A program made the position numbers and the translations under genes. 64,000 nucleotides of DNA from the NCBI GenBank assembly GCA_910575165.1, contig CAJTDS010000004.1:1-64000 (forward strand), written 5' to 3'. The notes under the pieces are model-generated. The model had not been told where the DNA came from. It searched no databases and saw only the letters and a list, made by a program, of their open reading frames with translations. Origin of the DNA: Eggerthellaceae bacterium (GTDB lineage: Bacteria; Actinomycetota; Coriobacteriia; Coriobacteriales; Eggerthellaceae). Shown piece by piece: positions 1 through 64,000 of this stretch; the stretch's first letter is position 1; each line of letters starts with the position of its first letter.

Positions 1-208
1 GGTTGATTTGCAAAGTCAGCCGAACGCTCTTCTCCGATCAGGGGATTCCATGGTCATCCGAACGGGATGGAAGCACGGTGCAGGGCTTTCGCCGCGGCCT
101 CCCGCTGTTCGGATGGCCCCGGAGGCATAGCTTCGCCCTGGCCGTCGGGCGCACCTCCAAGGTCAGCCGAACAGCCTCTTCCGGGCGCTGCCTTTTCCCG
201 TTCTCGCT

Positions 209-1465
209 CTAGCCTAGGGGCGCTGCTCCTCTCGCTTTCCGCTCGCGGTTGACCGCATCGAGGGTCATCTCCACCTTTCCGTAGGGGAGCTCGACCATCC
301 CGAGGGCGCAGCAGAGCGCTTCGTACGCCTCCGCATCGGCCGCCCTCAGCATCGCCAACGGCGACATGCCCAGAAGCGAGGGGCGCGGCTCGGAGTTCAG
401 ATGGGACATGACCGTCGCGCAATCGGCCCTCTCGAGCCCATCGAAGGCGATGCCGCGCCCTTTCGGGAGCAGCTTTCTCAGCTCCACGTGGTTGCGCTCG
501 CAGCGCCCCTTCTGCTGCGATGCCCGCACGTCGCAGTAGAACACGCGCGTGCGCGCGCCTTCCGAGAGCGACCTTTCCATCCCCTCGGCGTCGGCGAACT
601 CGGGGCCGTTGTCGGTGAGGAGGGGGTCGAACAGGCGCGAGAACACGGATGCGCCCAAGGCCCGCTCCAGAGAATCGAGGGCGCGCGCCGTCTCGTCCGC
701 GCTCTTCCTCTCGAGCAGCATGACCAGCTGCAGCCGGCACGGTCTGAGCAGCAGCGTGAGCAGGCAGCGCTCGTCGGCGGCGCGCCCTATGACGGTGTCC
801 ATCTCGCAGGCCCTCGCGCACGCCTCCTCGCCCAGGGCGCAGAAGGCCGCATAGGAGCGCTCGGGACCATGGGAGGTGGGCTTGGGGGCGGTGCGCTCCT
901 TCCTCGGCTTGTAGCCGACCTTGCGGCGCAGGTCGAGGTTGGACATCCCGAAGTAGCCGCGCCCGATCCAGCGGTAGAGGGTGGAGGGCGCCAGTCCCAA
1001 GTGCGGGTGCGCCATGCAGATCTGCTCCGGCGACATCCCGCGGCAGACGTCGTCGCGTATCGTGAAGGCGATCCGTTCGAAGTCCCCTTCGCGGGCGTTG
1101 ATGCCGCGTCTGGCATCCGAGAGCGTGGAGTCGGCCAGCGCTTGGGCGAAGATGGCGGAGTACTCGCAACGGTGCTTTCTGCCGCATGGGCGCGGGAAGG
1201 CGGAGCAGCCGTTGCACACCCACGGCCAGCGCAGCAGATGCTCGCATCTTCTCTGCTGCTCGGGGATGGAGCCCGCGCGCATGCCCCTGCAGTCCTTGTG
1301 CGCCCAGGTCCTGTTGCGACGCACCTCGTCTGTGACGGTGGAAGGGGAGCGCCCTATGGACGCCGCTATCTCCCGGCATCCCTTCCTCGCGCGAAGCCCT
1401 GCCTCGATCGCGCGCCTGTCGGCTTTGGTGAGCCTGTCGTATCGTTTCGCGGCCATGCTCTTCAT
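209..1465 (-). CDS. IS30-family DDE transposase
   Basis: A 418-residue transposase that cuts and joins the ends of its own element. An N-terminal helix-turn-helix (about residues 10-50, including the ASIGRSPSTV segment) should bind the terminal repeats. Several cysteines lie between residues 59 and 100 (C74, C84, C87, C94, C100) and could hold a metal, which is more than many IS30 proteins have. The catalytic DDE triad reads D223 (in EMDTVIG), D285 (in LTDNGPEF) and E323 (in RCERNH). The frame is intact, so the copy may be active. The start chosen is the ATG at 1465; MAAKRYDRL, three codons later, is an alternative. Between the gene and the right end there is a near-perfect stem (1512-1543), a possible brake on read-through transcription. 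Confidence 0.85.
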   Translation of the reverse strand: MKSMAAKRYDRLTKADRRAIEAGLRARKGCREIAASIGRSPSTVTDEVRRNRTWAHKDCRGMRAGSIPEQQRRCEHLLRWPWVCNGCSAFPRPCGRKHRCEYSAIFAQALADSTLSDARRGINAREGDFERIAFTIRDDVCRGMSPEQICMAHPHLGLAPSTLYRWIGRGYFGMSNLDLRRKVGYKPRKERTAPKPTSHGPERSYAAFCALGEEACARACEMDTVIGRAADERCLLTLLLRPCRLQLVMLLERKSADETARALDSLERALGASVFSRLFDPLLTDNGPEFADAEGMERSLSEGARTRVFYCDVRASQQKGRCERNHVELRKLLPKGRGIAFDGLERADCATVMSHLNSEPRPSLLGMSPLAMLRAADAEAYEALCCALGMVELPYGKVEMTLDAVNRERKARGAAPLG

Positions 1466-1511
1466 CGGCCTCCTCTCATCGATGGGGCCGCCGCACGATC
1501 GCCGCGGCCTC

Positions 1512-1543
1512 CATACTCAACCGTACGCGTTCGGCTGAGTATG
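1512..1543. repeat. inverted repeat upstream of the transposase
   Basis: CATACTCAACCG at 1512-1523 is the reverse complement of CGGCTGAGTATG at 1532-1543 except for one base. The right arm overlaps the inner terminal-repeat copy of the IS element. It could form a hairpin in transcripts entering from outside or act as a transposase binding site. This is inference from symmetry alone. Confidence 0.5.
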
Positions 1544-1658
1544 AGAAAAGATGTCGAAAAGAGGCAGGTGTTCGGCTGACAATGAAAATTAACGTGCCCT
1601 CATGGTATCTAAAGGGTGCTGTCTTTCTCTTGAAGCGCGCATGCGGCCAAGGGTGCTT

Positions 1659-1667
1659 TGCTACAAT
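1659..1667 (+). promoter_or_regulatory. adk promoter, extended -10
   Basis: TGCTACAAT matches an extended -10 element 46 bp before the adk start codon and lies outside the IS element, so adk should keep its own promoter despite the insertion. The same word appears upstream of prfA, and close variants precede other genes in the window. No clear -35 box is seen, as is usual with extended -10 promoters. Confidence 0.5.
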
Positions 1668-1712
1668 AACCAAATCGCCAAGGTTTTGGGCAATCTCGAA
1701 AGGATAGGGATT

Positions 1713-2342
1713 ATGAACATCGTTTTGCTCGGGGCACCCGGCGCCGGCAAGGGTACCCAGGCGGCCAAGCTGGTCGAGGAATTCGGCACGCCGCATATCT
1801 CCACGGGCGACATGCTTCGCGCTGCGGTAAAGGCGGGCACGCCGCTGGGCCAGAAGGCGAAGTCCTTCATGGACGCTGGCGACCTGGTGCCCGACGACGT
1901 GATCATCGGGCTGGTGGAGGAGCGCCTGCAGGAGCCTGATACCGAGGCCGGATTCATCCTGGACGGTTTCCCCCGCACCTCCGCCCAGGCCGTGGCCCTG
2001 GACGCCGAGCTGGCCAAGCTGGGCCGTCCCTTGGATGCCGCCCTGCTCATCGACGTCGATCCCGAGGTCATCGTGGGTCGTTTGACCTCGCGTCGCATGT
2101 GCCGCGAGTGCGGTTACATCGGCAGTGTGGCCGACGGCGCCACCTGCCCGAAGTGCGGCGGCGAGATGTACCAGCGCGACGACGACAACGAGGCCACGGT
2201 GCGCAACCGCCTAGACGTGTACGAGAAGTCCACGGCTCCGCTCATCGACTACTATCGCGGCTGCGATTCGCTGGTCTCCATCGACGGCGATCGCGACCAG
2301 GCCGTGGTCTACGCCGATGTGAAGGCGGCCTTGGGCCTGTAA
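1713..2342 (+). CDS. adk: adenylate kinase
   Basis: Catalyses ATP + AMP = 2 ADP in the cytoplasm, balancing the adenylate pool. The 209-residue protein has the P-loop GAPGAGKGT at residues 7-15, the AMP-binding LDGFPRT at 83-89 and a long LID domain carrying four cysteines (C130, C133, C145, C148). It is therefore a long-form, zinc-binding adenylate kinase. The ATG at 1713 follows an AGGATAGGG stretch; an in-frame upstream ATG at 1602 would add 37 residues before the P-loop strand and is unlikely. In many actinobacteria adk sits beside secY; here the upstream neighbour is an IS element and the downstream one is nagB. Confidence 0.97.
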   Translation: MNIVLLGAPGAGKGTQAAKLVEEFGTPHISTGDMLRAAVKAGTPLGQKAKSFMDAGDLVPDDVIIGLVEERLQEPDTEAGFILDGFPRTSAQAVALDAELAKLGRPLDAALLIDVDPEVIVGRLTSRRMCRECGYIGSVADGATCPKCGGEMYQRDDDNEATVRNRLDVYEKSTAPLIDYYRGCDSLVSIDGDRDQAVVYADVKAALGL

Positions 2343-2368
2343 GGCGGCCGCATTACCTTCAGGCTTTC

Positions 2369-2400
2369 AGCGGGGGCGCACCTACGGGGGCGCCCCCGCT
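2369..2400 (+). terminator. hairpin after adk
   Basis: A perfect 11-bp stem, AGCGGGGGCGC (2369-2379) with GCGCCCCCGCT (2390-2400), around a 10-base loop. It begins 27 bp after the adk stop. The following bases are not a real T run (GGCGTTTGC), so it may be a weak terminator or a 3' end stabiliser. Confidence 0.55.
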
Positions 2401-2508
2401 GGCGTTTGCGCACCCTGAGTGGCTGGGTGGGGTTTCGCCTGGGGGCGGTTGCCTATTGTTGCAATTTCGCGACCGTCGGGCGCCGCGGCGGGCGGCTGCG
2501 GTGCTACG

Positions 2509-2517
2509 TGGTAAAGT
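2509..2517 (+). promoter_or_regulatory. nagB promoter, extended -10
   Basis: TGGTAAAGT fits an extended -10 element 48 bp before the nagB start and downstream of the adk hairpin, suggesting nagBA is transcribed separately from adk. Confidence 0.4.
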
Positions 2518-2564
2518 TTCTCCAGCGCAACGGCGCTGAACGGTCTTGAGATTTGGAGGAATGC

Positions 2565-3305
2565 ATGGAACTGGTCATCACCGAAACCTACGAGGACATG
2601 AGCCGTGCCGCCGCCGACGTGATCGCGGCCCAGGTGACGGAGAACCCCCGAAGCGTTCTCGGCCTTGCCACGGGGTCTACCCCCATCGGGCTGTATGCCC
2701 AGCTGGTCAAGGACTACGACGACGGCCTGGTGAGCTTCGCCGACGTCACCACGTTCAACCTGGACGAGTACCGTGGTCTTGACCCCGAGCACGACCAGAG
2801 CTATCGCTACTTCATGCAGAAGAATCTCTTCGACCTGGTAAACGTCGACCCCGACCGCACCCATGTGCCCAACGGCGCCGAGCCCGACGCCCAGAAGGCC
2901 TGCACCGAGTACGAGCAGGCCATCGCCTTGGCCGGTGGGGTAGACCTGCAGCTGCTGGGCTTGGGCCACAACGGCCACATCGGGTTCAACGAGCCCTGCG
3001 ACCATTTTCCCGTGGACACCCATGTGGTGGACCTCACCGAGAGCACCATCCAAGCCAACAGCCGTCTGTTCGATTCCGCCGACGACGTGCCGCGCCAGGC
3101 TTACACCATGGGCATCGGCACCATCATGAAGGCTCGCAAGGTGCTCATGGTGGTCAGCGGTGCCGACAAGGCCGACATCGTGGACGCAGTGGTGAACGGC
3201 CCGGTGACGCCCGAGGCCCCCGCCTCGGTGCTGCAGCTGCATCCCAACGTGACGATCATCGTTGATTCGGAAGCTGGTGCCAAATGCAAGCAGTCAGGAA
3301 AGTAA
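2565..3305 (+). CDS. nagB: glucosamine-6-phosphate deaminase
   Basis: Converts glucosamine-6-phosphate to fructose-6-phosphate and ammonia, the last step joining amino-sugar breakdown to glycolysis. The 246-residue protein has the sugar-phosphate loop LATGSTP near residue 34, the NLDEY segment with D67, and the catalytic GHNGHIGFNEP block (H138, E143). The ATG at 2565 is preceded by GGAGGA at good spacing; a TTG four codons upstream overlaps that site and is less likely. The gene is slightly shorter than the E. coli enzyme, whose allosteric C-terminal tail seems absent. It is translationally coupled to nagA, which starts 2 bases after its stop. Confidence 0.96.
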   Translation: MELVITETYEDMSRAAADVIAAQVTENPRSVLGLATGSTPIGLYAQLVKDYDDGLVSFADVTTFNLDEYRGLDPEHDQSYRYFMQKNLFDLVNVDPDRTHVPNGAEPDAQKACTEYEQAIALAGGVDLQLLGLGHNGHIGFNEPCDHFPVDTHVVDLTESTIQANSRLFDSADDVPRQAYTMGIGTIMKARKVLMVVSGADKADIVDAVVNGPVTPEAPASVLQLHPNVTIIVDSEAGAKCKQSGK

Positions 3306-3307
3306 AC

Positions 3308-4690
3308 GTGAACCTGTCCTCGGGCGATGCCGAGGACGACAAGAGCCAGGACGTCTACGGGCGGGCCGAGCACTTCGAGCGCGAGCGCGCCGTCGAGGCC
3401 GATGTGGACCGCGACGAGCGAACTTTGGACGCTGCGTCCGCAGCGGAGGTGGCTGCCCGTTCCGGTGAGGTGCGCGTAAGCCATGCCAGCGCCGAGGAGC
3501 TCGACGCCGTTTTCGGCTCGCCGGACGGGGACAGCACGGTGTCGGGGGTTCGCCCGGGCGCTGTGGTGGAGGCCATCAAGGGCGGCGAGGTGTACGGTTC
3601 GAAAGGTTTCGCCCCCAGGGATGTTTACCTGAAGGACGGCCTGGTGGCCGAGCGCTTCTCCGGTGCTCAGGGCGCTGTGCTGGATGCGAGCGGCTGCTAC
3701 GTGATCCCGGGCCTTGTGGACATCCACTTCCATGGGGCGAACATGGGGGACGTGAGCGACGGCAGCATGGAGGGCTTGCATGCCATGGGCTCTTACGAGG
3801 CGTCCCGCGGCGTCACTGCCATGTGCCCCGCCACCATGACCCTGCCCGAATCGGTGCTGACCGAGGCGCTGGTCACGGCGGCCGCCTACGAGCCGGCCTG
3901 GAACGAGTCGGACCTGGTGGGCGTCAACATGGAAGGGCCCTTCATCGCGCCTACGAAGGTGGGTGCCCAGAACCCCGAGTACGTGCAGGTGCCCAGCATA
4001 GAGGCGTTTCGGCGCATGCAGGAGGCTAGCGGCGGGCTTATCAAGCTGATCGACATCGCGCCCGAGGTGGACGGTGCCGACGAGTTCATCGAGGCGCTCC
4101 ACGACGACGTGCGCATCTCGCTAGCCCATATGTCCGCAACCTACGACGATGCGGCCCACGCCTTCGACCTGGGTGCGAAGCATCTCACGCACCTATTCAA
4201 TGCCATGGACCCCATGCACCATCGCAAGCCCGGCCCCATCCCCGCCGCCGCCGAGCGCGACGATGTGACGGCCGAGATCATCGCCGACGGCGTGCATATC
4301 CACCCGGCCATGGTGCGCCTGGCCTTCAAGCTGTTCGGCGACGAGCGCATGGTGCTCATCTCCGACACGCTTCGGGCGGCGGGCCTGGCCGACGGCGTCT
4401 ACGACCTGGGCGGCCAGGACGTGACCGTGAAGGGCCCGGTGGCCACCATCGAGGCGGGCAACCTGGCCGGGTCGGTGAGCGACCTTATGCGCTGCCTATA
4501 CGTGGCGGTGAAGGACATGGACATCCCGCTGCACAGCGCCGTGAAGGCGGCGACGGAAAACCCCGCCCGCTGCATCGGCATGGACGACCGCTACGGGAGC
4601 CTGGAGCCGGGGCATGCGGCTGACGCGGTGCTTCTGGACAAGGAAACGCTCGAGATTCGCGCCGTGGTGCTTCGCGGCAGGCTGCTGTAG
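3308..4690 (+). CDS. nagA: N-acetylglucosamine-6-phosphate deacetylase with N-terminal extension
   Basis: Removes acetate from GlcNAc-6-phosphate to supply NagB. The amidohydrolase signatures are present: the DIHFHG metal motif (histidines near 140 and 142), a VNMEGPF segment carrying the metal-ligand glutamate, HLTHLFNAM, and the catalytic aspartate in LISDT. The GTG at 3308 is chosen because AGGAAAG lies just before it; an ATG at 3284 inside nagB is in frame but has no ribosome site. The usual NagA fold begins only around residue 86 (VEAIKGGEVYG). The first 85 residues are highly charged (DDKSQD, FERERAVEADVDRDER) and have no counterpart in ordinary 380-390-residue NagA proteins. The enzyme function is secure; the extension has no known role. 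Confidence 0.93.
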   Translation: MNLSSGDAEDDKSQDVYGRAEHFERERAVEADVDRDERTLDAASAAEVAARSGEVRVSHASAEELDAVFGSPDGDSTVSGVRPGAVVEAIKGGEVYGSKGFAPRDVYLKDGLVAERFSGAQGAVLDASGCYVIPGLVDIHFHGANMGDVSDGSMEGLHAMGSYEASRGVTAMCPATMTLPESVLTEALVTAAAYEPAWNESDLVGVNMEGPFIAPTKVGAQNPEYVQVPSIEAFRRMQEASGGLIKLIDIAPEVDGADEFIEALHDDVRISLAHMSATYDDAAHAFDLGAKHLTHLFNAMDPMHHRKPGPIPAAAERDDVTAEIIADGVHIHPAMVRLAFKLFGDERMVLISDTLRAAGLADGVYDLGGQDVTVKGPVATIEAGNLAGSVSDLMRCLYVAVKDMDIPLHSAVKAATENPARCIGMDDRYGSLEPGHAADAVLLDKETLEIRAVVLRGRLL

Positions 4691-4723
4691 CCGTAACGTC
4701 TCAACCTCGAAAGACAACACGAG

Positions 4724-4758
4724 GAGGGGCCCGGTAAACCGGGCCCCTCTCTTTGCCT
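4724..4758 (+). terminator. nagBA terminator
   Basis: A perfect 11-bp stem GAGGGGCCCGG / CCGGGCCCCTC around the loop TAAA, then a T-rich tail (TCTTTGCC). Intrinsic terminator for nagBA, and possibly bidirectional because the ROK-like gene converges from the other side. Confidence 0.9.
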
Positions 4759-4780
4759 CTTTATGCGTATCCTTTGGGAA

Positions 4781-4836
4781 GCCGCGGCGCCTCCCGCCGG
4801 AGGCCGTGCCCGCAGGCGGGTCTTGCCTCGCGGCCC
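4781..4836. repeat. multi-stem GC-rich segment between convergent genes
   Basis: An outer pairing GCCGCG (4781-4786) with CGCGGC (about 4829-4834) encloses two small hairpins, GCCTCC/GGAGGC and CCCGC/GCGGG, giving a three-way-junction-like fold on either strand. It lies immediately 3' of the minus-strand ROK-like gene and probably ends or protects that transcript. Random pairing in such GC-rich sequence cannot be excluded. Confidence 0.3.
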
Positions 4837-4842
4837 CTTGTC

Positions 4843-6216
4843 CTACAGCGCCGGCAGGCTGGCGGCGGCTACGGACTGGCCTACGCGGCGCATCTTCTCG
4901 TCGGGCAGCGTGACCGTGATCTGGGACGCCAGTTCGGGATGCTCCTCGCGCAGCACGCGGTTGCATTCGCTGATCAGCAGGTCTCCGCCGTCGCCGGAGG
5001 CCACGCGGCCCAGCACCAGAAGGGTCCGAATCTTGTAGAACATGCTGTAGAGCACCAGGGTATGGGCCAGGTAGCAGCCGATGGAGCGGTAGATGTTCAG
5101 CGCGTCCTCGTTGCCGTCGTTGGCCAGGGCCTGCACCACCTTCAGCTTCTCGGCGGGGGAGAGCTCGGGGTCGAGCTCGATGTTGGCACGGGGCGCCAGC
5201 TTGATCACGGCGTCCTGGCTGAAGTACTTGCAGCCCACGCCGAAGTCGGTGGACCACTCGTCCTGCATAGCGTCGGGGGAGAGGTCTACGGGGGCGAAGG
5301 CCAGCTCGTTGATCCAGCCCAGCACGTTGCCCTCGTCGTTGACGTAGCCCACAGCCTCGCTCGTGCCCATGGCCACGCCCAGGATGTCGCCTTCGCCGGT
5401 GGACATGAAGCCTGCCAGCGCCGTCACGTCGCCGTCGTTGGCCACTACCAGCGGCACGTTGCCGACCTCGGCGCCGGCGCGGTCGTAGATGCTCTTCACC
5501 TCGTCGCGACGCTCGCGGGGCACCTTGATGAACAGCGACGCCACCATGGGGCTGTTGCCTACGAAGGTGCCGGCGGAGCTCACGCCGATGGCGTCGACGC
5601 GCGGCATCTTGGAGGCGGCGGTCTTGAAGGCGGTCACGATCTCGTTGAAGTGGTATTCGGGATCCTCGGTGATCTTCGGGAACCACACCACCTCTTCGGA
5701 GTACACCGGCTCGCCGTCGATGACCGCCGACACCTTGCGGTCGGAACCGCCGGCGTCGAACCCGATGCGGCAGCCCTTTAGGTGCCCGCCGATAGCCTTG
5801 GCGGACTCGTTGGCGGCGGGGAAGGTCTCGTCGGTGCAGGCGATGACCTCAAGCGGCTTCTCGTAGACGTCGCCCACGAACTGGTAGTCGAACCAGCGCT
5901 CGCCGTCGGGCGAGTAGGCGGCGGCCAGCTTCTCGGCGATGTCGTCGGCACCCTTCAGGTACACGCGGAAACCGCCCTTGCTCCACAGCGTGAACTTCAC
6001 CAGGCGCTCCACGTAGCGGAAGTTCGCCTCGGCGAATTCGGGGCCGCGGATGAAGCTCTCGCGCACGCTGATGAGTCCGTCCTCGCGCTCCACGGCGATG
6101 GCGATGGGGTGGTCGGCCTCCACCAGGTAGGCCTTGGCCCAAATGCCGAAGGGGATGAAGTCGGGGTCGAGCACCGGGGTGTTGCGCACGCTGTAGGGGA
6201 TGCCGAGGTATTCCAT
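4843..6216 (-). CDS. ROK/ASKHA-like protein, candidate amino-sugar kinase
   Basis: A 457-residue protein with an actin-like ATPase core starting late: IGFDAGGSDRK at 151-161 resembles the phosphate-1 loop, and VVANDGDVTALAG around 258-269 resembles the ROK catalytic ND-x-N region, with D261 as the likely base. By position it would phosphorylate GlcNAc or ManNAc between the epimerase and NagA. It is odd for a ROK protein: about 150 residues precede the first loop, and the CxCGxxGC zinc motif of typical ROK kinases is not seen (only GVGCKYF). The ATG at 6216 follows AAAGGA at 9 bases; upstream ATGs at 6234 and 6225 flank that site. It shares direction with the epimerase gene 69 bp upstream, so they form an operon. 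Kinase activity is inferred from context. Confidence 0.7.
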   Translation of the reverse strand: MEYLGIPYSVRNTPVLDPDFIPFGIWAKAYLVEADHPIAIAVEREDGLISVRESFIRGPEFAEANFRYVERLVKFTLWSKGGFRVYLKGADDIAEKLAAAYSPDGERWFDYQFVGDVYEKPLEVIACTDETFPAANESAKAIGGHLKGCRIGFDAGGSDRKVSAVIDGEPVYSEEVVWFPKITEDPEYHFNEIVTAFKTAASKMPRVDAIGVSSAGTFVGNSPMVASLFIKVPRERRDEVKSIYDRAGAEVGNVPLVVANDGDVTALAGFMSTGEGDILGVAMGTSEAVGYVNDEGNVLGWINELAFAPVDLSPDAMQDEWSTDFGVGCKYFSQDAVIKLAPRANIELDPELSPAEKLKVVQALANDGNEDALNIYRSIGCYLAHTLVLYSMFYKIRTLLVLGRVASGDGGDLLISECNRVLREEHPELASQITVTLPDEKMRRVGQSVAAASLPAL

Positions 6217-6285
6217 CGTCTGCATTCCTTTCATGGTAGGTGTGGTCGATGCGGGTAACGCGGTCGCGCGGAATGATGCAGGGCC

Positions 6286-7494
6286 CTAGCCCAGGATCTC
6301 GCCGAGCACCTGGTCGCTCATGATGAGGGCTCGCGGTACGTGGAAGGGGCCCTTGAAGGTGGATCCCTTCGTGGGCGGCATGGTGGGCTGGCCGTCGCGG
6401 CGCAGGTAGCCGTACCATTCGCCGTAGACCGGGTCGGCGAAGTGCTCCTTGCAGTAGTCGAGCGTTTTCAGGAACCAGTCGCGGTAGTAGGCGTCGCCCG
6501 TGTCGCGGTAGGCCTTCAGGCTGGCGATCATGATCTCGTTGTGGGGCCACCACAGCTTCATGTCGTGCTCGTAGGCTTCGGGGGGAAGCCCCTGGGCGTC
6601 GATGAAGTACAGAAGACCGCCGAACTCCTGGTCCCAGCCAGCCTCGATGGCCTGGCGAAAGATATGCTCGGCAATCATGTGCAGCTCTTTGTCGCCGCGG
6701 TAGTTGGCCTCGTCCATCATGAACCAGCTGCACTCGATATCGTGTCCGGGGTTCACCATGCGTCCGGAGGTGTACCATAGCTCAGGCTCGCCCTCGTCGT
6801 TGACGTTTTCCAGGGTGCAGCCCAGCTCGGGGCGGTAGTGCTCGTTCACGATGCGGTCGGTGCACTCGTGGGCGTGCAGGTCGTACTCGGCCGTGTGCTC
6901 CGGGTCCACGCGGCGCATGATGCCGATGATGTTCAGGAAGATCATCGGGTCGCCCAGGGCGCGGCCCGAGCGGGTTTCGGCGATGGTCTTCGGCCCCAGC
7001 CCCGTGGGGTCCTCGATCAGGCCGTTGTTCAGGTCGTGGATCATCTTGTAGGCGCGGCGTGCGCGTTCCAGGTACACCTTCTCGCCGGTCAGCCCGTAGT
7101 ACTCGGCGTTGGCGATGGCGTAGAAGCCCTCCGAGAAGCAGTAGCGGCGCTGGCGCAGCGGGCGCCCCTCGGCGGTTACGGTAAAGTACATGCGATCGTC
7201 GGCCTGCCGGTTGATGCAGTGCTCCTCCATGAAGTCCAGGCAGCTCTTCGCGGCGGCCATCCACTCGGGACGCTGCCCGTACACGTGGCACAGGTACGAG
7301 AAGGTCCAGCCGCAGCGGCCCTGCATCCATACGCTCTTGTCGGTGGAGTAAACGTTGCCCTCGCGGTCCAGGCACGTGTACACGCCTCCGAACTCCTCGT
7401 CCATGCCGTGTTCAAGCCAGAACTTCCAGCAGGTGTCCAATTGCCCGCGAATCCACTCGCGCGCGTCCTGCAATGCCAGATCCTCTTGCGTCAT
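6286..7494 (-). CDS. AGE-family N-acylglucosamine 2-epimerase
   Basis: Probably interconverts N-acetylmannosamine and N-acetylglucosamine, the step after sialic-acid cleavage. The 402-residue length and the run of aromatic and histidine-containing helices fit the (alpha/alpha)6-barrel AGE/RnBP family: WMQGRCGWTFSYL, FYAIANAEYYGL, NPGHDIECSWFMMDE, WWPHNEIMIA and KGPFHVPRAL. The RxxxF..HVPR and GHxIE-type histidines are the expected catalytic ones. The ATG at 7494 is preceded by GGGAGG; the frame stays open upstream but without a ribosome site. A close alternative in this family is cellobiose or mannose epimerase, but neighbouring nagA/nagB and a NanA-like aldolase favour the amino-sugar reaction. 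It is divergent from the transporter genes. Confidence 0.85.
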   Translation of the reverse strand: MTQEDLALQDAREWIRGQLDTCWKFWLEHGMDEEFGGVYTCLDREGNVYSTDKSVWMQGRCGWTFSYLCHVYGQRPEWMAAAKSCLDFMEEHCINRQADDRMYFTVTAEGRPLRQRRYCFSEGFYAIANAEYYGLTGEKVYLERARRAYKMIHDLNNGLIEDPTGLGPKTIAETRSGRALGDPMIFLNIIGIMRRVDPEHTAEYDLHAHECTDRIVNEHYRPELGCTLENVNDEGEPELWYTSGRMVNPGHDIECSWFMMDEANYRGDKELHMIAEHIFRQAIEAGWDQEFGGLLYFIDAQGLPPEAYEHDMKLWWPHNEIMIASLKAYRDTGDAYYRDWFLKTLDYCKEHFADPVYGEWYGYLRRDGQPTMPPTKGSTFKGPFHVPRALIMSDQVLGEILG

Positions 7495-7787
7495 AGGACC
7501 TCCCTTCAATCCGCAGTGATTTTGACAGACCTGAAAGGATTGGGCTAGGGCGAAGTTTGAAAGTAATGTATCGGTTACTTGACGGATTGACCTTCGTAAC
7601 GACATGCTTACAGAAGGAGAAAAGCAAAAATTCTGGTTCATTCACCGATTTGTTTCGGCGATAATGGGCAATGCTGTTATGCGCATCTGCGGCAAGCGGG
7701 CTTTTCGCACCGGTGAAGGGCCGGCGTCCCGGCGGCGCATCGATGTTGGGGCTTGAGGCCTCAATCAATTTGAATGGAGGGAATCCT
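7495..7787. promoter_or_regulatory. divergent control region of the amino-sugar locus
   Basis: This 293-bp gap separates the leftward epimerase/ROK genes from the rightward transporter genes, so it must hold both promoters. A possible rightward -10 is GATAAT at 7660-7665. The partly symmetric GTAATGTATCGGTTAC at 7563-7578 (GTAA ends mirrored by TTAC) is a candidate operator, and nearby GTAACGACATGCTTAC at 7596-7611 repeats the TTAC/GTAA theme. No regulator gene lies in the locus, so the protein that would bind is unknown. Confidence 0.4.
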
Positions 7788-9392
7788 ATGGCACAGCATT
7801 TCAATGGTCCCGCTCTGTCGCGCCGTTCGTTCTTCGCCACCGGGGCTGCCTTGGCAGCCGTGGCTGGCCTGGGGCTGTCCGGCTGCGGCGGCGATGGCGG
7901 CTCCAGCAGCCAGGGCGGCAGCGGCAGCACCGAGATCCGCTGCTCGGCCAGCTACCAGACCGAGAACTTCCTGCCCCTGAACAACTCCACCGGCCTGGGC
8001 GTGGGCACCAACTGGAACGTGGTCGAGGGTCTGTACATGCTCGACATGGCCAGCATGACCCCCTACGCGGCCTTGGCCGACGGCGAGCCTACTCAGGAGA
8101 ACGACACCACCTTCGTGGTGAAGATGCGCTCGGGCGCCAAGTTCTCCGATGGCACCGACGTCACCGCCACCGACGTGCAGACTAGCTACGAGCGCACCGT
8201 GGGAGCCGACGGCTCGCTGTACGCCCCCATGCTGTCGTTCATCAGCAAGGTCGAGGCCACCGACGCCTCCACAGTCACCATCACCACCACCATGCCGGTG
8301 TCCGTGGACATGCTTAAAAGCCGCCTGCCCCTTATCCTGGTGGTTCCCCAGAACGCTTCCGACGAAGAGCTCACCAAGAAGCCCATCGGCTCCGGTCCGT
8401 GGATGTACGATCAGGTCAACGGCCAGGACGGCGGTCAAATCACCTTCCTGCCCAACCCCAACTACAACGGGCAGCACCCGGCGCTGGCTACCAAGCTCAC
8501 CTACGACATCATCATCGACGACACGGCCCGTACCTCGTCGCTTACCGACAAGACCACGGCCATCATGGAGAACGTGCCCTCGAACCTCATCGCCCAGGCG
8601 TCCTCCAACGGAGCTGTCATTGAGCAGGCCATGGGATTCGCCGTGGGCTTCATGATGTTCAACACCAAGAAGAAGCCCTTCGACGACGTTCGTGTGCGCC
8701 AGGCCTTCCTCTACGCCATCGATTACGACAAGATGATCATGAACGCGCTGCCCGACGTGGCCACGCGCCCCGATTCGTTCCTGCCGGCCACCCATAAGGA
8801 CTACACGGGCGCCGCCTCGGTGGACTACAAGTACGACAAGGACAAGGCGGCCCAGCTGCTCAAGGATGCCGGCGTGTCCAACCTGTCCATCCAGCTCGAC
8901 ACCACCGATGCCGGCTGGATCGTGGCCATGGCCCCGCAGATCCAGTCGAACCTGAAGGACCTGGGCATCGAAGCCTCCATCAACACCATGGCCTCCGGCG
9001 CCCTGTACTCCGACCGCACTAAGCCCGCTGCCGACGGCATCCCGCCCTTCGACGTGGTGCTGGCCCCTGGCGACCCGGGCTGCTTCGGCACCGACCCCGA
9101 CCTGCTGATGAACTGGTGGTACGGCGACAACACCTGGACCCAGGAGCGCACCATGTGGAAGGGCTCCGAGGGCTACAAGAAGCTGCACCAGCTCATGGAC
9201 CAGGCCTTCCAGGCTTCCGGCGAGGAGCAGAAGCAGCTGTGGAAGCAGTGCTTCGACGTGCTGTCCGAGGAAGTGCCGCTGTACCCGGTGGTGCACCGCC
9301 AGGTGGTTACCGCCTTCTACAACGACATGGTGAAGGACTTCGAGGCTATCGGTACCACGGGCCTTCGCTTCCTGGACGTGGCGCCCCTGTAA
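7788..9392 (+). CDS. Tat-exported lipoprotein, peptide/SatA-type ABC solute-binding protein
   Basis: Extracytoplasmic binding protein of family 5 (DppA/OppA type), 534 residues. The N-terminus has a twin-arginine start SRRSFFATG, a hydrophobic stretch and the lipobox LSGC, so it should be exported folded and lipid-anchored. It then shows family-5 features such as the GSGPWMYD segment and a DVRVRQAFLYAID motif. The ATG at 7788 is preceded by GGAGGGA. Family-5 proteins bind peptides, but SatA of Haemophilus ducreyi binds sialic acid; the flanking aldolase, epimerase and nag genes make an amino sugar or sialic acid the likeliest ligand. A strong terminator follows, so it is probably made in excess over the membrane parts. 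Confidence 0.88.
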   Translation: MAQHFNGPALSRRSFFATGAALAAVAGLGLSGCGGDGGSSSQGGSGSTEIRCSASYQTENFLPLNNSTGLGVGTNWNVVEGLYMLDMASMTPYAALADGEPTQENDTTFVVKMRSGAKFSDGTDVTATDVQTSYERTVGADGSLYAPMLSFISKVEATDASTVTITTTMPVSVDMLKSRLPLILVVPQNASDEELTKKPIGSGPWMYDQVNGQDGGQITFLPNPNYNGQHPALATKLTYDIIIDDTARTSSLTDKTTAIMENVPSNLIAQASSNGAVIEQAMGFAVGFMMFNTKKKPFDDVRVRQAFLYAIDYDKMIMNALPDVATRPDSFLPATHKDYTGAASVDYKYDKDKAAQLLKDAGVSNLSIQLDTTDAGWIVAMAPQIQSNLKDLGIEASINTMASGALYSDRTKPAADGIPPFDVVLAPGDPGCFGTDPDLLMNWWYGDNTWTQERTMWKGSEGYKKLHQLMDQAFQASGEEQKQLWKQCFDVLSEEVPLYPVVHRQVVTAFYNDMVKDFEAIGTTGLRFLDVAPL

Positions 9393-9425
9393 GGGTGTCC
9401 CATTCTTGAATGTAAGCGCCGTCTG

Positions 9426-9467
9426 GGAGACGGCGGGCTGCTCCGGTGGCTCGCCGTCTCCTTTTTT
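9426..9467 (+). terminator. terminator between binding protein and permease genes
   Basis: GGAGACGGCG (9426-9435) pairs with CGCCGTCTCC (9452-9461), extended inwards by about three pairs, and runs into six T residues (9462-9467). A strong intrinsic terminator inside the transporter operon. Confidence 0.92.
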
Positions 9468-9573
9468 GCCTATCTATCTGCAAAAAGATAACCCTTTGGT
9501 GCTGCTTCCTGTGGAATTGCCATAGCGTTTTCTTTCCGCTGCCTAAGCCTAGCCGCGGGGGTGGTCGATGGGC

Positions 9574-9579
9574 TATAAT
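9574..9579 (+). promoter_or_regulatory. promoter for the permease genes
   Basis: A perfect TATAAT sits 91 bp before the permease start and after the upstream terminator, giving the membrane and ATPase genes their own transcription. No obvious -35 was found. Confidence 0.5.
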
Positions 9580-9670
9580 TGCCGGTTAGTGACGGCCGCC
9601 GCTGCGCCTGCGGCCGTGTTTTCAGCGGCTGGGTGAGGCAGCCGGAACCCTTTGGAAAGGAGGATGCCCG

Positions 9671-10627
9671 GTGAACAACCTTCTCCGTTTGGTCGGCAAG
9701 CGCTTGATCGCGCTGCCCATCATGGTGTTCGGCGTGGCTTTGCTCGTGTTCTTCATCATGTCGTTCTCTCCGATCGATCCGGCCTATTCGGCCCTTGGTG
9801 AAAGCGCCAGCCCCGAAGCCATCAACGCCTACCGCCAGCAGCACGGACTCGACCAGCCGTGGATCGTTCAGTTCGGACAGTTCCTCCTGGGGCTGCTCCA
9901 GGGTGACTTGGGCACCTACGGCCCGGCCCAGAACCCGGTCATGGACCGCGTGGCCGCAGCTCTTCCCATCACGCTGCAGCTCACCTTCATCGGCTTGATC
10001 ATTGCCGTGGTGATTGCGGTTATCCTGGGTATTATCTCGGCGGTGTACCGCGACAAGTGGCCCGACCAGGTCATCCGCGTGTTTTCCATCCTGTGCATCG
10101 CCACGCCCTCGTTCTGGCTGGCGGTTCTGCTCATCTTGCTGTTCACCTCTACGCTGCAGATGTTCCCGGCCTCCGGCGACCTGCCCAACTTCTTCGCGAA
10201 TCCCGGTGGCTACCTGGCCCGCATCATCATGCCGGCCTTCGCCCTGGGCGTGCCCGTGGCCGGCAGCCTCACTCGCGTCATCCGTACCGCCATGGTGGAG
10301 GAGCTTGACAAGGACTACGTGCGCACCGCCATCGGCGCCGGCATCCCGTACCACACGGTGGTGGCCCGCAACGTGCTGCGCAACGCGCTCATCACGCCGG
10401 TCACGGTGCTGGGCCTGCGCATCGGCTACCTGATCGGCGGCGCGGTGGTCATCGAGGTCATCTTCAACCTGCCGGGCATGGGCATGACCATCCTGCAGGG
10501 CGTGCAGTCGAACTATCCCACGCTGGTGCAGGGCGTGACCGTGACCGTGGCCGTGGCGTTCATCATCATCAACATCGTGGTGGACATGCTCTACATCCTC
10601 ATCAATCCGCGCATTAGGACGGTGTAG
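9671..10627 (+). CDS. DppB/SatB-type ABC permease
   Basis: First membrane subunit of the importer, 318 residues with about six membrane segments: an N-terminal segment LIALPIMVFGVALLVFFIM, then a cluster between about 95 and 300. The cytoplasmic loop that contacts the ATPase (EAA-type, RTAIGAGIPYHTVVARNVLRNAL region) is clear. The GTG start at 9671 is preceded by GGAGGA. It is followed after 2 bp by the permease-ATPase fusion. Substrate is as for the binding protein, inferred from locus context. Confidence 0.92.
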   Translation: MNNLLRLVGKRLIALPIMVFGVALLVFFIMSFSPIDPAYSALGESASPEAINAYRQQHGLDQPWIVQFGQFLLGLLQGDLGTYGPAQNPVMDRVAAALPITLQLTFIGLIIAVVIAVILGIISAVYRDKWPDQVIRVFSILCIATPSFWLAVLLILLFTSTLQMFPASGDLPNFFANPGGYLARIIMPAFALGVPVAGSLTRVIRTAMVEELDKDYVRTAIGAGIPYHTVVARNVLRNALITPVTVLGLRIGYLIGGAVVIEVIFNLPGMGMTILQGVQSNYPTLVQGVTVTVAVAFIIINIVVDMLYILINPRIRTV

Positions 10628-10629
10628 CT

Positions 10630-12684
10630 ATGGTGAAACTTCGCGAAGGAACTACCGCGAAACTAGAGGCCAACGCCGGGCGTGTGCGCTTCCGTGCGTG
10701 GAAGTCCATGTCCCGCGGCGCCCGCGTTTCGCTGGTCGTTCTGCTTCTGCTGGTGCTTGCTGCCATCTTCGCCCCGCTGGTGGCTCCCCACGATCCGCTG
10801 GAGATTTTCATGGCCCGTCAGGCGCCTAGCTTCGAGTTCCCCTTCGGAACCGACGACAAGGGCCGCGACGTGCTCTCGCGCATGATCTACGGCGCGCGTT
10901 ACTCGCTGACCATCGGCCTTTTGGCCACGGCGCTGGCTCTGGTGTGCGGCTCGATCTTCGGCTCCATCGCCGCGGTGTCGCGCAAGGGCGTGTCCGAGGT
11001 CATCATGCGCTGCATGGACGTCATCATGTCCTTCCCGGGCATCGCCCTGGCCTGCGTGTTCGTGACCGTGTTCGGCAACAATCTGCCGTCGTTGATCTTC
11101 GCCATCGGCTTTCTCTACATTCCGCAGATCGCCCGCGTGGTGAGGGCGAACGTGGTGAGCGAGTACGGCCAGGATTACGTGCGGGCCGTGGTGGTGAGCG
11201 GCGCGCGCGCACCGTGGATCCTCATCAAGCACGTGGTTCGCAACTGCATCGCTCCGGTCATGGTGTTCACCATCGTGCTGGTGGCCGACGCCATCGTGTT
11301 CGAAGCGTCTCTGTCGTTCATCAATGCTGGCATCCCCGAGCCTACTCCCACCTGGGGCAACATTTTGGCTGACGCCCGCGCCGGCGTGCTTGCCGGCCAG
11401 TGGTGGCAGGCGACGTTCCCCGGCCTTGCCATCATGATCACGGTGCTGTGCCTGAACATCCTGTCCGAAGGCATGACCGACGCCATGGCCGCCGCGCCCA
11501 AGGCGCCGGTGAAGGCGAGCGACTCGGACCTGAATACCGACCGCGAGGCCGACCGCCTGGTGGCCGACCCCACGCTGGCCTACGCGGCCCAGGCCGAGAT
11601 GCTGGAGAAGCGCCTGGCGCAGCTGGCCGCCATCGAGCAGCAGCGCACCGACCGCTTCCAAGCCCATACCGAGGAAGAGCCCATCCTGGAAGTGCGCGAT
11701 CTGTGCATCAAGTTCCCGCGCCACGGCGACGTGAACGTGGTCGACCATGTGAGCTTCGTGGTGCGGCCCCATCAGACCATGGGCCTGGTGGGCGAGTCCG
11801 GCTGCGGCAAGTCCATCACCAGCCTGGCCATCATGGGGCTTCTGGACAAGCGCGCCCAGATCTCCGGCGAGATTCTGTACAAGGGGCAGAACCTGCTCGA
11901 GCTGAACGAGAAGCAGATGAACGCCCTGCGAGGCCGCGAGATCGCCATGATCTACCAGGACGCGCTCTCCTCGCTCAACCCCAGCATGCTCATCCGCTCG
12001 CAGATGAAGCAGCTGACCAAGCGCGGCGGCACCCGCGACGCCGAGGACCTGCTGCGTCTGGTAGGCCTGGACCCGAAGCGCACGCTGGATTCGTACCCCC
12101 ACGAGCTTTCGGGCGGCCAGCGCCAGCGCGTGCTCATCGCCATGGCGCTCACTCGCGACCCGAAGGTCATCATCGCCGACGAGCCCACCACCGCGCTTGA
12201 CGTGACGGTGCAGAAGCAGGTTATCGACTTGCTGAACAACCTGCAGAAGGAGCTGGGATTCGCCATGGTGTTCGTCAGCCACGACCTGGCCCTGGTGGCC
12301 GAGGTGGCCAACTCCATCACGGTCATGTACGCCGGCCAGGTGGTGGAGCAGGGCGGCGTGAACGACATCCTGTGCCACCCCATCCACGAGTACACCCGCG
12401 GCCTTCTGGGCTCGGTGCTGTCCATCGAGGCCGGTGGAGACCGCCTGCACCAGGTGCCCGGTTCGGTGCCTTCGCCGAAGGACTTCCCCGCAGGCGACCG
12501 CTTCCGTCCCCGTTCCAGCCATCCCGACGCCGCGTCCGATGTGCGTCCCGTACTCAAGCACGTGCCCAATTCCAACCATTACTACGGCGAGCTTCCCGAT
12601 GAGGAGCTGGAGCGTCTGGGCATCGAGCCCGCTTTGGCGAAGTTGGGAATCGGAGCCTACGTGCCAGGAGGTCAGCTGCTATGA
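10630..12684 (+). CDS. DppC-DppD fusion: ABC permease joined to ATPase
   Basis: A 684-residue protein combining two subunits that are usually separate. Residues about 1-285 are a DppC-type permease with an N-terminal membrane segment and an EAA-type loop (AVVVSGARAPWILIKHVVRN). Residues about 350-600 are an ATPase with Walker A GESGCGKS, signature LSGGQRQR and Walker B VIIADEPTTALD. A C-terminal oligopeptide-transporter tail follows. The linker around 290-345 is charged and helical (EMLEKRLAQLAAIEQQRTDR). The frame runs unbroken through the joint, so this is a true fusion rather than a missed stop. The downstream ATPase overlaps its last four bases (ATGA). Confidence 0.92.
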   Translation: MVKLREGTTAKLEANAGRVRFRAWKSMSRGARVSLVVLLLLVLAAIFAPLVAPHDPLEIFMARQAPSFEFPFGTDDKGRDVLSRMIYGARYSLTIGLLATALALVCGSIFGSIAAVSRKGVSEVIMRCMDVIMSFPGIALACVFVTVFGNNLPSLIFAIGFLYIPQIARVVRANVVSEYGQDYVRAVVVSGARAPWILIKHVVRNCIAPVMVFTIVLVADAIVFEASLSFINAGIPEPTPTWGNILADARAGVLAGQWWQATFPGLAIMITVLCLNILSEGMTDAMAAAPKAPVKASDSDLNTDREADRLVADPTLAYAAQAEMLEKRLAQLAAIEQQRTDRFQAHTEEEPILEVRDLCIKFPRHGDVNVVDHVSFVVRPHQTMGLVGESGCGKSITSLAIMGLLDKRAQISGEILYKGQNLLELNEKQMNALRGREIAMIYQDALSSLNPSMLIRSQMKQLTKRGGTRDAEDLLRLVGLDPKRTLDSYPHELSGGQRQRVLIAMALTRDPKVIIADEPTTALDVTVQKQVIDLLNNLQKELGFAMVFVSHDLALVAEVANSITVMYAGQVVEQGGVNDILCHPIHEYTRGLLGSVLSIEAGGDRLHQVPGSVPSPKDFPAGDRFRPRSSHPDAASDVRPVLKHVPNSNHYYGELPDEELERLGIEPALAKLGIGAYVPGGQLL

Positions 12685-13589
12685 GCGATACCGTAAGCAA
12701 CGAGACGACGGTCGCCGTGGAAGAGCGCGATCCGTCCCTGGGTCCGGGCGACGTTTCCACCGGGCCCGCCGGCGAGATCAACGGCACCGTGCCGATCATC
12801 TTTCTGGACAACGTGTCGGTGGTGTTCAACACCCGCACCGGCTCGCTGTTCCACCCCAACAAGGTGCAGGCGGTGAAAGACCTCACCCTGCGGTTGATGC
12901 CGGGGGAGACCCTGGGCATCGTGGGCGAGTCCGGCTGCGGCAAGTCCACCACGGCCAACATCATGTGCGGCCTGCAGCAGCCTACCAGCGGCACCGTGTA
13001 CTTCAAGGGCGAGGACGTGACCAAGCGCTCCGCCGCCCAGCGCCGGCTGATCGGCCGCGTGATCTCGGTGGTGTTCCAGGACCCGGCCACCGCCCTGAAC
13101 GCGCGCATGTCGGTGCACGACCAGCTGATCGACCCGCTGAACGTGCACAGCGTGGGCACGAAGGACGAGCGCGAGAAGCGCGTGAACTCCCTCATCGAGA
13201 TGGTGGGCCTGCCCGGATCGGTCATGGAAGCATTGCCCGGCCAGCTCTCCGGCGGCCAGCGCCAGCGCGTGGCCATCGCCCGCGCCCTGGCGCTCTCGCC
13301 CGACGCCATCATCGCCGACGAGCCCACCAGCGCCCTGGACGTGTCGGTGCGCGCCCAGATTCTGAACCTGCTCACCGACCTGAAGAAGGAACTGGGGCTT
13401 TCCATGGTGTTCATCAGCCACGACATCCAGACGGTGCGCTACATATCCGACCGCATCGTGGTCATGAACCGTGGCCAGGCCGTGGAGCGCGGCTCGGCCG
13501 AGCAGGTGTTCAACAACCCCAAGGATGACTACACCCGTCTGCTTCTGGGGGCGGCGCCCTCGCTGCTTCACCCCGATCTTGGGAAGTAG
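12681..13589 (+). CDS. DppF/SatD-type ABC ATPase
   Basis: Second ATP-binding subunit of the importer, 302 residues. Walker A GESGCGKST, signature LSGGQRQRVAIARAL, Walker B AIIADEPTSALD and switch-histidine ISHD are all intact. The N-terminal 35 residues are a charged leader without known motif. It starts inside the stop of the fusion gene (ATGA overlap), so translation is coupled. With the fused ATPase it would form the heterodimeric motor. Confidence 0.93.
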   Translation: MSDTVSNETTVAVEERDPSLGPGDVSTGPAGEINGTVPIIFLDNVSVVFNTRTGSLFHPNKVQAVKDLTLRLMPGETLGIVGESGCGKSTTANIMCGLQQPTSGTVYFKGEDVTKRSAAQRRLIGRVISVVFQDPATALNARMSVHDQLIDPLNVHSVGTKDEREKRVNSLIEMVGLPGSVMEALPGQLSGGQRQRVAIARALALSPDAIIADEPTSALDVSVRAQILNLLTDLKKELGLSMVFISHDIQTVRYISDRIVVMNRGQAVERGSAEQVFNNPKDDYTRLLLGAAPSLLHPDLGK

Positions 13590-13612
13590 GCTGTAGCGTT
13601 ATGCATCTTCGG

Positions 13613-13631
13613 GCCCCGCACCTCGCGGGGC
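13613..13631 (+). repeat. short hairpin before the aldolase gene
   Basis: GCCCCGC (13613-13619) pairs with GCGGGGC (13625-13631) around a 5-base loop. With no T run after it, it looks like an intercistronic RNA stem rather than a terminator, so the aldolase probably remains in the transporter transcript. Confidence 0.45.
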
Positions 13632-13662
13632 TCGCTTACGTCTTGACGAAAGGAAGTGCCCT

Positions 13663-14598
13663 GTGGCAGAGCCGAATCTGAACTCCCCGTTCAAGGGGGT
13701 CATCCCGCCGGTGGTCATCCCGCTGACGGAGAAGAAGCAGCTGGACCTCGACGCGTTCCAGCGCTCCGTGAACCGCATGATCGACGCCGGCGTGGACGGC
13801 CTATTCTTCCTGGGCTCCAGCGGGGAAGTGGCCTTCCTCACCGACGCCCAGCGCTACCACGTGCTGCAGGAGGCCGTGGCCGTGGTGAACGGGCGCGTGC
13901 CCGTGATGGCCGGCATCATCGACATGGAGACCATGCGCGTGGTCGACCAGGCCAAGCGCGCCGCCAGCTACGGCGTGGATGCCCTGGTGGCCACCGCTCC
14001 TTTCTACGCCCTGGGCGGCCCGAAGGAGACCGAGCGCCATTTCCGCGCCATCCGCGAGTACACCGACCTGCCCCTGTTCGCCTACGACCTGCCCGTGTGC
14101 GTGCACACCAAGCTGGACCCCACCATGCTGGTGCGCCTGGGCGCCGACGGCGTGCTGCAGGGCGTGAAGGACTCCTCGGGCGACGACGTGGCCTTCCGCT
14201 GGCTTCTGCTGGAGAACGAGGAGGCGGGGCACCCGCTGCAGCTGCTGACAGGCCACGAGGTGTGCGTGGACGGGGCCTACCTGGCCGGCGCCGACGGTTC
14301 GGTGCCCGGCCTTGCCAACGTGGACCCTTACAGCTATGTGGAGATGTGGCGCGCCGCCTGCGACAAGGACTGGGCGCGCGTGAAGGAGCTGCAGGACCAT
14401 CTGGCGCGGCTCATGTTCGTTACCCGGCGCGTCAAGGCCACGGTAGGCTTCGGTGCCGGCGTGGGCGCGTTCAAGACGGCTCTGTGGCAGATGGGCGTGT
14501 TCAACACCAACGAGATGCGCGAGCCCGTGCAGCCCTTGGACGGCGAGGACGTCGACCTGATCGTGGAGATCCTGCGCACCGAAGGCATGATGGAGTAG
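13663..14598 (+). CDS. N-acetylneuraminate lyase-like aldolase (DapA/NanA superfamily)
   Basis: A 311-residue class-I aldolase of the dihydrodipicolinate synthase/NAL family. FFLGSSGEVAFL is the carboxylate-binding GxxGE loop, FAYDLP carries the family tyrosine, and GVKDSSGD carries the Schiff-base lysine. The GTG at 13663 follows GAAAGGAAG. Its place at the end of a SatABCD-like transporter operon beside epimerase and nag genes favours sialic acid cleavage to ManNAc and pyruvate. The superfamily also includes keto-deoxy-sugar aldolases, so the exact substrate is inferred. DapA itself is unlikely in this catabolic setting. Confidence 0.8.
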   Translation: MAEPNLNSPFKGVIPPVVIPLTEKKQLDLDAFQRSVNRMIDAGVDGLFFLGSSGEVAFLTDAQRYHVLQEAVAVVNGRVPVMAGIIDMETMRVVDQAKRAASYGVDALVATAPFYALGGPKETERHFRAIREYTDLPLFAYDLPVCVHTKLDPTMLVRLGADGVLQGVKDSSGDDVAFRWLLLENEEAGHPLQLLTGHEVCVDGAYLAGADGSVPGLANVDPYSYVEMWRAACDKDWARVKELQDHLARLMFVTRRVKATVGFGAGVGAFKTALWQMGVFNTNEMREPVQPLDGEDVDLIVEILRTEGMME

Positions 14599-14644
14599 CG
14601 CACGGCAAGCCCTTCGCTGCTTGCGGACCGCTTGAGGGTGGGGC

Positions 14645-14706
14645 GACAGCGCATGAGGGGCATGTTCTGCGGAAAATCGTGCGGAACCCCTCTCTCGTGC
14701 ACTGTC
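14645..14706. repeat. long imperfect palindrome, core shared with 55436-55495
   Basis: About 26-base arms (14645-14670 with 14681-14706) pair with only a few mismatches, several being G-U pairs, around a 10-base loop. The inner part GTTCTGC, a GGAAAAT loop and GCGGAACCCC closely resembles the palindrome at 55436-55495. It lies between the aldolase and the oxidoreductase gene. No T run follows. Confidence 0.6.
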
Positions 14707-14819
14707 TCCTGCACGTCGGCGGCGGGGGAGTGCGGGGGTGCGAGCGAGAGCCGCTTGCCTTCGGGCGGGCGGCGTTTGCCAGCTTGGGCTCCCCTGGCGG
14801 CTGCTGCGTGCGGGCCCGC

Positions 14820-14828
14820 TGCTAGAAT
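14820..14828 (+). promoter_or_regulatory. promoter of the pyruvate oxidoreductase gene
   Basis: TGCTAGAAT is an extended -10 element ending 34 bp before the start codon, so this gene need not rely on the amino-sugar operon. Confidence 0.5.
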
Positions 14829-14862
14829 GACCCGTGCAATCCACTTCAAAAGGAGAGTGACT

Positions 14863-17800
14863 ATGGCGAGAGCTTTCAAATCGATGGACGGCAACAACGC
14901 TGCGGCCTACGTGTCCTACGCGTTCACCGAGGTTGCCGGCATCTACCCCATCACCCCCTCGAGCCCTATGGCCGACCTGGTTGACCAGTGGTCCGCCGCA
15001 GGTCAGAAGAACATCTTCGGCACGCGGGTGAAGGTGTGCGAGATGCAGTCCGAGGGCGGCGCTGCGGGCACGGTGCACGGCTCGCTGGCTGCCGGTGCGC
15101 TCACCACGTCCTATACGGCCTCCCAGGGCCTGCTGCTCATGATCCCGAACATGTACAAGATCGCCGCCGAGCAGCTGCCCTGCGTGCTGCATGTGTCGGC
15201 CCGCACCGTGGCCACCCATGCGCTCAACATCTTCGGCGACCACTCCGACGTCATGGCCTGCCGCCAGACCGGCTTCGCCATGCTGGCCGAGGGCAACGTG
15301 CAGGAGATCATGGACCTCTCCGCCGTGGCGCATCTGTCCGCCATCAAGGGCAAGGTGCCCTTCATCAATTTCTTCGACGGCTTCCGTACCTCCCACGAGG
15401 TGCAGAAGGTGGCCGTGTGGGACTACGACGACCTGGCCGAGATGTGCGACATGGACGCCGTGGCCGCCTTCCGCGCCCATGCGCTCAACCCGGAGCACCC
15501 GGCCATGCGCGGCAGCCATGAGAACGGCGACATCTTCTTCCAGCACCGCGAGGCCTGCAACGGCGTGTACGATGCGCTGCCGGCCGTGGTTGAGGAGTAC
15601 ATGGACAAGGTGAACGCCAGGCTGGGCACCGACTACAAGCTGTTCAACTACTACGGCGCGCCCGATGCCGACCGCGTGATCGTGGCCATGGGCAGCTTCT
15701 GCGACGTGTGCGAGGAAGTGGTGGATTACCTGTGCGCCCAGGGCCAGAAGGTGGGTCTGGTGAAGGTGCGCCTGTACCGTCCCTTCGTGACCGAGAAGTT
15801 TGCTGCGGCGCTGCCTGCCACCGTGCGCAGGATCGCCGTGCTCGACCGCACCAAGGAGCCCGGCAGCATCGGCGAGCCGCTGTTCCTGGACGTGGTGAAC
15901 GCGCTGGCCATAGAGGGTCGCGCCGACATCCAGGTGACCGGCGGCCGCTACGGATTGGGCAGCAAGGACACCCCGCCCAGCTCCGCCTTCGCCGTGTACG
16001 ACATGCTGGCCGGTGACGCGCTGCCGCGCCAGTTCACCATCGGTATCGTGGACGACGTGACCAACCTGTCGCTTCCCGAGGACAAGAACTGCCCCAACAC
16101 CGCAGCACCTGGCACCATCGAGTGCAAGTTCTGGGGCCTGGGCGGCGACGGCACCGTGGGCGCCAACAAAAACTCGATCAAGATCATCGGCGACCATACC
16201 GAGAAGTACGTGCAGGCCTACTTCCAGTACGACTCGAAGAAGACCGGCGGCGTGACGGTGTCGCACCTGCGCTTCGGCGACAGCCCCATCCGCAGCGCCT
16301 ACTACGTGAACAAGGCCGACTTCGTCGCCTGCCATAACCCCAGCTACATCGAGAAGAACTTCCCCGTGGTGTTCGATGTGAAGCCCGGCGGCACGCTGCT
16401 GGTGAACGCCCAGTGGACCGACGAGGAGCTGGGTCGGCACCTGTCTGCGGCGGCCAAGCGCTACATTGCCGCCAACGATGTGAAGGTGTACCTGATCAAC
16501 GCCATCGACCTGGCCATCGAGCTGGGCATGGGCAACCGCACCAACACCATTCTGCAGTCCGCCTTCTTCGCCCTGGCCGGCGTGCTGCCTTCTCAGGACG
16601 CCATCCGCTACATGAAGGACGCGGCCACGAAGTCCTACCTGAAGAAGGGCCAGGACGTGGTGGACATGAACCACCGTGCCATCGACGCCGGCGCCACGGC
16701 CTTCCACCAGGTTGCCGTGCCCGCCGACTGGGCCGACGCCGAGGACGAGGCCACCCTTGCCCCCCTGGCCGGCCGCCCCGAGCTGGTGAAGATGGTGCGT
16801 GACATCATGGAGCCCGTGAGCCGCATGGAGGGCGACAGCCTGCCAGTGTCGGCGTTCATGGACTACGCCGACGGCCAGTTCCCCCAGGGCGCTGCCGCCT
16901 ACGAGAAGCGCGGCGTGGCCGTGACGGTGCCCGAGTGGGAGCCCTCCACCTGCATCCAGTGCAACCAGTGCTCCTACGTGTGCCCCCACGCCACCATCCG
17001 TCCCTTCGCCCTGTCCGAGGTCGAGGCCCAGGCGGCCCCGGCCCAGACCAAGCTGGTGCCCGCCAAGGGCAAGGCGGCCCAGGCGGCCGGCTACCAGTTC
17101 ACCATGGCCGTGTCGCCCCTGGATTGCATGGGATGCGCGGTGTGCGCCGGCGTGTGCCCCACCAACTCTCTGACCATGAAGCCCACCCGCGACGAGATGG
17201 GCCAGCAGGAGGTGTTCGACTTCTGCGTGGCCGAGGTGGCCCCCAAGCCCGAGCTCATCGACGCCACGGTGAAGGGCAGCCAGTTCAGCCAGCCGTTGCT
17301 GGAGTTCTCCGGCTCCTGCGCCGGCTGCGCCGAGACCTCCTACGCGCGCCTGGTCACCCAGCTGTTCGGCGACCGCATGTTCATCGCCAACGCCACGGGA
17401 TGCTCGTCGATCTGGGGCGGTCCGGCGGCGGTGTCGCCCTACACGGTGAACAAGGACGGCCATGGCCCGGCGTGGAGCAACTCGCTATTCGAGGACAACG
17501 CCGAGCACGGCCTGGGCATGCTGCTGGGCTACGAGGCGGTGCGCAACAAGGTGCTGACCGACACCGAGGCGCTGCTGGCTTGCGAGGGCGTGTCCGAGAC
17601 GCTGGCGGCCGCGGCCCAGGCGTGGATGGGCAGCCTTTCCGACGCCGACGCTTCGAAGGCCGCTGCTGCCGAGTACGTGGCGCAGCTTGAGGCCGTAGCG
17701 AACGGCGCGGGCGAGGCGGCCAAGCTTGCCGGCGGCATCCTTGAGAACAAGCAGTTCCTCACCAAGAAGAGCGTGTGGATCTTCGGCGGCGACGGCTGGG

Positions 17801-18420
17801 CCTACGACATCGGCTACGGCGGACTGGATCATGTGCTTGCCTCCGGCGAGGACGTGAACGTGTTCGTGTTCGACACCGAGGTGTACTCCAACACCGGCGG
17901 CCAGGCCTCCAAGTCGTCCAACATCGGCCAGGTGGCGCAGTTCGCGGCCGCGGGTAAGTCCATCAAGAAGAAGAGCCTGGCCGAGATCGCCATGGCCTAC
18001 GGCTACGTGTACGTGGCGCAGGTGGCCATGGGCGCGAAGCTGCCCCAGACCATCAAGGCCATCCAGGAGGCCGAGGCTTACTCGGGCCCGTCGCTGATCA
18101 TCGGGTACTCGCCCTGCGAGATGCACTCCATCAAGGGCGGCATGAAGAACTGCCAGGAGGAGATGAAGAAGGCCGTGGAGTGCGGCTACTGGAACCTGTT
18201 CCGCTTCAACCCGGCGGCTCCCGCGGGCAAGCGCTTCGTGCTGGATTCGAAGGCGCCCGCCGGCGGCTACCGCGACTTCCTCATGAACGAGGCGCGCTAC
18301 AGCCGCCTGACCCGCGAGTTCCCCGAGCGGGCCGAGGAGCTGTTCGCCGAAAGCGAGCAGGACGCCATGGCGCGCTACGAGCACCTGCAGAAGCTGGTGT
18401 CGCTCTACGACGAGGCCTAA
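14863..18420 (+). CDS. nifJ: pyruvate:ferredoxin (flavodoxin) oxidoreductase
   Basis: Oxidises pyruvate with coenzyme A to acetyl-CoA and CO2, passing electrons to ferredoxin or flavodoxin. The 1185-residue one-chain form has the N-terminal domain (YPITPSSPMAD), a central CoA-binding part, two ferredoxin [4Fe-4S] motifs around residues 697-710 (CIQCNQCSYVCP) and 756-770 (CMGCAVCAGVCP), and a C-terminal thiamine-diphosphate domain with further cysteines (CAGCAE) and the GDGWAYDIGYGG and YSNTGGQ motifs. The ATG at 14863 follows AGGAGAG. It would use the pyruvate released by the aldolase upstream, but the enzyme is central to anaerobic metabolism in general. Confidence 0.97.
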   Translation: MARAFKSMDGNNAAAYVSYAFTEVAGIYPITPSSPMADLVDQWSAAGQKNIFGTRVKVCEMQSEGGAAGTVHGSLAAGALTTSYTASQGLLLMIPNMYKIAAEQLPCVLHVSARTVATHALNIFGDHSDVMACRQTGFAMLAEGNVQEIMDLSAVAHLSAIKGKVPFINFFDGFRTSHEVQKVAVWDYDDLAEMCDMDAVAAFRAHALNPEHPAMRGSHENGDIFFQHREACNGVYDALPAVVEEYMDKVNARLGTDYKLFNYYGAPDADRVIVAMGSFCDVCEEVVDYLCAQGQKVGLVKVRLYRPFVTEKFAAALPATVRRIAVLDRTKEPGSIGEPLFLDVVNALAIEGRADIQVTGGRYGLGSKDTPPSSAFAVYDMLAGDALPRQFTIGIVDDVTNLSLPEDKNCPNTAAPGTIECKFWGLGGDGTVGANKNSIKIIGDHTEKYVQAYFQYDSKKTGGVTVSHLRFGDSPIRSAYYVNKADFVACHNPSYIEKNFPVVFDVKPGGTLLVNAQWTDEELGRHLSAAAKRYIAANDVKVYLINAIDLAIELGMGNRTNTILQSAFFALAGVLPSQDAIRYMKDAATKSYLKKGQDVVDMNHRAIDAGATAFHQVAVPADWADAEDEATLAPLAGRPELVKMVRDIMEPVSRMEGDSLPVSAFMDYADGQFPQGAAAYEKRGVAVTVPEWEPSTCIQCNQCSYVCPHATIRPFALSEVEAQAAPAQTKLVPAKGKAAQAAGYQFTMAVSPLDCMGCAVCAGVCPTNSLTMKPTRDEMGQQEVFDFCVAEVAPKPELIDATVKGSQFSQPLLEFSGSCAGCAETSYARLVTQLFGDRMFIANATGCSSIWGGPAAVSPYTVNKDGHGPAWSNSLFEDNAEHGLGMLLGYEAVRNKVLTDTEALLACEGVSETLAAAAQAWMGSLSDADASKAAAAEYVAQLEAVANGAGEAAKLAGGILENKQFLTKKSVWIFGGDGWAYDIGYGGLDHVLASGEDVNVFVFDTEVYSNTGGQASKSSNIGQVAQFAAAGKSIKKKSLAEIAMAYGYVYVAQVAMGAKLPQTIKAIQEAEAYSGPSLIIGYSPCEMHSIKGGMKNCQEEMKKAVECGYWNLFRFNPAAPAGKRFVLDSKAPAGGYRDFLMNEARYSRLTREFPERAEELFAESEQDAMARYEHLQKLVSLYDEA

Positions 18421-18475
18421 GGGCCGCAGGGGCGGGAGAGCCGCAAGCGCTGCGAAGCGCATAGCGTGATGCCAA

Positions 18476-18508
18476 GGGGGCCGAGACCTGAGGGTTTCGG
18501 CCCCCTTT
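18476..18508. terminator. terminator between convergent genes
   Basis: A 13-bp stem GGGGGCCGAGACC (18476-18488) / GGTTTCGGCCCCC (18493-18505), with one G-U pair and loop TGAG, followed by TTTCC. It ends the oxidoreductase transcript and may also serve the minus-strand FHA gene. Confidence 0.88.
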
Positions 18509-18555
18509 CCGTTGCATGGATTCCTGCCGCCAGGCGTGGGGCGCCCTGGAGGAGG

Positions 18556-19584
18556 CTACCGGGCGTTAGCGCGACCTATGGCGGGATGGGCCAGCACGCA
18601 GTAGACGGTGCTGCTGGCGAAGACGATGGTGTCGCCGGGGAGGATGGGCACGGCCGCGGCCTCGTCGGCTGGCGCGGAGCTGCCGCCCGGCGCCTCGTCG
18701 CGCGGCGGCTCTACCACCGCCTGAGATCCCGTAGCGCGGCGAACGACGGTGCCGTTGCGCGACCCCAGACCCACCACGGTCCAGCCGTCCGCGGCGCTGT
18801 AGCGGATGCGGGCGTGCATGGAGGAGACGTCGGCCTCTACGTTGTTGATCACCGTGGCATTGCCCTCGGGATCGCTCGCGCGCATGGAGCTTACCAGGGC
18901 CCCGTCGCCGTCGGGATGCAGCCAGACGGTGTCGCCGCACAGCATGCCGTCCTTCAAGCGAACAAGCCCCAGGGTGAAGGCGCCGTCCGAGCGCTCCGGA
19001 GGGACGATATCGATCAGGGGGGGGGTCGTTCGAGGAGGGGTGAGGGGGCTCGGCGCGTTGATGGCCGTGCTGAAATGCTCCATCTCCCGCACCGCCGCCG
19101 CTCCGTCCGCGCTGATGGCGGCCCATACCATAAGCGCCATGATCTGCTCCGCCTTGTCGCTGTCGGCGATGTCGCCATCGCAGGCTATGCGGGCGACGGC
19201 GTTTGCGAACAGCGTCTCATCGCGCCCGTAGGCGGCCACGGCCTGGGCCATGGGGGAGACGTAACGCTCGGCCACCAGGCGCACGATGTCGGCGTTCGTA
19301 AGGGGGCTGCGTCCGCGCGAGCGCTTGCCCTTCATGCGCGATACCAGCCGCGGCACGGAGAGCTCCAGGCCGGCGAAGAGGTCGGGGTTGAGGTACGGCG
19401 GTTCGGCGTGCACGATGTAGCGCAGAAGCCACGTCTTCTCGGAAGCGCGCTGCACGGCGCTGCGCCCGTCGAAGGAAGGACGCGACGACAGCAGGATCTG
19501 GGCCGTGTCCAGGTTCGTCATGCCGCACTCGCTTTTAAGCATCGAGGCCAGTATCTCGTAAGGCGTTTTATGTTGGACGGTCAT
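18556..19584 (-). CDS. FHA-domain protein of unknown role
   Basis: A 342-residue cytoplasmic protein. Residues about 245-335 form a forkhead-associated domain: the core VSSMHARI, a tryptophan-containing strand and GSRNGTVV match the FHA phosphothreonine-binding pattern (S-x-x-H, N-G). The first 200 residues are mostly helical and match nothing recognised here. A Pro/Thr-rich linker (about 195-210, PSPLTPPRTTPP) joins the two and could itself be a kinase substrate. The ATG at 19584 has an AAAGG upstream; longer in-frame starts lack one. No Ser/Thr kinase gene is nearby, so the partner must be elsewhere. Phosphopeptide binding is a family property, not shown here. Confidence 0.75.
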   Translation of the reverse strand: MTVQHKTPYEILASMLKSECGMTNLDTAQILLSSRPSFDGRSAVQRASEKTWLLRYIVHAEPPYLNPDLFAGLELSVPRLVSRMKGKRSRGRSPLTNADIVRLVAERYVSPMAQAVAAYGRDETLFANAVARIACDGDIADSDKAEQIMALMVWAAISADGAAAVREMEHFSTAINAPSPLTPPRTTPPLIDIVPPERSDGAFTLGLVRLKDGMLCGDTVWLHPDGDGALVSSMRASDPEGNATVINNVEADVSSMHARIRYSAADGWTVVGLGSRNGTVVRRATGSQAVVEPPRDEAPGGSSAPADEAAAVPILPGDTIVFASSTVYCVLAHPAIGRANAR

Positions 19585-19799
19585 GGATGCTCGGCCTTTC
19601 CCGGACCGACGACGGTGTCTGCTGCATTCAGCGTTCGTAGATGCTCGATCAAAACAATGTCGCTCAGTATCCCCCACTTTGTCCCTGTTAAAGGTGCGCA
19701 CCTTTTCGAACGGGGGTATCGTTCTCTCTCCTCTTGATTTGGAGGTGGGGGCGTCGAGCGGGCGCCGTTTTCTATGGGTCGCTTTATAAGGAGGGCGTA

Positions 19800-19940
19800 G
19801 TGGATTTGTCTGGCCTGGTTCTTCTTCTGGTGCTTTTAAAAGTAATTCTGGTGGCGTGGCTGGTCGCTATCGCAATGCTGGCCGATGAATATAAGAAAAA
19901 GTGCGGGCCGGACGAAAAGACCCCCGTCTTCACTCTATAG
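19800..19940 (+). CDS. small single-pass membrane protein (46 aa)
   Basis: A short frame starting at GTG 19800 with a strong AAGGAGG ribosome site. A hydrophobic segment of about 26 residues (from LVLLLVLLKVILV to AIAML) is followed by a charged tail (DEYKKK and PDEKT). That combination of ribosome site, membrane helix and positive-inside tail supports a real micro-protein, perhaps a toxin-like or regulatory peptide. The frame stays open to an ATG at 19734, but that part is not hydrophobic and has no ribosome site. It matches nothing recognised. Confidence 0.5.
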   Translation: MDLSGLVLLLVLLKVILVAWLVAIAMLADEYKKKCGPDEKTPVFTL

Positions 19941-20074
19941 TTTGTTGGCATTTTCGCCTCGCCCATTGTTGTCGGGCTGATCGTTTGCGCCCATCCGGAC
20001 CGCTCCGGGAATAGTCTCGCAGCGCCGGGTGCGCCGCGAATCGAAGACCAGCTTCCCAGGATTTAGGGGCGATC

Positions 20075-20598
20075 ATGGCGAATTTCAAGGTTGCATACCG
20101 CGTTGACATGAAGACGAAGGGGGAGGACGGGCTTGCCTGGGAACCCGGCTGCCCCGTTGCGTTTCGGGCAATCCAGGTTTCCCGCAACGTGAACACCGCC
20201 GACGCGTTCCTGCAGGCGGAGGTCCGCAACGTCTCGGGGGAGGAGATCGGCAGCTTCAAGGCTCGCTTCAACGTCTCCTACGAGCCCGTCGCGATACCGA
20301 GGCCGAAGCTCCTCGGCTTGTCCGACGATGCGCGAGATGGGCGGCAGGCCCCCGCAAGCGCTTGCGTGCGGTCGCCGAGGCGCTCGGGGATACGGAGGAC
20401 GGTTCTTGGAGGCGGCTCAATCCCGAGAATCGAGCCAAAGGGCAGATGTCGCTTGAGATACTCGCTTCGTCGTGGCGAAGCCGATTGGTCTATCCGATAG
20501 CAGCTGCTTTGCCGCGCTCGGCTCGCCCCCGCTGCGAAAGGGGGTATGATTCTCACCAGGCGATTAAGAAAGACGAAAGATTTGGTAATCAAGAGTAA
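20075..20598 (+). pseudogene. decayed gene of an unrecognised protein
   Basis: From ATG 20075 about 70 residues look like genuine protein: AFRAIQVSRNVNTADAFLQ, then AEVRNVSGEEIGSFKARF. After that the frame turns into Arg/Ser/Pro-rich nonsense (RSPRRSGIRRTVLGGG). Protein-like sequence resumes in another frame around 20362-20470 (LRAVAEAL, TEDGSWRRL). The simplest reading is a small deletion or frameshift inside a larger gene whose first part describes a beta-strand domain. I recall similar patterns in cytoplasmic proteins of Eggerthellaceae ending in zinc ribbons, but this is memory and not verified. The alternative is an intact 141-residue protein. Confidence 0.4.
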
Positions 20599-20694
20599 AG
20601 AAACTGCGCATTACGCTTAATCAGCCCGGCCCTTACCATGAAGTGGTCGCGGATTATGCCGCGGCCTTGCGAGAGGTTGAGTAGAGGAGGAGTA

Positions 20695-23370
20695 ATGACG
20701 GATTATCATGATGGGGCGACTATGGCCGCCTCGATGCCGCGCCGTCGGTTCGTCCAGATCGGAGCCGCCACAACAGCGCTGCTCGCCGCTGGGGGAGTCC
20801 TGTCGAGCTGCAGCAAGAATGTCCCCGAGGAGCAGAAGGAGGTCGACGCCTCTGCCGCCGAGCGCGCCAACGAGTCCGCAGACAGCCCCTCGAAGGCCAC
20901 CTTCGAGCGCGACTTGGCCGACGGGACCTGGGTGAGCGCCGCCTGCTGGCACAACTGCGGCGGCAAGTGCGTGAACCGAGTCCTGGTCAAGGACGGCATG
21001 GTCGTTCGGCAGAAGACAGACGACACCCACGAGGACAGCCCTGACTTCCCCCAGCAGCGCGCGTGCCTGCGCGGTTACTCGCAGCAGCGCCAGGTGTTCG
21101 GCGCCGACCGCATCAAGTACCCCATGAAGCGCAAGAGCTGGTCCCCCGAAAACCCCAACGGCGACTTGCGCGGCCGCGACGAATGGGAGCGCATCAGCTG
21201 GGATCAGGCGCTCGACTACGTGGCCGACGAGTTGCGCAAGGCCTACGAGTCCTACGGTCCCGAGTCCATCCTGAGCTTCGGCAGCAGCGGCGGGGTGCAG
21301 AACGTGCTCGCCACGTTGGGAGGGTTCCGCACGAAATGGGACACCGCTTCCTTGGGAACGTGCAGGTTCGATTGGACCCGTGCGGGAATGCTGGCGTCGA
21401 ACTTCCAGACTGCCAACGACCGCTTCGACCTCAGGAAGGCCGAGATTGTCGTCATGGTCGGCGCCAACCCCGCCTGGTCCTGCGGCGGCATCTTCCCCTA
21501 CCTTCACCTGCAGGCCAAGAAGGCCGGCGCGCAGTACATCTACGTCGGGCCCTACTACAACGCCACAGCGCAGATGCTTGATGCGAAGTGGATCCCGGTT
21601 ATGGCGGGCACCGACACGGCGCTGCTGCTCGGCGTTGCCCAGACCCTCATCGCCAAGGACAGCCCCGAGCACCCCATGATCGATTGGGATTTCCTGAACA
21701 AGTACGCTGTCGGGTTCGACGCCGATCATATGCCCGAAGGGGCAAAGCTCGACGAGAACTTCCATGACTACCTGATGGGGGTCTATGACGGTGTGGTGAA
21801 GGACGCCGCCTGGGCATCGAAGATCACCGGTGCCTCCGTCGAGGACATCGAGTACCTCGCCGAGGCCATCCGTCCCGGCAAGCGTGTGTCCCTCATTCAT
21901 GGTAACGCGCCCGCCCGTTGCAACGGAGCGGAGAACTTCCCGCAGCTGTTCACCACGCTCGGCTACATGACCGGCCACATGGGCAAGCCTGGCGAGTGCA
22001 CGGGTTGCTGTTACAAGTCCCAGGTTAACGGCGGTCCGAGTCTTGTCAAGGGCGGATCGAAGGGCTATCCTTCCGTCAAGAACCCCGTGACCGACACCAT
22101 ATGCGCCCCCGTTATCTGGCACTCGATCAAGAACGGTGAGTTCCTCTCTGCGGGTACCGACACCAAGTGGGAGAACCGGGGCATGATCCCCGTCGACATC
22201 CACGTCATCCACACCGAGGCCGCCTCAGGTATCCAGGGTACTCCAAACCTGCGCGACGGCATCGATGTGTATCGCACCGTCGACTTCGCTTTCACCCAGG
22301 CGTTCACCTTCAACACCGCGGCGAAGCTCTCCGACATCGTGCTGCCCATCACCACCCCGTGGGAGCGCGAGGGGGGCAACGCGATCAGCATCGACCGCGA
22401 GTACGTGATCTTCTACACGAAGGTCATCGACCCTATGTACGAGGCCCAGTCGGATATCTGGGTTGCCGAACAGCTAGCAGAGCGCATGGGCCTCGACCCG
22501 AAGGAGCTGTTCCCGTTCGACGAGAACCAGGCGTTCTTCAACCTGCTGGCGTCGAGCACGGTCTGGGATCCCAAGGCCAACGACTATGCACCGTTGTGCA
22601 CCATCACGGAGCAGGATATTGCCAACTGGGGCGTCGAGGGTGAGCCACAGCAGGGCATTATCGCCATCGACGATTTGGTGGAGCAGGGCGTATACCAGTA
22701 CAAGCGCACGGAGGGCGACGGACTCGACTACGTTGCGTACAAAGACTTCCTGGAAGATCCGGAGGCCAACCCGCTTACCTCCGATAGCGGCAAGTTCGAG
22801 ATTTACTGCCAGTGGAAGGCTGACACGCTCAATGCCATGGGCCACTCCGACATGGAGTTCAAACCCTATCCCAGCTACGTCCCCTCGCCGGTGGGCTACG
22901 AGACCACGTTCGCCAACCTTGAGAAGGGGGAGAAGGGCGAGTACCCGTTCGTGCTGTACAACCCCCACTACTTCCGCCGCACCCACAGCTGTCTGGACCA
23001 GGTAGACTGGCTGCGCGAGGCGTGGAACAACCCTGTATTCCTCAACGCCTCCGACGCCAAGGCGCTGGGCATCAAAGACGGCGACCCGGTCCTGGTGAGA
23101 AACCAGTACGCCCAGACGGTGCGCTACGCCAACCTGAACGAGACCATGATCCCTGGCCTGGTGGGGCTTCCCCACGGCGCATGGCTTGACTGGGACGACG
23201 ATATGCAGATCGACCACGGCGGCAACGACAATCTCATGATGGGTCCTCTTACCAGTAACATGGGCGTGAGTGGCTACAACAATTTCAATTGCGCAATCGA
23301 GAAGTGGACCGGCGACGAGCAGCCTCTTGACTGTGAGCGCGAAATCGCTGCTCCCCGGGGCATAGAGTAG
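20695..23370 (+). CDS. Tat-targeted molybdopterin oxidoreductase, catalytic subunit
   Basis: An 891-residue enzyme of the DMSO-reductase superfamily, acting outside the membrane on an unknown substrate. It starts with a twin-arginine signal (MPRRRFVQIGAA, residues 14-25). The [4Fe-4S] cysteines follow (C84, C88, C92, C124) and then the bis-MGD domains. The Mo ligand is not obvious; candidates lie in GTCRFDWTRAG near 221-231. The signal peptide ends in LSSC (C39), a plausible lipobox, which could tether the enzyme because no membrane-anchor subunit is encoded nearby. The ATG at 20695 follows GAGGAGG. Next come the Fe-S subunit (13 bp on) and a TorD-like chaperone, the usual set for this enzyme class. 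Confidence 0.92.
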   Translation: MTDYHDGATMAASMPRRRFVQIGAATTALLAAGGVLSSCSKNVPEEQKEVDASAAERANESADSPSKATFERDLADGTWVSAACWHNCGGKCVNRVLVKDGMVVRQKTDDTHEDSPDFPQQRACLRGYSQQRQVFGADRIKYPMKRKSWSPENPNGDLRGRDEWERISWDQALDYVADELRKAYESYGPESILSFGSSGGVQNVLATLGGFRTKWDTASLGTCRFDWTRAGMLASNFQTANDRFDLRKAEIVVMVGANPAWSCGGIFPYLHLQAKKAGAQYIYVGPYYNATAQMLDAKWIPVMAGTDTALLLGVAQTLIAKDSPEHPMIDWDFLNKYAVGFDADHMPEGAKLDENFHDYLMGVYDGVVKDAAWASKITGASVEDIEYLAEAIRPGKRVSLIHGNAPARCNGAENFPQLFTTLGYMTGHMGKPGECTGCCYKSQVNGGPSLVKGGSKGYPSVKNPVTDTICAPVIWHSIKNGEFLSAGTDTKWENRGMIPVDIHVIHTEAASGIQGTPNLRDGIDVYRTVDFAFTQAFTFNTAAKLSDIVLPITTPWEREGGNAISIDREYVIFYTKVIDPMYEAQSDIWVAEQLAERMGLDPKELFPFDENQAFFNLLASSTVWDPKANDYAPLCTITEQDIANWGVEGEPQQGIIAIDDLVEQGVYQYKRTEGDGLDYVAYKDFLEDPEANPLTSDSGKFEIYCQWKADTLNAMGHSDMEFKPYPSYVPSPVGYETTFANLEKGEKGEYPFVLYNPHYFRRTHSCLDQVDWLREAWNNPVFLNASDAKALGIKDGDPVLVRNQYAQTVRYANLNETMIPGLVGLPHGAWLDWDDDMQIDHGGNDNLMMGPLTSNMGVSGYNNFNCAIEKWTGDEQPLDCEREIAAPRGIE

Positions 23371-23383
23371 AGGAGGGCCAGGA

Positions 23384-23962
23384 ATGGGACGCAAAGGTTT
23401 TTACTACGATCAGACAGTCTGCATCGGCTGCCGCACCTGCCAAGTGGCGTGCAAGAATAAGAACCAGCTCGAAGTGGGCACTTTGTTCCGCCAGGTCCAT
23501 ACCTTTGAGACCGGTTCGTTCCCCAATGCAAGGGTCTACCATTACGCCGCCACGTGTAACCACTGCGAGAATCCGGCGCGCGTCGCCGTCTGCCCCAATG
23601 CCGCTATGTTCATTGACGAGACTGACGGTACGGTCCAGCATGACGACACCAAGTGCATCGGGTGCGAGTACTGCGTCAAGGCCTGCCCCTACGGCGTGCC
23701 GCAGTACATTGAGTCGAAGTCCAAGACGCACAAGTGCGACGCATGCTACCAGCTCCGCGCCATCGGCGAGCAGCCGGCCTGCGTTGCGGGCTGCCCCATG
23801 AGAGCCCTGGAGTTCGGCGAAATCGACGAGCTGCGCGCGAAGCATCCCGACGCCGTCAATCAGATAGCCGCGTTGCCCGACGCTTCGGAGACCAACCCGT
23901 CCGTAGCCATTTCGGCTAAGGAGTACGCTCTTACCCAAGAGGGGAAGAAAGTGCTGGTCTAG
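23384..23962 (+). CDS. DmsB-like four-cluster ferredoxin subunit
   Basis: A 192-residue electron-transfer partner of the preceding molybdoenzyme. Four cysteine groups typical of DmsB/NrfC proteins are visible: CIGCRTCQVAC (from C13), CNHC...CP, CIGCEYCVKACPYG and CDAC...CVAGCP, giving up to four [4Fe-4S] clusters. It has no signal peptide, so it would be exported bound to the catalytic subunit. Start ATG 23384 follows GGAGGG. With no quinol-oxidising membrane subunit next to it, its electron partner is unknown. Confidence 0.93.
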   Translation: MGRKGFYYDQTVCIGCRTCQVACKNKNQLEVGTLFRQVHTFETGSFPNARVYHYAATCNHCENPARVAVCPNAAMFIDETDGTVQHDDTKCIGCEYCVKACPYGVPQYIESKSKTHKCDACYQLRAIGEQPACVAGCPMRALEFGEIDELRAKHPDAVNQIAALPDASETNPSVAISAKEYALTQEGKKVLV

Positions 23963-23989
23963 TTTGTTTGCAGCACGGTGCTGGAGAAT

Positions 23990-24023
23990 GCGATGGCGAC
24001 CCCGTTTGCGGGGCCGCCATCGC
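23990..24023 (+). repeat. hairpin between Fe-S subunit and chaperone genes
   Basis: GCGATGGCGACCCC (23990-24003) pairs with GGGGCCGCCATCGC (24010-24023), one mismatch. No T run follows, so it may slow or stabilise the transcript between subunit and chaperone genes rather than end it. Confidence 0.6.
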
Positions 24024-24044
24024 GGTATGTAGAGAGGAGATGCG

Positions 24045-24719
24045 ATGATAGAGGACAAGGAGGCGTTTCTGCGCTGCAGGCCCTTCGCCTACGCCCTGAT
24101 GGCGAGGCTATTCAAGAACGAGCCAGAGGAGGGGGTTGTTGCGCTGCTCTCTGAAAAGGCTACTATTGAGGCCATCCTGGTAGCCGCAGGGGGAGACTGC
24201 CGGGCGGCTGATGCCCTCACAGAGATGGCGGCTTCGGCCGAGGAGGCGGGCATCGAGCGTTTGAGGAGCGAATTCACCAGGCTCTTCCTCGGTCCCGCGC
24301 GCCTGCCCGTGCCTCCGTGGGAGTCGGTCTTCTCGACGGGCGAACCGCTGCTGTTCCAGCAGGCCACCGCCGAAGTGAGGCAGGCTTATCGCGCTCATGG
24401 CTTCGAGGTGGGAGGCTACCCGAAGGAGGCTGACGATCATCTGGCGGTGGAGCTTGAGTTCCTGGCGAGGCTCGGCGAGGCTATCATCTGTGCTTGGGAG
24501 TCGGGGGATGCGGAGGCTGCGCGACGCATGGCCTGCGGGTACGGGGAGTTTCTTCGGACACACCCGTGCAGTTGGTTCGGACCTTTCGCCGAGCAGCTCG
24601 AAGCCTACGCGGAAAAGGGGACGGTGGGGCGTTTTTACCCCCAGGCGGCTGCGTTGGCGGCGCTGCTATGCCGCTATGACCAGGAGGTAAGCGCAGAGCT
24701 CGTCAGCGGAGCGGCCTGA
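24045..24719 (+). CDS. TorD/DmsD-family molybdoenzyme chaperone
   Basis: A 224-residue helical protein that should hold the apo-molybdoenzyme and its Tat signal until the cofactor is loaded. The family stretch EFTRLFLGPARLPVPPWESV (about 81-100) and the later DDHLAVELEFL (about 130-140) are the diagnostic motifs. The ATG at 24045 follows GAGGAG. It is the third gene of the redox operon and its arginine codons are often AGG, unlike the genes at either end of the window. Confidence 0.9.
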   Translation: MIEDKEAFLRCRPFAYALMARLFKNEPEEGVVALLSEKATIEAILVAAGGDCRAADALTEMAASAEEAGIERLRSEFTRLFLGPARLPVPPWESVFSTGEPLLFQQATAEVRQAYRAHGFEVGGYPKEADDHLAVELEFLARLGEAIICAWESGDAEAARRMACGYGEFLRTHPCSWFGPFAEQLEAYAEKGTVGRFYPQAAALAALLCRYDQEVSAELVSGAA

Positions 24720-24757
24720 CGGCCATACGCTGTAGATCGGGGGAAGGGGGGGGCGGA

Positions 24758-26452
24758 ATGAGGGTCTTATCGCTGAAGTCGAAGTTCGCGGTCCTGCTCG
24801 TCGCGCTCATCTCGTTGTCGCTTGCAGTGAACATGCTGTGGACCGCGGTTAATACTCGGGAGCAGGTGGAGGCTCAGCTGAGGGAGAAGGGGGCCGTTCT
24901 CGCGCAGCAGATGAACTGCGTCTGGGAGTTCATGGTCTCGAACCAGGATCGCCTCGAGCAGATCTCCTTCACAGAGAACGGCGTGTACCAGGGGCTTCAC
25001 TGTGCCATCGTGGGGCGGTCCATCGGCGCTCTGTTCACGTCGCAGACCGACTACGTCACGCGCTACGTCAACTTCAACCCCAGGAACAGCGCCGACGAGC
25101 CGGACGAGTTCGAAGCCGCAGCCCTGCGCGCCTTCATCGACGAGGGGACGCACGAGTATTACCAGGTGGTCGAGGCGGATGGCCGCGAGGTGTTCCGTTA
25201 TATGGCTCCCATGAAGATAGATCAGAACTGTCTGAAGTGCCATGGCGAACCTGCCGGCGAGCTTGACGTGACCGGGCATCTGAAGGAAGGATGGAGCCTG
25301 AACGACGTGGGTGGAGCCATTAGCATCACCATGCCCATGGACGTGTACGTGCGGACCGAGCAGCAGACAGTGAGGCAAAACGTCGAGTTTTTCGCCGGGA
25401 TGCTCCTCGTCTGCCTGCTCATTGTGTTCGTGGCGCTGAGCGCCCTCGTCACCCGGCCGCTCCAGAGGATACGGGACGGAGTCTCCTCTATCAGGCAGGG
25501 GAACCTCGAGGCCCGCGTAGGGGTCCCCACGTCCTCCGTCGAGATGCACGACCTTTCCTCGGACTTCAACTCCATGGCTCGCGATCTAGCGCAGAGCTAC
25601 GCCACCTTGGAGGAGCAGGTTGACGACAGGACGGCTGCCCTCGCCAAGGCCAACGAGGAACTCAGGCGCCAGCAGACAAGGCTTGAGGAGGCGAACCTGG
25701 TCCTGTCCGACGAGAACAGGATGAAGTCGGAGTTTCTTGCCATGATGAGCCATGAGTTGCGGACGCCGCTCACCAATATCATTGCCTTCACGGAGTTGCT
25801 GCGTCGGGACTGCGGGCATTTGAGCAACGAGGAGGAACAGTCGGTCTCGAAAATCGAGTCGAACAGTCAGGTCCTGCTCATGATGATTAACGATATTCTG
25901 GAGATGAGCAGGGTCGACGCAGGCCGTGCGCGGCTGCAGCGAGAGCTCATAGACGTAGGGGATGTGGTTCTGGCGGTCGAGGAGGTCATCGGGCCCCTCG
26001 CCCAAAGGCGCGGCGTGGCGTTCGCGACCGACGTGTCGGCTGACACGCCCCTCGTGTATGCGGATTTCGAAAAGCTCAGACATATCCTGACCAACCTTTG
26101 CAACAATGCGGTGAAATTCACCGATGCCGGCGGGGCGGTGACGCTGCTGGTCGACTGCGTTGAGGAATCCGCGGGCCAGAAGCAGCTTCGGATGCGCGTC
26201 AGAGACAACGGCATCGGTATCGCCCTGGGCGACCAGGGGAAGATCTTCGACCGCTTCGTGCAGGCAGACTCCTCGTCGTCCCGCAGGCACGGTGGCACGG
26301 GGCTGGGCCTGACGCTTGCAAAGGAGTACGTGGAGATGCACGGCGGCGCGATAGCCATGAGGAGCGAGCTGGGGAAGGGGTCGGAGTTCGAGGTGACGCT
26401 GCCCGTGATTCCGCCCAACGACGAAGCCGACAACGCGAGCCGGAGGATGTGA
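24758..26452 (+). CDS. membrane histidine kinase with periplasmic c-haem (DUF3365/Tll0287-like) sensor
   Basis: A 564-residue sensor kinase. Order: membrane segment at about 10-29; external domain about 30-208 with CLKCHGEPAG (C158, C161, H162), the CxxCH pattern for covalent haem c; second membrane segment about 211-230; HAMP about 231-285; coiled coil 283-320; HisKA with H332 in MMSHELRTPL; and an ATPase domain with N, G1 and G2 boxes (NLCNNAVKFTD, DNGIGIA, GTGLGLTL). It lies 38 bp after the chaperone and 4 bp before the regulator, so it probably adjusts expression of the molybdoenzyme in response to a redox or small-ligand signal. Haem attachment is inferred from the motif. Confidence 0.93.
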   Translation: MRVLSLKSKFAVLLVALISLSLAVNMLWTAVNTREQVEAQLREKGAVLAQQMNCVWEFMVSNQDRLEQISFTENGVYQGLHCAIVGRSIGALFTSQTDYVTRYVNFNPRNSADEPDEFEAAALRAFIDEGTHEYYQVVEADGREVFRYMAPMKIDQNCLKCHGEPAGELDVTGHLKEGWSLNDVGGAISITMPMDVYVRTEQQTVRQNVEFFAGMLLVCLLIVFVALSALVTRPLQRIRDGVSSIRQGNLEARVGVPTSSVEMHDLSSDFNSMARDLAQSYATLEEQVDDRTAALAKANEELRRQQTRLEEANLVLSDENRMKSEFLAMMSHELRTPLTNIIAFTELLRRDCGHLSNEEEQSVSKIESNSQVLLMMINDILEMSRVDAGRARLQRELIDVGDVVLAVEEVIGPLAQRRGVAFATDVSADTPLVYADFEKLRHILTNLCNNAVKFTDAGGAVTLLVDCVEESAGQKQLRMRVRDNGIGIALGDQGKIFDRFVQADSSSSRRHGGTGLGLTLAKEYVEMHGGAIAMRSELGKGSEFEVTLPVIPPNDEADNASRRM

Positions 26453-26456
26453 TCCC

Positions 26457-27176
26457 ATGGACCAGGACAAACCGTTGAAGGTTATGCTCATCGACGACGA
26501 TGACGACCTGCATCTGTTCATAGCCCGGCTCGTCTCGGACGCCGGGTACGCGTTCTGCGGAGCGCGCAGCGGGCAGGAGGGGCTTGCCATCCTCGATGAG
26601 GAGGACCCCGACCTGCTCCTGCTCGACGTGATGCTGCCCGGCATGAACGGCTTCGACGTGTGCCGGGCTGTTCGCGAGCAGGGCAGGAGGCTGCCCATAA
26701 TCTTCCTCACGGCGAAGGGCGACATAGTCGACAAGTCCATCGGGTTCAAGTCAGGTGGGGACGACTACGTGGTAAAGCCCTTCATTGCCGAGGAGCTGAT
26801 GTTGAGGATAGAGGCCCATTTCCGACGCCAGCGGGACGAGTTCCTGGCTGCCGGCGCAAGGGATCGGGGGCGGACTGTCAGGGTGGGAGACCTGGAGGTG
26901 CGTCTGGGACAGTACGAGGTGCTGCTGCGGGGCAGGCCCGTCGAGCTGACCGCGAAGGAGTTCGAGATCGTCGAGTTGCTGGCCGCCAATCAAGGTCAGG
27001 TGCTCACGAGGGCGCAGATATACGAGCACCTATGGGGAGAGGAGTCCGCTGTCGAGGAAAGCAGCATCACGGTGTTCATCCGCAAGATTCGCGAGAAGAT
27101 AGAGGATAACCCCTCCAAGCCCCGCTACCTTATCACCGTTTGGAGGGTGGGCTACAAGTTCATCGATCGTCTCTGA
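26457..27176 (+). CDS. OmpR/PhoB-family response regulator
   Basis: A 239-residue DNA-binding partner of the upstream kinase. Receiver domain about 8-122 with acidic pocket DDDD at 13-16, phospho-acceptor D57 in LLLLDVMLPGMNGF, conserved threonine in FLTAKG and lysine in VVKPF. A winged helix follows at about 140-238 (ELTAKEFEIVELL ... ITVWRVGYKF). ATG 26457 lies 4 bp after the kinase stop. Targets are not visible; the molybdoenzyme promoter upstream of 20695 is the obvious candidate. Confidence 0.95.
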   Translation: MDQDKPLKVMLIDDDDDLHLFIARLVSDAGYAFCGARSGQEGLAILDEEDPDLLLLDVMLPGMNGFDVCRAVREQGRRLPIIFLTAKGDIVDKSIGFKSGGDDYVVKPFIAEELMLRIEAHFRRQRDEFLAAGARDRGRTVRVGDLEVRLGQYEVLLRGRPVELTAKEFEIVELLAANQGQVLTRAQIYEHLWGEESAVEESSITVFIRKIREKIEDNPSKPRYLITVWRVGYKFIDRL

Positions 27177-27460
27177 CGGCCCGTCCGCACCGTTCGCCAC
27201 TGCGGCGTATCACAGCTTCTGCATATTCTTCCGGGACCTGTGGGACGGCGCCCCACCGCGCCCCACCTGCCGTTGAAAAACCGAACGAGCGTATCAAACT
27301 AAGGAAAGCGACTCCATATCTTGGGGCCGCTTTTCCCTTTTATCCACAACATAGGGTGCCGAACCCTGCCCGCTTCGGTCATCATTTATCGAACATTCGT
27401 TTTACCAGCGCGAACGATGGCACCGAAATCCCCGAGAAGGTGGGGCTGTGGGGGAGGAAA

Positions 27461-27490
27461 GTGGGACAAAGTGTGGCGAAATGGGGGAAA
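27461..27490 (+). promoter_or_regulatory. MraZ box: three 10-bp repeats
   Basis: GTGGGACAAA, GTGTGGCGAA and ATGGGGGAAA follow one another with an exact 10-bp period, each carrying a TGGG-like core. This is the known layout of MraZ operators (TGGGN separated by five bases). Two further G-rich cores lie just upstream at 27441 and 27449. The box covers the -35 area of the mraZ promoter, so MraZ should repress its own cluster. Confidence 0.8.
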
Positions 27491-27496
27491 GTAGTG

Positions 27497-27502
27497 TAGA
27501 AT
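27497..27502 (+). promoter_or_regulatory. mraZ promoter -10
   Basis: TAGAAT immediately after the MraZ box, 30 bp before the chosen GTG start of mraZ. It is the likely main promoter of the cell-wall/division cluster. Confidence 0.55.
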
Positions 27503-27531
27503 CCCAAACGTCGGAATCCAGAGGGATTGCA

Positions 27532-27996
27532 GTGGGAAGGCAGGAGATGGAAAGCGAAAGCCCGTGGCATATCGATCTCATGGGATCGTACCGCCACAAG
27601 GTGGACGCCAAAGGCCGTCTCGCCCTCCCGGCGCAGTTCCGCAAGGCTCTTCCGACGGATCTCGTGGTAACCGTTGACAACAGGGACCAGGCGTTGCGCG
27701 TGTACGACCCGAAGGACTTCAACCGGTGGGTCGAGCAGTTCCTCGTCGACTGCTTCGGGAAGTTCGACTCGTCGAACACCCAGCACGAGGCGGTCAAGCG
27801 GACGCTCAAGGCGCGCAGCATGCCCGTCACCGTCGACACTGCCGGGCGCATAAGCCTCTCGAAGGCCCAGCGCGAGAAGGTGGGCATCGACTCCGACGTG
27901 GTCATCGTTGGCAACACCGGCTACTTCGAGATCTGGGACGCATCCTCCTTCGACCATGCGACCGAGGAAATCGACCTCGCGGCGTTCATGCGCTAG
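27532..27996 (+). CDS. mraZ: MraZ transcriptional regulator
   Basis: A 154-residue AbrB-like DNA-binding protein that heads and represses the dcw cluster. Two SpoVT/AbrB-type repeats are visible: GSYRHKVDAKGRLALPAQFR and, in the second half, VDTAGRISLSKAQREK. Each ends in the DxxGR turn that contacts DNA. The GTG at 27532 is chosen because GAGGGA precedes it by about 5 bases; the ATG at 27547 abuts AGGAG too closely, and starts further upstream overlap the promoter. The MraZ box immediately upstream supports autoregulation. Confidence 0.93.
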   Translation: MGRQEMESESPWHIDLMGSYRHKVDAKGRLALPAQFRKALPTDLVVTVDNRDQALRVYDPKDFNRWVEQFLVDCFGKFDSSNTQHEAVKRTLKARSMPVTVDTAGRISLSKAQREKVGIDSDVVIVGNTGYFEIWDASSFDHATEEIDLAAFMR

Positions 27997-28011
27997 GGTG
28001 CGCCCGGAACC

Positions 28012-28986
28012 GTGACAAGCGAATACCGGCACATACCCGTCCTGCTCCCCGAGTGCCTCGAATACCTGCAGCTTAAAACACACCCCATATTCGTGGACGC
28101 AACGCTCGGCGGAGCAGGGCATTCTTCCAAAGCAGCTGAAGAGCTGGGAGCGTCGGGCCTGCTTATCGGCATCGATCAGGACGAGGTGGCCCTTGCGGCC
28201 GCCGAAGCCAAACTCGGGACGATACCGAAGTCGCAGCGCCCGCGCATCCAGCTGGTCCGAGGGAACTTCGGTGACCTGGACCAAGCGCTGCTTACCGCGG
28301 ACATCCCCGGCATCGATGCGATCCTGTTCGATCTGGGGGTATCGTCCGTGCAGATAGACACACCCGAGCGCGGCTTCTCCTTCAAGGAGGACGGCCCGTT
28401 GGACATGCGGATGGATCCGGGGAACCAAACCCTAACCGCAGCAGAGATCGTCAACACCTACAACGCAGCAGATCTCTCCCGGATAATCCGCGCCTATTCC
28501 GACGAGAAGTGGGCCAGCCGCATCGCGGAGTTCATCGTGAGGGCGCGCCAGCAGGAGCCGATTGCCCGCAGCGAGCAGCTGGTGGAGGTGATCAAGGCGG
28601 CTATCCCCGCATCGGCCAGACGGGCCGGGGGGCATCCCGCCAAACGCACTTTCCAGGCGCTTCGCATCGAGGTGAACGGCGAGCTGGACGTGCTGCGCCG
28701 TGGGCTCGAAGCGGCCATTCGCTGGCTGAACCCCGGCGGGCGCATCGCGGTGATCAGCTACCACTCTTTGGAAGACCGCATCGTCAAGGATGCCTTCGCC
28801 GCTATGGCGAACCGCTGCACCTGCCCGCCAGATCTGCCGGTGTGCGCATGCGGAAGAAAGCCGGTACTTGAGCTTGTTACCAGAAAGCCCGTCCTGCCGA
28901 CGGCAGACGAGGTAGCCCGAAACCCCCGGGCCCGCAGCGCCAAGCTGCGCGTGGCCCAGAAGTGTTTGGACTGCCCGTCCAACTAG
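28012..28986 (+). CDS. rsmH: 16S rRNA (cytosine1402-N4)-methyltransferase
   Basis: Methylates C1402 of 16S rRNA in the decoding centre using SAM. The 324-residue protein has HIPVLLPECLEYL, the SAM site FVDATLGGAGHS (about 28-38), FDLGVSSVQID, the family block GFSFKEDGPLDMRM and ISYHSLEDRIVK. A C-terminal cysteine group (CTCPPDLPVCACG) is typical of the family. GTG start at 28012, 15 bp after mraZ. Confidence 0.96.
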   Translation: MTSEYRHIPVLLPECLEYLQLKTHPIFVDATLGGAGHSSKAAEELGASGLLIGIDQDEVALAAAEAKLGTIPKSQRPRIQLVRGNFGDLDQALLTADIPGIDAILFDLGVSSVQIDTPERGFSFKEDGPLDMRMDPGNQTLTAAEIVNTYNAADLSRIIRAYSDEKWASRIAEFIVRARQQEPIARSEQLVEVIKAAIPASARRAGGHPAKRTFQALRIEVNGELDVLRRGLEAAIRWLNPGGRIAVISYHSLEDRIVKDAFAAMANRCTCPPDLPVCACGRKPVLELVTRKPVLPTADEVARNPRARSAKLRVAQKCLDCPSN

Positions 28987-29064
28987 AAGACGAACCTGCA
29001 AGGCGCGCCCGGAACCACCCAAGGCGCGCCTGTTTAGCCCAAGGGGGCGGAAAGGAGCGAGAGC

Positions 29065-29595
29065 ATGGCCGGCCGAAACGCCTACGTGTACGGCACCGCC
29101 GCCCGCAACCTTGCCGCCGAGCCCGCCCGCCGAACCCGCTACACCCCGCAGCCCGAGCGCAGCACGCAGCGCCGCGCGCAGCCCCGCCAGGAAGTGCGGG
29201 TGGTGCGCGGTGCCCAGACCGCTTCCTCGGTGCGACCTCAGCCCGCCTCTTCCGCAGCCGGCTTCGTAATGGCAGCCGTAGTGGTGCTGCTGATAGTGGC
29301 GGTCGCGGCCTGTTTGCGGCTTGCGCTCTCGTCGGCGGCTATCGCCACTTCCTTGGACTCGCAGCAGATCTCCAACAGCATCCAGGACGTCCGTACCGCC
29401 TCCACCTCGCTGGAGATCGAACAGTCCACCCTGGCCAACCCCGCGCGCATCAGCGCCGAGGCTAAGCGCCTGGGCATGGCGGCACCTTCCAGCGTGGGGG
29501 TTATCGAGCTCTCGCCCGACGTGGTGGTGCTGGACGGTAGCGGCGCGCTGTCCCTTTCCGGCAGCGTCAACAGTCTCATCTCCCTTGAAGGGTAG
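29065..29595 (+). CDS. ftsL: FtsL-like divisome protein
   Basis: A 176-residue bitopic protein in the position normally held by ftsL. It has a long basic, Pro/Arg-rich cytoplasmic tail (about 1-65), one membrane segment (about 66-90, VMAAVVVLLIVAVAACL), then a short extracytoplasmic helix (about 98-125, ISNSIQDVRTASTSLEIEQS) suited to a coiled coil with FtsQ/DivIB and the FtsWI complex. The sequence itself is too divergent to prove the assignment; it rests on topology and order. ATG 29065 follows AAGGAGCGA. Confidence 0.75.
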   Translation: MAGRNAYVYGTAARNLAAEPARRTRYTPQPERSTQRRAQPRQEVRVVRGAQTASSVRPQPASSAAGFVMAAVVVLLIVAVAACLRLALSSAAIATSLDSQQISNSIQDVRTASTSLEIEQSTLANPARISAEAKRLGMAAPSSVGVIELSPDVVVLDGSGALSLSGSVNSLISLEG

Positions 29596-29601
29596 CCTTC
29601 C

Positions 29602-31521
29602 GTGGCGCCCCGCAGATCTTCCACATCCTACCGCGGGACCGCTTCCCCGTTGCGGCCCGCGTCTGCGCGCCCGCGGACGGGCCGCTACGACAACCTGAAC
29701 CTTTCCCAGCGAACCGTAGGCTCGTCCCGCCGAAGCTCCCATGCGTCCACCTCGCGCGGCCGCACCTCGGGCGGGGGCGGCTTCCGGGGGCAGGGCAGGG
29801 CAAACGCCGCCGCGGCAGCCAATCCCGGCGCCCGCATGATGCTGGTGCTGGTGCTGCTTGGCCTGGTGCTTGCCGGTATTGCCGCTCAGTTGGTGCTGCT
29901 GCAGGTGTTCGATCCCTTCCAGTACCGGGCCATGGCCGTGGAGAACCACACCAGCGTGGAGGTGCTGGAGCCCAGGCGCGGCACCATCTACGACCGCAAC
30001 GGCACCGTGCTGGCCATCAGCGTGGACGCGGTGGACATCTACGTGAACCCTTCCGAAAGCGAGGACCCGGGTGCGGAGTCCCAGGCCATCGCGTCGGTTC
30101 TGGGGGGAGACCCCGCCGAGTACCTGGACAAGCTCACCCGCAAGGGCACCTACCAGATTCTGGTGAAGAAGGTCGACCCCGAAGTGGGCGACGCTGCGAA
30201 GGCGCTGGGCATCGACTGCGTGCACGTGAAGCAGACCACCCGCCGCGAGTACCCCCAGGGCGAGATCGCCGGGCAGGTGGTGGGCGCCTGCAGCCTTGAG
30301 ACCGACGAGGAGCGCAACCGCGAGTACTACGTGGGCCTCTCGGGCATCGAAGCCTACTACGACAGCCTCCTGTCCGGTACGCCGGGCACTTCGTCGGTGG
30401 AGGTGGGCTTGGGCGGCCTGCCCAAGCCTGGCGGCGAGAGCGTGGTGGAGCCGGCGGTGGATGGCCAGGACATCGTGCTGTCCATCGACCTCGAGCTTCA
30501 GAAGTACGTGCAGGAGCGCCTGGTCAAGGGTGTGGACGACGTGGAGGGAACCGGCGGCAGCGCCATCGTCATGGATTCGGAGACCGGCGAGATCTACGCC
30601 GCCGCGTCGCTGCCCTTCTTCAACCCGGCCGACCGAACGAAGGTGGAGGAGCGCGCCACGGAGCTGCGCTGCATCACCGACACCTTCGAGCCCGGCTCTA
30701 TCTTCAAGACCGTGTCGATGCTGTCCATCCTGGAGAACACCTCCATGACGCCGGACACCGAGATCTTCTGCCCGTCCTACATTCAGGCCGACATCTACAC
30801 CATCTCCGACGCCCACGAGCGCGGCGACGCCACCTTCACCCTGCGCGAGATTCTGGACAAATCGTCCAACGTGGGCATCTCGCTGGCCACGGAGCAGATG
30901 GGCTTTAGGGCCCTGTACGACTCCATCGTGCGCTACAACCTGAACTCGCGTACCGGCGTGGACTTTCCGGGCGAGGGCGAGGCGGGCACCAACGTGCTGG
31001 GCTGGCTGGGCGACTACGAGAACTGGGACATTGTGAAGTGCTACAACGCCAGCTTCGGCCAGGGCCTTTCGGTGACACCGCTGCAGATGACCCGCTTCTA
31101 CGGGGCGCTCATCAACGACGGCGTGGAGTGCACCCCGCACTTCCTGATGTCCTACGCGCGCACCGGCGAGACCGTGGAGTATCCCACCACGCGCATCAGC
31201 GACGATGGCGAGGCCATAGACACCTTGGTGGACATGCTGGGCACCGTGGTCTCCGACGGCACCGGAACCTCGGCGGCCATCGAGGGCTACACCGTGGCGG
31301 GCAAGACGGCCACCGGCGAGATCTACGACGAGGAGAACGGCGGCTACCGCGAAGGGGTGTACAACCTCGCCTTCACCGGGTTTTTGCCGAACTCGTCAAG
31401 CCGGTTGGTATGTTTTGTGGGAGCGAACGAGGTTCCCGGCGACAGAACGGTGGCTCCCGTGTTTAGGGATATAATGGCCAAGGCCATAGACCGGTTCAGG
31501 ATATCCCCGGAAGAGAGCTAG
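29602..31521 (+). CDS. ftsI: FtsI/PBP3-type septal transpeptidase
   Basis: Cross-links peptidoglycan at the division site. The 639-residue class B penicillin-binding protein has a basic cytoplasmic tail (1-75), one membrane segment (about 76-97), a dimerisation domain, and the transpeptidase with the active serine in SIFK (near 366) and SSN near 423. The third box reads KTATGE (near 570) where KTG is expected. No PASTA domains follow. GTG start at 29602, 6 bp after ftsL. The stop is one base before the murE start. Confidence 0.93.
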   Translation: MAPRRSSTSYRGTASPLRPASARPRTGRYDNLNLSQRTVGSSRRSSHASTSRGRTSGGGGFRGQGRANAAAAANPGARMMLVLVLLGLVLAGIAAQLVLLQVFDPFQYRAMAVENHTSVEVLEPRRGTIYDRNGTVLAISVDAVDIYVNPSESEDPGAESQAIASVLGGDPAEYLDKLTRKGTYQILVKKVDPEVGDAAKALGIDCVHVKQTTRREYPQGEIAGQVVGACSLETDEERNREYYVGLSGIEAYYDSLLSGTPGTSSVEVGLGGLPKPGGESVVEPAVDGQDIVLSIDLELQKYVQERLVKGVDDVEGTGGSAIVMDSETGEIYAAASLPFFNPADRTKVEERATELRCITDTFEPGSIFKTVSMLSILENTSMTPDTEIFCPSYIQADIYTISDAHERGDATFTLREILDKSSNVGISLATEQMGFRALYDSIVRYNLNSRTGVDFPGEGEAGTNVLGWLGDYENWDIVKCYNASFGQGLSVTPLQMTRFYGALINDGVECTPHFLMSYARTGETVEYPTTRISDDGEAIDTLVDMLGTVVSDGTGTSAAIEGYTVAGKTATGEIYDEENGGYREGVYNLAFTGFLPNSSSRLVCFVGANEVPGDRTVAPVFRDIMAKAIDRFRISPEES

Positions 31522-31522
31522 C

Positions 31523-33025
31523 ATGGAAAAGACCTTGAGCGGCATCCTTGAGGGTGTGCAGGCTACAGTGATAGGCAACGGCGACGAGCCGGTATCGGGC
31601 ATCGCCTACCGCAGCGACGAAGTGCATCCGGGCGATGCCTTCTTCTGCATCGTGGGCACCGTCTCCGACGGGCATTCCTATGCGCAGGACGCCATCGACC
31701 ACGGGGCGAAGTCCTTGGTGGTGGAACGGAAAGTGTACCTGGCCGACGCAACGGAGGTGACCGAGGCGGTGGTAAGCGACACCCGCAAGGCCATGGCCCA
31801 GGCCTCCGTCAACTTCTACGACGACCCCTCCGCCGACTTCTCGCTGGTGGGCATCACCGGCACCAACGGCAAGACCACCACCACCTACCTGGTGCAGTCC
31901 ATCGTGGAGCATGCCGGCAAGCGCTGCGGCGTCATCGGCACCGTGGGCGTGCGTATCGGCGGCGTGCGCGAGAAGGCCGAGCGCACTACCCCCGAGTCCC
32001 CCGACCTGCAACGCCTCTTCGCCCGCATGCGCGACGCGTCCGAGGACGTGGTGGCCATGGAGGTGAGCTCGCATGCGCTGGACCTGGACCGCACCTGGGG
32101 CTCGCATTTCGCCGTGACGGCGTTCACGAACCTGACCCAGGACCACCTGGACTATCATCATACCTTCGAGGCCTACTTCGAGGCGAAGGCTCGCCTGTTC
32201 TCGTCGGACTACCCGGCCAAGCGCGTCATCTGCATCGACGACGTCTGGGGAGGCAGGCTGCTTGAGCGTTGCTCGGCCGCGGGAGACGCCATTGTCACCA
32301 CGGGCTTCAACGAAGCCGCCCAGATCCACCCCGTGTCGGTGGACTACCACGACACCCACACCTCCATCGTGCTGGACGTGCGCGGCCAGCAGGTGGCCTT
32401 CGACTACCCGCTGGTGGGCCGCTTCAACGTCGAGAACGTCATGACCGCCTTCGGCGTGGGGCTTTCCCTGGGCATTCCGGCCGCCGCCATCGCCCAGGCC
32501 CTGCGGGAGGCCCCCCAGGTGCCCGGCCGTCTGCAGCGGGTGCCTTCGCCCGCGGGATGCGACGTGTCGGTGTTCGTGGATTACGCTCATACGCCCGACG
32601 CGCTGGCGAAGGCCCTCTCGTCGGTGAAGGAGTTCGCCCGCGAGCGCACGGTGGTGGTGTTCGGCTGCGGAGGCGATCGCGACGCCACGAAGCGCCCGCT
32701 CATGGGCCAGGCGGCTCTGGCTGCGGACCTCGTGTACGTGACCTCGGACAACCCTCGAAGCGAGGACCCGCGGGCCATCATCGACGACATCACGGCCGGC
32801 ATGGCCGCCGGCGCCGGGCGCTTCGAGGTGCAGCCCGACCGCGGCCGGGCCATCCGCGAGGCTTTGGCGGCGGCGCGCCCGGGAGACGCGGTGCTCATTG
32901 CCGGCAAGGGCCACGAGGATTACCAGATCATCGGTTCCGAGACCGTCCATTTCGACGACTGCGAGTGCGCTGCGGCGGCGCTTGCCGAGCTGTTCGGTCC
33001 CGACGCGGCGAAGGACCGCCCGTAG
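31523..33025 (+). CDS. murE: UDP-MurNAc-tripeptide synthetase (meso-DAP adding)
   Basis: Adds the third amino acid of the stem peptide, using ATP. The 500-residue protein has P-loop GITGTNGKTTT (about 112-122), the carbamylated-lysine region and, in the C-terminal domain, SDNPRSEDP. DNPR is the signature of MurE enzymes selecting meso-diaminopimelate, whereas lysine enzymes differ here. ATG 31523 follows immediately on ftsI. Confidence 0.96.
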   Translation: MEKTLSGILEGVQATVIGNGDEPVSGIAYRSDEVHPGDAFFCIVGTVSDGHSYAQDAIDHGAKSLVVERKVYLADATEVTEAVVSDTRKAMAQASVNFYDDPSADFSLVGITGTNGKTTTTYLVQSIVEHAGKRCGVIGTVGVRIGGVREKAERTTPESPDLQRLFARMRDASEDVVAMEVSSHALDLDRTWGSHFAVTAFTNLTQDHLDYHHTFEAYFEAKARLFSSDYPAKRVICIDDVWGGRLLERCSAAGDAIVTTGFNEAAQIHPVSVDYHDTHTSIVLDVRGQQVAFDYPLVGRFNVENVMTAFGVGLSLGIPAAAIAQALREAPQVPGRLQRVPSPAGCDVSVFVDYAHTPDALAKALSSVKEFARERTVVVFGCGGDRDATKRPLMGQAALAADLVYVTSDNPRSEDPRAIIDDITAGMAAGAGRFEVQPDRGRAIREALAAARPGDAVLIAGKGHEDYQIIGSETVHFDDCECAAAALAELFGPDAAKDRP

Positions 33026-33037
33026 AGGAGACGTCCC

Positions 33038-34534
33038 ATGCGCATGAACCTTAAGCAGATCGCCCAATGCACCGGCGCCCAAGCGGTGGTGGAGCCCATC
33101 GACCCACGGGCCATAGCCTGTGGCGTCACCTGGGATTCGCGGGACGTGGCCGCGGGCGACGTGTACGTTGCGCTGCCCGGCGAGCGGGCCGACGGCCATG
33201 ACTTCGTGGCCTCGGCGCTTCGCCAGGGAGCCTTGGGCGCCCTGGTCATGCAGCCCCTCGACGACGGCGTGCTGTCCCTAGCCCGCGAGTTGGGGGCCGC
33301 GGTGCTGGAGGTGCCCGACACGGCCCATGCCGTCGAGGACATGGCCGCGCAGTGGCGCCAGCACCTAACGGGCAAGGTGGTGGCCATCACCGGCTCCACC
33401 GGCAAGACCACCACGAAGAACCTGGTGCGCGACGTGGCAGCCTCCTGCTTCACGGTGTGCGCCACCCAGGGCAACCAGAACAACGAGCTGGGCGTTCCCA
33501 AGACCGTCCTGCGCGCCGAGGCCGACACCCAGACGGTGGTGGTGGAAATGGGCATGCGGGGCTCGGGCCAGATTACGGCTCTGTGCGACTACGTGCGCCC
33601 GGACTGGGGCGTGGTGGTCAACGTGGGCGAGGCGCACATAGAGCTTCTGGGCAGCCGCGAGAACATCGCGCGGGCCAAGGCCGAGCTTCTGTGCGCGCTG
33701 CCCGAAGGGTCGGGCAAGGCCTTCGTGAACGCCGACGACGATTTCGCCGACCTTATGGCCACCGTGTCGAACCTGCATGCCCGGTCGGTGGAAGAGGTGT
33801 TCTTCGACGGAAGCCCTTCGGCCACCGACCGCCATCTGTCCTGCTTGGACGCCCATCCGGCCGACCGCGACCACAGGGTTTGGGCGACCGATGTCGCCCT
33901 TGACGACCAGGGGCGCCCCTCCTTCCTGCTGCATTGCCGCGGCTTTCTGGAAGGGGAGCCGTGGGTGGAGGAGACCTGCCCGTGCGCCCTGGCGCTGCGC
34001 GGCGCCCACAACGTGTCCAACGCCTGCGCCGCCGCGGCGGTGGGGCGCGCCCTGGGCATCCCGCTGGAGGTGTGCGTAGAGGCGCTGTCCCGCTCGCTTC
34101 CGGAGGCGGGCCGCCAGGAGGTGCTCGAGGGCCGCGGCGGGTTCACCGTGATCAACGACGCCTACAACGCCAACCCCGAATCTATGCGCGCCTCGCTTTC
34201 CACGTTCGCTTCCATGGACGTGGCCGGGCGGCGCATGGCGGTGCTGGGGGACATGGGCGAGCTGGGCGACTTCGCCGAGGCCTGCCACAGGGGAGTGGGG
34301 CGCTTCGCCGCTTCCCAGGGCATCGATTGCCTGGTGTGCGTGGGGCCGCTGTCGGCCTTCATCGCCGAAGGCGCGCTGGCGGCGGGCTTCCCCGAACAGG
34401 ACCTGGTCCGCTGCGACACCGTGGCCGATGTGCTGGCCTACTTGGAGCCGCTGCTGGAGCCCGGGGACGCCGTGCTGGTGAAGGCCTCCCATTCCATGGG
34501 GCTCAACCGCGTGGCCGAAGGGCTGGTGGCCTAG
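33038..34534 (+). CDS. murF: UDP-MurNAc-pentapeptide synthetase
   Basis: Joins D-Ala-D-Ala to the UDP-MurNAc-tripeptide. The 498-residue ligase has P-loop ITGSTGKTTTK near 115, GNQNNELGVP, and the C-terminal INDAYNANPESMRASL motif specific to MurF. ATG 33038, preceded by GAGGAGA. It abuts mraY with no gap. Confidence 0.96.
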   Translation: MRMNLKQIAQCTGAQAVVEPIDPRAIACGVTWDSRDVAAGDVYVALPGERADGHDFVASALRQGALGALVMQPLDDGVLSLARELGAAVLEVPDTAHAVEDMAAQWRQHLTGKVVAITGSTGKTTTKNLVRDVAASCFTVCATQGNQNNELGVPKTVLRAEADTQTVVVEMGMRGSGQITALCDYVRPDWGVVVNVGEAHIELLGSRENIARAKAELLCALPEGSGKAFVNADDDFADLMATVSNLHARSVEEVFFDGSPSATDRHLSCLDAHPADRDHRVWATDVALDDQGRPSFLLHCRGFLEGEPWVEETCPCALALRGAHNVSNACAAAAVGRALGIPLEVCVEALSRSLPEAGRQEVLEGRGGFTVINDAYNANPESMRASLSTFASMDVAGRRMAVLGDMGELGDFAEACHRGVGRFAASQGIDCLVCVGPLSAFIAEGALAAGFPEQDLVRCDTVADVLAYLEPLLEPGDAVLVKASHSMGLNRVAEGLVA

Positions 34535-35572
34535 ATGTTCGCGCTGTTCTCACAATACCCCACGTTCATGGTGTTTCTGGCCTTCGCTATCGCGGTGGCG
34601 CTGGTTATTTTGCTCATGCCGGCATGGATCCGCGTGCTCACCCGTAAGCATATCGGCCAGCAGGTGCGCGCCGACGGTCCCGAGAGCCATCTGGTGAAGC
34701 AGGGCACGCCCACCATGGGCGGCGTGGTCATGCTGGTGGCGGTTTGCGTCAGCGTGGTGGTGACCGGGGGCGCCTCGGCCGAGGTGCTGGTGCTTCTGGT
34801 GGCCACGCTGCTAACCGGGCTTCTAGGCCTTATCGACGATGCGTCGAAGGTGGTCAAGGAGAGATCTTTGGGGCTTACCCCTAAGGCGAAGCTGGTGGGC
34901 CAGTTCCTGATCGCCACCGCCTTTACCCTGGTGGCGGTGAACCTGCTGGGCGTGGCGCCCACCTTGGACATCCCGTTTGTCTGCAACCTTGATCTGGGGG
35001 TGCTTACCACCACGGTGTTCGGCATCAGCATCCCGTGGCTTTACCTGGCCTTCGTGGACGTGCTGCTGGTGGGCATGTGCAACGCGGTGAACCTGACCGA
35101 CGGCCTTGACGGCCTGGCCGCTGGCACCGTGATGATCGTCATGCTGGTGATGGCGGCCATCGGCTTTCGCACCGGCAGCCTGGGGCCGGCTCTGTTCGCC
35201 GCGTCGCTTGCCGGGGCGTGCGTGGGCTTTCTGTGGTACAACTCGTTTCCCGCCGATATCTTCATGGGCGACACCGGATCCTTGGCGCTGGGCATGGCCC
35301 TTGGGTGCTTGGCGGTGCTGACCAAGACCGAGTTTCTGGTGCTCATCATAGGGGGCCTGTTCGTGGCCGAGGCCCTTTCGGTCATGATTCAGGTGTTCTA
35401 CTACAAGAAGACGAAGAAGCGCATCTTCCTGATGGCGCCTTTGCACCACCACTTCGAGAAGAAGGGCTGGTCGGAGACGAAAGTGGTCGTGCGGTTCTGG
35501 ATCGTGTCCGGCTTCCTGGCCGCCACGGGCTTCTTCGTGTACTTCGTCCAATCGCTGTTGGGAGCTGTGTAG
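34535..35572 (+). CDS. mraY: phospho-MurNAc-pentapeptide translocase
   Basis: Makes lipid I on undecaprenyl phosphate in the membrane. A 345-residue polytopic protein with about ten membrane segments and the family motifs GTPTMGG, IDDASK, NLTDGLDGLAAG and LHHHFEKKGW. The start codon follows directly on the murF stop, so translation is coupled. Confidence 0.96.
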   Translation: MFALFSQYPTFMVFLAFAIAVALVILLMPAWIRVLTRKHIGQQVRADGPESHLVKQGTPTMGGVVMLVAVCVSVVVTGGASAEVLVLLVATLLTGLLGLIDDASKVVKERSLGLTPKAKLVGQFLIATAFTLVAVNLLGVAPTLDIPFVCNLDLGVLTTTVFGISIPWLYLAFVDVLLVGMCNAVNLTDGLDGLAAGTVMIVMLVMAAIGFRTGSLGPALFAASLAGACVGFLWYNSFPADIFMGDTGSLALGMALGCLAVLTKTEFLVLIIGGLFVAEALSVMIQVFYYKKTKKRIFLMAPLHHHFEKKGWSETKVVVRFWIVSGFLAATGFFVYFVQSLLGAV

Positions 35573-35575
35573 GCC

Positions 35576-37108
35576 ATGGATGCGAACCGCGAGGAGTATC
35601 TGGACGATAGGAAGCGCGCGCCGCGGAGCTTGGGGCGCGTGCTTGTTCTGGGGCTGGGACGCAGCGGCAAAGCGGCGGTGTCGTACCTGACGGGGCCTGC
35701 GGCCGCTCGGGTTGAGGCCCTGGCCGTGGCGGCGGGGGAGCGCACGGCCCAAGCCGAGGCGTTCGTGATGGAGTACCCCGCAAGCGCGCTCATGGCCGCC
35801 TTCGGCGACGACGCCCCCCAGCTGCTTGCCCAGCGTGCGGGCGCCGACCGCTTCGACCTGTGCATCGCCAGCCCCGGCATCGCGCCCGGCACTGCCCTGT
35901 ACCGAAACGCTGCTGCCGTAAGCCGCGAAGTGGTGTCGGAAGTGGAGTTCGCCTGGCGCGAGAGCGCCGCCTCCAGCCGCTGGGCCGCTATCACCGGCAC
36001 CAACGGCAAGACCACCGTGACCTCGCTTACGGCCCATCTGCTGCAACAGGCGGGCATGCGCGCCAAGGCCGTGGGCAATATCGGCGACACGTGCCTTGAG
36101 GCCGTGGCCGCAGGAGACGTGGACGTGTACGTGGCGGAGACGTCGTCCTACCAGCTGGACGGCACCCGCTGCTTCGCGCCGAACGCCGCGGTGCTGCTCA
36201 ACATCACCCCCGACCACCTGAAATGGCACGGTAGCTTCGAGGCTTACGAGCAGGCGAAGCTGAAGGTGCTCGCGAACCTGGCCGACGTGCCCGGGGCCGT
36301 GGCGGTGCTGGACGCCGTCGACGACGTGGTGCGCGCCACGGTGCGCAGCCTGCGCGCCGCCTCCGACACCGAGCAGGGCTTCTCCTACGTGCCCGTGGGC
36401 GCGGCCCAGGGCGTAAGCGGCGACATGCGCGCCGCGTGCGGAAGCGACAACGCCGCGTTCCTGGATTCCGACGGCGTGCTCACCGTGGCCCTGAGCGGCT
36501 GCGAGCATCGGCTGGTTCCCGCATCCGATCTGCAGATTCGCGGCGAGCATAACGTGTCGAACGCCCTTGCCGCAGCCGCTGTCGCCCTGGCGCTGGGGCT
36601 TGGCGAGGACGAGGTGGCCCAGGGGCTGCGCAGCTTCAAGGCGCTGGAGCATCGCATAGAGCCCTGCGGAACCGTGCGCGGCGTCGCCTGCTACAACGAT
36701 TCGAAGGCCACCAACGTGGACGCCACCCTGAAGGCCTTCGCCGCCTTCGACCCGGCGCGTCCCATCGTGCTCTTGGGAGGCCGCGACAAGGGGACCGAGC
36801 TGGCGCCGCTGGTGCAAGCCGCCCGCGACCACGCCAAGGCGGTGGTGCTCTTCGGCGAGTCCCACGACCGGTTCGCCGACGCCTTCGCTTCGCTGGAGGC
36901 CGCTCCCCACGGCGAGCAGCCCGTTTCGGTGCTGCATGCCGGCAAGCTCGCCGAGGCCCTGGACGTTGCCTTGGGCGTTGCCGAGGGCGGCGACATCGTG
37001 CTGCTGTCGCCCGCATGCGCCTCCTTCGACGAGTTTTCCTGCTTCGAAGAGCGCGGGGACACCTTCAAGGCGCTGGTGGCCGAGCGCGCAGCCGCCGCGG
37101 GCGCTTAG
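35576..37108 (+). CDS. murD: UDP-MurNAc-L-alanine:D-glutamate ligase
   Basis: Adds D-glutamate to UDP-MurNAc-L-Ala. At 510 residues it is longer than the usual 440-450, most of the excess lying in the N-terminal substrate domain (residues about 40-100, an Ala/Glu-rich stretch). P-loop AITGTNGKTTV near 140, the NITPDHLKWHG motif, and C-terminal YNDSKATNVDA and LLGGRDKG are all present. ATG 35576, 3 bp after mraY. Confidence 0.95.
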   Translation: MDANREEYLDDRKRAPRSLGRVLVLGLGRSGKAAVSYLTGPAAARVEALAVAAGERTAQAEAFVMEYPASALMAAFGDDAPQLLAQRAGADRFDLCIASPGIAPGTALYRNAAAVSREVVSEVEFAWRESAASSRWAAITGTNGKTTVTSLTAHLLQQAGMRAKAVGNIGDTCLEAVAAGDVDVYVAETSSYQLDGTRCFAPNAAVLLNITPDHLKWHGSFEAYEQAKLKVLANLADVPGAVAVLDAVDDVVRATVRSLRAASDTEQGFSYVPVGAAQGVSGDMRAACGSDNAAFLDSDGVLTVALSGCEHRLVPASDLQIRGEHNVSNALAAAAVALALGLGEDEVAQGLRSFKALEHRIEPCGTVRGVACYNDSKATNVDATLKAFAAFDPARPIVLLGGRDKGTELAPLVQAARDHAKAVVLFGESHDRFADAFASLEAAPHGEQPVSVLHAGKLAEALDVALGVAEGGDIVLLSPACASFDEFSCFEERGDTFKALVAERAAAAGA

Positions 37109-37117
37109 GGAAGCCCC

Positions 37118-38350
37118 ATGGCACGGAAGACGGCGCAGGCGGGGCGGCCATCGCGGCCGGTGGGATTCTACGTGGCGGTGCTGCTGGTGGCCACGGTGTT
37201 CCTCACGCTTTTCGGCATCGTCATGATCTACTCCGCCTCCACTGTGGAAGCGCTCGTGAACGAATCGGGGTCTCCCTGGGCCAAGATGCGCAACCAGGCG
37301 ATCTTCGCCCTCATAGGGTTCGGCCTGCTGTTCGGTTTCTGGAAGGCGGTGCCGGCGTCGTTTTGGAACGACGACTCGCCGGGCCCGAGGATGCTGCTCT
37401 ACGGCGGCTGGGCGGTGCTGCTGGCGCTGAACGTCCTGGTGCGCATCATCGGCAACGACGCGCTGGGCGCCTACCGCTGGATCAACATCGGCCCGTTCAG
37501 CCTGCAGCCTTCCGAGTTCATGAAGATAGCCATCGTGGTCATGGCGGCCCGCTGCATGGCCCGCTACCAGAACGGCGCCATATCCGGAGGCACTTGCGCT
37601 TTGGGGCTTGCGCTGTTCGCGGGGGCGCCGCTGGCCGTCATCGTGGGTGCGCAGTCGGACCTGGGCACCACCATCATCTGCGTGGTCACGGTGGTGGCCC
37701 TCACCATCATAGGCGGTGCGCCGTGGTGGGCCGTGGGGCTGCTCGTCGCCGTCATGCTGGCCGCCGTGGTGGCCATGATCTTCATCACGCCCTACCGCAT
37801 GCAGCGCATCATGCTGTTCATGGACCCATGGAACGACGGGGAGGGCGGCCAAGGGTCGGGTCGGCAGCTCATCCATGCCCGCTACGCGCTGGCCCTGGGC
37901 GGCCTGTTCGGCGTGGGGCTGGGCAACTCCGTGGAGAAGTACCTGTACCTTCCCGAGCCCGAGACCGATTTCATCTTCGCCATCGTGGGCGAGGAACTGG
38001 GGCTGGTGGGGGCGCTTGCCGTGGTGGCGGCGTTCGTGGCAATCCTGTGGGCGGGGGTTCACATCGCCTTTGCCGCAACGGATAATTTCTCGATGCTGCT
38101 TGCGCTCGGCTGCACCATCATGTTGGTGTTCCAGGCGTGTTTGAATATCTGCTGCGTCATCGGTATCGCGCCCGTCACGGGAAAGCCGCTGCCCTTCCTA
38201 TCGGCGGGCGGCTCGTCTCTCATCTCGTCGCTTTTGCTGGTGGGGCTTATCCTGTCGGTGGCCCGCCAGGCCGAGCTGCCGACGGAGGCCGAGCGGCGCA
38301 GAAGCGAGCTTCGCGTGGTGCGGTCGCAGGGCGGCCGGGGGAGGAGGTAA
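37118..38350 (+). CDS. ftsW: FtsW lipid II polymerase
   Basis: SEDS-family glycosyltransferase making septal glycan together with FtsI. 410 residues, about ten membrane segments, with YRWINIGPFSLQPSEFMK, the PEPETDFIFAIVGEELG loop and the TGKPLPFLSAGGSSLI motif. ATG 37118, 9 bp after murD. Confidence 0.95.
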   Translation: MARKTAQAGRPSRPVGFYVAVLLVATVFLTLFGIVMIYSASTVEALVNESGSPWAKMRNQAIFALIGFGLLFGFWKAVPASFWNDDSPGPRMLLYGGWAVLLALNVLVRIIGNDALGAYRWINIGPFSLQPSEFMKIAIVVMAARCMARYQNGAISGGTCALGLALFAGAPLAVIVGAQSDLGTTIICVVTVVALTIIGGAPWWAVGLLVAVMLAAVVAMIFITPYRMQRIMLFMDPWNDGEGGQGSGRQLIHARYALALGGLFGVGLGNSVEKYLYLPEPETDFIFAIVGEELGLVGALAVVAAFVAILWAGVHIAFAATDNFSMLLALGCTIMLVFQACLNICCVIGIAPVTGKPLPFLSAGGSSLISSLLLVGLILSVARQAELPTEAERRRSELRVVRSQGGRGRR

Positions 38351-38351
38351 C

Positions 38352-39449
38352 GTGCGGGTGCTGCTTTCAGGCGGGGGAACCGCCGGACACATCAACCCGG
38401 CGCTCGCCTTGGCCGAGACGCTTCGGGACCGCGGGGTGGAGGTTTCTTTCGCCGGCACGCCGGAGGGCCTGGAGAGCCGACTGGTGCCCCAGGCGGGCAT
38501 TCCGTTTACCGCCTACGAGGCCAAGGGCTTCAACCGCAACCATCCGCTCACCCTGCCCAAGGCGCTGCTGACCCTGAACGCGTCCACCAAGCAGGCCAAG
38601 CGCGATTTCGCCGAATCCCGGCCCGACGCGGTGGTGGCTTTCGGCGGCTACGTGTGCATCCCCGTGGGACGCGCCGCCGAGTCGCTGGGCATCCCGGTGG
38701 TGGTGCACGAGCAGAACTCGGTCATGGGCATGGCCAACAAGTACCTGGCCCGTCGTGCCCAGCGTGTGTGCCTGACCTACGAGCATGCGGCCAAGGACGT
38801 GCCCGATGCCGGGCGCGTGCTGGTGACGGGAAACCCCGTGCGCCAGAGCGTGTTCGCCGCCGCCAAGGATAAGGGCCGCGCCGCCTTCGGCATTCCGCAA
38901 GACGCGCTCATGCTGCTGGTGACCGGCGGAAGCCTGGGGGCGCGCCACATCAACCAGGCCATGGCGGCCCTCAAAGACGAGCTTCTGGCCCGCCCGAACC
39001 TGTACGTGGTGCATCTGACCGGGCCCAAGGAGCTTGAGGCCACTGCCGAGGCGCTGGGGCTCGACGAAGCGCAGCGCGCCCGTTGGCAGCTGCTTGGCTA
39101 TACCGACCAGATGGGCCTTGCCATGGCCGCCGCCGACGCGGTGGTGTCGCGGGCGGGGGCCACGTCGCTGGCAGAGATATCCGCTCGCCACATTCCGGCG
39201 CTGCTGGTGCCGTTTCCCTACGCCACGGAAGACCACCAGAGCCGCAACGCCGAAGCGTGGGTGGAGGCGGGATGCGCGCTGTGCGTGGCCGACGACCAGG
39301 TGGAGGGGCCGCAGTTTCGCGAGAAGGTGCTGAGGCTGGTGGACGACGCCGCGCTGCGGGCGTCCATGGCGGAGGCATCCGAGAAGATGGGGACGAAGGA
39401 CGCTGCGGCCGCCTTGGCCGACGCGGTGATGGAGGCTGCCCGAGGATAG
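38352..39449 (+). CDS. murG: lipid II-forming GlcNAc transferase
   Basis: Transfers GlcNAc from UDP-GlcNAc to lipid I at the inner membrane face. 365-residue GT28 enzyme with GGTAGHINPAL near residue 10, HEQNSVMG near 120, TGGSLGARHIN in the middle and SRAGATSLAE near 260. GTG start at 38352, preceded by GGAGGTAAC, overlapping the ftsW end region by translational coupling distance (1 bp gap). Confidence 0.96.
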   Translation: MRVLLSGGGTAGHINPALALAETLRDRGVEVSFAGTPEGLESRLVPQAGIPFTAYEAKGFNRNHPLTLPKALLTLNASTKQAKRDFAESRPDAVVAFGGYVCIPVGRAAESLGIPVVVHEQNSVMGMANKYLARRAQRVCLTYEHAAKDVPDAGRVLVTGNPVRQSVFAAAKDKGRAAFGIPQDALMLLVTGGSLGARHINQAMAALKDELLARPNLYVVHLTGPKELEATAEALGLDEAQRARWQLLGYTDQMGLAMAAADAVVSRAGATSLAEISARHIPALLVPFPYATEDHQSRNAEAWVEAGCALCVADDQVEGPQFREKVLRLVDDAALRASMAEASEKMGTKDAAAALADAVMEAARG

Positions 39450-39537
39450 CGGGCAGGCTTCGGGCGCGGGCTGCGGCTGCTGCATGCCGCCGGTTCCGCG
39501 TCCGTTCGACTTACGAAGAAAGGGTGCGCAGGCCGTG

Positions 39538-40974
39538 ATGATAGATCAGCAGGTTAGCCGGGTGCATTTCATCGGCATCGGGGGCGTGGGCATGTCCGGT
39601 ATCGCCAAGGTAGCCCATGACCAGGGACTTACCGTGAGCGGGTCGGACCTGCGCGAAAGCCGCTACACCCAGCAGCTGGTGGAGGCGGGCATCCCCGTGT
39701 TCATCGGCCACGATGCCGACCATGTGCCCGAGGGCGACCCGGTGGTGGTGGTGTCAACCGCCATCCTGCCGAACAACCCCGAGCTTGTGGCCGCCCAGGA
39801 GCGCGGCCTTGCCATCTGGCACCGCGCCCAGATGCTCGCCCGGCTGGGGGTGGGCCTGTCCACGCTGGCCGTTGCCGGCACCCACGGCAAGACCACCACG
39901 TCCTCCATGCTGGCCACGGCCCTCGACCAGCTGGGGGAGTCCCCGACGTTTCTGATCGGCGGCATCGTGCGGGCCTACGGCACCAACGCCCATTCCGGGG
40001 AGGGGCGTCACTACGTGGTGGAAGCCGACGAGTCCGACAAGTCCTTCCGCTACCTTTCCCCGGCGGCGGTGCTGGTCACCAACATAGAGGCCGACCATCT
40101 GGACCATTACCGCGACCTGGACGAGATCTACGAGAAGTTCTCCAGCTTCATGGCCTCGGTGCCCTCCGACGGCGGCATCGTGGTGGCCTGCGCCGACGAC
40201 GCCAACCTGGTGCGGCTGGCCCGGGCGGCGGGTCGCACGCTGTTCACTTACGGATTCGCCGAGGATGCCGACGCCCGCATCCTGTCCTTCGAGCAGCAGG
40301 GCATATCCAGCGTCTACACCTTGGAGCTGCCCGACGGCCAGGTGGTGACGGGTGCCGTGCGCCAGAATCCCGGCGCGCACAACGCGGCCAACGCCGCCGG
40401 CGTGGTGACGCTTCTGTGGGCGCTCGGGTTCGATCCGGCAGAGGCGGCAGCGGCCACCTCGTCATTCGCGGGGGTGCGCCGGCGCTTCGATTTGGTGGGG
40501 GAAGTGGCGGGCGTTACCGTCGTGGATGACTACGCGCACCATCCCACTGAGATCAAAGCCACCATCCAAGCCGCGTCCGAGCTGGGCTACAACCGCATCC
40601 ACGTGCTGTTCCAGCCCCACCGCTACTCCCGCGCGCCGCTGTTCACCGAGGTGCTCCACGACGAGTTCGGCGAGGCCTTCGACGCCGCGGACACGCTCAC
40701 GTTCATGGACGTGTACCCCGCAGGCGAGATGCCGGTGCCCGGGGTGAGCGGCAAGACGTTCCTGAACGTGGTGATCGAGCACGAGGGGCACCCCGACCTG
40801 TCCTACGTGCCGCGACGCATAGAGGTGGTGCCCTACCTGATGACGCTCGTGCAGCCGGGGGACCTGGTGATTACCATGGGCGCGGGGGACGTGACCTCCA
40901 TCGGCCCGGAGCTGGTGAATGCCTTGGCCCGGAAGAGCGCGGGGGACACGGCTTCGCTGGGAGCGGGGTGCTAG
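39538..40974 (+). CDS. murC: UDP-MurNAc:L-alanine ligase
   Basis: Adds the first stem-peptide residue. 478 residues with N-terminal FIGIGGVGMSGIA, P-loop VAGTHGKTTT near 119, and DDYAHHPTEIKATI and QPHRYSR in the C-terminal half. The ATG at 39538 (or the adjacent GTG at 39535) follows AAAGGG. The 88-bp gap after murG is the largest between mur genes here. Confidence 0.96.
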   Translation: MIDQQVSRVHFIGIGGVGMSGIAKVAHDQGLTVSGSDLRESRYTQQLVEAGIPVFIGHDADHVPEGDPVVVVSTAILPNNPELVAAQERGLAIWHRAQMLARLGVGLSTLAVAGTHGKTTTSSMLATALDQLGESPTFLIGGIVRAYGTNAHSGEGRHYVVEADESDKSFRYLSPAAVLVTNIEADHLDHYRDLDEIYEKFSSFMASVPSDGGIVVACADDANLVRLARAAGRTLFTYGFAEDADARILSFEQQGISSVYTLELPDGQVVTGAVRQNPGAHNAANAAGVVTLLWALGFDPAEAAAATSSFAGVRRRFDLVGEVAGVTVVDDYAHHPTEIKATIQAASELGYNRIHVLFQPHRYSRAPLFTEVLHDEFGEAFDAADTLTFMDVYPAGEMPVPGVSGKTFLNVVIEHEGHPDLSYVPRRIEVVPYLMTLVQPGDLVITMGAGDVTSIGPELVNALARKSAGDTASLGAGC

Positions 40975-40975
40975 G

Positions 40976-41905
40976 GTGTCCGCTCGCCATACCAGCGCCC
41001 TGGAGGCGCTCTGCGTAGATGAGGGCTTCGACGCCGACGTGCGCCTGGACGAGCCCATGGCGCGCCATACGGCCTACCGCCTGGGAGGGCCCGCCCGCTA
41101 CTTCGCGTGCGCCCATTCCCTGGGCTCGCTCAAGCGCCTGATCGGCGCCGCCGTAAGCTGCGGCGTGCCGTGGATGGTGGTGGGCCGCGGGTCGAACCTG
41201 CTGGTGGCCGACGAGGGGTTCCCGGGCCTGGTGTGCACGCTGGGGCGCGACTTCCGCGCCGTGCGCTACAGCGACGAGCAGCGGGCGATCCTTGCCGGCG
41301 GCGCCGCGCTTCTGCAGGCCGTGGTGCAGGAGGCCTTCCGGCGCTGCTTGGCCGGCATGGAGTTCGCGGTGGACATCCCCGGCACGGTGGGGGGCTCCCT
41401 GGCCATGAACGCCGGCACTGCGAACGGCTGCATGGCCGACGTGGTGGCGGCCGCCACGGTGCTCGATGCCGACGGCCGGCTGCGGCGCCTGCCCGCCGAA
41501 GACATGGCCTGGGGCTACCGGCAGGGCCCCTTCGCCGCCGACCAGGTAGTGGTCGAATGCGAACTTTCCGTAAAGCAGGGCGAACCCTTCGCCATTCGCG
41601 GTAAGATGGAGGCGGCCCATGCCCGCCGCACGAAGACCCAGCCGCTTGGCTGTCCTTCCTGCGGCAGCGTGTTCCGCAACCCCGAAGGGGAGTCCGCCGG
41701 ATCGCTGGTGGAGCGCGCGGGGCTGAAGGGCTATACGGTGGGGGGAGCCCAGGTTTCCCCGGAGCACGGCAACTTCATCGTGAACACCGGTACCGCTACG
41801 GCCAGCGATGTGAAGTGCGTTATGGACCACGTTCAAGCGAAGGTGTACGAAGCCTATGGCATCCAGCTCATCCCGGAAGTCCGGACCGTCGGGTTCGCGT
41901 CCTAG
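40976..41905 (+). CDS. murB: UDP-N-acetylenolpyruvoylglucosamine reductase
   Basis: FAD enzyme that completes UDP-MurNAc. 309 residues, with TAYRLGGPA, the flavin loop GRGSNLLV, GIPGTVGGSLAMNAG-like sequence (DIPGTVGGSLAMNAG) and, near the C-terminus, CGSVFRNP and EHGNFIVN. GTG start at 40976, one base past the murC stop; an in-frame ATG at 40919 lies inside murC and is unlikely. Confidence 0.95.
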   Translation: MSARHTSALEALCVDEGFDADVRLDEPMARHTAYRLGGPARYFACAHSLGSLKRLIGAAVSCGVPWMVVGRGSNLLVADEGFPGLVCTLGRDFRAVRYSDEQRAILAGGAALLQAVVQEAFRRCLAGMEFAVDIPGTVGGSLAMNAGTANGCMADVVAAATVLDADGRLRRLPAEDMAWGYRQGPFAADQVVVECELSVKQGEPFAIRGKMEAAHARRTKTQPLGCPSCGSVFRNPEGESAGSLVERAGLKGYTVGGAQVSPEHGNFIVNTGTATASDVKCVMDHVQAKVYEAYGIQLIPEVRTVGFAS

Positions 41906-42866
41906 AGCAGGCGCCTACTCCTCGCGCCCCCGGGCTTCGGCCTCCGCGGGCTCCGGCCGCCCGTCGTCGGGCCGCGCAGGCAGGCAGCCGTCGGGGCGAG
42001 CGGGCTCTTCGCGGTCTTCGCAGTCCCGCGGTTACTCGTCGGTGCGCGTGGGCGACCTGTACGACAACCGTCGGCGCGATCGGGGCAACCAGCGCTACCG
42101 TCGCTACATGATCGGCGTGGTGACCGTGGCCGTGCTTATCTGCGGGGGAGTGCTCGGCCTGCTGGGCGCCTACCATTCGCAACTGTTCGAGATCAAGCAC
42201 GTCACCGTTTCGGGCGTGGAGCATCTCACTTCCGAGGACATGCAGGCGCTGGCCGCGGTGGAGGAGGGCGAGACGCTGCTGCGCGTGGACACTGCCGCCA
42301 TCCGCAACTCCCTTCTGCGCGACGCATGGGTGGACGACGTGGTGGTTCGCCGCGAATTCCCCGATACGCTGGCCATCGACGTTACCGAGCGCGCCGTGGC
42401 GGCGGTGGTCGAGGTGCCCACCCAGGATGCCACCGACACCAAGGCCTGGGCCATCGCTTCCGACGGCATGTGGCTCATGCCCATCCCCAAGGCCGGCACC
42501 GAGGCGGCGTCGAAGACCAGCGCGAAGGTGTACGAGGACGCGGCCAACGTGCTGCACATCACCGACGTGCCCTACGGCACCCAGGCCGAGATAGGCACCT
42601 ACTGCTCGGATGCCAATGTGAGCAACGCCTTGGCCGTGGTGGACGGCCTGACCACCCAGCTGGCCGACCGCGTGGTGTCGGTGCAGGCCACCGACCCGGA
42701 ATCCACCACCCTTTCCATCGAGGACGGCCCCGACATCGTGGTGGGGACCGCCGAGAACATCCGCGAGAAGGAGCGCGTGGCCATCGAGATCATGGCCCAG
42801 CATCCCGAAGGAGTGGCCTACATCAACGTGCGCACCGTGGACCGCCCCACCTGGAGGGCCCTGTAG
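41856..42866 (+). CDS. ftsQ: FtsQ/DivIB-like divisome protein
   Basis: A 336-residue bitopic protein. An extremely Ser/Arg/Gly-rich cytoplasmic tail (about 1-80) precedes one membrane segment (about 85-105) and a POTRA domain (about 111-180, IKHVTVSGVEHLTSEDMQALA), followed by the FtsQ beta domain with SDGMWLMP. It stabilises FtsL/FtsI in other bacteria. The ATG at 41856 overlaps murB by 50 bp; no later start fits better before the tail. It ends the cluster, with no ftsA or ftsZ after it. Confidence 0.88.
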   Translation: MASSSSRKSGPSGSRPRAGAYSSRPRASASAGSGRPSSGRAGRQPSGRAGSSRSSQSRGYSSVRVGDLYDNRRRDRGNQRYRRYMIGVVTVAVLICGGVLGLLGAYHSQLFEIKHVTVSGVEHLTSEDMQALAAVEEGETLLRVDTAAIRNSLLRDAWVDDVVVRREFPDTLAIDVTERAVAAVVEVPTQDATDTKAWAIASDGMWLMPIPKAGTEAASKTSAKVYEDAANVLHITDVPYGTQAEIGTYCSDANVSNALAVVDGLTTQLADRVVSVQATDPESTTLSIEDGPDIVVGTAENIREKERVAIEIMAQHPEGVAYINVRTVDRPTWRAL

Positions 42867-43000
42867 GGCTGCCGACGACCGAGGTGCCCGCCGCGGGATG
42901 CCCGGCCTGCTCTCCGGCCGCTTCCGCGATGCCGGCACGCCCCTTGAGCGCATCTGATGAACGGGGAAACGTTTACGCATGCGGCCGAGCCATGTTGTGC

Positions 43001-43006
43001 CATAAT
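43001..43006 (+). promoter_or_regulatory. tig promoter -10
   Basis: CATAAT with a TGTGC immediately upstream resembles the extended -10 elements elsewhere in the window, 107 bp before tig. The 246-bp gap between ftsQ and tig otherwise shows no strong hairpin. Confidence 0.4.
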
Positions 43007-43112
43007 GTGCCCTTGTGCGTTAAGCGCCGCTTTGCCGTGCCCTGACTCGGCTTGACGGCAAGCAGAACCGTGGCGCCTTGCGCGCTTAGTGAATCACGAT
43101 GGAGGAAAGCCA

Positions 43113-44591
43113 GTGGAAACCAAGGTAGAGACCCTCGAGGACGGCCGCCTGAAGGTAGTGGCGACGGTGGACGCCGCCGACGTGGACGCCCGCATCAAGA
43201 AGACCTACAAGGACTTCGCCAACAAGTACAACTTCCCCGGATTTCGCAAGGGCCATGCCCCGCGTCCGGTCATCGACAACGCGCTGGGCAAGGAGGCCGT
43301 GGTCGCCTCCGTCACCGACGATGTGATCAACGACACCTATCCGCTGGTCATCGACCAGCTGCGCCTGTACCCGCTAGGGCATCCCCAGTTCGACCAGGCC
43401 GACCTGGTGAAGGGCGGCCAGCCCTACAGCTTCTCGTTCACCGTGGCCGTCAAGCCCGAGATCGAGCTTGACGACTACAGCCCCGTGGCCATCGACCTGC
43501 CGCCCGCCGGCGCCACCGACACGGAGGTCGACGAGCAGATCGAGCTGCTGCGCCAGCACTACCAGACCCTCGAGGACGCCCCGGCCAATACCAAGGTGAA
43601 GGCCGACAGCTACGTGGAGCTGGCCCTCGAGGCCACCGACGCGGCCGGCGAGCCCGTGGCCAGCCTCACCTCCGAGAGCCGTCCCTACGTGCTGGGATCG
43701 GGCCTTCTGCCCGAGAGCTTCGACGAGAACCTGGTGGGCCTGAAGAAGGGCCAGGAGGCCGAGTTTTCCATCGACGTGCCCGAGGATGCACCGGTGCTGC
43801 TCTCCGGCGTGCAGGGCAAGACCGATAAGCTTAACTTCAAGGTGACCGTCAACGCGGTGAAGAAGGAAGTGCTGCCCGAGCTCAACGACCAGTGGGCCAA
43901 GGACACCCTGGGCTTCGACACGCTGGAGGCCGTGCGCGAGCAGGTGCGCAACTCCATCGACGCCCAGAAGGCGGCCATGCTTCCCCGCATGAAGGAAGGC
44001 CGCATCCTGGAGGCGCTGGCCGCCCGCGCTACCGCCGAGGCCCCCGAGGGCATGGTGGAGGAGGCCGAGTCCAACCTGCTGCAGGACTTCTTCCGCCAGC
44101 TGCAGGCCCAGGGCATGTCCTTCGACATGTACCTGAACCAGGCCGGCATCACCCCCGATCAGTTCAAGGCCGACGTGAAGCAACAGGCCGCCGACGTGGC
44201 CAAGCAGGACCTGGCTCTTGACGCCTGGGCCAAGCACGAGGGCATCGAGGCTACCGATGAGGACGTGGTGGCCGAGTTCGCCGCCTCCGGCGTGGAAGAC
44301 CCTGCCAAGACGGTGGAGGAGTGGCGCGCCGCCGGCAACCTGCACTTCGTCCGCCAGGGCATTCTGCGCACCAAGGCCGTGACCCGTCTGATGGACGAGG
44401 CCGTGGTGACCGAGGTCGAGCCCGGCTCCGAAGACGAGGCCTCCAAGGCCAAGAAGGCATCCAAGCCCAAGGCCAAGAAGGCGAAGAAGGACGCCGCCGA
44501 GGACAAGGTGGCCGCCGACATCGCCGAGGGTGACGCTGCCGCTGCCGCCGACGTGGCTGCCGAGGCCGCTGCCGAGCAGAGCGCCGAATAG
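43113..44591 (+). CDS. tig: trigger factor
   Basis: Ribosome-bound chaperone with prolyl isomerase activity. The ribosome-docking motif [11 protein letters not shown] is near residue 42, the FKBP-like domain about 150-240, and the helical C-terminal arms follow. The last 60 residues are an added Lys/Ala/Glu tail ([20 protein letters not shown] and an Ala-rich end) not found in the E. coli protein. GTG 43113 follows GGAGGAAA; an in-frame ATG at 43089 covers that site. It precedes clpP-clpX as in many bacteria. Confidence 0.95.
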
Positions 44592-44848
44592 CCCGACACC
44601 GCAGGGCTTCGGCCCTTGATGGAGCAATTTTCATCGGCCCGTCATCCGGGACGCTTCGGCGAAACGGCATGTACGGGCCGATGCGTTTGCAAGGGCCCGG
44701 TGCGGGCTGCTTTGCCGGGGGGGGGTGCGCTATGCCTTTTCGGTGCGCTCCCTTGCGCGATTCGGGCCGCTTCATCACTATGGACGCAAACACGACACGG
44801 GACGCAGCCCCCGAAGGCGGGCGCGCCCCCGAGGAGAAACGAGGAACC

Positions 44849-45484
44849 ATGGCATTCGAAACCCGCGATGCGCTCATCCCCTACGTCATCGAGCAGTCGC
44901 CCCGCGGCGAGCGCAGCTACGACATCTACTCGCGCCTGCTCAACGACCGCGTGATTTTCCTGGGCGAGCAGATCGACGACCATGTGGCGAACTCGGTGGT
45001 GGCCCAGCTGCTGCACCTGGAGAGCGCCGATCCGGACAAGGACATTTCGCTCTACATCAACTCCCCGGGCGGCTCGGTGACCGCCGGTTTGGCCATTCTG
45101 GACACCATGAACTTCATCAAGTGCGACGTGTCCACCATCTGTCTGGGCGAGTGCGCTTCCATGGCCGCGGTGCTGCTGTCCAACGGCGCCAAGGGCAAGC
45201 GCCTGTGCCTGCCCAACTCCATGGTGCTCATCCATCAGCCCTCCGGCGGCGCCCAGGGCCAGCAGACCGAGATCGCCATCGTGGCCGACTTCATGCTGAA
45301 GACCCGCGACCGCCTGAACCGCATCCTGGCCGAGAACACCGGCCAGACCATCGAGCGCATCCAGAACGACACCGAGCGCGACAACTACATGACCGCCGAG
45401 GAGGCGCTCGCTTACGGCCTGGTGGACCGCATCACCACTTCGCGCGCGGCCCATAATGCCGACGACGCCAAGAAGGACGAGTAG
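44849..45484 (+). CDS. clpP: ATP-dependent Clp protease proteolytic subunit
   Basis: Serine peptidase forming a 14-subunit chamber. The triad is S104 (ECASMAA), H129 (LIHQP) and D174 (IQNDTERD) in a 211-residue protein. The ATG at 44849 follows GAGGAA; an earlier in-frame ATG at 44780 would add 23 residues of charged sequence and cannot be fully excluded. No pro-peptide is evident. clpX follows after 19 bp. Confidence 0.95.
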
Positions 45485-45503
45485 GGAAGAGAACCGGACA
45501 TCC

Positions 45504-47108
45504 ATGAGAGACCGAACGAACGGCACCGGCGCCGACGAGCCGCAGGATGCGGTGTGCACCTTCTGCGGCAAGTCCACCGACGAGGTGGTCGCCTTGGTGC
45601 AAGGCCCTAACGGCATCTACATCTGCAACGAGTGCATCGGCATCTGCGCCGACGCCATGGTGCGCGACCTGTCCGAGAACGCGCCGGGCTTCGACGCCGA
45701 TGAGGCCCAGCGCCTGATGAGCGAGAGCGGCTACCCGCTGCAGGGCGGCGAGCAGTGGATGGGCACGGCGCTGCAGGCGCGCTACGCCATGGACCAGGTG
45801 GAACTTATGGCCAAGCTGCACGACCAGGCCCTGGGCTCCCACGACGGCCACGATGCCCCCGGCTACTTCCCCCGCGAGTACCGCGCCATGGGGCTTACGC
45901 CGGAAATGCTCGAGCAGATCCAGGCCCAGCTGCGCGACCACATGGAGCAGGCGGCCCTGCCCGACGACGACGCGTCCGAGGCGCGCGCCGCATCCGGACG
46001 GCATGCGGCCAAATCTTCGGAGCGCCCCGAGGACATCCTGGCCGACCTTCCCACGCCCCATCAGCTCTATGCCGAGCTTTCCGAGCATGTGGTGGGCCAG
46101 GAGGCGGCCAAGCGCGCGCTGTCCGTGGCGGTGTACAACCACTATAAGCGCATCAGCATGGGGGCCGATGCCCAGGAGGGCGACGTGGAACTGGCCAAGA
46201 GCAACATCATGCTTTTAGGGCCCACCGGCTCGGGCAAGACGCTTCTGGCCCAGACCCTGGCCCGCACCCTGCGCGTTCCCTTCGCCATCGCCGACGCCAC
46301 CACGCTCACCGAGGCTGGATATGTGGGCGAGGACGTGGAGTCCATCCTGCTGAAGCTGTTGACCGCCGCCGATTTCGACGTGCCGCGGGCCCAGATCGGC
46401 ATCATCTACGTGGACGAGATCGATAAGATCGCCCGCAAGGCCGAGAACGTCTCCATCACCCGCGACGTGTCCGGCGAGGGCGTGCAGCAGGCGCTGCTGA
46501 AGATCGTGGAGGGCACCGACGCCACGGTGCCTCCCCAGGGCGGCCGCAAGCACCCCCAGCAGGAGCTCATCCATATCGACACCACGAACATCCTGTTCAT
46601 CCTGGGTGGCGCCTTCGTGGGGCTGACCGACATCATCGCCCAGCGCGTGGGCAAGTCGGGCGTGGGCTTCAACGCCGACATGCCCGAGTCGAAGAAACAC
46701 GAGGAGGCGGAGCTGCTTTCGCGCGTGCTGCCCGAGGACCTGAACAAGTACGGCATGATCCCCGAGTTCGTCGGGCGCATCCCGGTCATCACGTCCCTTG
46801 CGGAGCTTTCCGAGGACGACCTGGTGCGCATCCTCACCGAGCCGAAGAACGCGCTGGTGAAGCAGTACGTTCGTATGTTCGAGTTCGAGGACTCGCAGCT
46901 TTCCTTCGAACCCGACGCGCTGCGGGCCATCGCCCGGGAGGCCCTGGAGCACGGCACCGGTGCCCGCGGCCTGCGCTCCATCTGCGAGCGGGTGCTGCAG
47001 GACACCATGTACGACCTGCCCGAGACGGACGGGCCGTCGAAGGTGGTCGTGAGGGAAACGGACATCACCGGGCAGACCAAGCCCGCCATCGAACCGAGAG
47101 AGGCGTAG
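45504..47108 (+). CDS. clpX: ClpX unfoldase with enlarged linker
   Basis: AAA+ ATPase feeding substrates to ClpP. The zinc domain (C18, C21, C41, C44) is followed not by the normal short linker but by about 120 residues (57-178) including an Asp/Glu/Gln-rich helical stretch, before the AAA+ module resumes at [11 protein letters not shown]. Walker A GPTGSGKT near 240, Walker B IIYVDEID, the FVGRIP pore-side motif and sensor regions are intact. Total 534 residues against about 420 usually. ATG 45504. Confidence 0.95.
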
Positions 47109-47115
47109 GGAACCT

Positions 47116-49779
47116 ATGGCTGAGCAGGGAAGCTCCATCGACTACGATTTTCAGGCCCACGAGCGGCCGTTGTTCGAGGCGTGGAAGGAGGCGGGCTACT
47201 TCCAGCGTACGCCCGGCACGCCCGAGCAGAAGGACCATCCCTACACCATCGTCATCCCGCCGCCGAACATCACCGGCGTGCTGCACATGGGCCATGCCCT
47301 GAACGACACCATCCAGGACGCCTGCATCCGCCGCGCGCGCATGCAGGGCCGCCCCACCCGGTGGGTGCTGGGAACCGACCATGCGGGCATCGCCACCCAG
47401 ACCAAGGTGGACAAGAAGCTGGCCGACCAGGGCATCAGCCGTCTGGACATCGGGCGCGAGGCCTTCGTCGAGGCCTGCTACGAGTGGTACCGCGAGTACG
47501 GCGCCACCATCGTGAACCAGATTTCGGGCATGGGATGCTCGTGCGATTACGCCAACGAGCACTTCACGCTGGAGCCGGCCTACGTGCGCGCCGTCCGCCA
47601 GCTGTTCACCGACTGGTACCACAACGATCTCGTCTACCGGGGCAAGCGCATCGTGAACTGGTGCCCGCACTGCACCACGGCCATCGCCGACGACGAGGCG
47701 GAGTACGTTGACGAGGCGGGGCATCTGTGGCATCTGCGCTATCCGCTGACCGAGCCCGTCGACGGCTTGGAGTACCTGGTGGTAGCCACCACGCGCCCCG
47801 AAACCATGCTGGGCGACACCGGCGTGGCCGTGAACCCCAAGGACGAGCGCTTCGCGCACCTGGTGGGCAAGACCGTGCGCCTGCCCCTGGTGGACCGCGA
47901 GATTCCCATTTTCGCCGACTGGCACGTGGATACCGAGTTCGGCACCGGCTGCGTGAAGGTGACCCCCTCCCATGACCCCAACGACTGGGCCATGGGCGAG
48001 GCCGCGGGCCTTCCCCGCATCAACATCTTCGACGAGACCGCCCACGTGGTGGAGGGCTTCGGGCGCTTCAGCGGCATGGATCGCGACGAGGCCCGCGAGG
48101 CCGTGGTGGTCGCCTTTGACGAGCTGGGACTTCTGGAGAAGGTGGAGGAGCACGCCCATTCGGTCATGACCTGCTACCGCTGCCACACCAAGCTGGAGCC
48201 GTGGGAGTCGGAGCAGTGGTTCGTGCGCGTGGACGGCCTGAAGGCCGACGCGGCGCGCGTGGTGGAGGATGGGTCGATACAGTTCCATCCGGCCCGCTGG
48301 AAGCAGGTGTACCTGGACTGGCTGGGCAACCTGAAGGACTGGTGCATCTCTCGCCAGCTATGGTGGGGGCACCGCATCCCCATGTACTATTGCGATTCCT
48401 GCGGCTGGGAGGATGCCAGCGTGGAGGACGTGGAGGTGTGCCCAGCGTGCGGGGGCTCCGTGCGTCAGGACAACGATGTGCTGGACACGTGGTTCTCCAG
48501 CCAGATGTGGCCCTATGCCACCATGGGATGGGCCGAGGAGGGCAACGACGCCCCCGAGATTCGCGCCTGCTATCCCACCCAGGTGCTCTCCACGGCCCGC
48601 GACATCATGGGCCTGTGGGTGGCCCGCATGGTCATGAGCTCCATGTACTGCACGGGCCAGATTCCCTTCGAGCACGTGATTATCCATCCCACGGTCATGG
48701 GCGCCGACGGCAAGCCCATGTCGAAGAGCCGCGGCAATGGCGTGGACCCGCTGGTGCTCATGGAAAACTACGGCGCCGACGGCATGCGTTTCGGGCTGCT
48801 TTTGCAGGTAACGGGCGCCCAAGACCTGCGCTTCGACGAGAACAAGCTGGTAAGCAGCAGAAACTTCGCCAACAAGATTCGCAACGCGGCTCGCTTCGTG
48901 AGTATGAACCTGGAAGGCTACACCCCTGGCGAGCCCATGGCCGCCACCCCGGCCGACCGTTGGATCTTCAGCCGAGTGGCGGGTCTGGTGAAAGCGGTTG
49001 ACGAGGCCTTCGACGCCTTTGAGTTCGGCGAGGTCACCCGGCTTCTGTACGGCTTCTTCTGGAACGAGTTCTGCGACTGGTACATCGAGTTCTCCAAGGC
49101 GCGCCTCTCGGGCAGCCCCGAGGACAGGCTGGCCTGCCAGCGCAACCTCATGTTCGTGCTGGACCAGTCGCTGCGGCTGCTGCACCCCATCATGCCCTTC
49201 GTCACCGAGGAGATCTACCAGGAGCTGCCCTTCGAGCGCGACTCCCAGCTGCTCATCGGGGCGGCGTGGCCCAAGGCCGAGGCGCTGGCGAAGTACGCCG
49301 ACGCCCAGGCGGAGCGGGCCATCCAGATGGTATGCGACGTGGTCTCGGCCATCCGCAGCACCCGCAGCCGCTACGGCATCTCGCCGAAGGAGCCCCTGGC
49401 CGTGGTGGTGAAGGCCGGCGCGGACGACGCCGAGCTGCTGCAGGCTCAGCGCGCGCTTATCGAGGGCATGGCCAACACCGCCTCGCTGTCCATCGCGCCC
49501 GACGCCGACAAGCCGGCTCAGGCAAGCGTTGCCCTGGTGCCGGGCCTTGAGGTGTACGTGCAGCTGACGGGCCTGGTGGATTTCGACGCGGAGCGGGCGC
49601 GCCTTCGGAAGGAGCAGGCCAAGCTTGCCAAGGACGCCGAGAAGTTCCGCAAGAAGCTGTCGAACCCGGGCTTTCTGGCCAAGGCGGCGCAGGAGATCGT
49701 GGAGAAGGACACCGCGAAGCTGGCTGAATTGGAAGAGGCCCTGGCCAAAGTGGAAGCGCAGCTGGCCGAGCTGGGGTAG
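47116..49779 (+). CDS. valS: valyl-tRNA synthetase
   Basis: Charges tRNA-Val and edits threonine. 887-residue class I enzyme with PPPNITGVLHMGHAL near 47-61 (HIGH motif as HMGH), an editing domain in the middle (TTRPETMLGDTGVAVNP), KPMSKS near 533 and a C-terminal coiled coil (about 820-887). ATG 47116, 7 bp after clpX. No T-box leader is seen because it follows clpX directly. Confidence 0.97.
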   Translation: MAEQGSSIDYDFQAHERPLFEAWKEAGYFQRTPGTPEQKDHPYTIVIPPPNITGVLHMGHALNDTIQDACIRRARMQGRPTRWVLGTDHAGIATQTKVDKKLADQGISRLDIGREAFVEACYEWYREYGATIVNQISGMGCSCDYANEHFTLEPAYVRAVRQLFTDWYHNDLVYRGKRIVNWCPHCTTAIADDEAEYVDEAGHLWHLRYPLTEPVDGLEYLVVATTRPETMLGDTGVAVNPKDERFAHLVGKTVRLPLVDREIPIFADWHVDTEFGTGCVKVTPSHDPNDWAMGEAAGLPRINIFDETAHVVEGFGRFSGMDRDEAREAVVVAFDELGLLEKVEEHAHSVMTCYRCHTKLEPWESEQWFVRVDGLKADAARVVEDGSIQFHPARWKQVYLDWLGNLKDWCISRQLWWGHRIPMYYCDSCGWEDASVEDVEVCPACGGSVRQDNDVLDTWFSSQMWPYATMGWAEEGNDAPEIRACYPTQVLSTARDIMGLWVARMVMSSMYCTGQIPFEHVIIHPTVMGADGKPMSKSRGNGVDPLVLMENYGADGMRFGLLLQVTGAQDLRFDENKLVSSRNFANKIRNAARFVSMNLEGYTPGEPMAATPADRWIFSRVAGLVKAVDEAFDAFEFGEVTRLLYGFFWNEFCDWYIEFSKARLSGSPEDRLACQRNLMFVLDQSLRLLHPIMPFVTEEIYQELPFERDSQLLIGAAWPKAEALAKYADAQAERAIQMVCDVVSAIRSTRSRYGISPKEPLAVVVKAGADDAELLQAQRALIEGMANTASLSIAPDADKPAQASVALVPGLEVYVQLTGLVDFDAERARLRKEQAKLAKDAEKFRKKLSNPGFLAKAAQEIVEKDTAKLAELEEALAKVEAQLAELG

Positions 49780-49810
49780 GGGGAGCGTCCCCGCAATCTT
49801 AAGGTATGAG

Positions 49811-49838
49811 GGGCCCGTCCACGACGACGGGCCCTTTT
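49811..49838 (+). terminator. valS terminator
   Basis: GGGCCCGTC (49811-49819) pairs with GACGGGCCC (49826-49834), loop CACGAC, then TTTT. It ends the tig-clpP-clpX-valS transcript. Confidence 0.9.
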
Positions 49839-49877
49839 GCGTGCTTTTCGGTGATTTGCCGGTGCGGCGGCCTTCTT

Positions 49878-49886
49878 TGCTATAAT
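49878..49886 (+). promoter_or_regulatory. promoter of the zinc-ribbon gene
   Basis: TGCTATAAT is a perfect extended -10, 86 bp before the next start codon. A TTGCCG about 19 bp upstream could be a -35. Confidence 0.6.
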
Positions 49887-49971
49887 GCCGTACCATATGT
49901 GCTAGTCACAGTGCATCCGCTTGTCCCGTGCGAGGGGTGGCGGGGGAAACCGACCGTTTCGAGAGGTTGAT

Positions 49972-50478
49972 ATGAGCGAGCTTCTGCCCCAGCTTTGGAC
50001 GCCCGAACTGCAGATGGCGTTCACCGTCGTGATCGTGCTTGTGGTGGTGCTGTACGTGCTCTCCGTCATCTGGGTGGCGCGCGACGCCTACCTGCGCGGC
50101 GGCGCGTGGTACGTGTGGATCATCATCGCGCTCGTGCCCTTCATCGGCGTCATCGCCTACTGCCTGCTGCGTCCGCCCCTGCTGCAGATCGACCGCGACG
50201 AGCAGGAGCTTGAGATCGCCATCAAGCAGCGCGAACTCATGAAGTACGGCGAGTGCGCCAACTGCGGCTATCCCGTGGAGTCGGACTACGTGCTGTGCCC
50301 GAACTGCCATCAGCGCCTGAAGAACCTCTGCAACGTGTGCAACCATGCGCTCGACCCTACCTGGACGGTGTGCCCCTACTGCGCAACGCCCGTGGGTGCC
50401 CGCGGTTCGGCCCGCGGCGCGGTGTCCCGCAGCGCCCGAACTGCCCAGCCGCAGCAAGCGGCTTCCCGTCAGCGCTAG
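49972..50478 (+). CDS. membrane protein with double zinc ribbon
   Basis: A 168-residue protein of unknown role. Two membrane segments (about 14-36 and 45-64) are followed by a cytoplasmic helix (DRDEQELEIAIKQRELM) and four CxxC pairs (C95/C98, C109/C112, C120/C123, C134/C137), enough for two zinc ribbons, then an Ala/Ser/Arg-rich tail. Such DZANK-like modules occur in many membrane proteins without known function. ATG 49972 lies after GAGAGGTTG. Confidence 0.75.
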   Translation: MSELLPQLWTPELQMAFTVVIVLVVVLYVLSVIWVARDAYLRGGAWYVWIIIALVPFIGVIAYCLLRPPLLQIDRDEQELEIAIKQRELMKYGECANCGYPVESDYVLCPNCHQRLKNLCNVCNHALDPTWTVCPYCATPVGARGSARGAVSRSARTAQPQQAASRQR

Positions 50479-50515
50479 GCACGTCTCGCAGCCTAACCCT
50501 TACCCTTTGGGAACC

Positions 50516-50552
50516 AAGCCGCCTTGCATTGCGCTCGGCGGCTTTTCATTTC
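50516..50552 (+). terminator. terminator before thrS
   Basis: AAGCCGCC (50516-50523) pairs with GGCGGCTT (50537-50544), followed by TTCATTT. It lies 50 bp before thrS. No T-box consensus is seen, so it is more likely the end of the zinc-ribbon transcript than an attenuator. Confidence 0.65.
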
Positions 50553-50601
50553 AACCGGCGCAGGTGCTTTGTGCGCACCCGGCGCCAAGAAAGGAACCAT
50601 C

Positions 50602-52521
50602 ATGATCGTGAATCTTCCGGACGGCTCGCGCAAAGAGGTGGCCGAAGGCGCCACCGTGGCCGATGTGGCCGCCGCTATCGGGGCCGGCCTCGCGAAGGCG
50701 GCGCTGGCGGGCGTTGTGAACGATCGTCCCGTCGACCTGAACACCCCTGTGTCCGAAGGGGATTCCGTCGCTGTCGTAACTGCGAAAAGCCCTGATGGCC
50801 TCGATCTTATGAGGCACTCCACGGCGCATTTGCTGGCTGCTGCGCTCACCGAGCTGTACCCAGGCGTGAAATTCGGCGTGGGGCCGGCTATCGAGAACGG
50901 CTTCTACTACGACGTCGAGCTTCCCGAGGGAGCATCGATATCGCCCGAGGATTTCGCCGCCATCGAGGATCGTATGGCCGCCATCGCCAAGAGCGGTGCG
51001 AAGATCGAGCGCAGCGAGGTGACCCGCGACGAGGCCCGCGCCATCTTCGCCGAACAGCCGTTGAAGCTTGAACTCATCGACGAGCTGCCCGAGGGAGAGG
51101 TCGTCTCCGTGTACCGCCTGGGCGACTTCGTCGACCTGTGCCGTGGGCCCCACGTGCCCGATGCGGGCAAGATCGGTGCCTTCAAGCTGACCAAGGTGGC
51201 CGGCGCCTACTGGAAGGGCGACGCCGAGCGCGACATGCTCACCCGCATCTACGGCACCGCCTTCTTCTCGAAGAAGGAGCTGGAGGAGCATCTGCACAAC
51301 CTGGCCGAGGCCGAGAAGCGCGACCACCGCAAGCTGGGACGCGAGCTGGGCATCTACATGATGGACCCCATGGCCGGCGTGGGCCTTCCCATGTACCTGC
51401 CCAAGGGCGCCCGCGTCATCCGCACGCTGCAGGAGTGGCTGCGCCGCGACCTGTACGACCGCGGCTACGAAGAGGTCATCACCCCGCATATTTACAATGC
51501 CGACGTGTGGAAGACCTCGGGCCACTACGGCTTCTACCATGACAACATGTACTTCTTCCAGATCAACGAGGGAACCGACGACGAGCCCCGCATGAGCGAG
51601 TACGGCGTGAAGCCCATGAACTGCCCGGGCCACGTGATGCTGTACAAAAACGAGCTGCATTCCTATCGCGACCTGCCGCTTCGCTACTTCGAGTTCGGCA
51701 CGGTGTACCGTCATGAGATGTCCGGCGTGGTGCACGGGCTTCTGCGCGCCCGCGGTTTCACCCAGGACGACGCCCACGTGTTCTGCACCAAGGACCAGGT
51801 GGTGGACGAGGTAGTGGCCATCCTGGATCTGGTGGACCATATCATGACCACCTTCGGCTTCCAGTACGAGGCCGAGATCTCCACTCGCCCCGAGAAGTCC
51901 ATCGGCACCGACGATATGTGGGAGCATGCCACGAACGCCCTCATGGAGGCATGCGCGCGCCACAACCTGCCCTACGAGATCAACGAGGGAGACGGCGCCT
52001 TCTACGGGCCCAAGATCGACATCAAGGTGAAGGACGCCATCGGGCGCACCTGGCAGTGCTCCACGGTGCAGATCGACTTCAACATGCCCATGCGCTTCGG
52101 GCTGACCTACCGCACCGAGGACAACACGGAGGAAACCCCCTGGATGCTGCATCGGGCCATCTTCGGCTCCATCGAGCGCTTCCTAGGCATCCTCATCGAG
52201 CACTACGCCGGCTCGCTGCCGCTGTGGCTGGCGCCGGTGCAAGTGGCGGTGCTGCCTATAGCCGACCGCCATATCGGCGCGGCAGCCGATCTGGTGAAGC
52301 TCATCAAGGACGCCGGCGGGCGCGTGGAGCTGTACGACCAGAACGAGCCCATGCGCGTGAAGATCGCCAAGGCGCAGTCGCAGAAGATCCCCTACATGGT
52401 GGTGCTGGGCGACAAGGAAGTGGAAAGCGGCACCGTGAGCGTGCGCGAGCGCTCCGAGGGCGATCTGGGAAGCTGGCCCGTGGAGCAGCTGCTGGAAGTG
52501 ATTCGGGCAGCTGCGCTGTAG
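50602..52521 (+). CDS. thrS: threonyl-tRNA synthetase
   Basis: Charges tRNA-Thr; class II enzyme of 639 residues. TGS domain 1-62, editing domain about 65-225 with the HSTAHLLAAA motif, the catalytic core with MNCPGHVM and the zinc-binding residues, and the C-terminal anticodon domain. ATG 50602 preceded by AAAGGA. Confidence 0.97.
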   Translation: MIVNLPDGSRKEVAEGATVADVAAAIGAGLAKAALAGVVNDRPVDLNTPVSEGDSVAVVTAKSPDGLDLMRHSTAHLLAAALTELYPGVKFGVGPAIENGFYYDVELPEGASISPEDFAAIEDRMAAIAKSGAKIERSEVTRDEARAIFAEQPLKLELIDELPEGEVVSVYRLGDFVDLCRGPHVPDAGKIGAFKLTKVAGAYWKGDAERDMLTRIYGTAFFSKKELEEHLHNLAEAEKRDHRKLGRELGIYMMDPMAGVGLPMYLPKGARVIRTLQEWLRRDLYDRGYEEVITPHIYNADVWKTSGHYGFYHDNMYFFQINEGTDDEPRMSEYGVKPMNCPGHVMLYKNELHSYRDLPLRYFEFGTVYRHEMSGVVHGLLRARGFTQDDAHVFCTKDQVVDEVVAILDLVDHIMTTFGFQYEAEISTRPEKSIGTDDMWEHATNALMEACARHNLPYEINEGDGAFYGPKIDIKVKDAIGRTWQCSTVQIDFNMPMRFGLTYRTEDNTEETPWMLHRAIFGSIERFLGILIEHYAGSLPLWLAPVQVAVLPIADRHIGAAADLVKLIKDAGGRVELYDQNEPMRVKIAKAQSQKIPYMVVLGDKEVESGTVSVRERSEGDLGSWPVEQLLEVIRAAAL

Positions 52522-52592
52522 CCTGCGGGGCTGCGGCATTCCGGGTTGCTCGGACTTGCATTGGCGGTTCGGACGGTCGGCCGCTTGGAAAC

Positions 52593-52617
52593 TGCACGAG
52601 ATGCCGGCTGTGCGATG
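52593..52617 (+). repeat. 25-bp direct repeat, copy 1
   Basis: TGCACGAGATGCCGGCTGTG plus five more bases, identical to 52696-52720. Its first 14 bases also pair with 52623-52636 (one mismatch), making a hairpin. Confidence 0.85.
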
Positions 52618-52641
52618 CATATCCGGCAACTCGTGCCATCT

Positions 52642-52691
52642 GCTCTGACCTGGTGTTATATAGTGTAATGCCAGGTCAGAGCCTTGCTTTT
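52642..52691 (+). terminator. long-loop hairpin, probable thrS terminator
   Basis: GCTCTGACCTGG (52642-52653) pairs perfectly with CCAGGTCAGAGC (52671-52682) around an AT-rich 17-base loop, followed by CTTGCTTTT. The long loop is unusual for an intrinsic terminator. Confidence 0.65.
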
Positions 52692-52695
52692 CCCG

Positions 52696-52720
52696 TGCAC
52701 GAGATGCCGGCTGTGCGATG
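52696..52720 (+). repeat. 25-bp direct repeat, copy 2
   Basis: Second exact copy, 103 bp after the first. Its right-hand partner arm is degenerate (CCGGCCCGG), so it can pair only with the arm at 52623-52636 upstream. Confidence 0.85.
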
Positions 52721-52836
52721 TTTCCCGGCCCGGAACGCGAGACGGGAGCAGGAAGAGGGCGGGATTTCGGAAGGGGCTGCAGGCGTCGTTTTAGGCCTTT
52801 GGGTATCGCAGTGGGTAGGCCGGCTGCGGCCGGTGT

Positions 52837-53769
52837 CTAGCTTTCCAGGTACTGCAGCAGGGCGGGCCAGTTGCTGGCGGCGGTCTGGTAGCCTTCCTCG
52901 TAGAGGGCCAGCAGTTTCTCCGGGTCCTTCTCCATGGAACCTACCTGCACTGGCTTGGGCGGACGGATGCGGAACAGGCGTCCCTCGTCATGCCAGCGGT
53001 CGATGGCTCGGTAGGTGCGGTTGTAGTCGATATGGCGGTTTGCCAGGCGCTCCACGTAGTAGGGGTAGTCGCGGTAGCGGGACGAGATGAGCGGCAAGAG
53101 CTTGTTGGCCGGCTTCACGTAGGTGGCGTCCTGGGTGAGCACCACGATGTTCTTGCGGCCTGTGCCGTTCATGATCCAGGAATGGACGATGGGTACGCTG
53201 TCGCAGGCCCCGCCGTCCAGCAGAAGCTTGCCGTCCACCTCCACGATCTGGCTGATGAGGGGCATGGAGGAAGAGGCGATCAGGTAGGGCATGTCCTTCT
53301 TGGCGTCTGCTATGAGATGGTAGTCCGCCTCGCCGGTTTCCAGGTTCGCGGAAACGGCTACCAGGTTCATGGGGGAGCAGTTGAAGCTGTCGTAGTCGAA
53401 GGGCAGCAGTCGGTCGGGGATGTCGTAGAAGGCGAACTCGCGCCCGAAGGCGTTGCCGGTGCGCACGTAGCTCTTAAGCGACATGTAGCGCCAGTCGTCG
53501 CAGAACACTACGTTCTGCAGGCAGGTTCGCCCGCGGGCGCCGGCCACGTAGTAGTAGCCGGTAAGGGCTCCAGCCGACGTGCCGATGACGTTTTCGCAGA
53601 GCAGCCCCTGGTCCATGAGGAAATCCAGCACGCCTGCGGTGAACTGACCGCGCATGGCGCCCCCCTCGAGCACCAGGTTGACCGGCGATGCGGCACGCCC
53701 TTGCCACGCGGGCGGCTCGCAAGCCGATTCGCCACCGGCCGGGGAGGCTAAAAATGTTACCTGATTCAT
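52837..53769 (-). CDS. patatin-like phospholipase
   Basis: A 310-residue lipid acyl hydrolase of the patatin family. The oxyanion loop GGAMRG (about 36-41), nucleophile GTSAG (S65) and the DGG of the catalytic dyad (LLLDGGACDS, near 197) are all visible. No export signal is seen, so it probably acts in the cytoplasm on membrane lipids. ATG 53769 follows GGAAAGGA; a start 30 bases upstream overlaps that site. Substrate unknown. Confidence 0.88.
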   Translation of the reverse strand: MNQVTFLASPAGGESACEPPAWQGRAASPVNLVLEGGAMRGQFTAGVLDFLMDQGLLCENVIGTSAGALTGYYYVAGARGRTCLQNVVFCDDWRYMSLKSYVRTGNAFGREFAFYDIPDRLLPFDYDSFNCSPMNLVAVSANLETGEADYHLIADAKKDMPYLIASSSMPLISQIVEVDGKLLLDGGACDSVPIVHSWIMNGTGRKNIVVLTQDATYVKPANKLLPLISSRYRDYPYYVERLANRHIDYNRTYRAIDRWHDEGRLFRIRPPKPVQVGSMEKDPEKLLALYEEGYQTAASNWPALLQYLES

Positions 53770-53946
53770 GCCAAATCCTTTCCAGGTTCCTGCTACCATA
53801 GTCTAAGTCATTTCGTCAGCCTTGAACCGGCACGTTCTCCTTTCGGTTCGCTTCCAATATTGCTACGGAAGGGGACGCGCTCTTCTGAGCGGGTGCGGAA
53901 AGGGATAGACTGGCACGAACATGCCGCAGAGCCGCGGAACCGCGGC

Positions 53947-53977
53947 CTCCGAAGGCGCCCCGAGGGAGCCTTCGGAG
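53947..53977 (+). promoter_or_regulatory. leader hairpin before trxA
   Basis: CTCCGAAGGC (53947-53956) pairs perfectly with GCCTTCGGAG (53968-53977), 22 bp before the trxA start and just ahead of its GAGGAGG ribosome site. With no T run, it is more likely an mRNA stabiliser or translational control stem than a terminator. Confidence 0.5.
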
Positions 53978-53998
53978 TTACAACGAGGAGGAATTACC

Positions 53999-54307
53999 AT
54001 GGCAGAGATCGTTTCATCGAGCGACTTCCAATCCAAGGTCCTGGACGCTACCGAACCGGTGCTCGTGGACTTCTTCGCTACGTGGTGCGGTCCGTGCAAG
54101 ATGATCGCGCCCACCGTGGACGAGGTGGCTGCCGAAGTGGCCGGTCGTGCGCACGTGGTGAAGGTGGACATCGACGCGAGCCCCGATATCGCCAGCCGTT
54201 ACGGCGTCATGTCCGTGCCGACGCTTGTCGTGTTTCAGGGCGGTCAGCCGGTACGTCAGGCCGTGGGCGTGCAGCCGAAGCAGAACCTGTTGGCGATGCT
54301 TGGCTAG
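53999..54307 (+). CDS. trxA: thioredoxin
   Basis: Reduces protein disulfides in the cytoplasm. 102 residues with the active site FFATWCGPCKM (C30, C33), the structural aspartate in VDFF and the cis-proline SVPTLV. ATG 53999 after GAGGAGG. Its reductase follows 118 bp downstream. Confidence 0.96.
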   Translation: MAEIVSSSDFQSKVLDATEPVLVDFFATWCGPCKMIAPTVDEVAAEVAGRAHVVKVDIDASPDIASRYGVMSVPTLVVFQGGQPVRQAVGVQPKQNLLAMLG

Positions 54308-54425
54308 GCCGGCCGTTGCAAGCTGTTGTCAACCAGCGTAGCGGGCGCGCCGAACGGGGCCTTAGGGCTTGCGGTTCGGCGCGCTTGCGCGTTCGTTGGG
54401 CGTGAAGAAGAGAGGTAGCGGGTCG

Positions 54426-55412
54426 ATGGAAGAGAAGAACTATATTCCCAAGTCCGAATCGGCCAAGGCTGCGGCGGGAAGCGCTGTGGATGTGGCCGTC
54501 ATAGGCGCCGGCCCGGCGGGGCTCACCGCTGCGCTCTACGCGGCGCGGGCGGGGCTGAGCTGCATGCTGTTTGAGCGCATGGTGGCCGGAGGGCAGCTGG
54601 GCCAGACCGAGCACGTGGAGAACTATCCGGGGTTTCCCGAGGGGGTCAACGGCTTCGAGCTGGCTTTCGCCATGAGGCAGCAGGCCGAGCGCTTCGGCGC
54701 ACGGTTCGTGGGCGAAGAGGTGGTTTCGGTTGATTTCTCCAAGCCGGCGAAGGTGCTCTCCACTGCCTTCGGCAGCTACCAGGCCCGCACCGTCATCGTG
54801 GCCACCGGCGCCCGCGCCCGCAAGCTGGACGTGCCCCTGGAGGATGCGCTGGCCGGGCGGGGCGTGTCCTATTGCGCCACCTGCGACGGCAACTTCTTCC
54901 GCGGCAAGACCGTGGCCGTGGTGGGCGGGGGCAACACTGCCGTGGCCGACGCCATCTACCTGTCGCGTATCTGCGAGAAGGTGCTGCTGGTGCACCGGCG
55001 CGACACGCTGCGGGCCACCAAGGTGTACCACGAACGCCTGCAGGAGCTGCCCAACGTGGAATTCTACTGGAACAGCCAGGTGAAAGGGCTTGTGGCCGAG
55101 GATGGCAAGCTGGCAGGGCTTCGCATCGAGCAGACGAGCGAGGACGGTGCGCCCCGTATGCTCACCGTGTCGGCTGCGGGGCTGTTCGTGGCCGTGGGTA
55201 CCCAGCCCAACAGCGAGTTCCTGCGCGACGCGCTGGAGCTGAACGAGAAGGGCTACGTGGTGGCGGGGGAGACGGGTACGACGTCGGTGCCCGGCGTGTT
55301 CGCGGCGGGGGACGTGCGCGCCAAGTCGCTGCGCCAGGTGGTGACGGCTGCGGGAGACGGCGCGGTGTGCGCGGAACAGGCCTCTGCCTATTTGGCCGCC
55401 TCGGAGGCTTAG
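54426..55412 (+). CDS. trxB: thioredoxin reductase
   Basis: Flavoprotein passing NADPH electrons to thioredoxin. 328 residues with the FAD motif VIGAGPAGLTAA near 25-36, redox pair CATC (C150, C153), NAD(P) motif VVGGGNTAV and GDVRAKSLRQV at the C-terminus. The first 20 residues are a charged leader not found in E. coli TrxB. ATG 54426 follows AGAGAGG; an upstream in-frame ATG at 54369 has no ribosome site. Confidence 0.94.
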   Translation: MEEKNYIPKSESAKAAAGSAVDVAVIGAGPAGLTAALYAARAGLSCMLFERMVAGGQLGQTEHVENYPGFPEGVNGFELAFAMRQQAERFGARFVGEEVVSVDFSKPAKVLSTAFGSYQARTVIVATGARARKLDVPLEDALAGRGVSYCATCDGNFFRGKTVAVVGGGNTAVADAIYLSRICEKVLLVHRRDTLRATKVYHERLQELPNVEFYWNSQVKGLVAEDGKLAGLRIEQTSEDGAPRMLTVSAAGLFVAVGTQPNSEFLRDALELNEKGYVVAGETGTTSVPGVFAAGDVRAKSLRQVVTAAGDGAVCAEQASAYLAASEA

Positions 55413-55435
55413 GGAGGTTGCAAGCCGCAGATGTG

Positions 55436-55495
55436 GCAGCGCATGGCGGCGGGGTTCTGCAGGAAATTGCGCAGAACCCCGCCGCCATGCGCTGC
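55436..55495. repeat. perfect 25-bp palindrome, core shared with 14645-14706
   Basis: Arms at 55436-55460 and 55471-55495 are perfectly complementary around AGGAAATTGC. The inner section GGGGTTCTGC / GCAGAACCCC and its loop match the 14645-14706 palindrome, while outer arms differ but still pair. Located 23 bp after trxB, no T run follows. Confidence 0.9.
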
Positions 55496-55505
55496 TAAAG
55501 CATGC

Positions 55506-55538
55506 GACAGGCGGTCGGCGGGCCGACAGGCGGTCGGC
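55506..55538 (+). repeat. 14-bp tandem repeat upstream of prfA
   Basis: GACAGGCGGTCGGC occurs at 55506-55519 and 55525-55538, 19 bp apart. Possible protein-binding repeat or slippage product. Confidence 0.7.
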
Positions 55539-55631
55539 AGCAGGTTGGACGGCGATAGGGGCCTTCGGAGGCCGCCCGGGCGTATGCGCTTGTGTAATCG
55601 CCTGCCATAGGCTCACAGCGGTTGCGTCCTT

Positions 55632-55640
55632 TGCTACAAT
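55632..55640 (+). promoter_or_regulatory. prfA promoter, extended -10
   Basis: TGCTACAAT, the same word as before adk, 44 bp ahead of the prfA start codon. Confidence 0.55.
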
Positions 55641-55683
55641 GCCCATTTACGAGTCAATGACGTTTTGAAGGATTGCGCCCGCT

Positions 55684-56766
55684 ATGCAAGATACCGATAT
55701 GCGAGAGAAGCTCGTCAAGCTTGTTGCCGCCTACGAGGAGCTCCAGGCCAAGATGGGCGACCCGGCCGTGCTGGCCAACCAGAAGGAGTACAACCGCCTG
55801 GCCAAAGAGTACGCGAACCAGGGGCCCCTGGTGGCGAAGGCTCGCCAGTACGTGCAGGCTGTGGACGATCTGGCCGAGGCCAAGGAGATGCTTTCCGACG
55901 CGGACATGAAGGAGTTCGCCCAGGAGGAGATCGCCCGCATAGAGGGCCAGCTGCCCCAGCTGGAGGACGACATCAAGTTCATGCTGATCCCGGCCGACCC
56001 TGCCGACGAGAAGGACATCATCGTGGAGATCCGCGCTGCCGCTGGCGGCGACGAGGCGGCCATCTTCGCCGGCGATCTGTACCGCATGTACGAGCGCTTC
56101 GCCAGCGAGCAGGGCTGGAAGACCGAGACCATGGACGTGTCCCCCTCCGAGGCGGGCGGCTACAAGGAAATACAGTTCAAGGTCAAGGGCGACAAGGTGT
56201 ACTCGGTCATGAAGTTCGAAAGCGGCGTTCATCGCGTGCAGCGCGTGCCCAAGACCGAGAGCCAGGGGCGCATCCACACCTCAACGGCCACCGTGGCGGT
56301 GCTTCCCGAAGCTGACGAGGTTGAGGTGGAGATTAACGAGAACGACCTGCGCATCGACGTGTACCGCGCCGGAGGCCCGGGCGGCCAGTGCGTGAACACC
56401 ACCGACTCCGCCGTGCGCATCACGCATCTGCCCAGCGGCCTTGTGGTGCAGTCCCAGGACCAGAAGTCCCAGCTGCAGAACAAGATCGCCGCCATGGCCG
56501 TGCTGCGCGCGCGCCTGTACGAGAAGATGCTCGCCGAGCAGCAGGCGGCCGAGGGCGCTCAGCGCCTGGCCCAGATTGGCTCGGGAGACCGCGCCGAGAA
56601 GATCCGCACCTACAACGGCCCGCAGGACCGCGTGACCGACCATCGCATCGGCTACAACGGCACCTACAACGGGGTGCTGCTGGGCAACGGCGGATCGGGG
56701 CTTGCCGAGCTCATCACGGCGCTTCAGGCGGCGGACCGCGCCCAGAAGCTCGAAGAAGCGGTCTAG
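55684..56766 (+). CDS. prfA: peptide chain release factor 1
   Basis: Terminates translation at UAA/UAG. 360 residues with the peptide-anticodon PxT as PKT in [14 protein letters not shown], and GGQ near 234 in [10 protein letters not shown], the methylation target of the PrmC encoded next. ATG 55684; a second ATG five codons later is possible. Confidence 0.97.
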
Positions 56767-56769
56767 GGG

Positions 56770-57957
56770 ATGGGCTTGCCCAGCACCCAGGAGGCCCCCG
56801 ATGCCCGCTGGACGGTGAAGGCGGCTCTGGACTGGACCGTATCCTATCTTGAGCGCCACGGCGACGAGCACCCGCGCCAGTCGGCGGAGTGGCTGCTGTC
56901 CCACGGCTGCGGGCTGTCTCGCATTCAGCTCTACATGAATTTCGAGCGGGAGCTTTCCGCGGACGAACGCGCGTGGCTGCGCCAGGCCGTCGCTCGCCGA
57001 GGCGCCGGCGAGCCTTTGCAGTACATCACCGGCGAGGTGGCCTTCCGCCATATCACCGTGAAGGTGCGCCCCGGCGTGCTGATTCCCCGGCCCGAGACCG
57101 AAGTGCTCGTGAGCGAGGTGCTCGCCGAGCTTCCCGCCCCCAAGCGACGGGTGGCCCTGGACTCCACCATCGAGGCCTGGGAGGGGGACGTGCTCATCGA
57201 GGCCGCCCGCGCCGAAGCGGCTCAGCAGGGCGCCGCTTTGCAGCCCTTCGCGCCTGCGGGTTCCGCCGCATCCGACGGCATGCTCCCCGAAGAGCAGGAC
57301 GAGCCCCAGGTGCCGCCGGCTGTGTTCGAGTCGTTCGGGACCCGCGTTGCCGACGAGCCGGAACCGGACGAAGATCAGCCTGCCTCGGTGCCCGATGCCT
57401 CGTCGGCTGCGCAAGCGTCGGCTGCCGATGGCGTGCTGCTGGTGGCTGACATCGGCACCGGCAGCGGGTGCATCGCCTGTTCGCTGGCCCAAGAGCATGG
57501 CGATGTGCGCGTGATCGCCACCGATGTGAGCGACGAAGCCCTGGGGTTGGCCCGCGAGAACGTGCGCAGCCTGGGGCTGGATGCGGTGGTGAAGGTCATT
57601 CGCAGCGATCTTGCTTCGGCCATTCCCGAGCGCTACCGGGGGCGATTGGACGCCGTGGTGTCGAACCCACCCTACATCCCCACGGCTGTGATGGCCTCGC
57701 TCTCGCCCGAGGTGGCCGCGTTCGAGCCGTCCTTGGCCCTGGACGGGGGAGTCGATGGTCTGGACGTGTTCCGTCGGCTGACGCCCCAGGCCCTGGCCTT
57801 CCTGAAGTCGGGAGGCATTTTCGCCTGCGAGCTTCACGAGACCTGCCTGGACGATGCGGCCGCCATTGCGCGCGCAGGCGGATTCTCCGACGTGCGCGCA
57901 GTGAAGGACTTAGCAGGCCGCCCCCGCGTGCTGGTCGCGAGGAAGTCGCTTGAGTAG
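56770..57957 (+). CDS. prmC: release-factor glutamine methyltransferase with inserted segment
   Basis: Methylates the GGQ glutamine of RF1/RF2 using SAM. N-terminal helical domain (about 15-100), then RPETE at 107-111. About 95 extra residues (122-220, Ala/Glu/Pro-rich, acidic) separate this from the SAM loop ADIGTGSGCIA at 226-236. NPPY near 299 is the substrate site. Total 395 residues versus about 280 typically. ATG 56770, 3 bp after prfA. The insertion has no cysteine or obvious motif and is probably flexible. Confidence 0.93.
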   Translation: MGLPSTQEAPDARWTVKAALDWTVSYLERHGDEHPRQSAEWLLSHGCGLSRIQLYMNFERELSADERAWLRQAVARRGAGEPLQYITGEVAFRHITVKVRPGVLIPRPETEVLVSEVLAELPAPKRRVALDSTIEAWEGDVLIEAARAEAAQQGAALQPFAPAGSAASDGMLPEEQDEPQVPPAVFESFGTRVADEPEPDEDQPASVPDASSAAQASAADGVLLVADIGTGSGCIACSLAQEHGDVRVIATDVSDEALGLARENVRSLGLDAVVKVIRSDLASAIPERYRGRLDAVVSNPPYIPTAVMASLSPEVAAFEPSLALDGGVDGLDVFRRLTPQALAFLKSGGIFACELHETCLDDAAAIARAGGFSDVRAVKDLAGRPRVLVARKSLE

Positions 57958-57967
57958 AGGGGGAGCC

Positions 57968-58795
57968 ATGGACTGCTCGCTGGAACTTATGCTGGACGGA
58001 GCCTGCGCGGTGATGCGCGAGCGGCTGGAAGGCCGCGCCCCGAAGGTGGGCCTTATCCTGGGGTCGGGCCTCAACCCTTTCGCCGAACAGGTACAAGACG
58101 CCGTCTTCATCTCCTACGGCGAGGTGCCGGGCATGCGCCGCTCCACCGCCAACGGGCATGTGGGGCGCTTCGTCTGCGGCACGGTGGAAGGCGTGGAGGT
58201 GCTGGTCATGCAGGGGCGCATCCACGGCTACGAGGGCGCTTCCGCCCAGGAGGTGGCCTTCCCCGTGTGGCTTATGGACCGGCTGGGCGTGGGTACGCTC
58301 ATCACCACCAACGCTGCCGGCGCTTTGAACGAGACGTACCAGGTGGGCGACTTCTGCCTGATGGCCGACCAGCTGAACTTCACCGGGCGAAACCCGGTGG
58401 CCGCGCAAGAGCCGGCTTTGCTGGCGCCGCGGTTCTTCAGCATGCTGGATGCCTTCGATCCGGGATGCCGCCGACTTGCCCTCGCCGTGGCGGAGCGCGA
58501 GGGCATTGCGGTGCGCGAGGGGGTGTACCTGGGTCTTTTAGGCCCTAGCTTCGAGACCCCCGCCGAGGTTCGCCTTTTCGCGTCATGGGGGGCCGACACC
58601 GTGGCCATGAGCGTGTGCGAGGAGGTTATCGCCGCGCGCCACGTGGGCATGCGGGTCGCGGGGCTGTCCCTGGTGACGAACATGGCCTGCGGCATTGGCG
58701 GGGCTAGCCCCAGCGATGAGGAGATCGTGGACGTGGCCGCTACGCGCCTGGACGATTTCTCCAAGCTCATGCGGGGCGTGATCGCAGGGCTGTAG
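57968..58795 (+). CDS. purine nucleoside phosphorylase (trimeric PNP-II type)
   Basis: Phosphorolyses purine nucleosides to base and ribose-1-phosphate. 275 residues with GLILGSGLNPF near 28-38, the GHVGRF loop, QGRIHGYEG, TNAAGALNETYQVGD and LGPSFETPAEVR: the signature set of the low-molecular-mass trimeric PNP family. ATG 57968 follows GAGGGGG. It is 10 bp after prmC and probably co-transcribed. Confidence 0.93.
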   Translation: MDCSLELMLDGACAVMRERLEGRAPKVGLILGSGLNPFAEQVQDAVFISYGEVPGMRRSTANGHVGRFVCGTVEGVEVLVMQGRIHGYEGASAQEVAFPVWLMDRLGVGTLITTNAAGALNETYQVGDFCLMADQLNFTGRNPVAAQEPALLAPRFFSMLDAFDPGCRRLALAVAEREGIAVREGVYLGLLGPSFETPAEVRLFASWGADTVAMSVCEEVIAARHVGMRVAGLSLVTNMACGIGGASPSDEEIVDVAATRLDDFSKLMRGVIAGL

Positions 58796-58804
58796 CCGGC
58801 GGCG

Positions 58805-61800
58805 CTACAGGATGTCGGCATCCAGGAGGTCGGCCCAGGAGTCGGCGTCAAGGCTGGCCAGCGAGGCGGCTCCTACGGCCACTACCTGGTCGGTCAGCTG
58901 GGACTTCGCCTGCTGCAGCTTGGCGATGCGCTCCTCTACGGTGCCTTTGGCGATCACGTTGACCACGCTTACCTCCCGGTTTTGCCCGATGCGGTGCGCC
59001 CGGTCGGTCGCCTGGTTCTGGGCGGCTGCGTTCCACCAGGGGTCGGCATGGATCACCACCGATGCGCCGGTGAGGTTAAGGCCCGTGCCGCCGGCTTTGA
59101 GCGACACCAGGAACAGCGGCGTGTCGTCTTTGTTGAAGCGGTCGACCAGCTGGAGCCGGCGCTTTGCCGGAGTCTTGCCCGTAATGGCGAAGTAGCGCAG
59201 CCCGTCGGCCTCGAAGCGGTGCGCAAGGATGTCGAGGAAGCTGGTGAACTGCGAGAACACCAGCACCTTCTGACCGCCGTCCACCGCCGAGGCCGTCAAT
59301 TCCACGATGGCGTCCACCTTCGCCGATCCACCCTTGTAGCTTTCGTAGACAAGGCTCGGGTCGCAGCAGAGCTGGCGCAGCCTGGTGAGCTCGGCCAGCA
59401 CTTTCACCCGCGAGGGCTGCTGCCGGGTGCCGTCGGCGCGCAAGGGCGCGGTGCCCCGACGGTGCGAGCGGGAGGCGCTTTCGTTCTTCTGCACGGTGAG
59501 CATCTCGCGCAGCTGCTGCTCGTGGGCGTCGTAGAGCCGGCGTTGCTCGGCCTCAAGGGGCACGTAGACGGCCGTCTCCCATTTGTCGGGCAGCTCGGTC
59601 AGCACGTCTTTCTTGCAGCGTCGGCAGATGAAGGGGGCGACGATCGCCCGCAGGCGCTCGGCCGCATGCTCGTCGCCGCCCACGATGGGTTCTTCGAAGC
59701 GCGTGCGGAAGCCGGCGTAGGGCCCCAGCAGCCCGGGCATGAGGAAGTCGAAGAGGCTCCACAGGTCGCTCAGGCGGTTCTCCAACGGCGTGCCGGTGAG
59801 CGCCACGCGGCATCGGGCGCTCAGGCGCTTGCAGCTGCGGGCGACGAGCGTGGCCGGGTTCTTGATGTGCTGGGCCTCGTCCAAGGCGCACAGGCCGAAC
59901 TCGGTTCGCCGGTAGTCGTCGGCGTCCGCCCGCAGGGAGTCGTAGGAGGTGACCAGCACATCGGGCGCTTTGGGCCCCTGCAGGCTGCGCAGCGCGGCCA
60001 AGCGTTCCGGCTTCGAGCCGTGGGCAACCGTGACCGCCAGGTGCGGCGCGAAGCGCTCGAACTCCGCCAGCCAGTTGTACAGCAATGAGGCCGGGCACAC
60101 GATGAGCGCGGGGCCGCAGCCGGGATGTTCCTGCGCGCGGTAGGCGATGAGGCTTATCAGCTGGACGGACTTGCCGAGCCCCATCTCGTCGGCCAGCACG
60201 GCGCCGAAGCCCGCCTCCATGCGCGCCGCCAGCCACGCGAAGCCCTCTCGCTGGTAGGGGCGCAGCGCAGACGCGGTGCACGGCGGCGGGGCGAAGCTCT
60301 CTTCGGTCGTCTTGCGCAGACGTTCCACGTAAGCGGCAAACGATCGGTCTCGGTCCAGGTCGGCTTCATCGTCCAGGTAGAAGGCCCGATAGCTCGGCAG
60401 CTCCACTACGCCCGCCGAGAGCGCCTTCTGGCTGATGCCCATATCGTCGCTCAGCCGCTCCAGCTGCGAGAGGTCCAGCGCCGCCACATCCACGAACGCG
60501 CCGCTTTTCAGCCGGTGGAACCGACGGCGCTTGCGGTAGCTGCCCAGAAGCGCCGCCAGTTCCGCTGCGGACAGGTCGTCGGAGCGCACGGAAAGCTGGA
60601 TCAGATTGCCCACGAGGGACACCCCCAGGCTGTAGCGCGGGGTGCCGTCCTTGATCAGCCGGTCGAACGCGGGCGTGGTGAACACCTCGCCCAGCTGTCG
60701 CATGAGGGGCAGCCCCTCGAACAGAAGCTCTCCCAGCGACCGCTCGTCGGCCAGGGGCAGGCAGGCGTTGGCGGGCTCGAAGAACCTCCGCAGCAACCCC
60801 AGGGCGCGCCCTTCTGCTTCCTCGTCGCGCGCCGGTGCCACGGTCTCGGCGGAGGAGTCGCTCTCTTCGCGGTAGCCGCACAGCAGGAAGCGCCGTTCGC
60901 CGTAGACGGCGAAGGCGTCACAGGTGACCAGGTCGTTCTCGCGGTCGAAGTAGAACTGCAGACGGCAGGGCACCGGGCGCAGCGCATCCAGGGACCGGGG
61001 AGCGCGTACAACGGCGGCCTCTTCGAGGGCGGGCAGCACCGCGGCGCAGAAGGCCGGCGCATCCTGCGGGGCCAGTGACAGCGTCGTCTCGCCTGCGGGC
61101 AGCACCGTCAGCAGCGGCGCGATGGCCGCCAGCTTGCCCGAGCAGCGCCAGATTGCGTGCGGACCGATGGCGTAGAGGCTCTCGCCCGAACAGAGGAACA
61201 GGCAGGAAGCGGGCAAATCCAGCGCGAACCCGCCATCCCGCTCGTAGAACTCCAGCTGCAGGTCGGGGTCGCCGTCGCAGATACGGTACTCCCCGCGCGC
61301 CGGCAGGCCGACCCCTTCGCTTTCCAGGGCAAGGGACCCGTTTCCCAAAGCGTCCAGCAGCTCGACCACGGCGTCGGTTGAAAGCTCCAGGCTGCGCCCG
61401 GCCGAGCCGCTGACGCCCCGCTGCGCCCCGTAGGCGCCGAAGGCGGCGCCGGCGCGGGCGGACAGCTGGCGGGCCAGGAAACGGTGGATGCGCTGGGCGC
61501 GGGGAGTGAGGCTTTCGGGAATATGGACGAAGGCGAGGCTCTTCCCGTAGCTGAAATACGACCCTTGCTGCATGAGGCCCACGAACTCGCCGATGCTCTT
61601 CATGACGTAGGTGCCCCCGGGCCCTTCCAGGCGAAACGATGCAGACCAGCTGCCGAACCGGCAGCGAAGCTCGACGAGCAGGTCGACCTTGCCGCTGGTC
61701 TTTGCGCGCTGACGCGCCCCGAAAAGCTCCACGACGTCCTTAAGGCCTCGGGTCGTTTCTGCTTGGCAGCGCAGGGCCGGGGGCTTGTAGCCGGCGAAGG

Positions 61801-62110
61801 AGACGGGCTCGTCGTTGTAGGCCAGGGCCAGGGCGACGCAATGCTTGCACATGCCGGCGTACTCGCGCCAGGCGGGGCAGGTGCACGCGTGGTCGACCAC
61901 CACGCCCTCCCGCTCGTCGAGGGTGACAGAGGCGCGGTAGGTGTCGCTCCAGCCGCTGGAGCTGGCGACGAAGGCGGACAGCACCGCGTCGGGGCCGTCG
62001 TAGGAGACCTTGCGCGAGGCGATGTTGCCGCCGCTTTCCGCGATGAGGCTGCCGCGCTCGAAGGATCGCGGAGAGCAGAGGCGGCGTATCTCCTGGGGCG
62101 GGACGGGCAT
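58805..62110 (-). CDS. SWIM zinc-finger SNF2-family helicase/ATPase
   Basis: A 1101-residue DNA-dependent ATPase. SWIM zinc motif at 76-90 (CTCP...CKH), a long middle region, then the SNF2 ATPase core from about 600: LADEMGLGKS near 640, DEAQHIKN near 742, TGTPLENRLSDLWSLF, and the helicase C-terminal part with FSQFTSFLDIL, TGKTPAKRR and DRAHRIGQNREVSV. Bacterial proteins of this kind are thought to remodel DNA or nucleoprotein; the partner is unknown. ATG 62110 follows AGGAGGGA. Convergent with the purine phosphorylase gene, only 9 bp apart. Confidence 0.93.
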   Translation of the reverse strand: MPVPPQEIRRLCSPRSFERGSLIAESGGNIASRKVSYDGPDAVLSAFVASSSGWSDTYRASVTLDEREGVVVDHACTCPAWREYAGMCKHCVALALAYNDEPVSFAGYKPPALRCQAETTRGLKDVVELFGARQRAKTSGKVDLLVELRCRFGSWSASFRLEGPGGTYVMKSIGEFVGLMQQGSYFSYGKSLAFVHIPESLTPRAQRIHRFLARQLSARAGAAFGAYGAQRGVSGSAGRSLELSTDAVVELLDALGNGSLALESEGVGLPARGEYRICDGDPDLQLEFYERDGGFALDLPASCLFLCSGESLYAIGPHAIWRCSGKLAAIAPLLTVLPAGETTLSLAPQDAPAFCAAVLPALEEAAVVRAPRSLDALRPVPCRLQFYFDRENDLVTCDAFAVYGERRFLLCGYREESDSSAETVAPARDEEAEGRALGLLRRFFEPANACLPLADERSLGELLFEGLPLMRQLGEVFTTPAFDRLIKDGTPRYSLGVSLVGNLIQLSVRSDDLSAAELAALLGSYRKRRRFHRLKSGAFVDVAALDLSQLERLSDDMGISQKALSAGVVELPSYRAFYLDDEADLDRDRSFAAYVERLRKTTEESFAPPPCTASALRPYQREGFAWLAARMEAGFGAVLADEMGLGKSVQLISLIAYRAQEHPGCGPALIVCPASLLYNWLAEFERFAPHLAVTVAHGSKPERLAALRSLQGPKAPDVLVTSYDSLRADADDYRRTEFGLCALDEAQHIKNPATLVARSCKRLSARCRVALTGTPLENRLSDLWSLFDFLMPGLLGPYAGFRTRFEEPIVGGDEHAAERLRAIVAPFICRRCKKDVLTELPDKWETAVYVPLEAEQRRLYDAHEQQLREMLTVQKNESASRSHRRGTAPLRADGTRQQPSRVKVLAELTRLRQLCCDPSLVYESYKGGSAKVDAIVELTASAVDGGQKVLVFSQFTSFLDILAHRFEADGLRYFAITGKTPAKRRLQLVDRFNKDDTPLFLVSLKAGGTGLNLTGASVVIHADPWWNAAAQNQATDRAHRIGQNREVSVVNVIAKGTVEERIAKLQQAKSQLTDQVVAVGAASLASLDADSWADLLDADIL

Positions 62111-62258
62111 GCTTCCCTCCTGTTCGGCGTTCTTGGGCTGCCTTGGCCGGCCACGCGGGACGGCGTGCGGCCCCTCGTTCGGGCGAAACAATCAGTATAG
62201 CCTATGGAGAAGGGGAATCGCTCCGGCGATGGGCGTTCGTCCGGGCCGCTTCTAGGGA

Positions 62259-62264
62259 TAGAAT
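62259..62264 (+). promoter_or_regulatory. promoter of the ZIP transporter
   Basis: TAGAAT, 55 bp before the start codon, in the 209-bp divergent gap between the helicase and transporter genes. Low certainty. Confidence 0.35.
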
Positions 62265-62319
62265 GGGGGAGGAAAACCGAGCTCGCCGCAGGGCCGTCTT
62301 GCTTGAAAGCCGAGGAAAC

Positions 62320-63195
62320 ATGGAACCTATGGACCCGTTTTGGTTCGTCACGCTGGTCACGCTTTTGGCGGGGGCCGGCGGTACCGGCATCGGCGGTGCG
62401 GTGGGGGCGCTGGTCAGAAGCGATTCCAACAAGGCGGTCAGCTTGCTGCTGGCGTTTGCGGGGGGCGTGATGACGGCCATCGTCTGCCTGGATCTGCTGG
62501 TGGAGGCGGCCGAAGCGTCCGGCGAGGCGGTGGGAGGGGTGTGGCTGGCTGTCCTCTCGGTCGCCGTCGGCGTGGCAGTGGTCTACGGCCTGAACTACGT
62601 CATCGACAAGCGCACCGCCTCCGAGGTGCCCCATACGGCCGAGGCGGGGCACCCCAAGACCCATGACGATATCGACGAGCTGGTTCACGCCGATCACCTG
62701 GCCCAGCACCGGCGCAACAACGACTCCCGTGCGAGCCTTGTGGTGGCCGGCATCGTCATGGCCTGCGCCATAGCGCTGCACAACGTGCCCGAGGGCATGG
62801 TCATCGGCGCCAGCTTCACCGTATCGGACAACCTGGTGCTGGGGGCGGGCATGGTCATGGCGGTGCTCATCGGCCTGCACAACATTCCCGAGGGCATGGC
62901 GGTTTCCGTGCCGCTCATCAGCGGCGGCATGGGTCGCGCCCGCGCGGTGCTGCTGACGGCGGCCTGCGGCGCTCCCACAGTGCTGGGCGCGTGGCTGGGG
63001 ATCTGGCTGGGGGAGGTGGGCCCTTTGGGGCTTACGCTCAGCCTCGGCTTCGCTTCGGGGGCCATGCTCTACGTGGTCTATGGCGAGATCATCCCCGAGT
63101 CCATCCTCATCTATCGTTCCAAGGCGCCTGCCTTCGCGGTGATCGTGGGCATTCTGCTGGGCCTGGTCATGATGACGCTGCCCTCGGCGGTGTAG
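62320..63195 (+). CDS. ZIP-family divalent metal transporter
   Basis: A 291-residue membrane protein that probably imports zinc or other divalent metals. About eight membrane segments; the metal-path motifs HNVPEG (near 154) and HNIPEG (near 187) are those of the GufA/ZupT branch. A cytoplasmic His-rich loop (about 105-135, DDIDELVHADHLAQHRRNN) fits a metal sensor loop. ATG 62320 follows GAGGAA. Confidence 0.92.
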   Translation: MEPMDPFWFVTLVTLLAGAGGTGIGGAVGALVRSDSNKAVSLLLAFAGGVMTAIVCLDLLVEAAEASGEAVGGVWLAVLSVAVGVAVVYGLNYVIDKRTASEVPHTAEAGHPKTHDDIDELVHADHLAQHRRNNDSRASLVVAGIVMACAIALHNVPEGMVIGASFTVSDNLVLGAGMVMAVLIGLHNIPEGMAVSVPLISGGMGRARAVLLTAACGAPTVLGAWLGIWLGEVGPLGLTLSLGFASGAMLYVVYGEIIPESILIYRSKAPAFAVIVGILLGLVMMTLPSAV

Positions 63196-63234
63196 GCCGC
63201 TTGCCTTCGCAGCGGCTCTTGTCTTGTTGCGAAA

Positions 63235-63275
63235 AGTAGGGGGGGCGAAGCAGTCCGCTTCGCCCCCCCCTACTA
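63235..63275. terminator. bidirectional terminator
   Basis: A 17-bp perfect stem with a run of seven G/C pairs (63235-63251 with 63257-63273), loop AGTCC. It lies between the convergent ZIP and ATPase genes; A- and T-rich edges on both sides suit termination in either direction. Confidence 0.85.
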
Positions 63276-63304
63276 CTTCAGTACACCTTCGCCCTTGCTC
63301 GGAT

Positions 63305-64000
63305 CTAGCCGATGGGTTTGCGGGGTACGTTCATGGCGCGCATGGCGTTCAGGATGGCGATGACGGCCACGCCTACGTCGGCGAAGACGGCCATCCACAT
63401 GTTGGCTAGGCCAAGAGACGCCAGCGCCAGCACGGCGAACTTGACTCCCAGGGCGAAGACGATGTTCTGCCATACGATTGACAGCGTCTTCTTCGCAATG
63501 TTCACGGCCCGGGCGATGGAGACGGGGTCGTCGTCCATGAGCACCACGTCGGCCGCCTCGATGGCTGCGTCGGATCCGAGCGCCCCCATGGCCACGCCCA
63601 CGTCGGCGCGCATGAGCACGGGCGCGTCGTTGATGCCGTCTCCCACGAAGGCAAGCGTGTCGCGTCCGCGTCCCTGGTCGTGCACCTCGGCCAGCAGCTT
63701 CTCCACCTGCTCCACCTTCTGCTGGGGCAGCAGCTGGGAGCGCACGTCGTCCAGCCCCAGCCGCTCGGCGATGGCCCGGGCCACGTCGGCGCGGTCGCCG
63801 GTGAGCATGACGGTGCGCCGGATGCCCTCTTTGTGCAAGTCGGCTATGGCCTGGGCCGACTGCGGCTTGATTCGGTCGGCGATGACGATGCTGCCGGCGA
63901 AGGAGCCGTCCACGGCCACGTAGAGCACGGTCCCCACCGCGTCGTCGGCGACGAAGTCGACCGCGTGCTCGGCCATGAGCTTGTCGTTGCCGACGAGCAC
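63305..64000 (-). CDS. heavy-metal P1B-type ATPase, C-terminal part (cut by window edge)
   Basis: Only the last 231 codons are inside the window. The hinge and P-domain signatures of a P-type ATPase are clear: MLTGDRADVARAIA, then VGDGINDAPVL and DVVLMDDDP, followed by the last pair of membrane segments. The pattern fits a Zn/Cd/Pb exporter of the ZntA/CadA group, but the metal-binding CPC motif lies outside the window. Its position opposite a ZIP importer suggests a metal-homeostasis pair. Confidence 0.9.
   Translation of the reverse strand: MLVGNDKLMAEHAVDFVADDAVGTVLYVAVDGSFAGSIVIADRIKPQSAQAIADLHKEGIRRTVMLTGDRADVARAIAERLGLDDVRSQLLPQQKVEQVEKLLAEVHDQGRGRDTLAFVGDGINDAPVLMRADVGVAMGALGSDAAIEAADVVLMDDDPVSIARAVNIAKKTLSIVWQNIVFALGVKFAVLALASLGLANMWMAVFADVGVAVIAILNAMRAMNVPRKPIG

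Follow-up and report, generated by a model that had tools for sequence, protein, structure and literature searches.

The repeat downstream of thrS and its predicted folds

The window, a 64,000-nucleotide stretch of DNA from an Eggerthellaceae bacterium, carries an exact direct repeat and a set of inverted repeats in the gap between thrS and a convergent gene for a patatin-like phospholipase. Three models recur throughout the analysis: R1, a covariance model of the 47-nt unit from 8 sequences; R2, a covariance model of the whole composite from 11 sequences; and R3, a 13-sequence model that was run on 1.26 Mb of stretches, some of them picked for known copies. Models and alignments were built stepwise from their own hits, which also served as training sequences for several of the models. 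The features of the locus are as follows.

50602..52521, + strand: thrS, threonine--tRNA ligase, the upstream neighbour (from its translation; NCBIfam TIGR00418, 703 bits, cut-off 383.65)
52592..52638, + strand: complete 47-nt palindromic unit, formed by copy 1 and the arm (R1, 68.5 bits; single-hairpin fold)
52593..52617, + strand: copy 1 of the 25-bp repeat (exact direct repeat)
52612..52721, + strand: the element in canonical orientation, as arm, 8 nt, 33-bp core, 17 nt, arm (R3)
52623..52636, + strand: 14-base arm CCGGCAACTCGTGC, which pairs with copy 1 or copy 2 (folding)
52646..52678, + strand: 33-bp palindromic core TGACCTGG...CCAGGTCA, within the stem 52642-52682
52679..52695, + strand: 17-nt spacer with T-rich tail GAGCCTTGCTTTTCCCG
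52696..52720, + strand: copy 2 of the 25-bp repeat, one half of a second palindromic unit that has lost most of its outer arm
52837..53799, - strand: patatin-like phospholipase gene, the convergent neighbour (Pfam PF01734 and PF19890)

Two exact copies of the 25-mer TGCACGAGATGCCGGCTGTGCGATG lie at 52593-52617 and 52696-52720, with a spacing of 103. Between them are the 14-base arm, which complements either copy at 13 of its 14 positions, and a 17-nt inverted repeat with 88% complementarity (52642-52658/52666-52682). An earlier note on this DNA had described a 25-bp repeat flanking an arm with a choice of two partners, and the exact repeat and the extent of pairing bear this out. The orientation of the window copy depends on the model used: R3, which counts this copy among its training sequences, gives 93.9 bits on the + strand vs 49.2 bits on the - strand, whereas R2, which was also trained on it, places it on the - strand. 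The + orientation was adopted on the grounds that it suits the spacer lengths and the core. At three other loci (L321, L312 and L323), the best score fell on the strand opposite to the initial reading.

A 146-nt stretch of the locus is predicted to fold with -75.7 kcal/mol, corresponding to z = -7.59 for the + strand and -6.95 for the - strand against 200 shuffles. The best fold, with the arm on copy 1, reaches -76.1 kcal/mol; forcing the arm onto copy 2 gives -74.0 kcal/mol, a penalty of 2.1 kcal/mol. In the predicted ensemble, the mean pair probability of the arm is 0.90 with copy 1 and 0.02 with copy 2. In the growing transcript, the local hairpin is predicted to be finished by position 52640, before the core or copy 2 has been transcribed. 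The earlier note had further held that pairing with copy 1 frees a downstream stem, which pairing with copy 2 encloses. The enclosing fold is real and conserved by covariation across genera (see below); the opposition of freed and enclosed states did not stand, as the central stem 52642-52682 is predicted in both folds, and the choice of arm partner therefore gates nothing.

Copies within the genome and among relatives

A genome search for the repeat unit, named in the earlier note as the test of a switch, found that the unit recurs in unrelated intergenic places, which speaks against a switch. Across the 2.72-Mb genome, a 19-mer of the unit has 19 matches with at most 3 mismatches, vs 4 for a reversed control. 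R1 and R2 together yielded 11 composite copies on several contigs, all of which are the training sequences of R2, and R2 located a twelfth outside its training set (C8:45340-45461). The 11 composites all measure 125-127 nt despite differing middles, and the genes adjoining them are different and mutually unrelated. The total for this genome is 17, comprising the 11 and the copies at C8:45340, C1:282073, C5:109355, C10:17752, C1:132675 and C2:67247.

The same genome holds six exact instances of the core pattern TGACCTGG-N(4-30)-CCAGGTCA and no instance of its reversed form. At three of these places, the outer arms are of another sequence and mutually complementary, imperfectly so in one. Scanning the 1.26 Mb with R3 added new copies at L277 (own genome, C2:67247) and at L265 (genome G008). 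A second arm type, CCCATATCCGTTCAnnTTGTCC, is common to L277:7247-7364 (C2:67247) and L275:7030-7147 (about C1:282030-282073), the two differing by two bases per arm with pairing preserved; given this match, the genome has a second repeated arm type.

Several individual loci merit description. One copy on contig C8 (L160:2205-2331) lies approximately 150 bp from a tRNA-Ala gene (2481-2556) and is followed by degenerate GCGCATCCGACAGG-type repeats. Another, at about 2537-2663 of L161 (C5:63536-63662), contains AAGGAG in its decayed end, just 5' of the probable start codon of a gene for a 2-hydroxyacid dehydrogenase, and may provide the ribosome-binding site of that gene. Exact nested palindromes number five in the 1.26 Mb, two of which belong to the element family described here. 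At about position 11481 of L286 (own genome, C5), repeated TTGAGAAGTTT / AAACTTCTCAA blocks make up a nested palindrome unlike that family. A near-perfect 54-nt hairpin with a similar outline and a different sequence (L117:1501-1554, C2:137473-137526) matches R1 weakly and is probably a separate terminator or repeat.

The arm type found at thrS is restricted to this species among the genomes searched. At E <= 0.01, R1 matched no other genome in a 60-genome set of relatives that included three congeners; at E <= 1e-4 over 138 family genomes, it returned one weak second genome, where the locus is a terminator beside a tRNA (the tRNA being identified by sequence reading). None of 17 thrS loci from relatives carries the element (R3, E <= 0.1), these being 15 of the 29 relatives' loci together with L026 and L027, and the sequences downstream of thrS in seven relatives differ among themselves. 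A contig search with ThrS gave matches across all bacteria and only two additional Coriobacteriia loci.

The composite model reached further. Over 297 genomes of the order, R2 at E <= 1e-4 matched 13 genomes (12 besides the own genome) from nine genera (eight besides the own genus), and most of the matches read in other genera fold into long, nested hairpins whose 33-bp core follows the same pattern. L248, the sole reading from its genus, was rejected: its 33-bp core has another sequence and its arms are unmatched (own -19.8, swapped -19.7 kcal/mol). With L248 not counted, seven other genera carry the family architecture. By these broader models, the thrS-type element is a divergent lineage of an element also present in those seven genera, defined by outer inverted arms and a 33-bp palindromic core. 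The element is sparse outside this species; R3 found nothing at E <= 1 in two 400-kb samples, one from the congener G002 and one from G006, the known G006 copy lying elsewhere.

Wider collections were also searched. Rfam gave no match for the window at gathering scores and none for the element at E <= 1; for 13 other loci, it returned only a chance microRNA model. A plasmid collection held no match to the element. A viral link was considered on the basis of an 18-base pattern present in 19 viral contigs, yet R1 and R2 are weak there (best 18.7 and 17 bits), and the link was rejected. The open-access literature yielded no account of an element of this kind in Eggerthella and relatives, which is a weak negative.

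Arm pairing and position relative to genes

The copies share a common layout, in which a palindromic unit (A followed by A', with A approximating TGCACGAGTTGCCGGTTGTGCG) is followed by 8 nt, the 33-bp core, 17 nt and a second unit of the same kind, the two units being arranged as an inverted pair around the core. The outer halves of the units have decayed to differing extents. Most copies retain a whole 3' unit and half of the 5' unit; the window copy, read on the + strand, is the reverse, with a whole 5' unit and half of the 3' unit. Its halved 3' unit thus fits the partly lost second copy that the earlier note had envisaged for a palindromic mobile repeat. The anatomy of that proposal and its recurrence in unrelated intergenic places stand, and mobility itself we infer.

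Pairing between arms was evaluated by exchanging segments among copies. In the own-species copies, this swap test gave p = 0.014 for the local arms, p = 0.016 for the core and p = 0.25 for the enclosing pairing, and the latter dominates the predicted ensemble in two of 11 copies (L110 and L111). In nine copies with other arms (L248 included), a copy's own flanks pair with -40.0 kcal/mol vs -25.3 kcal/mol for flanks of different copies (p = 5e-5). The 11 copies with the own-species arm type show no difference between own and swapped flanks (p = 0.70), because their arms are homologous. Among 13 aligned sequences, 21 of 23 outer-helix pairs have changed on both sides. Whole-structure covariation amounts to 0.332, vs 0.170 for shuffled and 0.049-0.127 for slid controls, over 13 sequences from which the structure was written by hand, a procedure that favours the score. 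The 13-row alignment (A5) omits L321, L312, L313, L317, L106 and L112 of the 19-row A4; L110, L237, L241, L242, L310, L323, L109, L111, L013 and L248 lie outside both. The enclosing fold is thus the fold of the wider element family, and the local hairpin is an addition in the lineage of this species.

The element prefers gene 3' ends. Context was counted for 30 copies with a simple ORF caller, whose gene calls are heuristic: convergent genes flank 14 copies, tandem genes 13 and divergent genes none. Three remain unclassified: one sits close to a contig end, and the other two overlap the predicted start of an ORF, and one or even both of that pair might be divergent. As background, the samples contain 453 gaps measuring 60-700 bp (98 convergent and 121 divergent); on the 27 classified copies, the binomial p is 5e-4 for the convergent excess and 2e-4 for the divergent deficit. 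Taking both overlapping copies as divergent gives 2/29, which is still low (p = 0.008). The copies in tandem gaps have the same orientation as the genes in eight cases and the opposite orientation in five. Almost all of the space between facing stop codons is taken up by the element in several other genomes. A consensus scan of the window detected one terminator-like site on the + strand vs 0.5 expected, and the T-run after the stem is not conserved among copies. At thrS, the element would most likely act as a passive 3'-end hairpin or weak terminator, if it acts at all.

Explanations for the element and comparison with known repeats

Between the convergent thrS and patatin-like genes lies a single copy of a nested-palindrome element, dispersed and non-coding, of approximately 110-130 bp, which, on the most probable account, we infer to have spread as a non-autonomous element. 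Its design consists of two outer inverted arms around the 33-bp palindromic core. In this species, the arms have themselves turned into palindromic units (one arm type, at least 11 copies), and each arm can pair either within its own unit, forming clover-like local hairpins, or across the core, forming one long hairpin. Such a choice of folds is inherent to any pair of inverted palindromes and is not a gene switch. The element may have been moved in trans by some enzyme and tolerated at gene 3' ends; no RAYT-type transposase (PF01797) was detected in the genome. Further points run counter to movement: the conserved compensating arms could reflect selection in place, and the copy number is low for a REP-type repeat.

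A more specific proposal, offered tentatively, concerns the behaviour of the arms. The conserved 33-bp core is flanked by long arms that vary freely yet would always change together and stay matched, as though one were made from the other during movement or repair; the family might be a RAYT-less fold-back mobile element that comes to rest at gene 3' ends, where it would provide a nested hairpin. Small bacterial palindromic repeats are mostly explained by RAYT transposases. A REPIN-like family with a conserved core, matched-pair arm changes and a gene 3'-end bias, in a genome with no detectable RAYT, would offer a concrete case for how hairpin repeats spread and stay matched without a known enzyme.

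The compensating arms across genera also fit a conserved 3'-end structure of this bacterial family, that is, a nested hairpin selected in place as a terminator, RNA stabiliser, RNase III site or supercoil-related site, and not (or no longer) mobile. The bias toward convergent and tandem gaps, the copies that fill a stop-to-stop gap and the terminator-like site in the window point the same way. We nevertheless regard this explanation as unlikely: the own-species arm type occupies 11 unrelated places and none in congeners, the 800 kb sampled from G002 and G006 gave no match, the T-run is unconserved among copies, and the copies in tandem gaps follow the orientation of the upstream gene in eight cases and oppose it in five.

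Far less probable is the regulatory RNA switch of thrS contemplated in the earlier note, which would choose between two folds that do lie only about 2 kcal/mol apart. Both folds contain the stem, the local hairpin is already closed by 52640, and the element is not retained behind thrS in relatives (0/17 loci). Moreover, the same composite adjoins unrelated genes, own-species copies keep the enclosing pairing no more than homologous arms give (p = 0.25), and Rfam provides no match. A chance repeat or assembly artefact, for which nothing favourable was found, is refuted by the same architecture in 11 copies on several contigs and by the exact core pattern at six places vs none reversed. The two competing folds 3' of thrS thus appear to come with a mobile-type repeat rather than to serve as a thrS switch; more generally, competing folds behind a gene can reflect repeat architecture instead of a switch.

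Read as a dispersed mobile-type repeat, the element can be set beside several known systems. REPINs are inverted REP doublets with compensatory changes that adopt a stable long hairpin and a "clover" fold, the clover being thought to be the form open to the RAYT (PMC3116915). The thrS-type element is alike in its spaced inverted palindromes, extragenic location, compensatory changes, and long-hairpin and clover folds. Unlike REPINs, it has a palindromic 33-bp core between its arms, and it has about 17 copies (R2 and R3) rather than hundreds; REP-type repeats usually exceed 100 copies (PMC2817692). REP units are marked by GTAG/CGTC tags (PMC3733652). No such tag is present at the units here, 1 of 11 having CGTC within 13 nt of either end, in the flank. 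The 99.74% complete genome contains no match to the RAYT family (Y1, PF01797), and five of 14 control genomes were positive. The element is therefore named REPIN-like or MITE-like, and not REPIN, for want of a PF01797 match and of GTAG/CGTC tags.

As a short non-coding element with terminal inverted repeats, it resembles a MITE. No empty site, target duplication or strain difference was found, the relatives' regions lacking synteny in two comparisons, and visual inspection around three copies located at contig starts showed no transposase. Integron attC sites, which are similar in length to the element, were considered and informally set aside, as the R-box consensus does not fit.

Further parallels are offered by two other dispersed repeats, each likened to the element by description only. 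Correia elements (CREE), a MITE of Neisseria, likewise carry inverted terminal repeats around a conserved core, and the RNA of their arms can also pair, the paired arms in CREE being a target of RNase III (PMC2649163, PMC10969869). CREE lie mostly upstream of genes and carry promoters (PMC2649163, PMC10969869), whereas the present element lies at gene 3' ends. SPRITE of Streptococcus pneumoniae, although from another phylum, is similarly a dispersed repeat with a terminator-like stem (PMC10969869).
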